This document shows, piece by piece, positions 1-33,152 of a DNA stretch of 33,152 bases. Made by a program: the position numbers and the translations under genes. The notes beneath the pieces are model-generated. The model was not told the origin of the DNA, made no database searches, and saw nothing but the letters and a program-made list of their open reading frames with translations. The stretch is from IMG/VR virus record IMGVR_UViG_3300030427_000041, positions 1 to 33,152 of that record. One strand, 5' to 3'. This DNA comes from a virus. Each line of letters starts with the position of its first letter. Positions within the stretch are counted from its first letter, which is position 1.

Positions 1-1315
1 CATCGAGGGCGAACTGCGCGCGCAACCGCGTCACCTCGGCACTGTCCGCGCCTGCCCGCGCGATAGCCTCGGCCACGCCATTCTGCTGGATCATGGTCGA
101 GAGCGTGGCCTGCGCCGCCGCCTCGGCCTTCAGCTGCTCGCCGGTGCTTTTGGTCACCAGATCGAGGAAGGTCAGCATTTCTTCGGTCTGGCGGTTTCGG
201 GCGGGGTCTTCCCCTTGCAGCTTGGCAACTTCGGCCAGGGTCAGACGCATTTTGTCAAGCGTCAGGAGGCGGTCTTGCTCTGCCTCGGACGTCTCCCCCG
301 AGGCCAGCGCGGCGCGGGTGTAGCTCTCGATCAGCGCGTCGACGGCGGCGGCTTGTTCTTCGACCGTGCCTTGCGCGGCCTCCTGAAGGGCGGCGAAATC
401 GTTGAGAACGTCTTGAACAAGTTCACGGCTCCCGGCACGCATCCGCCCAAAGAGACCGCTGAGGTCGAACTCAGAAGCGAGCGTGGAGAGCGCTTGACCC
501 TCGGCCACGTCGAGCCCGCCGTCGACCGATTGCGGCAGGAGGTTGCGGTTGCGGTTGATGCGCCCAAAGTCCACGCCGGTTTCGCCCAGAAAATCTCCGA
601 TGTTTTCGCCGGTCTCACGGGCGGTGATACGCTTCTCGGCCTCGACGATCCGGTCGAGCAGGTCTTGGGCGCGGTCCACAAAGCCTTCGCCGAAGCGGTC
701 GGCCAGTTCGAGCCGGGTGGATGAGGCCTCGGCGATCTTGTCCCTCAGGCTGTCGATCCGGTTCTCGAGCGCCTCGACGCTGTCCGCGAAACTCTCGGCC
801 TCTTCCGAGGAGGACATGAACCAATTGACCACGGTAGCGGTCGCCGCCAGTGCGCCGATGGTGATCAGATTGATCGGGCTCAGCATCGCGAGAACCGCCC
901 CGCCCAATGCCCGGAACGCGCCCGCCGCCCCGAGCGGCCCGATCACCTGAGTGATTTGCGTGCCCTGCTGAATGGCCAGCGTGAGCGGGTTCTGACCCGC
1001 CGCGAGCATGACAAACACGTCATTGCCCTGCGCCACGAGGTTGCCCATCGAGCCTGCGGCGAGGCGATTGGCCGAGGCCATTTTCTGGGTCGCCGCTGCA
1101 TTGACCTCGGCGGCCGAGCTTGCCGCCCTAAGGCCCGTAGCGGAGGTTCTGGCGGCCGTCTCAAGCTGCTTGACCCCGCGTGCGGCGGTTGCACCTTGGG
1201 TGCCGACGCCGCGAATGTCCTGGGAGGCCGATTTCGCGGCGGTGCCGGTGGCCTGCAACTCCGCCTTCGCCTGATCGGCGTCCATGAGGATCTCGCCCTG
1301 GACACGGAATGCCAT
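1..1315 (-). CDS. Phage tail tape measure protein (3' part outside window)
   Basis: The gene starts at the ATG at 1313-1315 and stays open to the window edge, giving about 438 residues with no stop. The N-terminus (MAFRVQGEILMDADQAKAEL) and the Ala/Gln-rich helical stretch that follows are typical of tape measure proteins of long-tailed phages, which set tail length and help DNA and proteins pass into the cell. A hydrophobic segment (LSPINLITIGALAATATVVN) at about residues 144-163 is the usual membrane-active patch. Coiled-coil-like sequence follows. The gene sits directly downstream of the tail chaperone frameshift pair, the standard position for a tape measure gene. Identity is inferred from composition, position and openness, not from a catalytic motif. 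Confidence 0.85.
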   Translation of the reverse strand, partial: MAFRVQGEILMDADQAKAELQATGTAAKSASQDIRGVGTQGATAARGVKQLETAARTSATGLRAASSAAEVNAAATQKMASANRLAAGSMGNLVAQGNDVFVMLAAGQNPLTLAIQQGTQITQVIGPLGAAGAFRALGGAVLAMLSPINLITIGALAATATVVNWFMSSSEEAESFADSVEALENRIDSLRDKIAEASSTRLELADRFGEGFVDRAQDLLDRIVEAEKRITARETGENIGDFLGETGVDFGRINRNRNLLPQSVDGGLDVAEGQALSTLASEFDLSGLFGRMRAGSRELVQDVLNDFAALQEAAQGTVEEQAAAVDALIESYTRAALASGETSEAEQDRLLTLDKMRLTLAEVAKLQGEDPARNRQTEEMLTFLDLVTKSTGEQLKAEAAAQATLSTMIQQNGVAEAIARAGADSAEVTRLRAQFALD

Positions 1316-1316
1316 C

Positions 1317-1667
1317 TCAGTTCTCCCTCATCGCGGCCACAGCCGCGCCTTCGATCACCTGCACCTCGGCCCAAAGCGCGGGCGTGACCTTGACCCCGCT
1401 CATGCGCAGGCCCGCCCGCGCGGCCGTGTAGTCAAGGCCCACCACGCGGAAACCCGCCAGCCCGGCCGAGACGGTGCGCCATTGATTGCAGACCGCGAGA
1501 AAGGCCCGCACCGCCGGGACATTCTGCGGCCAAACACCAGAGCCGGACGGATCGCGGCGGAGGTGACCCGGGTCGATCCCCCAGAATTCCGCCTCGTCGT
1601 CATGGTCGCCGCCTGCGTCATCTGCGATCAGGTCGCCGCGCGCCCATGCCCGCCCGGCCCATTTCAG
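1317..1667 (-). CDS. Tail assembly chaperone, frameshift extension (DUF1799-like, gpT-like)
   Basis: This frame has no ATG, and its first usable initiator (GTG at 1511) would remove half the domain. Reading continuously from the slippery site at 1667-1673 gives about 116 residues. The conserved-looking core contains VWPQNVPAVRAFLAVCNQWR and ends GAAVAAMREN, which I recognise as DUF1799, a small protein that follows the tail chaperone in Mu-like prophages of alphaproteobacteria. I therefore read it as the C-terminal part of a fusion made by -1 frameshifting, about 225 residues in total, equivalent to lambda gpGT. It ends two bases before the tape measure ATG. Protein family recognition is fairly secure; production by frameshift is inference from the heptamer and the lack of a start. 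Confidence 0.75.
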   Translation of the reverse strand: MKWAGRAWARGDLIADDAGGDHDDEAEFWGIDPGHLRRDPSGSGVWPQNVPAVRAFLAVCNQWRTVSAGLAGFRVVGLDYTAARAGLRMSGVKVTPALWAEVQVIEGAAVAAMREN

Positions 1668-1993
1668 TTTTTTACCCGTTTCCCCACCAACGCCGCGTAA
1701 TAGGCGTTGACCAGGGCGACGCGGACATAGGCCAGTCCAATCAGCCGGTCGCGCAGGCCGTGGCTGTAAGGCAGCTTGTTGCCCTTCTCGTCCTCGATGT
1801 CGTCGAGACTGACGATGGCCGCCGACAGGAACTCGCGCTCGCCGCGCGTGGTGCGCATGTCGAGCGCCTCAATCTCTTCATCGGGCAGCACGCGGAAGGT
1901 GGCATTGAGCGTCTGGAGATCATGGCCGCCATCGGCGGGCACCTTGATCTCGACAGGGTGGGTGAAGGTCGGCGTCTGGTCGATCTTGAACAT
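1664..1993 (-). CDS. Tail assembly chaperone (gpG-like), 109 aa
   Basis: The protein begins MFKIDQTPTFTHPVEIKVPA and contains LPDEEIEALD, the compact alpha/beta style of small phage tail assembly chaperones. These proteins bind the tape measure during tail assembly and are not part of the virion. The gene lies between the tail tube and tape measure genes, the fixed place for this function. It stops at TGA 1664-1666 directly behind an A AAA AAC heptamer, so a fraction of ribosomes should continue into the downstream frame. Its leader contains a copy of the dispersed TTnAAnrCCCC motif. Confidence 0.8.
   Translation of the reverse strand: MFKIDQTPTFTHPVEIKVPADGGHDLQTLNATFRVLPDEEIEALDMRTTRGEREFLSAAIVSLDDIEDEKGNKLPYSHGLRDRLIGLAYVRVALVNAYYAALVGKRVKN
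1667..1673 (-). promoter_or_regulatory. Putative -1 ribosomal frameshift site A_AAA_AAC
   Basis: On the minus strand the 3' end of the tail chaperone reads GTA AAA AAC TGA. The heptamer A AAA AAC fits the X XXY YYZ rule, with zero-frame codons AAA and AAC immediately before the stop. A -1 slip gives AAA AAA followed by CTG AAA TGG and enters the DUF1799-like frame exactly, with no intervening stop. Tail chaperone genes of long-tailed phages are known for conserved frameshifts of this kind. I see only a weak possible stem downstream. Confidence 0.8.
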
Positions 1994-2014
1994 GGGGGTG
2001 AACTCTCTTTCAAA

Positions 2015-2037
2015 GGGGCATTGAAGGGGGCGTTGAA
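2015..2037 (-). repeat. Dispersed tandem motif TTnAAnrCCCC x2, copy A
   Basis: On the minus strand the sequence is TTCAACGCCCCC followed at once by TTCAATGCCCC. A third weaker unit (TTTGAA) follows. It fills most of the 49-base gap between the tail tube stop and the tail chaperone start. The G-run just before it (minus strand, after the tail tube stop) pairs with the first C-run, giving GGGGG-TTCAACG-CCCCC, so a small hairpin directly after the tail tube stop is also possible. Confidence 0.6.
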
Positions 2038-2042
2038 CCCCC

Positions 2043-2978
2043 TCAGGTGAGCGTCATCGCCCACTGGTCGGCGGCGGTGGAGGCGGTGGGCAGTGGCACG
2101 AGGCGCAGCGGCCATTCCTTGCGGCCTTGCCCGTCCTCCAGCCCCTCGGGACGCTGCATCTGGGCATTCGGGGCCGCGATATTGACGATGTTGCCCGCCG
2201 TCTTGCCGTGCTCGATCTCGACGGCGACCTTCTCTTGGGTGGCCGCCATGGTGAACGGGTTGAAGGTGGAGAGCGTCACGGCGCGCACCCGCGCCTCGAT
2301 GGTGTTCTCATGCCCGTCGAGGATCACTTCCTCCTCGCCGATCAGAAACTGCGCCTCGATGCGGTTGGCGAGGGTGAGCTTGAAATTGCGCATCACGAGC
2401 GAGGTGCTATCAATCGTGAAGACCGGCGTGTTGGCATCCGACGCGGCCAGCGGGTCGGGAATGCCGATAAAGTCCGGGGTTGGCTGGACCACGTCGGCCG
2501 GGGCCACATAGAGGGCCGTGAACTCGAACTCGATATAGGGAATGCCCGAGGCCGAGACGTCAAAGGCGGCGGTGCCGCGCACGCCCACCATGGCATAGAG
2601 CGTGCCGCCGATATTGAGGTGGAGTGTGATGCTCTCGAGGTTTGAATAGACCCGGTTGTAGACCACGGAGGTGGCCGCCGTCACGGTCTCGGCACAGCCG
2701 CAGGCGCGCAGGAGACGGCCCCAGCGGGGCGCGGTGCCGACGGTACCGGAGCCTGCCAGTTCGACCTTGAACGAGATCGTGCGGTGCAGATCGACGGGGA
2801 TCGTGCCGGTGGGGCCGCCGTGCGGCGTATCGAGATTGCGGTCCAGATCCTGACCCTGCATCGGCGACAGGCGCACATCCGTGGCGAGGATTGCATCAGT
2901 GCCGGTCGGGGCGGCATCGGTGCCATAGGTGGTTTCCTGCTTGGCCAGCAGGACCTTGCGTCTCCAGAGCAGGCTCAT
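2043..2978 (-). CDS. Phage tail tube (major tail) protein, 311 aa
   Basis: The sequence starts MSLLWRRKVLLAKQETTYGT and continues with a region on dose, glycine and threonine content (DLDRNLDTPHGGPTGTIPVD) typical of the phage tail tube family that polymerises into the tube of flexible tails. Length near 310 residues fits tail tube proteins of Rhodobacteraceae Mu-like prophages. Beta-rich sequence dominates with no membrane segment. The start overlaps the stop of the upstream 42-codon gene by ATGA. Position between the tail terminator region and tail chaperones supports the call. Confidence 0.85.
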   Translation of the reverse strand: MSLLWRRKVLLAKQETTYGTDAAPTGTDAILATDVRLSPMQGQDLDRNLDTPHGGPTGTIPVDLHRTISFKVELAGSGTVGTAPRWGRLLRACGCAETVTAATSVVYNRVYSNLESITLHLNIGGTLYAMVGVRGTAAFDVSASGIPYIEFEFTALYVAPADVVQPTPDFIGIPDPLAASDANTPVFTIDSTSLVMRNFKLTLANRIEAQFLIGEEEVILDGHENTIEARVRAVTLSTFNPFTMAATQEKVAVEIEHGKTAGNIVNIAAPNAQMQRPEGLEDGQGRKEWPLRLVPLPTASTAADQWAMTLT

Positions 2979-3103
2979 TTGTCAGCGTCCTTCTTCTCGG
3001 GTTTCGGGGTGGGGGCGGGCTTTGAGGGCGACGCATCCGCGCGCTTCAGCGCGCCCTTGTCATCGCGGGTGTACGCCCCGCCGGAGGTCGGAAGATTGGT
3101 CAT
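2975..3103 (-). CDS. Small charged hypothetical protein, 42 aa
   Basis: A short open frame starts at ATG 3101-3103 and ends TGA 2975-2977. It overlaps the tail terminator gene upstream and the tail tube start downstream by four bases each, which argues that it is translated. The product begins MTNLPTSGGAYTRDDKGALK and ends in a Pro/Lys/Asp-rich tail (KPEKKDADK). No family is recognised. Similar short Lys/Pro-rich proteins occur beside tail tube genes in Mu-like prophages, but I cannot assign a role. Confidence 0.65.
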   Translation of the reverse strand: MTNLPTSGGAYTRDDKGALKRADASPSKPAPTPKPEKKDADK

Positions 3104-3534
3104 GAGAGGATCCTCAGTTGGTCATCGATGGAGAAATCAAGCTGGTAGGCGAGCACACCGGCACCGCTGGACATGAGTTGGCCGCGCTCGAACCGGAAGA
3201 CACCGACCTCGTCGCCCGGTGCCCATCCCGCCAAGGCGCGCACCACGCGCATCAGGAACTGGTCGATCTTGTCGAGGGAGGCGGCCCCGGTGCGATCAAA
3301 ACTTTGGGCGAAGATCACCACGCTCGTGCGGTGGGTCAGCATCTGGCTGAACACACCCGACGCAGCATCCGGGCGGCCCCCCTGAATGCCGGAGGGAAAG
3401 ACATAGGCCGCGACCGATTGCGCCGGCAGTTTCTTCGAGCGGATCAGATCGACAAAGGCGCGCCCGCCGTCGATACGACCGCCAAGTTCGGGCACCTCAG
3501 CCGCGAGGCGGGCCATGACATCGGAGATGTTCAT
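3100..3534 (-). CDS. Tail terminator-like protein (Mu gp37 position), 144 aa
   Basis: The protein begins MNISDVMARLAAEVPELGGR and contains a central strand region ending FRFERGQLMSSGAGVLAYQLDFSIDD. This alpha/beta layout, ending in a beta strand with an acidic tail, is that of small phage tail terminator or head-tail joining proteins such as the gp37 family. It sits between the virion morphogenesis protein and the tail tube, where the terminator that caps tail polymerisation is expected. Starts and stops overlap both neighbours by four bases. Family membership is inferred mostly from order and size. Confidence 0.65.
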   Translation of the reverse strand: MNISDVMARLAAEVPELGGRIDGGRAFVDLIRSKKLPAQSVAAYVFPSGIQGGRPDAASGVFSQMLTHRTSVVIFAQSFDRTGAASLDKIDQFLMRVVRALAGWAPGDEVGVFRFERGQLMSSGAGVLAYQLDFSIDDQLRILS

Positions 3535-4034
3535 GCGAATACCTCGCGGAGATAGGTCTCGACCGTGTCCACGATGTCGGTCTCGTCCTTGTCGTCAAAG
3601 CCCAGAAAGGGCCGGGCTGGAATTTCGACCTGGTCGACCATGATGAATTGGCCATTGGGCAGGGTGAAGGCGAGTTTGGCCGTGGCGTCACCGCCCGCGG
3701 CCTTCGGCTCGATGAACGCGCCAAACTGATGGGTGGCGGCGTAGGGCACGTTGGTGCCGATGCGCGCGGACTGGCTGTCAGCCTCTGTCACGATGCTGTC
3801 CCGCAGGCGTGTACTGTCGACCAGCGTCTTGCCGCCGAACTCGCGCGCGCGGTGCGAGACGGGCCACGCGATGCCGCCCGGGCCTTCGCCCTTCTCGAAC
3901 CGCTCCGAGACGGAGGTTTCCAGAACGGTGCCGATGCGGCGCATCAAAGGGGTGAGGTCGGACAACTGGCGCAGGCCATTGGCAATGGCGCTGTCAAAGT
4001 CGAGACTGTCGAGGCTGACTGTGAGGGTGACCAT
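3531..4034 (-). CDS. Phage virion morphogenesis protein (Mu gpG-like), 167 aa
   Basis: The N-terminal half contains LTPLMRRIGTVLETSVSERF and the core motif FEKGEGPGGIAWPVSHRARE, followed by LVDSTRLRDSIVTEAD and NVPYAATHQFGA. These are the hallmarks of the phage virion morphogenesis (tail completion, gpG/gpS-like) family: a W-P dipeptide, an L.dtg.L..S motif and Y...HQfG. The protein acts in head-tail joining or tail completion. It lies just downstream of the gp36 homologue, exactly as in Mu. Confidence 0.88.
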   Translation of the reverse strand: MVTLTVSLDSLDFDSAIANGLRQLSDLTPLMRRIGTVLETSVSERFEKGEGPGGIAWPVSHRAREFGGKTLVDSTRLRDSIVTEADSQSARIGTNVPYAATHQFGAFIEPKAAGGDATAKLAFTLPNGQFIMVDQVEIPARPFLGFDDKDETDIVDTVETYLREVFA

Positions 4035-4035
4035 C

Positions 4036-4461
4036 TCAGAACCCCTTCAGGCTGTCGCGGGTGAAGGTGCCCTCCGGCGCGCTGATCTGGGGTAGCTGGG
4101 GATTGCCCCGGCCTGTGTCCTCGGGCGTCTCGTCTCCGAGCGAGGCCTCGCCCTTGCGCACTTCGCGCAGAAAGCTGATCGCGGCCTCATAGCCCTCTTC
4201 GGCCCCGTCAAAGGCGGCGGCCCGCGCACCGAGCAGCCGGTACCAGGCAATTGCCGCAGTATGCATCGTCAGGACACGGGGCGGATTGTCTGCATTGTAA
4301 AGCCCTGCGACATAGCTCTCGGCGACAGACACGGCGTCGTCCACGGCCACCTGCAGCGCGGTCATACCGATCACGCCGGGGATTGTGTCACGCGCCGTCA
4401 CTTCGGCGAGGAAGCCTTCGCCGTAGCGGTCGATCATGTCTTGCACAGTCAGGTAGGCCAT
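4036..4461 (-). CDS. Mu gp36-like head protein (DUF1320), 141 aa
   Basis: The ATG at 4459-4461 begins MAYLTVQDMIDRYGEGFLAE, the typical opening of the DUF1320 (Mu gp36) family, followed by two-helix sequence with VDDAVSVAESYVAGLY. A longer frame upstream overlaps the Acb2-like gene and lacks this family start, so it is rejected. DUF1320 proteins are head-tail connector-like components of Mu-type phages. The start overlaps the stop of the upstream gene by one base (TGATG). Confidence 0.85.
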   Translation of the reverse strand: MAYLTVQDMIDRYGEGFLAEVTARDTIPGVIGMTALQVAVDDAVSVAESYVAGLYNADNPPRVLTMHTAAIAWYRLLGARAAAFDGAEEGYEAAISFLREVRKGEASLGDETPEDTGRGNPQLPQISAPEGTFTRDSLKGF

Positions 4462-4688
4462 CAGCGGGCCACCCCTTTGACGGCCCACATGACGGCCTCT
4501 TCGATCTTGGTGCGCGCGAGGGAAAACTCGCGGCCCTGATCGGCGGCGATCTCGTCGAGAAACCTTTGGCCGATATCCTTGATCGCCTCGACCCGGGCCT
4601 TCTCGATGTCGCCCAGTTTGCGGTAGCTGTGCCGCACGGGGCTGTTTTCGACCCGGGTGTCGTCGGTGCTCTTGATCGTCTCGGCCAT
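4461..4688 (-). CDS. Acb2/Tad1-type hairpin protein, putative anti-CBASS cyclic-nucleotide sponge, 75 aa
   Basis: The product begins MAETIKSTDD and carries HSYRKLGDIEKARVEAIKDI (residues 20-39) and REFSLARTKIEEAVMWAVKG (53-72). The spacing of H20-x-Y22-R23-x-L25, the helix with IKDIGQRF, and the SLARTKIEEAVMWA block match the Acb2/Tad1 hairpin domain as I know it. Acb2 of Pseudomonas phages is a small helical protein that assembles into a hexamer and sequesters the cyclic oligonucleotides that activate CBASS effectors; Tad1 does the same for Thoeris signals. The gene sits inside the structural operon between a gp35-position gene and gp36, and would be co-expressed late unless it has its own promoter. 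The family call is strong. Which signal it binds cannot be read from sequence. Confidence 0.8.
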   Translation of the reverse strand: MAETIKSTDDTRVENSPVRHSYRKLGDIEKARVEAIKDIGQRFLDEIAADQGREFSLARTKIEEAVMWAVKGVAR

Positions 4689-4864
4689 GGCGCGCCTCCG
4701 GGTTGGGTGTTTGGTGCCGGTCTCTCCCGGCTGTCACGTCCATTCCTCAGACGTTGCAGGCTCCAACTCGCGTGGGCCGCGCCTACTCGGATCGCCTCCG
4801 GAGGGGTCTGGTTGTCGCCCTATGTGCCCGTGAGGTTCGCGATTGATCCTTTCGCTCTGGAATT
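4689..4864 (-). other. Non-coding leader ahead of the Acb2-like gene, with a small hairpin
   Basis: This 176-base gap is one of few within the late operon. Reading on the minus strand it contains a perfect five-base stem GCCGG-GAGAGA-CCGGC (4716-4731), followed by an A/C-rich stretch and GGAGGCGCGCC just ahead of the ATG, giving a usable ribosome binding site (GGAGG). No convincing promoter hexamers are seen. The gap could hold an independent promoter or a structured leader for the Acb2-like gene. Confidence 0.4.
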
Positions 4865-5221
4865 TCAGGATGCCGCGTTGGCGGCGGCCTGCATCCCGGC
4901 CCAGACCGAATCCCGCGCGGCGGCGGTGATCTGGTCGGCCAAACCGGGAAGCGCGTCCTGCAGTGCCTTGACCTTGGGCTTGCCGCTCTTGTCGAAGGCG
5001 TCGCCGGGCAGGGCGTTGATGGCATTGGTCAAGGCCACGCGCAGCGCGTCGTCGAGGACAAGCGGCGGCGCGGTGTCTGCCGCGTCCCCGGCCTCTTCGA
5101 TTGCGCCCAGGGCGAGAAGGCGCGCAATCTGCGCCTCCCCGCCGATTTTTTGCGCGGGGACGGTCGTTCCCGCCTCCAGCCGCTTGGCTGCGATCACGGT
5201 GCGTTTGATGAGATAGCTCAT
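4865..5221 (-). CDS. Hypothetical protein in the Mu gp35 position, 118 aa
   Basis: The protein reads MSYLIKRTVIAAKRLEAGTT, then IGGEAQIARLLALGAIEEAG, followed by helices with conserved-looking LPGLADQITAAARDSVWAGM near the C-terminus. Short proteins with an IGGEAQIARLLA segment lie just after the major capsid gene in many Mu-like prophages (gp35 position). The exact function is not known to me. The start overlaps the capsid stop by four bases. It ends 176 bases before the next gene. Confidence 0.6.
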   Translation of the reverse strand: MSYLIKRTVIAAKRLEAGTTVPAQKIGGEAQIARLLALGAIEEAGDAADTAPPLVLDDALRVALTNAINALPGDAFDKSGKPKVKALQDALPGLADQITAAARDSVWAGMQAAANAAS

Positions 5222-6177
5222 GCCGCATCCTCGATCAGATAGCCGGTGGCCGGAGCCGCGATGACTTCGCGGACCTGCTCGCCTACGCGGAGCGTGGTGG
5301 AACCTTTGAGGCCGACCTTGGGGTCAAAGAAGCGCCCCGAGACGCGCCCGTCGAACTGCGCCGTCCAGCCCCATGCGGGGGCGGTGCCGTCCGGACCGGC
5401 CTGAGTGTTGCGATGGATCAGGGCGATATTGCCGCCCCAGACCTTCTCGAAGGCAGCCGTCTGACCCTTGCGGGCCGAGTTGATATAGCTGTCGCCCACG
5501 AGGATCTGAGAGAGTTCGAAAAGCTCCGCCACCGCCTCGCGGCCGGCGCGGCCCTTGTCGCCCGAGGTCCGGTTGATGGCCTTCAGGATATCGGGATGGG
5601 TCGAGAGCGCCGTCCAGGCCTTACGCCCCATCGCGGCCACGTTGGGGCGCATGATGAAGGTGGCATCAAGGGCGGCAGAGATCACGCCGATGGGATCGGA
5701 CGTGGGATCGCTGAACTGGCCCGCGCCCGAGAGCACCACTTTTTTGTCCGCGTCATAGTTGGCCGCGTCCTGCACCATGGCGGCCACGCGCTTTTCGCGG
5801 TCGAGCTGGATCAGATGGGCCAGACCCTCGACGGCGCGCGCCTCGGGATCGAAAGCCGAATTGCCAGCGGCGCGCAGGGCGCGGGCGGCATCGATGTCGC
5901 GCTGCGGCACCACGTCGTCGAGACCGTAGTCCTTGACCGAAGAGGTGCGCTCTTCGCCGGTGAACTCAACCTGTTGGACCAGACCTTTGCGGCCGACTTC
6001 CGTGTCGGGCACCGTGAACATCTGCTCAGGCGGGAAATAGGTCCATTTGAAATCCGTAGCCATGACCGGCACGCGCGGCATGACCTCGTCGGCAATGAAC
6101 GAGATGTCGGGGTTGCGGAAATTGACGGCGATGGCGGTCAGGACCGGATCGACGACAAAGGGGGTGGGGGTGCTCAT
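5218..6177 (-). CDS. Major capsid protein, 319 aa
   Basis: The product starts MSTPTPFVVDPVLTAIAVNF and contains NPDISFIADEVMPRVPVMA, DTEVGRKGLVQQVEFTGEER and later NVAAMGRKAWTALSTHPDIL and KVWGGNIALIHR. This combination is that of HK97-fold major capsid proteins found in Mu-like prophages of Rhodobacteraceae. The gene directly follows the decoration/stabilisation protein and the protease-scaffold gene, completing a capsid assembly module. The initiating ATG is preceded by GGAGCGC. No cleavage site can be assigned by eye. Confidence 0.88.
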   Translation of the reverse strand: MSTPTPFVVDPVLTAIAVNFRNPDISFIADEVMPRVPVMATDFKWTYFPPEQMFTVPDTEVGRKGLVQQVEFTGEERTSSVKDYGLDDVVPQRDIDAARALRAAGNSAFDPEARAVEGLAHLIQLDREKRVAAMVQDAANYDADKKVVLSGAGQFSDPTSDPIGVISAALDATFIMRPNVAAMGRKAWTALSTHPDILKAINRTSGDKGRAGREAVAELFELSQILVGDSYINSARKGQTAAFEKVWGGNIALIHRNTQAGPDGTAPAWGWTAQFDGRVSGRFFDPKVGLKGSTTLRVGEQVREVIAAPATGYLIEDAA

Positions 6178-6196
6178 GGATCAGCGCTCCTAAAGA

Positions 6197-6562
6197 TCAG
6201 GTGACAGAGTGACGGGCGATGGCCACGTCGATGATGTCGCCAGCGACGCCCGCCTGCAGCGCGTAGCCGATGGCGATGTTTCCGGCTCCGGCCACTGCGG
6301 CCACACCGAGGCCCGAGGCGTTCGAGGCGACGGGCGCACCTGCGGCGACTGTGCCCGCGAGCTTGAGCTCTCCGGAGCCGGACATGATCACGTCCGCTGT
6401 CTGGCCAATGGCCGCATCCAGTTGGTCCGAGATGCCAATCGCGAGATTGGTCGCGGAGGCGGCCACAAGGATGCCGCCGCCCGCGCCGAATTTGACGATC
6501 CGGCGGCCGGGCACCGCCGCCTCGGCGGTGTAGGATTTGATGAACATACCGGGATTAGGCAT
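6197..6562 (-). CDS. Head decoration-type protein (DUF2190-like), 121 aa
   Basis: Start chosen at ATG 6560-6562, giving MPNPGMFIKSYTAEAAVPGR; a longer frame would run into the protease gene in another reading frame. The sequence is Ala/Gly/Val-rich and beta-rich, with RRIVKFGAGGG and LAIGISDQLDAAIGQTADVI, a pattern seen in small DUF2190-type capsid decoration or stabilisation proteins. It overlaps the protease stop by eight bases and precedes the major capsid gene, the expected position. Confidence 0.75.
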   Translation of the reverse strand: MPNPGMFIKSYTAEAAVPGRRIVKFGAGGGILVAASATNLAIGISDQLDAAIGQTADVIMSGSGELKLAGTVAAGAPVASNASGLGVAAVAGAGNIAIGYALQAGVAGDIIDVAIARHSVT

Positions 6563-7031
6563 CGTCGCTCTCCATGGTTTCTTCGATCTGCCGGGCCGCC
6601 TCCGCAAAGCTCAGCGTTCGGCCTTCGGCCTCGGCGTCCTTGATCAGCCGCTTGGCCGCTGCGGTGATGTCGTCCGCTCCCTTGACCTGTGGCAGGGCGT
6701 CACCACCCGCCCGCTCGCTGAAATCGATCAGCGGCTTGGCCCGTTTTGAGAGCAGGTCGCGGAACCAGTCGCGCTGGCTGGCGGTCTTGCCTTCGGCAAA
6801 AGACACCTCGTCCGTCGCGTCGAGGTTTTCCATGAACGCGGCCATCTCATCCTTGAGGCCGGGGGCGATGCGCCCGTCCTTGGCAAGGGCGTCGAGGAGG
6901 GCCGCGTCTTCGGCGCGGCGTGCGGCGCGCGTACCTTCGGCGAAGGCCGCCTCCTTGGCGGCAATCTCGGCCTCGCGCGCATCGAGCGCGGCTTGGCGGT
7001 CTTCGGGGGTTGGCTTGTCCGTGCCGGACAT
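6555..7031 (-). CDS. Nested scaffold protein (Mu Z-like), in-frame internal start, 158 aa
   Basis: Inside the protease gene, an ATG at 7029-7031 (MSGTDKPTPEDRQAALDARE) is preceded by AAGGAG with eight bases of spacing, a far better ribosome site than most starts here. Translation from it would yield only the helical scaffold half, in the same frame and with the same stop. This is the arrangement known for Mu genes I and Z. The site and frame are seen directly; that it is used is inference from the Mu parallel. Confidence 0.65.
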   Translation of the reverse strand: MSGTDKPTPEDRQAALDAREAEIAAKEAAFAEGTRAARRAEDAALLDALAKDGRIAPGLKDEMAAFMENLDATDEVSFAEGKTASQRDWFRDLLSKRAKPLIDFSERAGGDALPQVKGADDITAAAKRLIKDAEAEGRTLSFAEAARQIEETMESDDA

Positions 7032-7640
7032 ATCGGGGTCTCCTTCTTGGGTTTCGGCGAATGGGGCGGGCTCGGTCTCGGGCGCGCCTGCGGCGTCGCG
7101 GAGTGCCTCCTGGCCTGCGGGCGTGCGTGCCCAGGACAGGACGGCGGAGATCGCGCCTTTCAGGGCATCGCCGAAACTGGCGACAGGCGCGTCTTCTTCC
7201 GAGAAGGCGATCTCAAGGGTCACGGCCTCGGCGTCCTCAGAGAACTCGGCCGCCTTGAGGCCTTTCACGGCGGGGGGCTGAGCACCCAGAAAGCCCACAT
7301 GCTTGAGGTAATAGATGCCGGGGGTCGGGTTAGCGGCGGCCTTGGGGGGATAGAAAGAGGCGCTGATCCGCTTGAAGCGTCCGGCGCGCACCATCTCGGC
7401 GAAGGCAGGCTCGACCTGGTCAGGCTCGGCGAAAAGCTCGGCCCCTTCGGCGCGCAGGGATTTCACCCAGCCATAGGCCGGGGCATCGGTGCGGGGATGG
7501 CCCACGACAATGGGGGCCTCGTGGAGGGCGGGATCATAGGCAGCGGCGATGCCCTCAACCTCAGCCTCGGAAAATTCGAAGCTCTGCCCGGATTGGGCGG
7601 TGTGGCGGCCAGCGCGGAAGATGTGAAGCGGTTTTGTCAT
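6555..7640 (-). CDS. Phage prohead protease with scaffold domain (Mu gpI-like), 361 aa
   Basis: The protein begins MTKPLHIFRAGRHTAQSGQS and contains APIVVGHPRTDAPAYGWVKS and RFKRISASFYPP, which fit the Mu gpI-type prohead protease N-terminal domain. The His in VVGHP and the Ser in RISASF are candidate catalytic residues. From about residue 204 the sequence becomes a long Ala/Glu/Lys-rich helix, the scaffold part. Mu encodes the scaffold (Z) from an internal start in the same frame, and a strong internal ribosome site is present here (see nested entry). The gene opens the capsid module and is preceded by a 298-base non-coding gap. Confidence 0.85.
   Translation of the reverse strand: MTKPLHIFRAGRHTAQSGQSFEFSEAEVEGIAAAYDPALHEAPIVVGHPRTDAPAYGWVKSLRAEGAELFAEPDQVEPAFAEMVRAGRFKRISASFYPPKAAANPTPGIYYLKHVGFLGAQPPAVKGLKAAEFSEDAEAVTLEIAFSEEDAPVASFGDALKGAISAVLSWARTPAGQEALRDAAGAPETEPAPFAETQEGDPDMSGTDKPTPEDRQAALDAREAEIAAKEAAFAEGTRAARRAEDAALLDALAKDGRIAPGLKDEMAAFMENLDATDEVSFAEGKTASQRDWFRDLLSKRAKPLIDFSERAGGDALPQVKGADDITAAAKRLIKDAEAEGRTLSFAEAARQIEETMESDDA
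7040..7045 (-). promoter_or_regulatory. Internal Shine-Dalgarno AAGGAG for the nested scaffold
   Basis: The minus strand reads AAGGAG, eight bases, then ATG at 7029-7031. It lies within protease codons for the linker between the protease and scaffold regions, so it decides an internal start. Confidence 0.65.
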
Positions 7641-7938
7641 GCGACCGACACTAGGCCGGGCGCGGGTGCCATATCAGATGAAGGGCTTCAGGGGAGGCGA
7701 GGTTTTGGCAGGGTCCCCTTGTGGCCACACTATCCGCCCAACCGGGCATCCGGCAAGGCCGGAATGCCAAGAGGCCCTGAGAGGCCCCCAGAATGGCCTC
7801 CCCCCTGACGGCGGGGGAAGGTGGCCCGCAGGGCCGAGGGGGGTATTCAATGGGTATTTAATGGCGCTCTGACGGGGTATTCCGTGGCGCGGCCTCGGTT
7901 GCAGGTGCGCTCGCAAGGCCAATTTGCCCGAAATCGCC
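7641..7938. other. 298-base non-coding gap with three consecutive hairpins
   Basis: No convincing gene lies here. Three inverted repeats follow each other: GGCATCCGGC/GCCGGAATGCC with loop AAG and one bulge (7745-7768); CCCCC/GGGGG with a seven-base loop extended by CCT/AGG (about 7797-7820); and GGCCC-GCA-GGGCC (7823-7835). Directly beside them is a copy of the dispersed TTnAAnrCCCC motif (7838-7861). It is the largest gap in the late operon, between the minor head genes and the capsid module. It could be an attenuator, RNA processing site or module boundary. Confidence 0.5.
7838..7861 (-). repeat. Dispersed tandem motif, copy G
   Basis: The minus strand reads TTAAATACCC, then ATTGAATACCCCCC. 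It is the most diverged of the copies but keeps two TTnAA-n-r-CCC units about 13 bases apart. Confidence 0.45.
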
Positions 7939-8160
7939 TCAGGAGGCCGGATCGACAAGGAATGCGCGCAGGATCGCACGGCGCTCTTCGGGCGTCCTCT
8001 TAGGGCGGTCGAAATACCCAAACAGATCTTCGCGGCGGACCGCGACCAGCTCTTCCTTGTCCGGATCGTCGTCAGGCAATGCTTCCGCTTCGCGCAATGC
8101 GGCCTCATAAGCCTCGCGGCTCCATTCGTCGGGCGGCTCAACCAGCAACGTTCGCATCAC
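7939..8160 (-). CDS. Small acidic hypothetical protein, 73 aa
   Basis: The start ATG overlaps the stop of the head morphogenesis gene by ATGA, supporting translation. The product (MMRTLLVEPPDEWSREAYEA, ending RRAILRAFLVDPAS) is strongly charged and probably helical, with EDLFGYFDRPKRTPEERRAI. No family is recognised. It ends the minor head operon segment just before a structured non-coding gap, so it could be an accessory gene. Confidence 0.6.
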   Translation of the reverse strand: MMRTLLVEPPDEWSREAYEAALREAEALPDDDPDKEELVAVRREDLFGYFDRPKRTPEERRAILRAFLVDPAS

Positions 8161-9488
8161 GGATCTCCGTTCATGGCCCTGACAATGGCAGCGGCAACAC
8201 CCCGGGCGGACTCTTCTATGCGCTGCCGGATTGCTCGCGACTGCGCGCCAAGGCTCTCTTGATATAAGATCAGGCCCTGAGACTGCAAGACGTCGAGGAC
8301 CGCGAGGCGCACCGCATGGTCGCGCTCTGTATTGGTCAAGGCCGGGGCCAACTCGTCAATGAGTTCTGCCGCCACCTCCGAAAGCTCGCGCATGTCGCCA
8401 CGGCTAAGTCTCAGCATCTGTGCCCGGTAGAGTGAGCCGTCGTGACCAACGGCGATGATTGATCGAACTTGGCGCTGGAACATAACCGCCATGTCATCCG
8501 GGCTGAGCGGCGCGGAACTGGGGTGATTGTGCACGAGGCCGACGGCCGTGCCGCTCTCCAGCCGCTGGATTATGGAGGGGGTCAGTTTGACGCGCTTCGG
8601 CTTGCCCACGCTCCAGTCGATTTCCTCGCCGGTCCTCAGATCGAATGCGCCAAGATGCTCCCGCCCATCGCCCAGGCCCATGAGCCGGGCGCGCATGACA
8701 AAGCCAAGCTCGGTCGCCGCCGCCGGGGCGGAAAGCCCGGCCGATACGCCTGCGTGGCGCGCCCCGAGGTCAAGCCACGCCTGACCCGGGTTGCCATCCC
8801 ACGCGGGATCGACCCCGAGTGCCGTGGGTTCGATCTCACCGGTGCGACGGTTCAGCACCCCGCGCTCCTCCAGCTCGAAATCCTCTGTCACCTTGAGGCC
8901 GCGCCGCTCTAGCATGCCCTGCGAGAGTTGCTGAACGGTGCAGCCGCACCGCCAGCCGTTGGGGGGAAAGATGCGAAGCCATGCCGGGTGATCGACGGGC
9001 AGGATCAGGTCGTGATAGCGCGCGTGGTCCTCGCGCTTGGTGTCGCGCTGGATCTGGACGTAGCGCAGGAAGGGGAAGGCCGCCTTGGTGCGCTGAATGC
9101 GCGCCCATTTGCCCGCAGCATGGGCCGCGCGCATATTGGCGTCGAAGATCACCCGCAGGCGGCGCGGCGAGTCAAGCCGGACGTTCTTCAACTCGCCGGT
9201 CAGGGGGTCGCGCTCCGTGCCGCTGCCCCACCAGCCGAGCCGTTTCAACTCGGGCTCGAGGTCATCCATGAAGCTGCCCAGCGTGCCGCCGTTGGCCAGC
9301 GCACGGTCGAGCGCGCCCCGGATCGTCTCGAGCACGTCAGTCCGCATCGCCTTGGCGACAACGAAATTGCTCGCGTGCTCATTGCGCCAGACGTCGCGGA
9401 AATCGAACCGCGCATCGGGCGGGGCGAGGCCCTTGGAGCGAAAGAAGGACAGCGCATCCTCGGGGCGCAGGCGCTGCAGGTCGATCAT
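8157..9488 (-). CDS. Head morphogenesis protein (Mu gpF-like) fused to a JAMM-like metalloprotease domain, 443 aa
   Basis: Residues 1-200 form a Mu gpF/SPP1 gp7-type minor head domain, with FDANMRAAHAAGKWARIQRT, RYVQIQRDTKREDHARYHDL and the hallmark PPNGWRCGCTVQQLS. Residues from about 260 to 360 resemble a JAB/MPN fold: LGAFDLRTGEEIDW, then VGLVHNHPSSAPLSPDDM (H320-x-H322, S329, D332), then IIAVGHDGSLYR. The usual JAMM spacing is H-x-H-x7-S-x2-D; here one residue fewer separates H322 from S329. MuF proteins are known to carry diverse C-terminal enzyme or toxin domains, and may be packaged and injected. Downstream of that, about 80 residues are helical. The gpF assignment is strong; the JAMM assignment is good; activity is unproven. 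Confidence 0.85.
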   Translation of the reverse strand: MIDLQRLRPEDALSFFRSKGLAPPDARFDFRDVWRNEHASNFVVAKAMRTDVLETIRGALDRALANGGTLGSFMDDLEPELKRLGWWGSGTERDPLTGELKNVRLDSPRRLRVIFDANMRAAHAAGKWARIQRTKAAFPFLRYVQIQRDTKREDHARYHDLILPVDHPAWLRIFPPNGWRCGCTVQQLSQGMLERRGLKVTEDFELEERGVLNRRTGEIEPTALGVDPAWDGNPGQAWLDLGARHAGVSAGLSAPAAATELGFVMRARLMGLGDGREHLGAFDLRTGEEIDWSVGKPKRVKLTPSIIQRLESGTAVGLVHNHPSSAPLSPDDMAVMFQRQVRSIIAVGHDGSLYRAQMLRLSRGDMRELSEVAAELIDELAPALTNTERDHAVRLAVLDVLQSQGLILYQESLGAQSRAIRQRIEESARGVAAAIVRAMNGDP

Positions 9489-11038
9489 GGGGCCACGGAG
9501 CCGGGCAGGGTGTCCGACCCGTCCGCCGCCTCGCTGTCATCCACCACGGCCCCCAGCTCACCCGCCAGACGCGCGGCGAAACTGGCCTCAGTCAAGAGGT
9601 CAGTCATCGCTTGTCCGTCGCTCGGTGCGGCCGCCAAGGCGTCGATACGGGCGCGCAGCGCCTCAAGCGTGGTGCCCGGTGCGATGCTGCCCAGAAGGGA
9701 CGCGATATCTGCGAATAGCGGCTCGACGGCCGCCTCGGCATGTCCCTCGGCGATAATCTCGGCCGCAAGCGCATCGAGTGCGCTATCGTGGCGATGCTCG
9801 GCGAAACCGGCCTCCGGTGCGGCCTCCTCACCCGGCGGGGGGGTGTCCGGAGGTGCGGCACGCTCATACCCATCGCCATAGGTCTCCTGTACGCGGTCCT
9901 CGGACATGCGCCAGCCCATGCGATGCAGCTTCTCGTCGCGGTCCACGGCGGCGGTGGTGTCTTCCGGGTCCTCCATCTTGCGCCACACCTTTGGGGGCAC
10001 AACGCCCGGGAAGTTGAACGCGGAGAGCTGCGCCACCGGTCCCTCGTTGAAGGATTGACAGACCAGATCCGCATCGGACTTCTTAACGGCATCACCGACG
10101 CCGTCATGCACCTCGGCCTGAGAGCGGCTGGAGCCGTCGTCCGTCGTCATGGTTTGCGACAGAACGATCTTCGAGATGGCGGCGTCCATCGCGTCGTGCA
10201 GCTTCTGGTAATCGAGTGAACTGGACCCTGACGGTGCCGACAGCAGATCGATATCCATGCCTTCGGGAATGATGATCCCCGCCTCGGAGCGGATTGCCAT
10301 TACGGCCTCGAGCAGCGTCTTCTTCTCCTCTTCTGTGGCTTGCGCCGGATACTTGCCCCGTCCGGTCGGCATGCCGAACTTGTCGAGGGCGATCAGCCAG
10401 AGCTTGAGGCCGTTGCGTTTGAACCAGACCGGCCAATAGAGCCAATGCGCGAGGCCGAGGCCATAGGGCTCGTCGTCGTGATCCGCCCCGGTCGAGAAGA
10501 CCCAGAACTTCTCGGGCGGCATCTCCTCGCCCATAAGCATGTTCGACATGGTCAGCAGGCGCAAGCCGCAGTCCTCGTCAAAGCGAAACCTGACACGGTC
10601 GCGCACGCGGATCTCCTCCCAGCCCCAGATTTGCCCGTCGCGCCGATACATCTGCTCGGCGACGGAATACCCATAGAAGAGCCCCCAGAGCATCTTCTCG
10701 GTCAGGCGGTCGAACTTCATGGCCGAAAGCTCGTCCCGCAGCCAGTCGGCCGCGCGTTTGCCTGCCACCGTGTCCTCGCCCGGCACCACTTCCCATTCCC
10801 GGCTGGTCACGGCCGAGATGCGCTGCGTCATCACCGATTTGACCTGCGGATCGGTCAGGATCGGTTTGTAGATATCAAAGCTGCCGCCGCCGCGCGTGCG
10901 CAGGATCGGATCGGTCGGCTCGAGCAGCGGGCCGATCCACGGCCGGGTGATGTCACGACCGTTCTGGATGCCCGAAAGCTCCATCGGGTTGCGCATCCGC
11001 ACTGACCGCAGTCGCATCGTGCTGGTCTTCCTAGCCAT
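9485..11038 (-). CDS. Portal protein (Mu gp29-like, DUF935), 517 aa
   Basis: Start chosen at ATG 11036-11038 (MARKTSTMRLRSVRMRNPME), overlapping the large terminase stop by eight bases; a longer frame upstream lies inside the terminase gene. The sequence includes TDPQVKSVMTQRISAVTSRE, FDRLTEKMLWGLFYGYSVAE, FWVFSTGADHDDEPYGLGLA and LSQTMTTDDGSSRSQAEVHD, all characteristic of DUF935 portal proteins of Mu-like phages. These form the dodecameric DNA entry ring. The C-terminal 120 residues are acidic and Ala-rich. Confidence 0.93.
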   Translation of the reverse strand: MARKTSTMRLRSVRMRNPMELSGIQNGRDITRPWIGPLLEPTDPILRTRGGGSFDIYKPILTDPQVKSVMTQRISAVTSREWEVVPGEDTVAGKRAADWLRDELSAMKFDRLTEKMLWGLFYGYSVAEQMYRRDGQIWGWEEIRVRDRVRFRFDEDCGLRLLTMSNMLMGEEMPPEKFWVFSTGADHDDEPYGLGLAHWLYWPVWFKRNGLKLWLIALDKFGMPTGRGKYPAQATEEEKKTLLEAVMAIRSEAGIIIPEGMDIDLLSAPSGSSSLDYQKLHDAMDAAISKIVLSQTMTTDDGSSRSQAEVHDGVGDAVKKSDADLVCQSFNEGPVAQLSAFNFPGVVPPKVWRKMEDPEDTTAAVDRDEKLHRMGWRMSEDRVQETYGDGYERAAPPDTPPPGEEAAPEAGFAEHRHDSALDALAAEIIAEGHAEAAVEPLFADIASLLGSIAPGTTLEALRARIDALAAAPSDGQAMTDLLTEASFAARLAGELGAVVDDSEAADGSDTLPGSVAP

Positions 11039-12680
11039 CTCCGAACCCTCCGAAATCCAAACCGCCGCCGCCCCGGGCAAAGCCCATGCGTCGGCCACCC
11101 ATGGTGCCTGTGAAGTCATCCGCACCGGACGTGGCGCGCCGCCCGGTCGATTGATATTCCATCGGCACCACGTCCTGATTGCTGGCGTACCAGGCGAGCG
11201 CGCTCGCGATGGCGCTGTCGCCGTGGCGGTCGAGACCGTCCGAGCCTTTGAAGCGAAAGTTCTCCGGCACGCGGATGATGCCGCCCGTGTATTGCAGCGC
11301 CTGGTGATCGCGCAGCACGTCCTCATGGGCGGGCAGCACGATGGTGCGATCCGAGAAGGCCTCGATATAGGGAGGCATCTCGAGCTCGTACCATTGCCGC
11401 GTGAAAGCCACCTCGACAATGCGCGACCCATAGCGTTGGGCTGCGACCTCGGCGAGGTAGGCGCCATTGCCGGTGCGGTCCATCGCCCCTTTTTGGAAGT
11501 TGGGCAGGCGGTCGAGCAGCCAGAAGAGCACGTCGCGCTGCTGGTCAAAGGGGATATTGCGCAGCTCGACGATGAGCTTGGTGCGCCGGGTGAGATCGAC
11601 GCCCTGTTCGAGGATGATGATGTCGGTCGCGTCGCCCGAGCGCGCAAAGTCCTCGCCCATGAAATGCGGCCGGGTGCGATCGAGGGTTTCAAGCACCGGT
11701 TCAAGGTGGGTTCTACACCATGTTAAAGCGGCGGCCTTGCGCACGGCCTCATCGGCGTTTTTGAAGCTGTCGGGCTGCGTCCAGCGATGGAACGGGATGC
11801 CCTGCGCCATGCAAGCCTCGATCTGCACGCGGGTGAGGGCCGCGCCCTGCATCTCGGCGGGCTCCGCATCGAGCTCCTGACGCATGGCGGCCTCGCGCGC
11901 GCCGTAGGAGCGGCGGATGGTGCTCTCCCAGTCCGCTTCGGCCGCGGCACCCCAGACCTTGCCCTGCATCATGCAGACGCGCTTATAAAGCCCGTTGGTG
12001 ACGGCATCGCCGAAGGTGTAGCGATGCACCTTGAAGCCGTTCTTGCCGGAGCGCGCTTCGCGGATCAGTTCGTTGAAGGCGTTAAGATAGCCGTTGTGGG
12101 TCGAGATGATCCGGACCTTGCCGCCCCAGATCAGCATCGCGTTGACGGCGTCGATCACCTCGCGCACATCCTTGTGGAAGGCCGCCTCGTCGATCACCAC
12201 GGTGCCCTGAAGACCCCGGATGTTGGCCGGGTTGGAACTCAGCGCCTCAACCCGGAACCCGGAGGCAAAGCGCACCCGGTAGGCGTTGATGAACTTGGTG
12301 GTGCCATCGGGCTGTTGATCCTCGAAGAGAAACTCCTCGATGGGGTGGGCCGCCCCGGCAATCACCCGCGCGAAATGCGCCACATAGCCAATGGCCTCGC
12401 GGCCCTTGTCCTTGGTGTCGCCGATGTAAAAGCAGTTCTGCCCGCCCGCGCCGCGCGCGGCGGCGGCAATGAGCGCACAGCCCAGCATCTCGGCAAAGGT
12501 GATGCCGGTGCGGCGGCCCTTCTCGCAAACCTTGAGGTCGCTCTCGTCGGCCAACCAGGAGCGTTGATGCGCCATCAGGATGCCGTCGGCCAGCGGATCG
12601 AGGCTCTCGGGGATTTCCGAGCCGCGCGGCAACTCCTCGGGGAGCGCGTCCGGGTCGCGGGTGAGGACGGGGGCTGTCAC
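11031..12680 (-). CDS. Terminase large subunit (Mu gp28-like), 549 aa
   Basis: The ATPase domain has a variant Walker A EKGRRTGIT (53-61) and Walker B VVIDEAAF (161-168), with a motif III-like IISTHNGY (191-198). The nuclease domain supplies acidic residues at FMGEDFARSGD (D344), AMDRTGNGAYLAE (D401) and RHGDSAIASALAW (D488), the RNase H-like arrangement of terminases. The protein drives headful packaging of Mu-like genomes. The C-terminus is Gly-rich. It overlaps the portal gene. In Mu the small subunit gp27 is directly upstream, whereas here five small genes intervene. Confidence 0.93.
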   Translation of the reverse strand: MTAPVLTRDPDALPEELPRGSEIPESLDPLADGILMAHQRSWLADESDLKVCEKGRRTGITFAEMLGCALIAAAARGAGGQNCFYIGDTKDKGREAIGYVAHFARVIAGAAHPIEEFLFEDQQPDGTTKFINAYRVRFASGFRVEALSSNPANIRGLQGTVVIDEAAFHKDVREVIDAVNAMLIWGGKVRIISTHNGYLNAFNELIREARSGKNGFKVHRYTFGDAVTNGLYKRVCMMQGKVWGAAAEADWESTIRRSYGAREAAMRQELDAEPAEMQGAALTRVQIEACMAQGIPFHRWTQPDSFKNADEAVRKAAALTWCRTHLEPVLETLDRTRPHFMGEDFARSGDATDIIILEQGVDLTRRTKLIVELRNIPFDQQRDVLFWLLDRLPNFQKGAMDRTGNGAYLAEVAAQRYGSRIVEVAFTRQWYELEMPPYIEAFSDRTIVLPAHEDVLRDHQALQYTGGIIRVPENFRFKGSDGLDRHGDSAIASALAWYASNQDVVPMEYQSTGRRATSGADDFTGTMGGRRMGFARGGGGLDFGGFGDG

Positions 12681-12871
12681 GGGTTACCCTCCTCTATACT
12701 CCAACCGTTGCGGGCGAGCGATTTGAAGAGCAGCCGAGCAATGGTAAGGTCGAACGTAACCTTGAGGCCCGGACCTGAGCTTTTCTTCTGCACCGCGTCC
12801 TGAATTGCGGCATCCTCCGTCGAAACCCAGCTGCCGGTTTTGCCGTCCGGTCTTTTCCATCGATAGGCCAT
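12677..12871 (-). CDS. Small basic hypothetical protein, 64 aa
   Basis: The ATG at 12869-12871 gives MAYRWKRPDGKTGSWVSTED and ends LFKSLARNGWSIEEGNP. The start overlaps the preceding stop by one base and the stop overlaps the terminase start by four, so it is probably translated. No domain is recognised. It is the last of five small genes lying between the terminase subunits. Confidence 0.6.
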   Translation of the reverse strand: MAYRWKRPDGKTGSWVSTEDAAIQDAVQKKSSGPGLKVTFDLTIARLLFKSLARNGWSIEEGNP

Positions 12872-13143
12872 CAACAACGCGCCTCCCGGCGCAGGCGTTC
12901 TATACAAAGCCTTGCACGGACAAGGTCCGGATAGCCTTTGACCCTCCAGCCCGGACCCATTTCCAATCTCAAGAGCCGCCGATGAACGCCGCCGTACGTG
13001 CGGCCGTCTACCTTTGGTCCCTCCAGCATCGAACGGATCACCCACGCCGCGTCGCGGCAAACGCGCTCTATGTTACAATCACGCCCGGCCCAGTATTTGG
13101 CATGCGCGGCCATGTCGTTGGCGATTTGGGCGGGTGTGGCCAT
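12871..13143 (-). CDS. Small hypothetical protein, 90 aa
   Basis: Start chosen at ATG 13141-13143, overlapping the upstream stop by one base; a longer frame would overlap the membrane protein gene. The product (MATPAQIANDMAAHAKYWAG) contains NIERVCRDAAWVIRSMLEGP, DGRTYGGVHRRLLRLEM and a basic C-terminus. The many Arg residues and helices could suit nucleic acid binding, but no family is recognised. Confidence 0.6.
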   Translation of the reverse strand: MATPAQIANDMAAHAKYWAGRDCNIERVCRDAAWVIRSMLEGPKVDGRTYGGVHRRLLRLEMGPGWRVKGYPDLVRARLCIERLRREARC

Positions 13144-13433
13144 CAGCGCCGCTCCCGATGCTTGCGGACCAGCCGCCAGTTGTTCACGGCCACGCCGCCG
13201 GTGATCGCGGCGAGCAGCATGATCCAGCGCTCTTGACCCAGCCACGTCAGCAGAATGCCAGCAGCGAGTGCCACGCCGAGCTTGACGGCCCACCAATTGC
13301 CCGTCAGGCCCATGAGGCGGGCCATGAGCGGGTTGGCCTCGACCAGCCCGCCGCGCAGGGCGGCGCGCGTGGACGCCACGTCGGCGAATTGCGCCAGCAG
13401 ATAAACAGCCCAGATGAAAACCAGTTCAGACAT
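13143..13433 (-). CDS. Small membrane protein, DUF5658-like, 96 aa
   Basis: The protein begins MSELVFIWAVYLLAQFADVA and contains STRAALRGGLVEANPLMARL, followed by two hydrophobic segments (WWAVKLGVALAAGILLTWLG and WIMLLAAITGGVAVNNW). The D-x3-ST-x2-A-L-R-x-G-G-x2-E-A-N-P-L pattern is that of DUF5658-type membrane proteins. Three transmembrane segments are predicted by eye. Role is unknown. It lies in the small-gene cluster between the terminase subunits, overlapping its neighbours by one base. Confidence 0.65.
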   Translation of the reverse strand: MSELVFIWAVYLLAQFADVASTRAALRGGLVEANPLMARLMGLTGNWWAVKLGVALAAGILLTWLGQERWIMLLAAITGGVAVNNWRLVRKHRERR

Positions 13434-13729
13434 TATGCAACCTCCCAGTAGCCGTCGCGCAGCCAGCCGTGCCAGCCGCAACGCAGTTGATTGACCGACG
13501 GCGTGAGCGTCGGCTCGGACATGGACCCGTTCCAATCCCAGCTCGGGGTAGACGCGGGCTTGCCGCGCAGGCCGATAATGATCCGGGACGGACCGTCGCA
13601 GCCGCAGGGGCAGTAAAACCAGAGGGCCGCGCCGTCCGGGCCGCCTTGGGTCAGATCGATGTGGAAACTGCCCGGCAGTTTTTGGCGGCGGAACTCAGCC
13701 GGGTTGGGGAATTCAATGGCGCGGATCAT
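13433..13729 (-). CDS. DUF6527-like small protein, 98 aa
   Basis: The start at 13727-13729 gives MIRAIEFPNPAEFRRQKLPG and overlaps the upstream stop by ATGA. The core FYCPCGCDGPSRIIIGLRGK, a WDWNGSMSEPTLTPSV segment, and a C-terminal CGWHGWLRDGYWE resemble DUF6527: a CPCGC metal-binding knuckle, a W-x-W-n-G-s..P-T-L-x-P-S block, and C.w.H.w...G. A zinc-binding protein is likely. The biological role is not known to me. Confidence 0.7.
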   Translation of the reverse strand: MIRAIEFPNPAEFRRQKLPGSFHIDLTQGGPDGAALWFYCPCGCDGPSRIIIGLRGKPASTPSWDWNGSMSEPTLTPSVNQLRCGWHGWLRDGYWEVA

Positions 13730-13965
13730 GGACGCGCCTCGGCAATCCAGATCAGATAGGGCTGCTCCCGCCACCACGCGATGGTGCAGTGCACGCCCAG
13801 ATGCGTGATGCGCTCCCTGCGCCCGAACAGAAATATTCGCACGCGGTGGGACAATGGGGCGCGACGCCAGTTGTGGTCACCCACCATCACTTTCCCACCG
13901 GTCGACAGATCCTTGTTCGGTATTCCCGCGAGGTCATCCAGTGCTGTCGGTATCAATTCATCCAC
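13726..13965 (-). CDS. Small hypothetical protein with GTG start, 79 aa
   Basis: The best start is GTG 13963-13965, overlapping the small terminase stop by eight bases; an ATG further in would give about 52 residues. Product: VDELIPTALDDLAGIPNKDL, later WRRAPLSHRVRIFLFGRRER and WWREQPYLIWIAEARP. It looks like a compact beta-rich protein. The stop overlaps the next ATG. No family recognised. Confidence 0.55.
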   Translation of the reverse strand: MDELIPTALDDLAGIPNKDLSTGGKVMVGDHNWRRAPLSHRVRIFLFGRRERITHLGVHCTIAWWREQPYLIWIAEARP

Positions 13966-14530
13966 CGCGCACCCCCAGAAACTCCCGGCGCAGCTTGCCG
14001 ATGACGTCGCTCGAGAGCCCCAGCTCATCGCGGGCGCTGTCCAGCGCCTCGACGGCGTTCGCCCGCTCCTCGGCGGCGATGCGGGCGCGTTCCTTGACCA
14101 AGAGCTGCTCGCGGATCCCGGCGCTCGACATGATGTCCTTCATCATCTTGCCGAGGAAATGCAGCTCGCGCGGGTCGATGTCCTCGCCCTCCTTGCCCAT
14201 CTGCGATTTGAGCACCTTGAAGGCGACGCTGGTCATCATCTGGAAGAGGACGCGGTGGCGGTCGGCCTCTTCCGATAGGTCATTGTCGGCCAGCCATTGT
14301 TGTGCCCAGGCTCCGGCTTCGTCCTGGAGCTTGACGAACTGCTCGTACTCCTGCCCGTAGGCATGCAGGGCGCTCTTGCCGATGCGCAGCTCGAGGCCTT
14401 CTTCCTCCAGCCAGAAATTGAGCTCATCCGTCAGCTCCTCGTAGCCGTGAAAGCCCTTTTCCTTCCACCAGCCGTGGAGCCGCGCGCGTAGCTCCGGCGG
14501 CAAGAGTTCGACCTTGCGAGGCGGGGGCAT
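13958..14530 (-). CDS. Terminase small subunit (Mu gp27-like, DUF3486), 190 aa
   Basis: Start chosen at ATG 14528-14530: MPPPRKVELLPPELRARLHG, then FHGYEELTDELNFWLEEEGL and the GKSALHAYGQEYEQ motif. This R-x-K-V-x-L-L-P-x-x-L-x-x-x-L opening plus S-K-S-A-L-H-R-Y-type helix is the signature of DUF3486 (Mu gp27), regarded as the small packaging subunit with an HTH for DNA recognition. The remainder is a long charged helix. It follows the gp26 homologue by one base. Confidence 0.9.
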   Translation of the reverse strand: MPPPRKVELLPPELRARLHGWWKEKGFHGYEELTDELNFWLEEEGLELRIGKSALHAYGQEYEQFVKLQDEAGAWAQQWLADNDLSEEADRHRVLFQMMTSVAFKVLKSQMGKEGEDIDPRELHFLGKMMKDIMSSAGIREQLLVKERARIAAEERANAVEALDSARDELGLSSDVIGKLRREFLGVRGG

Positions 14531-14531
14531 G

Positions 14532-14834
14532 TCAGAGCCTCCGCGCGCTTGGGCGCTGAACGTCCGGATGCGGCGCCTCACCGCGCGCAACCTCGATGCC
14601 GCGCCGGGTCGCCTCGGCAATGACAAAGTCGCCGTGATCGATCATCGTCACCATGCCGACTTCCTGCAGCCAGGCCAGCTCAGTCGTGACCTGGTCGAAG
14701 GTGGAACCGACACCCACGCCGTTCAGGACGTCGCGCAGGATCGAGGCGTTGGCGGTGTAGCCCGAGACCTGCTCGAGATGCCGCAGGATCGCCAGACGGC
14801 GGTGCTTGCGGAGGGTTGTCTGATAATCGCTCAC
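14532..14834 (-). CDS. Mu gp26-like winged-helix protein (VpaChn25_0724 family), 100 aa
   Basis: The sequence MSDYQTTLRKHRRLAILRHL with SGYTANASILRDVLNGVGVG and VTTELAWLQEVGMVTMIDHG is the small winged-helix protein that occupies the gp26 position in Mu-like phages. It probably binds DNA. The T-T-E-L-A-W-L segment is the expected recognition helix. It overlaps the gp25 homologue by four bases. Confidence 0.85.
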   Translation of the reverse strand: MSDYQTTLRKHRRLAILRHLEQVSGYTANASILRDVLNGVGVGSTFDQVTTELAWLQEVGMVTMIDHGDFVIAEATRRGIEVARGEAPHPDVQRPSARRL

Positions 14835-15175
14835 TTCTTGCCTCCATCGAGCAGGTGTTGTTCGTGGCGTGTGACGATGATCTCCAGCCGCTCAGTGATT
14901 TTTGCGTTGCCTTCCATCACGGCTGCCATTTTCTCCATTGCTCCGGTCTGCTTGACCAGTTCGAGCTGCAGCGCGTGCATGTCATCCCGGCCCGGCATGC
15001 TGGAGATCGTCTGCTCAATCCGCGAGATCCGGCTTTCGTGCCTGTCCATGCGGTCGCGCCCGTCCTTCAGGTCCTTGTCGAGATCTTTGCGGCGCGTGGC
15101 GACGAAGGTGTAGAAAGCTACCAGCATCGGGAAAATGACGCCGGTCGCCTTCCAGAAGATATCCCAATCCATCAT
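14831..15175 (-). CDS. Mu gp25-like protein (DUF2730), 114 aa
   Basis: The protein has one N-terminal membrane helix (FWKATGVIFPMLVAFYTFVA) followed by a long coiled-coil with RKDLDKDLKDGRDRMDRHES and RIEQTISSMPGRDDMHALQL. This is the DUF2730 (Mu gp25) arrangement, with the conserved P-x-x-D-D/L motif. Function is unclear; location next to the lysis genes suggests a spanin- or holin-related membrane role, though this is only inference. Two adjacent ATGs are possible starts; the first overlaps the holin stop. Confidence 0.8.
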   Translation of the reverse strand: MMDWDIFWKATGVIFPMLVAFYTFVATRRKDLDKDLKDGRDRMDRHESRISRIEQTISSMPGRDDMHALQLELVKQTGAMEKMAAVMEGNAKITERLEIIVTRHEQHLLDGGKK

Positions 15176-15744
15176 GCCGCGCGCTTCCAGTCATCAATTG
15201 CCGGATTGTCCGTCACTTCGATTGAAGCCAACGCGACTTCAGCATCTGGACCGGTATCGGCTGCTCCAGGACTATCGTGACGCAGCGCCCGCAATTGGGC
15301 GATGTTGCTCGCCACCTTAGGTGCCTGCGTGATGATCCTGGCGGCTTCCTTCTGCATCGAGACACCCCGGAACTTGTGAAGCTCGCGCGCGCCGAAGTAG
15401 AAGGCAACAATGGCCCCCATCAGCGCCCAGAGCGGTTCGGGCACAAGGGCGAGGCCGGTCATCCGCTCCGCAAACCAGATCGGGTCCGACATGGCAGACC
15501 AGAAGAGAAAAATGCAGCCAAAGGCCATGGCCGGGCGCGGCAGGCGGTTCAGACCGTCTACAAACTGGCCCCACGCGCCTTGTCCGCCGGTGAACTCGGC
15601 CGCCATCTGGCTCAGCGCCGCCTGCTGAAACGACGCCTCCCTTGCGTCCGCCTTTTCGGCATTGGGCCTAAAAACTTCTGCCGTCTCGGCGATGACATTG
15701 CGGCCGCCGCCAAACAGCGCGCCCAGAAATCGGATTAACCCCAT
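15172..15744 (-). CDS. Holin, GTA 3TM type, 190 aa
   Basis: The protein contains amphipathic N-terminal sequence with QMAAEFTGGQGAWGQFVDGL followed by RPAMAFGCIFLFWSAMSD, a second hydrophobic stretch around ERMTGLALVPEPLWALMGAI and the helix VAFYFGARELHKFRG. That layout (R-P-x-x, W...D-P..F, P...W...G.I..F.FG.RE.HK) is the GTA-type three-segment holin family of alphaproteobacteria. It forms lesions in the inner membrane that release the endolysin. It overlaps the muramidase gene by ten bases. Confidence 0.88.
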   Translation of the reverse strand: MGLIRFLGALFGGGRNVIAETAEVFRPNAEKADAREASFQQAALSQMAAEFTGGQGAWGQFVDGLNRLPRPAMAFGCIFLFWSAMSDPIWFAERMTGLALVPEPLWALMGAIVAFYFGARELHKFRGVSMQKEAARIITQAPKVASNIAQLRALRHDSPGAADTGPDAEVALASIEVTDNPAIDDWKRAA

Positions 15745-16346
15745 GATGCTGTCCTTTGCTTGAATTGCGCGTCCGTCATCCGGTAGCGCGCCGACATGAA
15801 TTCCTCGGCGCGCCTGATCCAGCCGCCTTTGCCGCCAGCGCGGGAGCGCGCGAACTTGCGGCTTGCGGGCCGCGCATCGGCGAGGCGGAAATAGTAATTG
15901 CGCCGCGCGACAGCGTAGGCGTCTGCGATGTGATCTGGGGCCGCGTCATGAGCGGCGCGCACCGCGCGCAGGGTGGCCGGACCGATTGCGCCATCCGCCG
16001 TCGCCGCAAAGCCCATCTCCGTTGCAAGGCGCTGCAGGATTTTCACGGCGTTGGACCCGGCATTGACCTGCATGTCGAAGACGCTTGCGTGCAGCACTTC
16101 GGGAAGGTCCGCGATGCGCGGCCGCACGAAGTAATGCTCGATGAAGATATCGACGGCGCGGGCGTGGGTCATGAGGCGCACATCGGCCACGTCCACGTCG
16201 CCGTCCCGGTCGAGATCAAGGCCGAGGCTGCGCATGGTGTGGATCGTGACGCCAAAATTGGTCGCCCCGCCGGGGTCGGCGGGGTCATTCACATAGCCGC
16301 CCTCACGGGCGACAATCTCTTCGGCAATGGTTCGGACTGTTTGCAT
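15735..16346 (-). CDS. Endolysin: GH108 N-acetylmuramidase with EF-hand-like loop, 203 aa
   Basis: Residues 9-34 read EEIVAREGGYVNDPADPGG then ATNFGVT, the GH108 hallmark, with E16 of REGG as catalytic acid. A 12-residue insert D44-x-D46-x-D48-G-D50-x-D52-x-x-D55 is a textbook EF-hand calcium loop. A C-terminal peptidoglycan-binding-type region follows (ADGAIGPATLRAVRAA). No signal peptide is seen, so export through the downstream GTA-type holin is expected. It is the first late gene after the Mor/C-like activator, and a hairpin overlaps its ribosome site. Confidence 0.9.
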   Translation of the reverse strand: MQTVRTIAEEIVAREGGYVNDPADPGGATNFGVTIHTMRSLGLDLDRDGDVDVADVRLMTHARAVDIFIEHYFVRPRIADLPEVLHASVFDMQVNAGSNAVKILQRLATEMGFAATADGAIGPATLRAVRAAHDAAPDHIADAYAVARRNYYFRLADARPASRKFARSRAGGKGGWIRRAEEFMSARYRMTDAQFKQRTASWG

Positions 16347-16351
16347 GGGTG

Positions 16352-16378
16352 CCCCCTTTCCCGTCAGGATAAAGGGGG
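16352..16378 (-). promoter_or_regulatory. Dyad CCCCCTTT/AAAGGGGG before the endolysin gene
   Basis: An eight-base perfect inverted repeat with an 11-base spacer fills the 41-base gap between the Mor/C-like gene and the endolysin. On the mRNA the second arm AAAGGGGG lies six bases before the ATG and would serve as the ribosome site, so a hairpin could mask it. Mor/C proteins bind dyads, so it may instead be the late activator's target. TATCCT lies within the spacer as a possible -10. There is no U-tract to suggest a terminator. Confidence 0.5.
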
Positions 16379-16387
16379 TGCCGCTGC

Positions 16388-16777
16388 TTATTCAGATGAA
16401 GCCCTTCGCATGACGGCCAGAAGAGGGGGCTCTTCCTCCTGTGCCAACTCCGCCTTGACCTGCAAAACACGGCGGGCGGTCACGCCGAAACGGTTGGCCA
16501 GTTCATTGACCGGCGTGTCCGGGGCGTCGCGCAGGGCCTGTCTCAGACCGTCTCGGGTCTGCGCCCGGATGGAGGGCACGTCCACGTAGTCACCAGCGTA
16601 GCGGTCGGAAATCCATCTGGCAATATCCGGCCCTCCGAGCGCCGTCAGCTGGCTTTTGGTCTTTGGCGTCCCGGGCACATAGAGGCGCATGCCGCCTGCA
16701 CGGAGCAAGAAACGCTCGACCGGGGCATCGCCCAGATCGGCGCGCATCTCGTCGACCCAGAGAGGTTCATTCTCCAT
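16388..16777 (-). CDS. Mor/C-family late transcription activator, 129 aa
   Basis: The core reads LLRAGGMRLYVPGTPKTKSQ, GGPDIARWISDRYAGDYVDV and then the HTH VNELANRFGVTARRVLQVKA. This G-G-x-x-l-Y-V-P beta strand, the Y-x-G-x-Y-V-D-V-P block and a C-terminal HTH are the Mor/C pattern of Mu (dimerisation domain plus wing-less HTH). Its position at the early/late boundary immediately before the lysis genes matches Mu C. It would switch on the late operon. Confidence 0.75.
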   Translation of the reverse strand: MENEPLWVDEMRADLGDAPVERFLLRAGGMRLYVPGTPKTKSQLTALGGPDIARWISDRYAGDYVDVPSIRAQTRDGLRQALRDAPDTPVNELANRFGVTARRVLQVKAELAQEEEPPLLAVMRRASSE

Positions 16778-17018
16778 GGGGCACCTTCCTGCGCCGCCGC
16801 CCCGGAGGCGGCGTGTTCTGCCGTGTGACGGTCACAACGCAACCGCCCTCGATCCTGTAGACGAACCCGCCACTGATCACGCCGCAGGCACCGGCCTCGA
16901 GGCCCTCCTCCACAACGCGCCCGATCTCGCGGCGGAGCGCGTCGATATCCACGCCTTTGACCCGCTCGAGATAGCGGATCACGGCATGGACAGAGGCGGG
17001 GTGGCGTGGCTTTTTCAC
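16767..17018 (-). CDS. Small hypothetical protein with GTG start, 83 aa
   Basis: The GTG at 17016-17018 overlaps the GemA stop (GTGA), which favours it over a longer frame lying inside GemA. Product: VKKPRHPASVHAVIRYLERV, then VVEEGLEAGACGVISGGFVY and a C-terminal basic tail RQNTPPPGRRRRKVPHGE. No family recognised. Basic tail could contact nucleic acid. Confidence 0.6.
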   Translation of the reverse strand: MKKPRHPASVHAVIRYLERVKGVDIDALRREIGRVVEEGLEAGACGVISGGFVYRIEGGCVVTVTRQNTPPPGRRRRKVPHGE

Positions 17019-17467
17019 CGGCGGTGGTCCTCCCAATCGAAGTCGATGTTCTGCCGCTGGCCCCACGTTTTGAGGGCCTGAATGACGGCGTCGATCTGTT
17101 CCCACGCGCGCAGCATGTCGACATCAGCCGGGACCGATCCCCAGACGCTCCCGAACCGCGCCCGGATGAACTTGTTGAGCCCGGCGCGGGAGGGGTCGCG
17201 CAGCGCGCCGGACTGTCCGAGCTTGCGCCAGAGGACGTGGATCATGCGCAGATCGGCACGCGGTGCGGGCTTGTGGCGCGGGTTGCGGGGACGATCCTCG
17301 AACCCGGCCTGCTTCAGCCGGTTGACGATCAGCTTCAACTCGCCGTCGTTCATGTCGCGCAAAGACGCCTTGCCGGTGACGCTGACCTGCAAGTCGCGGC
17401 GGGCTTCGTCGTCGAGGCCCAACTGGCGGCAGGCCACGAAGATCAGCTGTTGCAGCGCGCGGTTCAT
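17015..17467 (-). CDS. gemA: GemA regulatory protein (Mu gp16, DUF1018), 150 aa
   Basis: The sequence contains FVACRQLGLDDEARRDLQVS, VTGKASLRDMNDGELKLIVN, RLKQAGF and later MIHVLWRKLGQSGALRDPSR with FIRARFG, the defining order of GemA/DUF1018. In Mu, GemA modulates host gene expression and DNA supercoiling. Beside a GapR homologue it forms a nucleoid/topology-related pair in the early operon. Confidence 0.9.
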   Translation of the reverse strand: MNRALQQLIFVACRQLGLDDEARRDLQVSVTGKASLRDMNDGELKLIVNRLKQAGFEDRPRNPRHKPAPRADLRMIHVLWRKLGQSGALRDPSRAGLNKFIRARFGSVWGSVPADVDMLRAWEQIDAVIQALKTWGQRQNIDFDWEDHRR

Positions 17468-17724
17468 GCCAGTGTCATCCCGAGCGCTTGCGCGTACATC
17501 TCGAGAACCGCCTGTTCCTCGGCGACGTCGTTGATGTCACGCTTGCGCAGGGCGATGATCTTGCGCATCACGGCGGTGTCGTAACCGCGCCCTTTGGCCT
17601 CTGCCATCAGCTCCTTTTGATGCTCCGTGAGGTCCTTCTTCTCAGATTCAAGCTGCTCCCACCGTTCGATGAACTGGCGCAGCTCTTCTGCAGTCACCCG
17701 ATAGTTATCATCCTGAGAAGTCAT
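17464..17724 (-). CDS. GapR-like DNA-binding protein (DUF2312), 86 aa
   Basis: The protein reads RVTAEELRQFIERWEQLESE, then MAEAKGRGYDTAVMRKIIAL and RKRDINDVAEEQAVLEMYAQ, ending ALGMTLA. This is DUF2312, the family of Caulobacter GapR, a small coiled-coil protein that clamps overtwisted DNA ahead of polymerases and replication forks. Length and the E-L-R-x-F-I-E-R...A-K-x-x-G-Y/F-D motif fit. In a replicative transposon phage it may help topology during transposition or transcription. Overlaps gemA by ATGA. Confidence 0.88.
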   Translation of the reverse strand: MTSQDDNYRVTAEELRQFIERWEQLESEKKDLTEHQKELMAEAKGRGYDTAVMRKIIALRKRDINDVAEEQAVLEMYAQALGMTLA

Positions 17725-17727
17725 TGC

Positions 17728-17934
17728 TCATTCCTCTATTGTGCTGGCCAACGTCGCGACGCAGACCGGTTCCACCTCGATTGAACACACGATCCGGCGC
17801 TCGCACTCAGGGCAGGTATGGGTGCCCCAGCTGACGTCTCCCAAATCGTGATAGCAACCCGGGCAGGTCCAATTGTCGTCCCTGCCCGGGTTGCGGCATT
17901 CCTCGGTAAAAGGCTCATAGCTCGGACGGCTCAT
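17728..17934 (-). CDS. Small zinc-ribbon protein, 68 aa
   Basis: The product MSRPSYEPFTEECRNPGRDD contains WTCPGCYHDLGDVSWGTHTC and PECERRIVC: two CPxC knuckles about 16 residues apart, a zinc-ribbon. No more specific family is recognised. It lies between two other short early genes, with coupled starts. Confidence 0.65.
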   Translation of the reverse strand: MSRPSYEPFTEECRNPGRDDNWTCPGCYHDLGDVSWGTHTCPECERRIVCSIEVEPVCVATLASTIEE

Positions 17935-18170
17935 AGCGAACTCTCCAAGTAACGGGTGACCGCGCCGAGCAACTGGTCGCGGTCTTCATCCTCGCCGGGC
18001 ATCACCTCGATCAGGAGCCGCATCGCGTCGGCCAAAATCGCGAGGGTGTCGCCGCCCCTGATATTCCCGACCGGGCAAATCTTGCCCTCGCGCGCGGCCT
18101 CGATCAAATCGAAGGACGCGCTGGAGGTTTGTTCCGCTGCCGCAAGCAGCTTGTTGACGGTGTCGTCCAT
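17931..18170 (-). CDS. Small acidic helical protein, 79 aa
   Basis: Product MDDTVNKLLAAAEQTSSASF with AREGKICPVGNIRGGDTLAI and LIEVMPGEDEDRDQLLGAVT. It is acidic and mostly helical with no recognised domain. It overlaps the zinc-ribbon gene by ATGA and follows a membrane protein gene by three bases, so is a member of the early operon. Confidence 0.6.
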   Translation of the reverse strand: MDDTVNKLLAAAEQTSSASFDLIEAAREGKICPVGNIRGGDTLAILADAMRLLIEVMPGEDEDRDQLLGAVTRYLESSL

Positions 18171-18173
18171 CTC

Positions 18174-18362
18174 TCAGAACCTCGACTGAAGAGCCAAGAC
18201 GACGAGTGCCGTGCCCAGCAGGCTGAAAAATGGCGCGGCAATGGAGGTCGCCTTCGCCTTATCTAACTCGCCCTTGTCAAGCTGCTGGCCGCACAATGCG
18301 GCGACCATCAGCGCCAGCAGATGAAAGACGACCCCAGCCACAATGATTAGAACGGCGCTCAT
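18174..18362 (-). CDS. Small membrane protein, two TM segments, 62 aa
   Basis: MSAVLIIVAGVVFHLLALMV at the N-terminus and APFFSLLGTALVVLALQSRF at the C-terminus are two hydrophobic segments joined by a charged loop (GQQLDKGELDKAKATS). It follows DUF3164 by four bases. Function unknown; small early membrane proteins of Mu-like phages may act in superinfection control, but nothing here shows that. Confidence 0.6.
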   Translation of the reverse strand: MSAVLIIVAGVVFHLLALMVAALCGQQLDKGELDKAKATSIAAPFFSLLGTALVVLALQSRF

Positions 18363-18366
18363 ACCC

Positions 18367-19017
18367 TCACACCTTCGCCAGATCGAGAACCACGGTCTGC
18401 CATGGCGCTTCGGTGTTGGGGCGGTGCTTCACGCGCACATAGGTGGCCTTGCCAACCACGCGCATGGCGTCGCGGATGGCGTCCATCGCCCGGTTCCAGC
18501 GGGCATCGGCGATGTCGAGGCGCAGCAGCATGAAGATCTCGGCGCGGTTGATCTGGCCTTCCTTGTCGGTGTTGAAGGCGCGCGTCACGATGGCCTGAAT
18601 TTCCGGGCGGCTGTCGGCGGCCCACTCATTGAGGCATTCGTCGATCAGGCCCTTGGCGATCTGCAACTCGGGGCCGAAGTCAACGCGGTCCTGTACCTGC
18701 ACCTGCACCTGATAGAGCCCGTCATAGGTGGACAGCGTCTTGTTGCCTTTGGCCCCGCCCACGGTCGTATCGTACTCTTGCGCGAGGATCGCCTCGAAGT
18801 CCGAGATGTCGTCGAAGGTGTGCTCCTTGAAGCGCTTGAGCTGGTCACTCAGCGCCAGCGCATATCCGGCGATCTTGCGCACCTGCTCATCCATCAGCTG
18901 GTCTTGCGCGCGCACGAGATCGAGCGGCACCTCGCGGCCCTTGGCGTCGACCATCTTGCGGCGGCCGTTCTCCTCGATGATGCCCGACGGCACCGGGCGG
19001 GGGGTGAATTCAGACAT
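18367..19017 (-). CDS. DUF3164 family protein, 216 aa
   Basis: The protein includes RKMVDAKGREVPLDLVRAQD, FDDISDFEAILAQEYDTTVG, GGAKGNKTLSTYDGLYQVQV and FGPELQIAKGLIDECLNEWA, the ordered blocks of DUF3164, a conserved early protein of Mu-like phages. The R.Y.V...V...F..EL..AK.LI pattern is clear. Its biochemical role is not known to me. Start ATG 19015-19017 has GGAGAG eight bases upstream. Confidence 0.88.
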   Translation of the reverse strand: MSEFTPRPVPSGIIEENGRRKMVDAKGREVPLDLVRAQDQLMDEQVRKIAGYALALSDQLKRFKEHTFDDISDFEAILAQEYDTTVGGAKGNKTLSTYDGLYQVQVQVQDRVDFGPELQIAKGLIDECLNEWAADSRPEIQAIVTRAFNTDKEGQINRAEIFMLLRLDIADARWNRAMDAIRDAMRVVGKATYVRVKHRPNTEAPWQTVVLDLAKV

Positions 19018-19018
19018 T

Positions 19019-19219
19019 TTACTCTCCTGTTGAAGGGGGTGTTGAAAGGAGGCTTGGACCCACGCCGTGGAGCGCGCAGACGGCGGCCATGGCGGCGATC
19101 TCGTCCATCGAGCAGAGCGTACTGCCGCGCGGGCCAAGCAGGTCCACCTTGGCCACTCCCGAGGCTGCAAGGCGCAGCATCTCGTCGGGGCTCCAGCGGT
19201 TGAGTTCGGGGGCGTTCAT
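19019..19219 (-). CDS. Small hypothetical protein, 66 aa
   Basis: Start at ATG 19217-19219 overlaps the upstream HTH gene stop by ATGA. Product MNAPELNRWSPDEMLRLAAS with DLLGPRGSTLCSMDEIAAMA and the C-terminal TPPSTGE, which is encoded by the dispersed repeat copy B. No family recognised. Confidence 0.55.
   Translation of the reverse strand: MNAPELNRWSPDEMLRLAASGVAKVDLLGPRGSTLCSMDEIAAMAAVCALHGVGPSLLSTPPSTGE
19028..19047 (-). repeat. Dispersed tandem motif, copy B
   Basis: Minus strand: TTTCAACACCCCC then TTCAACA. It forms the last codons of the 66-residue gene (encoding ..STPPST..) and lies just ahead of the DUF3164 ribosome site. It shares 16 identical bases (TGTTGAAGGGGGTGTT on the plus strand) with copy C. 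Confidence 0.6.
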
Positions 19220-19563
19220 GCGTCGGTCTCCTTGTCGTCGAGAACGGCGTCGATCAGATTGTCGCGTGCGGCGCGGTCGAGGATGTCGCGCGCCAGCACG
19301 CCCACGGTCACGCCGCGCAGATCGGCGTGCACCTTGAGCAGGTCGCGCAAATCCTCGGCCACGCCCGTGGCGCAAATCTTGCGGCGTGCGGGCAGGGGGC
19401 CGGAACGGGCGGGTGCCACGTTCACGCCGCGCTTGCGCCAGTAGCTCAGTCGACACGAGACGGCATTGGGGGACATGCCGGTCAACTCGGCGATCTCGCA
19501 GGGGCGCTTGCCACGCCGCGCCATGTCCAGCATCGCCGGAAGAAGGAGGCTATGCTTCTGCAT
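19216..19563 (-). CDS. HTH DNA-binding protein, 115 aa
   Basis: Start chosen at ATG 19561-19563, giving MQKHSLLLPAMLDMARRGKR; the HTH is RPCEIAELTGMSPNAVSCRL (residues 20-39). After it, a basic linker leads to VAEDLRDLLKVHADLRGVTV and a helical tail. It overlaps the upstream regulator gene by 14 bases. A sequence-specific DNA-binding role in early regulation is likely; the target is unknown. Confidence 0.65.
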   Translation of the reverse strand: MQKHSLLLPAMLDMARRGKRPCEIAELTGMSPNAVSCRLSYWRKRGVNVAPARSGPLPARRKICATGVAEDLRDLLKVHADLRGVTVGVLARDILDRAARDNLIDAVLDDKETDA

Positions 19564-19924
19564 CGTCGTCCCCCATGTGGACCGGGCACCGGTTGCAGGC
19601 GCGGTACATAGTGACGGTCTGCGAGTTGACGTTCTCGAAATGACGCGCCTTGCCGCGCCATTTGCGGCAGACCTGTAGCCCGATTTCGCCCTGGACGGGG
19701 CAGGCAACGGTCGCCTTCATGAAATGCCCGCGCACGAGATCCTCAACGAGGCTCGTATCCGCCTGATAGCGGTTGCGCAGGATGCTCGAGACCAGCGACG
19801 CACTGCGCTCCATCCGCCGCGCCACCTTGTTCTGGCTATCCCGGTCGCAGGCCTCGGCCAGAGCGGCCACCCAGTCGGGCAAGGCCTCGCCCCAGAACTC
19901 GCGGGCGGTGTCCAGCGCGCTCAT
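19550..19924 (-). CDS. Early HTH regulator, 124 aa
   Basis: The N-terminal part contains WVAALAEACDRDSQNKVARR, MERSASLVSSILRNRYQADT, a lambda-repressor-like HTH, followed by the conserved-looking VRGHFMKATVACPVQGEIGL and CNRCPVHMGD. This HTH plus K-A-T-V-x-C-P-V motif recurs in small regulators near the MuB gene in Mu-like phages. Cysteines at the C-terminus may bind a metal. Confidence 0.7.
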   Translation of the reverse strand: MSALDTAREFWGEALPDWVAALAEACDRDSQNKVARRMERSASLVSSILRNRYQADTSLVEDLVRGHFMKATVACPVQGEIGLQVCRKWRGKARHFENVNSQTVTMYRACNRCPVHMGDDDAEA

Positions 19925-20451
19925 GCCGCACCGCCTTTCGCCGGGCTGAAATCGCCCGTGTTGGGATCAAGGATGCCCGCCAATCGCACGGGCTTGGGGG
20001 CACGTGGGCCAGTATCCTCGATTATCTGGTAGAGCGCCTCACGACGGCCGGGGATGGCCGTCTGGCGTACCTTCAGGTGGTTGGAGGCCAGTAGCTGGCG
20101 GCAATAGGCACGGGCCTTCTCGACAGTGACCTCGACGCCCCCGGCATTGGCATGGGCCGCCACATCGGTCGGGTTGAAATGGCGCAGATGGCGCATGGCC
20201 CGCCACATGTTGCCCTCGGGCGTGGCCTCGCCTGTAACCGGCTGTGGGCCGGGCTGGGGCATATGGGCCGGGGCATACCAGCGCTTGCCATTACGCGCGA
20301 TCCGCGTCACGCGGATCTGGCCTGCGTCCATCCAGTGGCGGATATAGCGGACGGCGGTCTCGCGGCTGCACCCGCGCCGGGCCACCTCGGCCCAGTCGAA
20401 CTCCTCGAGGCCTTTCACCTCTGCCCACATCTGCGCAAAGAGGTCGCTCAT
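19921..20451 (-). CDS. Early phage protein with winged-helix-like segments, 176 aa
   Basis: The protein has DLFAQMWAEVKGLEEFDWAE followed by SRETAVRYIRHWMDAGQIRV, which looks like an HTH, and a second one around VEVTVEKARAYCRQLLASNH. The end contains GILDPNTGDFSPAKGGAA. The fold is probably two winged helices. It lies directly downstream of the MuB-like ATPase with ATGA overlap. No named family is assigned. Confidence 0.65.
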   Translation of the reverse strand: MSDLFAQMWAEVKGLEEFDWAEVARRGCSRETAVRYIRHWMDAGQIRVTRIARNGKRWYAPAHMPQPGPQPVTGEATPEGNMWRAMRHLRHFNPTDVAAHANAGGVEVTVEKARAYCRQLLASNHLKVRQTAIPGRREALYQIIEDTGPRAPKPVRLAGILDPNTGDFSPAKGGAA

Positions 20452-21245
20452 GCGCGCACCGCCTTTCCGCCCGGCCCAAGCGGCACGACCGTATCCGGAC
20501 CACGCGCCGCCGCCGGGCGGAAATCATCGACGCGACGTACTGCCGGAGGCTGGCCTGTCTCGAAGACCCGGTTGCCCCATAGATCAAGATCCGCCAACCG
20601 GCGACCCCGCCCGTGGGCGAGTTCCTTGGCACGTGCGAGGTTGATCGCCACGCGACGGATCGAGCCGCCCGAGGCGTCAACGATGGAGGTCAGAAGATCG
20701 TCCGCGACGTCGATGCCGGCCGCATAGATCGAGGCCAGCTTCTGCGCGTCGCTGATATTGCAGGCAAGAGCGGGCTCCCATGCAAGTTGCCGGTTGTGAA
20801 TGTTCTCCCAGCGGGTCAAATCCTGCGGCAACTTTTCCTCACCGACCAGAATAATCGGGGCCTGACTGCTCTCGTAGATGTCGCGGGCAAGCTCGATCAT
20901 CCGCTTGCGCAGGAGATATTGCGCGTCATCGATGATGAGCGGCCGGTCGGTCCGGGCGAGCTGCGCGCCGATGGCGTCCACCATCGCGGGCACGCCGCGC
21001 ACCGGCGTAAGGCCAATCTCCCGCAAAACTGCCTGCGCGAAATACGTCGGTGTCCAGCAGTCTTTGACCTGGACAACATGGGCCTGATACTCGTTGGCCG
21101 CGACCGTCACGGCGGTAGTCTTGCCCCAGCCGGAGGGGCCGTAGAACGTGGCCATGCCGGGCAGACCAAAGGCGCGGGTCTGAACTCGTTCGACCAGGCC
21201 AATCAGCGCCGCGACATTCCGCAGGGGCGCAATAGAGGGTGTCAT
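20448..21245 (-). CDS. MuB-like AAA+ ATPase, transposition target activator, 265 aa
   Basis: Walker A is GPSGWGKTT (36-44), Walker B PLIIDDAQYL (102-111), followed by a sensor-type ILVGEE. The context immediately after the MuA-like transposase, and the ExeA/TniB-type layout, identify the MuB role: ATP-dependent DNA binding, target capture and activation of the transposase. A clean ribosome site (AAGGAGAG) lies in the 18-base gap upstream. It lacks the N-terminal HTH of Mu MuB, and is shorter than Mu MuB (about 310 aa). Confidence 0.88.
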   Translation of the reverse strand: MTPSIAPLRNVAALIGLVERVQTRAFGLPGMATFYGPSGWGKTTAVTVAANEYQAHVVQVKDCWTPTYFAQAVLREIGLTPVRGVPAMVDAIGAQLARTDRPLIIDDAQYLLRKRMIELARDIYESSQAPIILVGEEKLPQDLTRWENIHNRQLAWEPALACNISDAQKLASIYAAGIDVADDLLTSIVDASGGSIRRVAINLARAKELAHGRGRRLADLDLWGNRVFETGQPPAVRRVDDFRPAAARGPDTVVPLGPGGKAVRA

Positions 21246-21263
21246 TCTGCTCTCCTTTTCTTC

Positions 21264-23390
21264 TTATTCTTGGGTGCCAAAGAGACGCGCCATGCGTAGT
21301 TTGGCGCGATAGTCTGAACTCTGCTGATAGTCGGCCAGCCAGTCGGCCTGCGCCTGTGTCAGCGCCTCTCCGTCCGCCTGTGCGCGCTCAAGGACGCGGG
21401 CGCGGGCGAACATGATTTCGGGATCGTCGTCGGCGGGCTCGGCGGGCCGCACGCGGTGCTCCTCAAGCCGCATCACGCGGGCCTCGATCTCGGCCAGATG
21501 CTCGACCTCCTCGGCACTTTGAGCGCGCCGACGCCGCTTGGGTGCGGCGGCGTGCGGCGTCACCAGCTGATGAACTTGCGCTTCTGGCAAGGGTTCACTG
21601 GCTGCGAGGCCAGAGGCCGCACGCACCCGCGCTGCCACCTCGGCTGCCGTCAACTCGCGCGCAGCCTTGGCCTCGGCCTTCTGTGCCTTCGCCCACGCCC
21701 CGCGCTTGCGCGCATGGTCGCGTGCGGCTTCGACGTCGATGAATTTGGCGGCCTCGAGACAGGCGGCATGGCCCAAATAGCGGCCCGTGAGATCATAGAC
21801 CTCGAGCCCGGCTCCCAAATCATCCGCGTCGAACCGCGCAACCACCTTTTCGCCTGCGATCCGGTACATCCACTCTGACCAGTATTCCGTGTCATAGAGC
21901 TTCAGCGCGCCGTTTCCGGTCTTGGCCCGCACGCCCTCGGCGCGCAGGAGCCACATGCGCAGCTGTTCGTCCGTCGCGCGCTTGACTGTCGCCTTGGCAT
22001 AGCCCGCGTTGAACACCTCATTGAACGAGCGTCCCATGGCCACTTCACTGCGCCGCCCGGGCCGGGCGTTGTGATGCTCGAGCTCATCCTCCAATACGAG
22101 GCGGAACTCGTCGAGCGGGACGGCGCGGGAGCCATAGTCCTCCGGTTTGGCTTCCGGTCTGTTGCCGGTATAGGCCCCGTCAAAGGCCGGGTGCTTGGCC
22201 ACCCGGTCGCAGAGATCGCGAAACGCGCGCTCGATGGGCTTGGATTGCCCCGAATAGGGCGTGGCCCAATGGATTTCGACACCTAGGAGCGGAAGGAGGC
22301 CGGGGATATCTTCGTCGGTGATCTTGAACCGAAACCGGGTCGGCGTGCCGCCCGTCATCGCCTTGGCGGCGAATTCCCGGCCGTTGTCGATCAGAACCGA
22401 CTGCGGGATGCCATAGGTCCGGATCAGATCGCCGGTCACCAGCTGCACGGTGTGGCTGTTGGCCGTCGGGGATAGTCGCCACGCCAAGAGTTTGCCGGAA
22501 TAGACGTCCGACCAGACCATCATCTGCGGGCGCACGGGCTTGTCGTAGCCGGGCCAGTCCACGAAGACGTCGAACTTGTGATAGTCGCCCTGCACGCATT
22601 CGAGCGGGGTCATGAATGCCTTGCTGCGGACCTGCGCGGGATAGAGGCGGCGCAATGCCTCTTCGCCCCTGCGCAAGTAGATTTCAGTGGGGGCCGATAC
22701 GCTGGACTTGAGCCAGCGCCGCACCTGATGCAGCGGCGGCACGACACTGTTGCGTCGCTCGGACGTCCAGACGCGCACTGCACGGTCATAGCAGCTTGTG
22801 AGAGAGGGCTGGGACGGGCGCAGCCAGTCACTGCGCACGAGCGCCAGAAAGGCCGGGTCTGTATCCAGTCGGGATCCTTGTGCCCGCCGCAACGCCCGCC
22901 CGTCGATCAGATAGGCCAGCCGGTCGGCGCGTGCGACGCCCTCGATGTGCGAGAGATAATTCCAGAGCGATTTCTCGGCGCGTCCCGACTTGCGTGCGAC
23001 CTCCCGCACCGCCGCCGACCGTGTCAGCCCGGCCCCTTCCAGTAACTCGACCTCGGCGATGGCTGCCAGCCGCGCCTCGGCTTCAGCGCGGGCCTTGTCA
23101 CCCGCCGCCGCATATCGATCCCATGCCGCGTCTTGCCCCTGCTGAACGGGTGCGGTTTTGACCAGGCTGGAACTTAGCCGCATGCGGGCGCGCAATGGCA
23201 GAACGCTCCAGTGATATTCGATGCCGCCGCCTACCCCCTTGCGCCGCCGGGCCTTCCCCGCGTGTCGCGCCCAGCCATCACGCTGTGCCAGTTCGTTGAT
23301 CTTGCGCTTTGTGCTCGGGAGATCCGGAAGCCCGGCCTCCGCCAGCTCTGCCGCGCTCCACCATTCCTGCGCAGGGGCCGGGCCTGTCAT
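21264..23390 (-). CDS. MuA-like DDE transposase, 708 aa
   Basis: N-terminal residues 9-60 form the Mu-type winged helix (EWWSAAELAEAGLPDLPSTK). Further helical DNA-binding domains follow, then an RNase H-like core: ECVQGDYHKFDVFVDW (D269), QSVLIDNGREFA (D335), and SKPIERAFRDL (E387), giving the DDE triad. A Mu C-terminal beta domain follows, then a charged tail that should contact MuB. It performs integration and replicative transposition, recognising end sites such as those at 27158-27343. Confidence 0.95.
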   Translation of the reverse strand: MTGPAPAQEWWSAAELAEAGLPDLPSTKRKINELAQRDGWARHAGKARRRKGVGGGIEYHWSVLPLRARMRLSSSLVKTAPVQQGQDAAWDRYAAAGDKARAEAEARLAAIAEVELLEGAGLTRSAAVREVARKSGRAEKSLWNYLSHIEGVARADRLAYLIDGRALRRAQGSRLDTDPAFLALVRSDWLRPSQPSLTSCYDRAVRVWTSERRNSVVPPLHQVRRWLKSSVSAPTEIYLRRGEEALRRLYPAQVRSKAFMTPLECVQGDYHKFDVFVDWPGYDKPVRPQMMVWSDVYSGKLLAWRLSPTANSHTVQLVTGDLIRTYGIPQSVLIDNGREFAAKAMTGGTPTRFRFKITDEDIPGLLPLLGVEIHWATPYSGQSKPIERAFRDLCDRVAKHPAFDGAYTGNRPEAKPEDYGSRAVPLDEFRLVLEDELEHHNARPGRRSEVAMGRSFNEVFNAGYAKATVKRATDEQLRMWLLRAEGVRAKTGNGALKLYDTEYWSEWMYRIAGEKVVARFDADDLGAGLEVYDLTGRYLGHAACLEAAKFIDVEAARDHARKRGAWAKAQKAEAKAARELTAAEVAARVRAASGLAASEPLPEAQVHQLVTPHAAAPKRRRRAQSAEEVEHLAEIEARVMRLEEHRVRPAEPADDDPEIMFARARVLERAQADGEALTQAQADWLADYQQSSDYRAKLRMARLFGTQE

Positions 23391-24259
23391 GCTGCATCCC
23401 CTTGGTCAAGTTCCCCGAACAGCGTCGCAACCTCCGCGCCGCGCTCCTCCAGAAACGCCATGCGCTCGCGCTTGCCCGCGCGGTCCCATGCGTCCAAGAG
23501 GCGTGACAGGGTTGCGTCCTTGGGACTTGCCGGGGCCGGGGCTTCGCCCCGTGCAACACGGTAAGCCTTACGGGCAGCGTTGACTGTCTTTGCCTCCCCG
23601 GAAGAGAGCGCCTTCATGACTTCGCTACGTTCTCCAGGATCAGAAATCTTGCCGATTTCTGCTATATCCTTGTATCCGAGGTATTGGGGTGCCAACTGGA
23701 TTGCACGAACTTCATCCGCCTCCAGAGCCTTCACAGCCCTGATCTGACGCCGAACCGTGCTCTCATCCTGTCCCGTCATTTGCCCGACTTTCACGGCGAA
23801 AGATACGACGGGCATCGTGCCCGTCGTATCCCACCGCTTGGCAACAAGAGCCTCACCAATCGCCGCGCGGGCTTCGGGGTGCTTCTTTTCGTACGCCTCT
23901 TTGTACTCCAGCAGAAAGACCGCGCGATCTATCGGCTTCATCTCAGCACGGGCCAGATTGCGCTCGATCTCCATAAGGCGGGCATCGGCGTCCGTCCCGT
24001 CGTAGACAGACGCAAGGATCGTGACGTTCCCGAGCCGCTTTGCGACCTCAATCCGATGCGCGCCGTCAATAAGGCGATAGACTACGGTGCCTTTGCGTCG
24101 TACGCGGCGCACATCAATCGGATCGGTGGTAGAGCCACCTTCGTCGATTGTCATGAGGATGGCCGAGATACCAACCTCGTCTACAGGACGCAGCCGGTCC
24201 TCTATGACGATTTCAGCAACAGCCATCTCCCGTGTCTCGATCAGGCGCATTTCACTCAT
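23387..24259 (-). CDS. ParB/RepB-like nuclease-domain protein, 290 aa
   Basis: The ParB N-terminal fold is visible: IVIEDRLRPVDEVGISAILM, TTDPIDVRRV, RLIDGAHRIEVAKRLG (D65-G-A-H-R) and MEIERNLARAEMKPIDRAVF, followed by an HTH region KVGQMTGQDESTVRRQIRAV. ParB-like proteins with an HTH are frequent in the early operons of Mu-like phages; they probably bind DNA and CTP. Overlaps the transposase start by four bases, implying coupled expression. Confidence 0.85.
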   Translation of the reverse strand: MSEMRLIETREMAVAEIVIEDRLRPVDEVGISAILMTIDEGGSTTDPIDVRRVRRKGTVVYRLIDGAHRIEVAKRLGNVTILASVYDGTDADARLMEIERNLARAEMKPIDRAVFLLEYKEAYEKKHPEARAAIGEALVAKRWDTTGTMPVVSFAVKVGQMTGQDESTVRRQIRAVKALEADEVRAIQLAPQYLGYKDIAEIGKISDPGERSEVMKALSSGEAKTVNAARKAYRVARGEAPAPASPKDATLSRLLDAWDRAGKRERMAFLEERGAEVATLFGELDQGDAA

Positions 24260-24464
24260 TGTCGAGCGCCTTTTCGAGGGCCTCTAGTATCCCCTTAAGC
24301 GCTTCGATATCGCTCTTGATCAGGAAAACCGGCACGTCTGGGAGGGCCATGTACAAGGGGTCCCCGTTCGCCAGCTGGCGCGCAACGAACCTGATCGCAT
24401 TGGCCTTTTCCAAGGCAAGCTGAGCGAGATTGTCAAATTTGTGCAATTTGTCTGTTTTGGTCAT
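24252..24464 (-). CDS. Small hypothetical protein, 70 aa
   Basis: Product MTKTDKLHKFDNLAQLALEK, with helices and FLIKSDIEALKGILEALEKA. Overlaps the ParB-like start by eight bases and the upstream stop by ATGA. Helical, charged; no family recognised. Confidence 0.6.
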   Translation of the reverse strand: MTKTDKLHKFDNLAQLALEKANAIRFVARQLANGDPLYMALPDVPVFLIKSDIEALKGILEALEKALDNE

Positions 24465-24685
24465 TCTGGGGCCTTCGTCATTGTGTACCGGCAGATCAGC
24501 CGGTCGCCTTTCCGTTCGCGGGTGCAGAGGATTTCCGCCCCGTTCGCGCGCAGTTCAGAAATGCAACTGTTCACCGCCACCACATGCGCCCGGCGCACGA
24601 TCTCGCGCGTGGTATGCGGGCGACCGTCCTTGAGGACGGCCAGAACCCGTTGCAGGCGGGGCGAGGTGAGCGGCGCGTGGTGCAT
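24461..24685 (-). CDS. Small winged-helix protein, 74 aa
   Basis: Start chosen at ATG 24683-24685: MHHAPLTSPRLQRVLAVLKD, then HTTREIVRRAHVVAVNSCIS and ELRANGAEILCTRE. The helix, turn, recognition helix (A-V-N-S-C-I-S-E-L-R) and beta wing (G-x-x-I-x-C) match the small HTH proteins that follow XerD-like or replication modules in phages. Overlaps the neighbours by one and four bases. Confidence 0.7.
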   Translation of the reverse strand: MHHAPLTSPRLQRVLAVLKDGRPHTTREIVRRAHVVAVNSCISELRANGAEILCTRERKGDRLICRYTMTKAPE

Positions 24686-24948
24686 CAGCAGCCCAGCATC
24701 TGAGCATCGAGCCCGGCGCAACCGGAACGGCAGTTGCCACACATGCGGTGCCCCAGCCCCGTCGACCAGAACTCGGTGCCGCAGGTGAGGCAAGGACGGT
24801 TGCGGGCGTGCTGTGACTTAACCGCCTCGACGTCCATCCGGTCTTGGGCGCGCAGGGCGATATCGCGGTTGCTGAACGTGCCGGACACGCGCTCCTTGCC
24901 GTCGAAAACGGCGTAGCCGCGGCCCGTTTTTTGAACATGCAGGCTCAT
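24685..24948 (-). CDS. Small zinc-binding protein, 87 aa
   Basis: Start at ATG 24946-24948 has GGAGGG ten bases upstream. Product: MSLHVQKTGRGYAVFDGKER, RVSGTFSNRDIALRAQDRMD, then CLTCGTEFWSTGLGHRMCGN with a further C-x-C. The CxxC-x14-CxxC pattern is a zinc ribbon. Small proteins of this kind are common in early operons of Rhodobacteraceae phages. Confidence 0.7.
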   Translation of the reverse strand: MSLHVQKTGRGYAVFDGKERVSGTFSNRDIALRAQDRMDVEAVKSQHARNRPCLTCGTEFWSTGLGHRMCGNCRSGCAGLDAQMLGC

Positions 24949-24952
24949 GCGA

Positions 24953-25141
24953 TCACCCTCCAAAGCACGCGACGCCGAAGAGCAGGACGAACAGCGCCAG
25001 CACTCCCACCACATCGCCGATGACAGAAAAAGCACCCCGGCCGGAGCAAGCAGACTGGGCACAGCCGGGGCGCAGGTACCGCGCAGCGCACAGGCCAGCA
25101 CGCGCGCGGATCTTGGAAACGGGTTTGAACAGGGGTTTCAA
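24953..25141 (-). CDS. Small membrane protein with possible TTG start, 62 aa
   Basis: TTG at 25139-25141 overlaps the upstream TGA (TTGA), supporting coupled initiation. Product begins (M)KPLFKPVSKIRARAGLCAAR and ends in a hydrophobic helix SVIGDVVGVLALFVLLFGVA. The first codons lie on copy D of the dispersed repeat. No family recognised; start is uncertain. Confidence 0.45.
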   Translation of the reverse strand: MKPLFKPVSKIRARAGLCAARYLRPGCAQSACSGRGAFSVIGDVVGVLALFVLLFGVACFGG

Positions 25142-25143
25142 CG
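25121..25143 (-). repeat. Dispersed tandem motif, copy D
   Basis: Minus strand: CGTTGAAACCCC then TGTTCAAACCC. It sits at the junction of the 75-residue and 62-residue genes. Confidence 0.45.
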
Positions 25144-25365
25144 ATGCACCCTCCGCAGGTCATTTTCCCGCATGAACGCTTCCTTGCGGATCGACAGGTG
25201 ATGATCCTCTGCCAAGCGGCTCAGGCGCATCAACGGCAGCGCACAGCAGGGCTCGTCGATGTCGCGTACCAGCTGCAAGGCCAGCGCCACACGCTGCACT
25301 TGCGGGATGGCCGCGATCTCGGCCTGCAACTGGCCCGCGTCGGGGATCAGATCGGAAATCCGCAT
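25138..25365 (-). CDS. Small hypothetical protein, 75 aa
   Basis: Product MRISDLIPDAGQLQAEIAAI, PQVQRVALALQLVRDIDEPC and LSRLAEDHHLSIRKEAFMRE. Helical, with no recognised domain. It begins five bases after the stop of the upstream membrane protein gene and ends on copy D of the dispersed repeat. Confidence 0.55.
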   Translation of the reverse strand: MRISDLIPDAGQLQAEIAAIPQVQRVALALQLVRDIDEPCCALPLMRLSRLAEDHHLSIRKEAFMRENDLRRVHR

Positions 25366-25369
25366 CGCA

Positions 25370-25573
25370 TTAATCCTGTGTTGAAGGGGGTGTTTCAGGG
25401 GCGGCGTCTCGGCTCAGCACCCCATAGGACAGGCCGAAAGCGACCACGGCCCAGAAGACGAACGCGAGCATCATAGCGATAGCAAGGCCGCTGCCCGGAG
25501 GAAGGTTGCGTTCGGGGTCGCGCACTTCGCGTAGTCGCCCACGCATGCCACGGCCTAGCTTGATACCGCTCAT
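25370..25573 (-). CDS. Small single-TM membrane protein, 67 aa
   Basis: Product MSGIKLGRGMRGRLREVRDP, a basic N-terminus, followed by a hydrophobic segment LAIAMMLAFVFWAVVAFGLS and the tail APETPPSTQD, encoded by copy C of the dispersed repeat. Start overlaps the upstream stop by ATGA. No family recognised. Confidence 0.6.
   Translation of the reverse strand: MSGIKLGRGMRGRLREVRDPERNLPPGSGLAIAMMLAFVFWAVVAFGLSYGVLSRDAAPETPPSTQD
25377..25401 (-). repeat. Dispersed tandem motif, copy C
   Basis: Minus strand: CCCCTGAAACACCCCC then TTCAACACA. It encodes the C-terminal ETPPST of the 67-residue gene and lies ahead of the next start. It shares 16 identical bases with copy B. Confidence 0.6.
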
Positions 25574-25830
25574 GCGGCGTCCTCCCGCCGCATGCGGTCG
25601 GCATAGAGCCGCGCAAAGGTCTCCTCGCCCACCTCGTCAAGCATCTTTTGGCGCAGGGCGCGGGCCTTGGTCCCGTTCCATCCGCCGGTGGCAGCGCTCT
25701 TGGCATTGGTCGGCGTCACCCCATGCGGCACGCACCAATCCTTCAGGTTGGTGCCGATCACCCGCAGATACCCTAGGAACACGTCATAGAAGACGGGTCC
25801 CGGCTGGATTGTTGTGACTTTTTCTGTCAT
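25570..25830 (-). CDS. Ner-like HTH protein, first gene of the early operon, 86 aa
   Basis: The sequence GYLRVIGTNLKDWCVPHGVT, NAKSAATGGWNGTKARALRQ and KMLDEVGEETFARLYADRMR looks like an HTH with a long second helix. Its position as first gene divergent from the repressor, behind the operator region, is that of Mu Ner, which turns down both early and repressor promoters. The family call rests on position and fold impression. Upstream spacing shows CTAGGGAAAAAGCATATG, a moderate ribosome site. Confidence 0.6.
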   Translation of the reverse strand: MTEKVTTIQPGPVFYDVFLGYLRVIGTNLKDWCVPHGVTPTNAKSAATGGWNGTKARALRQKMLDEVGEETFARLYADRMRREDAA

Positions 25831-25847
25831 ATGCTTTTTCCCTAGTA

Positions 25848-25905
25848 GGTCACAAAATGACCGTATTTCACGTTCAAGCTTAGTTTTGAACGTGAAATAC
25901 GTTCA
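25848..25905. promoter_or_regulatory. Divergent operator/promoter region with overlapping palindromes
   Basis: Three inverted repeats are packed between the divergent early operon and repressor. GGTCA-CAAAA-TGACC spans 25848-25862. A 16-base perfect repeat CGTATTTCACGTTCAA (25862-25877) faces TTGAACGTGAAATACG (25886-25901) across eight bases. TGAACG-N7-CGTTCA lies at 25887-25905. Minus-strand TTGAAC, 17 bases, TGTGAC could be the early promoter. These are the likely CI-like and Ner-like binding sites and might double as a transpositional enhancer as in Mu. Confidence 0.75.
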
Positions 25906-25925
25906 TGTCAATAGGTTTTATCAGA

Positions 25926-26396
25926 ATGTCAGCGGATCCCGGTAAAAGGCTTGCGCTCTGGAGAAAGAAGCAGGGGCTGTCCCAACGCGCCCTTGGTTCT
26001 ACGATGGAGGTGAGCCAAGGATATATTGGTGATATCGAAGCCGGACGGAGCGAACCGTCGCGCAACTTCCTGATCCGGCTGCAAGGGCGCTTTGGCCTGC
26101 GAGCCGATTACATTCTCTATGGCGAAGGCGACCCCGTCGCCGCCGAACCGCCACCGCCAACGCGCGCGCGCCTCGATCCGATGATCCTGATGATCTGCGG
26201 AACGGAAGTCCGCAAGGTCTACGCCGATCTCGGCCTCGACCTTCCTAGCGATACGCATTTTAAGGAAGGCGTATGGTTCTACAACGAGCTGCTCTCGCGC
26301 ATGGAAAATCCCGAGGACGGCGACGAGCTAGAGGCTCTGCTGCCGGACATCCGGCAACTGCTTAAAACCCGCCTGCACAATTCCGTTGATCCCTAA
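25926..26396 (+). CDS. CI-like phage repressor, 156 aa
   Basis: The HTH covers residues 7-60: KRLALWRKKQGLSQRALGST, MEVSQGYIGDIEAGRSEPSR, FGLRADYILYGEGD, a standard lambda-repressor (XRE) fold. The rest is a helical domain probably for oligomerisation. Start chosen at ATG 25926; an ATG at 25905 would put seven residues before it but lies inside the operator palindrome. It would hold the early operon off in the lysogen. No peptidase motif is seen, so induction may not rely on RecA cleavage. Confidence 0.8.
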   Translation: MSADPGKRLALWRKKQGLSQRALGSTMEVSQGYIGDIEAGRSEPSRNFLIRLQGRFGLRADYILYGEGDPVAAEPPPPTRARLDPMILMICGTEVRKVYADLGLDLPSDTHFKEGVWFYNELLSRMENPEDGDELEALLPDIRQLLKTRLHNSVDP

Positions 26397-26469
26397 GTCG
26401 TATCCTGGGCGACATTGCCTGACCGGCACATGCGTGGTAGGCCACAACGATAAACTTGGAGGTTTCAAC

Positions 26470-26847
26470 GTGCGAACGCTTCTATGCCGTGCCGCTCTTA
26501 CGGCGATGTTTGTGGCCGCCGCCCCGTACTCTGCGTCGGCGCAAGTTAGCCATCAAGACTATGAGGGCGACTGCCAACTTGTATTTCTCGTGGCCCGCGT
26601 TGCAATCGGTAGTAGCCAGTACGGGCTGGTGTCTCTCGAAGAGACTTTACAAGAATACACCAGCCCAAGTGTTTTTCGTACTGCGTCGCAGCGTTCAGTT
26701 TATGAACGGATTATCCGCGATGCCTATGGCCGCCCCATAATGGTTAAGGGAGGCACGATGCCAACTGATGTCTATCGTGAAGTGATCGACGGATTTGCGT
26801 CAGACTGGGCCGGGTCGTGTGAACGCGGTGAGCTTCATGCGCGTTGA
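26470..26847 (+). CDS. Secreted small protein in the lysogeny operon, 125 aa
   Basis: GTG 26470-26472 has GGAGG seven bases upstream. The N-terminus VRTLLCRAALTAMFVAAAPY with SASA|Q is a classical signal peptide with likely cleavage at residue 27. The mature part has two cysteines (DCQLVF and GSCERG) that may form a disulphide, and helices with SVYERIIRDAYGRPIMVKGG. No family recognised. As a prophage gene beside the repressor on the same strand, it may be a lysogenic-conversion or superinfection-exclusion factor (inference). Confidence 0.65.
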   Translation: MRTLLCRAALTAMFVAAAPYSASAQVSHQDYEGDCQLVFLVARVAIGSSQYGLVSLEETLQEYTSPSVFRTASQRSVYERIIRDAYGRPIMVKGGTMPTDVYREVIDGFASDWAGSCERGELHAR

Positions 26848-27157
26848 AGAACCTACCTTTTAGCGTTCCTTAGGCCTAGAAAAACCGTCCCACTTCTATT
26901 CTCCGTTTATCCTACTTCAGAAATCTCTATGTATTTGATTTCATTAGCGGAAACATGGAAGTGGGACGGCAAATTAGAACTGGGCGGACTTGGTCCCAGT
27001 TCCGGACGTGCCGGGGGCCGTTAAATGCCCCCTTAAACACCCCTCTCAGAGCCGTTTGAACCATATTTCAATAGGGTTTCGCACATTTTGCGCTTCGCAG
27101 TTCGCAGTGGCCCCGAAAACGCCAACATCGCCGTTTTCGCCCGCTTCTCGCACTTTA
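26848..27157. other. Non-coding left-end segment with inverted repeats
   Basis: No gene is seen. CCGTCCCACTTC (26885-26896) faces GAAGTGGGACGG (26958-26969), a perfect 12-base inverted repeat 61 bases apart in an AT-rich segment. GAACTGGG (26977-26984) faces CCCAGTTC (26995-27002). GAAAACG (27115-27121) faces CGTTTTC (27132-27138). A copy of the dispersed motif lies between them. It could hold a small RNA, a bidirectional terminator or regulatory sites. Confidence 0.5.
27021..27043 (+). repeat. Dispersed tandem motif, copy E
   Basis: Plus strand: TTAAATGCCCCC then TTAAACACCCC. It is within the non-coding left-end segment of prophage A and on the opposite strand to copies A-D and G. Confidence 0.6.
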
Positions 27158-27345
27158 CTGCAAACTTCACCCATGCCAACCGCAGCCCCGCGTCCGCGCA
27201 GAAATATGCCTTATTTCATTGACCTATCCGGCTTCATCCCGCCTCATTCTGGGTCTTCCGGCATGACTGTAAACTAGAGTGTAACCCTACAACTGTTGTA
27301 GCGTGACAGCGAAGTTTGCAGTGAATTACAGTGAAGTTTACAGCA
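27158..27345. mobile_element. Left end of prophage A: putative transposase-binding sites and terminus
   Basis: Four copies of CTGyAAACTTCrCtgt occur. On the minus strand they lie at 27328-27343 and 27306-27321, 22 bases apart. On the plus strand they lie at 27267-27282 (CTGTAAACTAGAGTGT) and 27158-27170 (CTGCAAACTTCAC). On the minus strand, reading into the phage, the sequence begins TGCTGTAAACTTCACTG at 27345. Mu-like ends start with TG and carry three or more such sites, so I place the boundary at 27345. The MuA-like transposase would bind here. The exact base is inferred. Confidence 0.7.
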
Positions 27346-27487
27346 ACGGGGTTTTTAGAAATTGGTGACTGTGACGTCCGGCCCAAAGCGACCGTTCGTC
27401 GATCAACCCAGATGCTGCGACCCGGAACGTCACACCGGACATTCGCCGAGAGTGTAAAACCGAGCCTATCGCGCCCCAGATCTATTT
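27346..27487. other. Non-coding flank, probably host side of the prophage A left end
   Basis: No gene is seen. GTGACGTCCGG (about 27371) and CCGGAACGTCAC (about 27422) form an imperfect inverted repeat. None of the transposase-site copies found just left of 27345 recur here. If 27345 is the phage end, the first five bases (ACGGG) would be the target duplication. Confidence 0.4.
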
Positions 27488-28555
27488 CTAATTTTCAACG
27501 CGCTCCAACGGGCGAACCTGTGTGCGAAACTCATGAGCGGTGACTGCAACGCTAGCGACACTAAAAACGGATACTCGTATGCAATTTGCCGCTTCGGTAT
27601 CGAAGAGGGCCAAGTTCTTTCCCGTCCCCACAGAACTCGTATAAAGTACACCGTCAAATCCTTTTTTCTTTATAAACTCGCAGAGATATTGACTTGGAAC
27701 GTAGTCAGTTGCGGCGCTGCGGGGCAGCACCGGACGAGTGAGTTCGTGGCCCAGACTTTCTAGGAACGGCAAGTCTGCCCTAAGCTGAACAATCTCATCG
27801 GAAGATCCACAGATAAAAGGAGAGACGAGTGTCTTAGGTGATCGTAAATCGACGATTGTAAGTCCTTCACGCAGCTCAAATTCTGCAACGGTCGCGAATT
27901 CACCCGTATGAGGGCGTATTTCCGAAATCGCTGTGTTCTCATCAGATGCAAGATAGAGATACGGAATGCCTGCGGGGTTGGCTCTTCCGTGGGAAGCGGA
28001 ACCTTTTGGTGGCGCTCCCATCGATTGGGCATCGAAAGGCTGATTATCAGGCGAGATCCTGGCTCGAAACCAGATCTTTTCTAGCGGTGCTGAAAGCAAG
28101 AACTCGAGCAAAAGCTTCAACCGTTCTTCCTTAATTTTTTCGTCTAGAAAATACCTATTCTTGAAGCGAAGTTCTTGACGAAGTTCAAGCCAATCACCGA
28201 CCTTAGAGTCATCCGGCGCGGTCAAGGGTCTAAACGACTTTCGAACGATCTCTCCATCATCTAAAATATCGGAAAGTAGTTCTTTGGCGTGTGCTTCGTC
28301 CATTTTGGCATGAGAGAAAAGCCCCCAGTCCTTTTTGAAGTTTGCCACAAGACTTACACCGCCTTCAGCTTCTTCATAAGATTCGACTAGCAGCTCAAAA
28401 ACATCAGAAAGCTCCGACGGTTCAACAAGTTTGTCCGAAGGGTCTCCGCAATAATTACAATCCCCTTTCGCCAATTCTGTAGCCAGAAATTGAAACAGGT
28501 GTTTTTCGAGTCCACGGTCCCCAAAACAGTTTGGGCAGCATTTATTTGGCATCAA
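27488..28555 (-). CDS. RES-domain protein with N-terminal zinc-ribbon/HEPN-RES-type region, 355 aa
   Basis: N-terminal cysteines C7-x2-C10 and C33-x2-C36 (CNYCGD) form a zinc ribbon. A helical middle region of about 100 residues is like the HEPN/RES N-terminal domain. The RES domain covers about 160-345 with WFRARIS (R164), PAGIPYLYLASDENTAISEI (E212), and DGVLYTSSVGTGKNLALFD (S307/S308), matching the R, E, S residues that name the family. Known RES toxins (Xre-RES modules) split NAD+. The start overlaps the sce7725-like stop by ATGA, so it is the last gene of a three-gene operon. It is AT-richer than the flanking phages. Enzymatic role as NAD+-depleting effector is inference. Confidence 0.8.
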   Translation of the reverse strand: MMPNKCCPNCFGDRGLEKHLFQFLATELAKGDCNYCGDPSDKLVEPSELSDVFELLVESYEEAEGGVSLVANFKKDWGLFSHAKMDEAHAKELLSDILDDGEIVRKSFRPLTAPDDSKVGDWLELRQELRFKNRYFLDEKIKEERLKLLLEFLLSAPLEKIWFRARISPDNQPFDAQSMGAPPKGSASHGRANPAGIPYLYLASDENTAISEIRPHTGEFATVAEFELREGLTIVDLRSPKTLVSPFICGSSDEIVQLRADLPFLESLGHELTRPVLPRSAATDYVPSQYLCEFIKKKGFDGVLYTSSVGTGKNLALFDTEAANCIRVSVFSVASVAVTAHEFRTQVRPLERVEN

Positions 28556-29499
28556 TTCGCCTCAGAAAAATAGTCTGCCAGTGTCTCAATGTGATGGATC
28601 ATCGAAAGTTTTTTAACCTGACCCAGCCCTGGAAAGTGTTGTTTTGCATGCAACTCTAGGAACTCAGATAAAGCCTTACCATGAAACAGGTTTGATGTTC
28701 CGTGATTGAACTTCGTGACCAGCTTAGAGAGCGCTTCTGCGAACTTTCCAGCAGGATCCGTTGGAGTGCTATTTGAATCTGACACAAAATGGCGCACGTA
28801 CATCTGATCGTCTTTGTCTGGATCAATGAACGTCATGTGAATGGCGACGGCATAAGCAGGTCCACCTGTCTCACTATAGTCATCCCCGACAGTTAGGAAG
28901 TCTCCAAAACCATTCAAACCCAACTCGGAATTAAATGTTACATGCAAATCTGAAAAAAGCTCAACAGCAGGATAACTAGCATTCCGCTGTTTGTTGAATC
29001 CATCCCGAAGCAGCACTCGAGAAGCACTGCTGAACTTCTTTCGGTATAATACAGGGCTAGCCTGTTCGATGAAGACATGTCGTGTATGACTGAGCTCGTC
29101 CCCAAGTTTTTCTGCGAGGCCGTTTTCCTGCAGAAAGCCCGAGTGAATAAAATACGGCCTATGATTTGTATGAGCTTCAAAAAGCGTCATGGCATCTATT
29201 ACCGTCATCGTATCCGTCAATAAGATGCCAGCGCTTACGTTGTCGGTCTCAAGATAGCCTTCCTTGAGAAAAGTCGATATTGCGGCTCCATTTCCAGCTA
29301 AGCTTCCATGTTGAGGATTCACTATTACGATCGCATGCCCACCGCTTTCACAAACCGCGTCAAGCGCACGGGTCAACCCCTTCAGTGCTTCTTTTACGGG
29401 TTCAATTATGGGTATGAAACCAGCCTTCGCCAGCAATTCTGCGGTATCTCGAATAGTGATGAGCTCAAATTGCTTACCGCGAAAGTATGGAAAGTACAT
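28552..29499 (-). CDS. sce7725 family (beta-family) protein, 315 aa
   Basis: The protein begins MYFPYFRGKQFELITIRDTA, followed by IIEPVKEALKGLTRALDAVC, VIVNPQHGSLAG and GILLTDTMTVIDAMTLFEAH. This opening (Y-x-P-x-x-R-G-K-Q-F-E-L-x-A-I/T), the I-I-E-P-V-K block and the V-N-P-x-x-G strand are the sce7725 type of beta-family proteins, which are often encoded beside sce7726 proteins. A TIM-barrel-like alternation of helices and strands is likely. Function is unknown. It lies eight bases after the sce7726-like gene. Confidence 0.82.
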   Translation of the reverse strand: MYFPYFRGKQFELITIRDTAELLAKAGFIPIIEPVKEALKGLTRALDAVCESGGHAIVIVNPQHGSLAGNGAAISTFLKEGYLETDNVSAGILLTDTMTVIDAMTLFEAHTNHRPYFIHSGFLQENGLAEKLGDELSHTRHVFIEQASPVLYRKKFSSASRVLLRDGFNKQRNASYPAVELFSDLHVTFNSELGLNGFGDFLTVGDDYSETGGPAYAVAIHMTFIDPDKDDQMYVRHFVSDSNSTPTDPAGKFAEALSKLVTKFNHGTSNLFHGKALSEFLELHAKQHFPGLGQVKKLSMIHHIETLADYFSEAN

Positions 29500-29507
29500 T
29501 TAACATC

Positions 29508-30404
29508 CTAACTCCAAAATATTGATTGTTCGATTGGAGTTTTAATGGCTTGCACCAGTTTTGCCCCGTCACTTAGCCTTAAGTTGTACATCAATGCGGC
29601 GGCATGCAACGATAAAGGTAGATCTTCGACGAGTCTCTGGAAAGAATGTTGTGTTCGGCTCTGCCTGAGCACCTGAACCATTGCGTCATGGACTTCTCTT
29701 GGATCAAGGCGTTCGTAGAGTTCTGAAAGCGCGCTAAACATCTGAGTGTTTGGCACGGAAGGTACAGGCTTGCCTATGTGTTTGAGAATACGAATTGCCT
29801 CAGTTCTTCGAAGAGCCCCCAGAATGCTGAGTGGTTTAACTTCGTCTGGCCGATCGACGGCTTCTCTAACTGTGCTTATGCTATTCCATCTTTTCAGATA
29901 CATAACGCCTACGTGAAGCGGCGCGAGCTCTTTTATCGCGTTGATGTGACGTTCTGAAGCAATTACATACGTACGAGCAAATATATCGGCGTAGTCTTCT
30001 AGTTGTTTCTCAAGTCTCTGGAGACTGTCACGTTCGGATTTAACCTCATAGACTGTAGATGTGCCGTTCAATATGACAACATCCGCTCTGCTAGCTCCAG
30101 TTCGAAACTCTCTCACCATACTGGCTGTTTTCAGGGAATGTTTACCTAAGAGCACGTTTTGAACTATAGCCGACTGATAAATGTATTCATTTCGGAGGCC
30201 ACTTCGGCGTAATTGAGCGAAGCCAAAGTCAAACGCGTCACCGACGGTGCGAACTTCTTGAAGTTCGAATAGTTCAGCTTGATTTACCAACGAGCTAAAC
30301 TTGGCAGAGCTGCCTTTTTCAGCAAGTTCTCTAACAACGCCGGCCGAAAAAAGGCGAGCAATCGCCGCATCCTTGTGGTGGTCGCGAGTTCTATCTGTGT
30401 ACAT
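29508..30404 (-). CDS. sce7726 family PD-(D/E)XK nuclease-like protein, 298 aa
   Basis: The N-terminal half includes DRTRDHHKDAAIARLFSAGV and MVREFRTGASRADVVILNGT followed by STVYEVKSERDSLQRLEKQL. D108, E120 and K122 make a D-x11-E-x-K motif with the preceding S-R-x-D strand, the core of PD-(D/E)XK folds. This is the sce7726 family. A helical C-terminal part follows. It is the first gene of the operon and probably supplies nucleic acid sensing or cleavage (inference). The region is AT-rich relative to the phages, consistent with lateral transfer. Confidence 0.82.
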   Translation of the reverse strand: MYTDRTRDHHKDAAIARLFSAGVVRELAEKGSSAKFSSLVNQAELFELQEVRTVGDAFDFGFAQLRRSGLRNEYIYQSAIVQNVLLGKHSLKTASMVREFRTGASRADVVILNGTSTVYEVKSERDSLQRLEKQLEDYADIFARTYVIASERHINAIKELAPLHVGVMYLKRWNSISTVREAVDRPDEVKPLSILGALRRTEAIRILKHIGKPVPSVPNTQMFSALSELYERLDPREVHDAMVQVLRQSRTQHSFQRLVEDLPLSLHAAALMYNLRLSDGAKLVQAIKTPIEQSIFWS

Positions 30405-30706
30405 TGGTCGAATTCGCCGCTGCCTTTTCGGGGGACCCTAAACCAAATTTGACCGTTGCACATCAGAAAAACGTCGCGACTGATTGCTCATCAAGTCCAA
30501 GTCGAGGGCCAATCGCTGGCCCAACACGAAGGCATAAGAGATTGGCCAAATGAATATCCGCCTAGAAACTATGGTTTTCAGGCCTCGCACCCATAGCGAA
30601 CTTCCGCTTTCCGCCCTTCCTGCTCGTGCTGCGTCGGCTAGCTGGGAGTTTGATCTCGATCGGCTACCGCCTGACACCGATCATTGGGAAGGAACATGAG
30701 GGGCTG
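30405..30706. other. Non-coding region upstream of the defence-like cassette
   Basis: The 302 bases have base composition between the cassette and the phage. A minus-strand frame of 79 codons (30438-30677) is present but shows no protein-like pattern or ribosome site. The promoter of the three-gene operon should lie near 30405-30470. The phage B right end is probably near 30700, but no transposase-site copies like those at 27158-27343 are seen. Confidence 0.4.
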
Positions 30707-30731
30707 TTTCAACGCCCCTTTAACACCCCCC
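30707..30731 (+). repeat. Dispersed tandem motif, copy F
   Basis: Plus strand: TTTCAACGCCCC then TTTAACACCCCCC. It abuts the stop codon of the ABC-GNAT gene. It links the right-hand phage segment with prophage A, which carries six other copies. Confidence 0.6.
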
Positions 30732-31841
30732 TCACTCGACATACCGAAAGCCCTGCACCGCGCGGAAATGCCCGCCGTAGCCGCTCCCGGCGGGTTTGAG
30801 GCCTTTGCGTGCCCGGGCGGCGGCGAGGGTCTTCATGCTGCGTTCCTTGGCCTCGGCATAGAGGATGGCCGAAACCTGTGCCCAGAGGGGATCGCGGCGC
30901 AGGGCGGCGGCGAGGCCGGGATGCGAGGTGTGAAACAGCATCGGCATCGGTTTGTCGTAGCGGTTCACGCCGCGCCGCCAGAGCGCGCAAACCTCGTTGA
31001 GAAAGCGCAGCCCCAGCCCCGCGCCCTGCCACTCAGGCATGACGACAAGGCGGCAGGCGCGGCCTTCGACCAGCCCCGGCCGGGTCGAGACGGCCAGATG
31101 CGCCACCGGTGCGCCGTCGACGAAGCCCACGTAGTAATTGGCCGCGATCATGCGGGGCAGCTTCAGGTAGTGATGCGGCTCAAAGGCGGGCCAGAAGGAG
31201 CCGTCTGTCTGGTGAATGTCCATGGCAATGCGGGGTGCCCGTCGAAGACGCCTCCAGCGAAACTCGGCCCGGCGGGTGTCGATCACCCAATCGGGCTGCA
31301 ACCAGGACACGACGTCCTCGTGACAGGTGACGGCGACGAACTGGCCAGAGCCCCGCCGCCATGCCTTGGCAAAGGCTGCCGCCCCGATCTGGGCCACGCG
31401 CCGGTCAATGGTCGAGGTGAACTCGTCGAGAATGGCAAAGCTCGGCCGCTCGGCCAGAATGCGCGCGAGCTCGGCCCGGAACTGCTCGCCGGTGGAGAGG
31501 TGGGGATAGGGGCGCAGCCAGCTGGGCACCGTGCCGAGGCCCACGGCGGAGAGGGCGGCCGCGACGGCGTCGAATTCGCCCTCGGGGTCAATCGCGTCGA
31601 TCAGCGCGCCCTCGGGCCACGGGCGCGGGTCAAGCTCCGCTCCGAAGGCTTCGCGGGCGAGCGAGGATTTCCCGCTGCCAGAGGGGCCGACGATGAGGCC
31701 TATCTGCCAGGGCTGTGCTGCCAGATCGGCCTCGACCTCGATGCGGAAATCCGCGTCGCCCTCGACGTTGAAGAGGCTGGAGACCCGGGCGGCGCGGTAG
31801 GTATCCGGGATGGGGCTGGCGTGGTGGATGGCGAGCTTCAT
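30732..31841 (-). CDS. ABC ATPase-GNAT fusion in mom position, putative DNA-modification enzyme, 369 aa
   Basis: Start chosen at ATG 31839-31841 (MKLAIHHASPIPDTYRAARV), overlapping the upstream stop by ATGA. Domain 1 (about 20-200) is an ABC ATPase: Walker A GPSGSGKS (52-59), signature LSTGEQ (115-120), Walker B FAILDE (135-140), H-loop H174. Domain 2 (about 210-369) is GNAT-like, with YVGFVDGAPVAHLAVSTRPG and VVMPEWQGAGLGLRFLNEV (Q262-G-A-G-L-G). Mu Mom is itself a GNAT-fold enzyme that modifies adenine, and its activator gene com lies upstream, as here. I infer a Mom-like anti-restriction modification system with an added ATPase. Substrate is unknown. Confidence 0.75.
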   Translation of the reverse strand: MKLAIHHASPIPDTYRAARVSSLFNVEGDADFRIEVEADLAAQPWQIGLIVGPSGSGKSSLAREAFGAELDPRPWPEGALIDAIDPEGEFDAVAAALSAVGLGTVPSWLRPYPHLSTGEQFRAELARILAERPSFAILDEFTSTIDRRVAQIGAAAFAKAWRRGSGQFVAVTCHEDVVSWLQPDWVIDTRRAEFRWRRLRRAPRIAMDIHQTDGSFWPAFEPHHYLKLPRMIAANYYVGFVDGAPVAHLAVSTRPGLVEGRACRLVVMPEWQGAGLGLRFLNEVCALWRRGVNRYDKPMPMLFHTSHPGLAAALRRDPLWAQVSAILYAEAKERSMKTLAAARARKGLKPAGSGYGGHFRAVQGFRYVE

Positions 31842-32044
31842 GTGACCACCACGCGGCATTTGAAGCCTTGGCGGCGCAACCGGCCGAAGGCGTTGATTTG
31901 AGCCACCTCGTCCTCGAGGAGGACGATGACGCCATATTGCCGCCGGTAGCGGACGCCTTTGGGCAGGCCCGGCGCACCGGGCGGCAGCTCAGGTTTCGGG
32001 AGTGTGGTCGATCTGGTCAAGTTTGGCTCCTTCTCTCTGCGCAT
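31838..32044 (-). CDS. Small protein between com and the ABC-GNAT gene, 68 aa
   Basis: The protein reads MRREKEPNLTRSTTLPKPEL, PPGAPGLPKGVRYRRQYGVI and VLLEDEVAQINAFGRLRRQG, ending FKCRVVVT. Its start overlaps the com-like gene by 56 bases; a later TTG start is possible. The stop overlaps the next start by ATGA, so it is co-translated with the ABC-GNAT protein. No family recognised; its conservation of a compact beta-helix-beta half suggests a partner of the ABC-GNAT protein. Confidence 0.6.
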   Translation of the reverse strand: MRREKEPNLTRSTTLPKPELPPGAPGLPKGVRYRRQYGVIVLLEDEVAQINAFGRLRRQGFKCRVVVT

Positions 32045-32207
32045 CGCGCGTTTGGGGAAGGGCTCTTGGCCTCAGGATATTCATCGCCCGGCAGCGCGGG
32101 CATTTGATCGAGACGCCGGATATTTGCGCCCCTCTCTGATATTTAAATAGCAAACGGCTGCATGCGCAGCAACGCAGTTCTAGACCTTCCAAATCGAATC
32201 GCCTCAT
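31989..32207 (-). CDS. com: Com-like zinc-finger regulator, 72 aa
   Basis: Start chosen at ATG 32205-32207: MRRFDLEGLELRCCACSRLL, FKYQRGAQISGVSIKCPRCR and AMNILRPRA. The C-x-A-C-x-R-L-L-F-K ... I-K-C-P-R-C ... N block is the Com family hallmark, a zinc-finger RNA-binding activator. In Mu, Com binds the com-mom mRNA and allows mom translation. Here it precedes the ABC-GNAT gene. A large hairpin lies just upstream (32280-32321). Confidence 0.82.
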   Translation of the reverse strand: MRRFDLEGLELRCCACSRLLFKYQRGAQISGVSIKCPRCRAMNILRPRALPQTRDAQREGAKLDQIDHTPET

Positions 32208-32209
32208 AG

Positions 32210-32378
32210 TCCCGCCGCCCCCTTGGGGCAGGGAGCGGCCATGAGGTGTTTCTGGTCGGCGGGGGTATGTTTGGTGACTGGCCCCGCGTGCCCGGGCGTG
32301 CCCTCCAGCACGCTCGGGGCCTCCTGTAGGGCGGCCGCTCACGGCCACCGGGTAATCCCCACACATTGGGGGATGTCT
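32210..32378 (-). promoter_or_regulatory. com leader/intergenic region with two hairpins
   Basis: No gene is seen. Directly after the tail gene stop, ATCCCC and GGGGAT (32355-32374) form a six-base hairpin that could end the tail transcript, though the U-tract is weak. Further on, a 12-base stem with a two-base bulge is formed by 32280-32291 (GGCCCCGCGTGC) and 32308-32321 (GCACG-ct-CGGGGCC). In Mu, com-mom has its own regulated promoter here; I cannot assign hexamers. Confidence 0.5.
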
Positions 32379-32672
32379 TCAGATCGACCGGGCGACTGTC
32401 AGGCGCGCCGCATAGGTTTCCGTCTTGCCGCCTTTCGAGGCGCGCAGCTGGACCTCGTAGAGCCCCGCCGCAAATGTCTCCGCAGGCCAGAACACGCGCA
32501 CCACGCCGGCCATGCCGTCCAGGACACTCACCCCCAAGGGGATGGTGGGGCCAGCGCCGAGCGCCCATGCCTCTACAGCGGCCCCGCTGAGATCGGGCGC
32601 GGTGCTGTCCTTCCTGAGAAAGGTGATGACGGCGGAATAGGTGTTTTTCTCGAAGGTCTTCATCTCGTCCAT
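32379..32672 (-). CDS. Small beta-rich tail-associated protein, 97 aa
   Basis: The ATG at 32670-32672 overlaps the upstream stop by one base (TGATG), giving MDEMKTFEKNTYSAVITFLR; an ATG 12 bases earlier is less likely. The pattern SAVITFLRKDSTAPDLSGAA ... GVVRVFWPAETFAAGLYEVQ ... TYAARLTVARSI is an Ig-like/BppU-type beta fold found in baseplate or tail fibre accessory proteins. It ends the tail operon before the com region. Confidence 0.65.
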   Translation of the reverse strand: MDEMKTFEKNTYSAVITFLRKDSTAPDLSGAAVEAWALGAGPTIPLGVSVLDGMAGVVRVFWPAETFAAGLYEVQLRASKGGKTETYAARLTVARSI

Positions 32673-33152
32673 CAGTCTCTCCATTCGGCCACAAAACGTG
32701 GCTCATCCCAAAGAGCGGTAAAGCGTGGTTCATCCCAGAGCGCCGTTGCCCTGAAATCCACCACCCGGCTTGTGTCAGCGGGTGCGGCCTCTGACCCGGA
32801 TGTGCCTCCCGAGACCGCAGACCGGGCCGCGATCAGCGTGGGTTCGGCTGTGAGGCCGGACACACCGCCAGCGTTGGCCGCGCGCAGTGTGACTGCGGCG
32901 GGTATGGCCTCTGCCCCTGACAGCCCTCCTGACGCCGCCGCCTTGACGCTGACATGCACGGCCATGGCCCCGGTGCCAGAGACCCCGCCGCTGGAGGCGC
33001 TGCGCGTCTGCACACGGACCGCCATAGCCTCAGACCCAGATGCGCCTCCTGACGTGGCGCCGCGGCTTGTTTGAGTGCCCGCCTGGGGCAAGGCCTCGGA
33101 TCCCGACGCGCCGCCGCTTGATGCCCCGCGCAGCGCGACCTGCACAGGGGCC
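32672..33152 (-). CDS. Tail protein with 20-residue repeats (5' part outside window)
   Basis: The frame is open to the right edge. Six repeats of 20-22 residues follow the pattern R-x-A-S-S-G-G-x-S-G-s-E-A-(x8), for example RGATSGGASGSEAMAVRVQT and KAAASGGLSGAEAIPAAVTL. The C-terminus repeats ALWDEPRF twice. Repeats suit a beta-solenoid or spacer in a tail fibre or tail tip. Located at the end of a tail operon before com. Function is inferred from position and repeat form. Confidence 0.65.
   Translation of the reverse strand, partial: APVQVALRGASSGGASGSEALPQAGTQTSRGATSGGASGSEAMAVRVQTRSASSGGVSGTGAMAVHVSVKAAASGGLSGAEAIPAAVTLRAANAGGVSGLTAEPTLIAARSAVSGGTSGSEAAPADTSRVVDFRATALWDEPRFTALWDEPRFVAEWRD

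Follow-up and report, generated by a model that had tools for sequence, protein, structure and literature searches.

A com-led right-end cassette of a Mu-like prophage encodes an ABC ATPase-GNAT fusion that may modify phage DNA and appears distinct from Mom

Com of phage Mu is a translational activator, and the locus described here raises the question of what kind of enzyme stands behind a com gene when the enzyme joins an ABC ATPase to a GNAT domain. The locus lies in the window, the whole stretch of 33,152 nucleotides that was analyzed, which is an IMG/VR virus record whose close relatives are Roseovarius prophages; it belongs to a Mu-like phage whose host is a marine bacterium. The initial annotation regarded the locus as a possible Mom-type DNA hypermodification system.

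Three overlapping open reading frames on the minus strand, from 32207 to 30732, make up the locus. The first (31989-32207) encodes a 72-residue zinc-ribbon protein of the Com family, which matches Pfam Zn_ribbon_Com (PF10122; E 3.9e-8, 33.1 bits versus a cut-off of 22.9) as well as phrog_6417 and phrog_13819. The second, a small ORF (31838-32044) with its stop at 31838, yields 68 amino acids from an ATG at 32044 inside com, or 60 from a TTG at 32020 that lies behind AAGGAG and is at least as plausible a start. The third (30732-31841) encodes the ABC-GNAT protein, with 369 amino acids from an ATG at 31841; this start and the preceding stop share the sequence ATGA, an arrangement kept in relatives. 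This frame is also open from an ATG at 31859 (375 amino acids), but the conserved start is the one at 31841; residue numbers below follow the 375-residue frame. Prophages at different insertion sites lose homology to the window at its approximate Mu-like right end (30700-30731, minus strand): blastn alignments with L013, L014, L020, L023 and L026 end at 30700-30715, which places the ABC-GNAT stop codon 17-32 nt from the prophage right end, and the cassette is therefore the last element of the phage. Thus, the operon that had been proposed from the sequence is real, and it has the features of a Mu-type com-led right-end slot, namely Com upstream, the next start inside com, and the cassette last in the phage. 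Mu com-mom likewise has a Com family protein, a com gene overlapping the next gene, and a last gene before the right end, whereas the window has an extra ORF after com, an ATPase module, and an enzyme that is non-homologous to Mom at the family level. The RNA around the start of the small ORF, examined as a candidate Com target, showed no significant excess folding (z -0.48) and so lends no support to Com control at this site.

The third protein combines, as first noted, a complete ABC ATPase with a GNAT-like domain. The ABC half (31239-31841, through residue 207) carries Walker A GPSGSGKS at residues 58-65, the signature LSTGE at 121-125, the Walker B DE pair at 145-146, the D-loop D152 and the H-loop H180, and these key residues (LSxGE in the signature) are invariant in 61 homologues. 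In the GNAT half (30735-31238), the acetyl-CoA pyrophosphate loop QGAGLG spans residues 278-283, with Q278 and G279 present in 61 of 61 homologues and G281 in 60 of 61. The protein thus displays both the Q/R-x-x-G-x-G/A loop and the fold of a GNAT acyl-CoA transferase. It scores above cut-off for ABC_tran and is a full-length member of phrog_11143, a PHROG of unknown function (E 2.3e-131, with the match spanning residues 8-374 and hence both domains). At least 592 viral-contig stretches encode relatives, and together with the phrog_11143 match these indicate that the ORF is not a chance reading frame. When 398 Pseudomonadota genomes were searched with phrog_11143, the results were swamped by ordinary ABC ATPases, and a long match was found in approximately 3 of the 398. 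The AlphaFold2 model (pLDDT 89.8) aligns with ABC ATPases over residues 1-206 and with RimI (2cnm) over residues 212-375 (Z 14.5, rmsd 2.8, 131 residues), although a RimI-like fold by itself would be no proof of function. An unannotated ABC-GNAT protein with 63% identity is also encoded on the conjugative IncP plasmid pKV29 of Delftia, directly before a formyltransferase gene.

The GNAT half was compared with Mom at several levels, and its identification as Mom was rejected. The ABC-GNAT protein gave no match to the Pfam Mom family PF25680 up to E 10 and none to the Mom family phrog_1384 in PHROGs up to E 1, whereas Mu Mom itself matches phrog_1384 at 7.8e-84. Profiles built from 61 GNAT halves and from 18 Mom proteins, aligned with hhalign, gave a probability of 0.2% (E 0.26). 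Three motifs that are invariant or near-invariant in the 18 Mom sequences, HYSxRxVNNSY, ELNRMW and FADERCG, are absent from the ABC-GNAT protein, which has an intact acetyl-CoA loop and a RimI-like fold. The sequence profile of the GNAT half did not retrieve the solved Mom structure 8bv8; this structure was also not listed in Foldseek and VIA structure searches, but there ABC chains filled the lists. On these comparisons, the proposal of an ATPase-fused Mom variant is not supported, and membership in the Mom family does not appear to hold, although a very remote common GNAT ancestry is possible.

One guide to function is the gene that follows com in other genomes. Among 395 genomes of the Roseovarius family, Rhodobacteraceae, we examined 12 com loci, in which com is followed by ABC-GNAT in three, a C5 methyltransferase in four, a D12 N6-adenine methyltransferase in four and nothing clear in one, with examples confirmed by Pfam and the remainder assigned from motifs. 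Thirty com loci were found in 398 Pseudomonadota genomes. Here the next gene encodes a D12 enzyme in 17 cases by Pfam and in two more by reading (L186 and L188), a C5 enzyme in two, an N4/N6 enzyme in one, Mom in two and ABC-GNAT in one, such that approximately 24 of the 30 slots hold a DNA-modification enzyme. Among the other loci, L187 lies at a contig end, L203 falls below the cut-off, and L198, one member of the pair L198/L201, is a borderline case whose E value of 1.9e-4 narrowly misses the Pfam cut-off. The slot has exceptions, as com is followed in L180 and L182 by other genes (phrog_31751; HEAT repeats), and Com may control additional proteins. In most loci that were read, the start of the gene after com lies within or at the end of com, as it does in Mu. 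The com-led methyltransferase cassettes of Mu-like prophages (D12, C5 or N4/N6) share their slot with the window but transfer methyl groups, unlike the acyl-CoA-type enzyme found there. Because the slot otherwise holds DNA-modification enzymes, its occupancy supports a role for ABC-GNAT on DNA and is the strongest argument for it, albeit one of guilt by association. Of the initial annotation, the modification cassette led by com is likely, with the position of Mu com-mom and counterparts that mostly carry DNA-modification enzymes, and the Mom variant is not. Judging from sequence, we consider it reasonably likely that the locus is a late, Com-controlled cassette that acylates phage DNA against restriction and is not a relative of Mom.

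A different substrate is conceivable. The likeness of the GNAT half to RimI, which acetylates proteins at the N terminus, allows for a target other than DNA, and ABC-GNAT might acylate a protein or RNA (host RNA polymerase, a ribosomal protein or tRNA) for takeover or counter-defence, having reached the com slot by chance. RimI, an N-alpha acetyltransferase, provides the best alignment of the GNAT half, and phages are known to encode GNATs that act on RNA polymerase (Rac; PMC7824862). However, the enzymes that fill most com slots act on DNA, a ParB-like partner and an ABC ATPase would be unusual for protein acetylation, and the cassette adjoins terminase or tail genes in several phages. We regard a protein or RNA target as somewhat unlikely.

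The product of the small ORF matches phrog_28816 (E 1.2e-8), and this family also matches residues 174-210 of a ParB-like protein of Gordonia phage NHagos (E 1.6e-10). These residues form the C-terminus of the NHagos protein, whose gene precedes ABC-GNAT. Each of the 57 loci whose upstream sequence is long enough encodes a ParB-type tail on the 5′ side of ABC-GNAT, in almost every case directly next to it; the tail profile was trained on the loci counted, and independent support comes from the NHagos match and from a tail-peptide search, in which 21 phage records were matched and all 21 carry ABC-GNAT. The tail occurs fused to ParB in 35 of the 57 loci, as a standalone tail with Com in 15, and with neither in seven. 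The order of com, small ORF and ABC-GNAT, which the initial annotation suggested should be sought in other phages, is thus recurrent. Com and ParB occur together in none of 50 loci (Fisher p 8e-9, a value to be taken only as a guide given that the loci share ancestry). On the ABC-GNAT tree, the Com-associated loci do not form one clade and at least five changes are needed, so ParB and Com have been exchanged more than once. By sequence, then, the small ORF is the C-terminal tail, of approximately 37 residues, of a ParB-like protein from which it has become detached, and not an added partner protein as had been supposed. AlphaFold2 models the tail as a single confident helix (pLDDT 79). We infer that the tail serves to dock on ABC-GNAT, and that Mu-like phages have retained it without the ParB domain.

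Several other loci touch on this tail. The window encodes a second ParB-like protein (23387-24259, minus strand, directly before the Mu transposase gene), which belongs to a different family (phrog_3264, E 8.8e-53), and a profile search for the ABC-GNAT tail on it gave no match. In a Porphyromonas phage (L003), a tail ORF at 7876-8004 is annotated as an 'acr candidate protein'; it appears to be a ParB-type tail and is probably no anti-CRISPR. In Roseovarius mucosus (L025), a second ABC-GNAT copy is interrupted, with the tail and the first part lying approximately 0.9 kb from the remainder.

Relatives of the cassette offer a clue to the acyl donor. Within the closer group of relatives, most have a formyltransferase gene (PF00551, phrog_9240) directly 3′ of ABC-GNAT, for example in Pseudorhodobacter (L024) and in Komp_PAO1_1, an isolated phage of PAO1 that has the full four-gene cassette. 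The window gave no formyltransferase match in a profile search, and the phage ends right after ABC-GNAT, leaving no room for the gene. In a Roseovarius genome (G001), the formyltransferase matches all lie outside the contig that carries the prophage (C1), and these are probably host PurN, Fmt and similar proteins. The profile of the phrog_9240-type formyltransferases matches best the hydrolase domain of 10-formyl-THF dehydrogenase (FDH; E 5e-39), with Fmt next (7e-21). Amine formyltransferases use an Asn two residues before the His, and this Asn is absent in all 48 readable copies of the phage enzyme. In 41 of the 48, an Asp lies 36 residues after the His, as in the FDH triad His106-Ser108-Asp142 (PMC6802093). 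FDH transfers formyl to a phosphopantetheine thiol (PMC8748788), and HypX has been proposed to pass formyl to CoA, a reaction whose direct demonstration is still pending (PMC6802093). The resemblance to FDH, a thiol formylator, is the reason for considering formyl-CoA as a donor, and it suggests that the formyltransferase of the relatives supplies formyl-CoA to the GNAT half, a role that would apply to the relatives and not to the window. A wider reading that takes in the window, as a phage lineage that lacks the donor gene and uses another acyl-CoA, is quite improbable when taken as a whole. In Rhodococcus/Gordonia phage Jace (L032), the formyltransferase position is occupied by gp87 (6089-6514), which is annotated as 'aspartate decarboxylase' and has no match in PHROG; might it be a different tailoring or donor enzyme?

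If the cassette acylates DNA, its operation might be envisaged as follows. By analogy with Mu, Com would open translation of the next ORF, whose start sits inside com, and the overlaps observed suggest that the tail protein and then ABC-GNAT would be made by translational coupling. The tail, a piece of a ParB-like partner found exclusively with ABC-GNAT, would dock on the enzyme. The ABC module may dimerize with ATP on DNA, like Rad50/MutS-type soluble ABC ATPases, and help to present the base, and the GNAT half, given its intact motifs, would move an acyl group from acyl-CoA to an exocyclic amine. The expected product is an N-acylated base, rather than the methylcarbamoyl-adenine of Mom, and this acylated base would protect the phage genome against restriction. 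Where relatives have a formyltransferase gene downstream, formyl-CoA derived from 10-formyl-THF may serve as the donor; because this gene is absent from the window lineage, a host acyl-CoA such as acetyl-CoA would be the simplest donor there. The RNA cytidine acetyltransferases TmcA and NAT10 also combine an ATPase module with a GNAT domain and acetylate the exocyclic amine of a base. However, they are functional analogues only, with a helicase-type rather than an ABC ATPase and an RNA substrate, and NAT10 had no significant match with the GNAT-half sequence profile (E 0.35).

Alternatively, the cassette could be a prophage defence or superinfection-exclusion module and no modifier of virion DNA. 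It is carried by a prophage and occupies a phage end, a usual place for accessory genes, and PADLOC matches the ABC half to mad3 (E 4e-14), but this match is confined to residues 116-194, a generic part of the ABC domain. Control by Com, on the analogy with Mu, points instead to the lytic phase, and no conserved nuclease or toxin partner lies alongside, making a defence role very doubtful. Finally, the view that ABC-GNAT is a diverged form of Mom that has gained an ATPase, producing N6-methylcarbamoyl-adenine like Mu Mom, is scarcely credible in view of the negative family-profile and hhalign comparisons, the failure of the GNAT-half profile to retrieve 8bv8, the missing Mom motifs and the canonical Q-x-x-G-x-G loop, even though both enzymes belong to the GNAT superfamily (Mom according to the literature) and both follow com at the right end of their phages.

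Acylation of DNA by such an enzyme is not a new idea: PMC7824862 cites (as its ref. 136) an earlier prediction in which a GNAT paired with an ABC ATPase places an acyl group of unknown kind on a DNA base. Tenacibaculum phage pT24, an example of the systems so predicted, is a tblastn match of the window protein; the region is annotated as two ORFs in the pT24 record, whereas in the window it is one ORF, under Com and with a standalone ParB tail. More closely related are the cassettes of ParB, ABC-GNAT and formyltransferase in Gordonia Sourvirus and other phages, which have a homologous tail and ABC-GNAT (46-49% identity between the Gordonia phages and the window) but differ in that tail and ParB domain form one protein and a formyltransferase is present. 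In the papers examined other than the original ABC and GNAT prediction (ref. 136 of PMC7824862, which we take to be Iyer et al. 2013), we found no description of the com, ParB or formyltransferase neighbours of ABC-GNAT. The word 'modification' is absent from the Komp_PAO1_1 paper. As far as could be checked, three elements are apparently new: the placement behind com, the ParB tail as a detached protein, and the hypothesis of a formyl donor.

Should ABC-GNAT prove to modify DNA, ATP-dependent acyl chemistry would join the anti-restriction repertoire of phages, and this would suggest for Com a general regulatory role over DNA-modification enzymes that can replace one another, and not that of an accessory of Mom only. 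Moreover, three poorly understood families would acquire testable roles: phrog_11143, phrog_28816 and phrog_9240, the phage 'phosphoribosylglycinamide formyltransferase'.

Some further features of the prophages were observed. The window holds two Mu-like prophages in the same orientation (1-27000 and 30700-33152), in which approximately 3.6 kb separate the left end of one from the right end of its neighbour, and a related 82-kb contig carries two ABC-GNAT copies. The left prophage encodes a MuA transposase (21264-23390), an AAA ATPase that is probably MuB (20448-21245) and a tape measure protein (2-1315). The island between the prophages (27488-30404, minus strand) comprises three genes, for a RES-domain protein and members of the sce7725 and sce7726 families; the sce7726 protein also matches a PADLOC model, and the island could be a defence or toxin module. 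In L014 and L015, 239 bp left over from the right end of another phage (6825-7063), corresponding to the 3′ end of ABC-GNAT (92%), lie 0.7 kb behind an intact ABC-GNAT copy.
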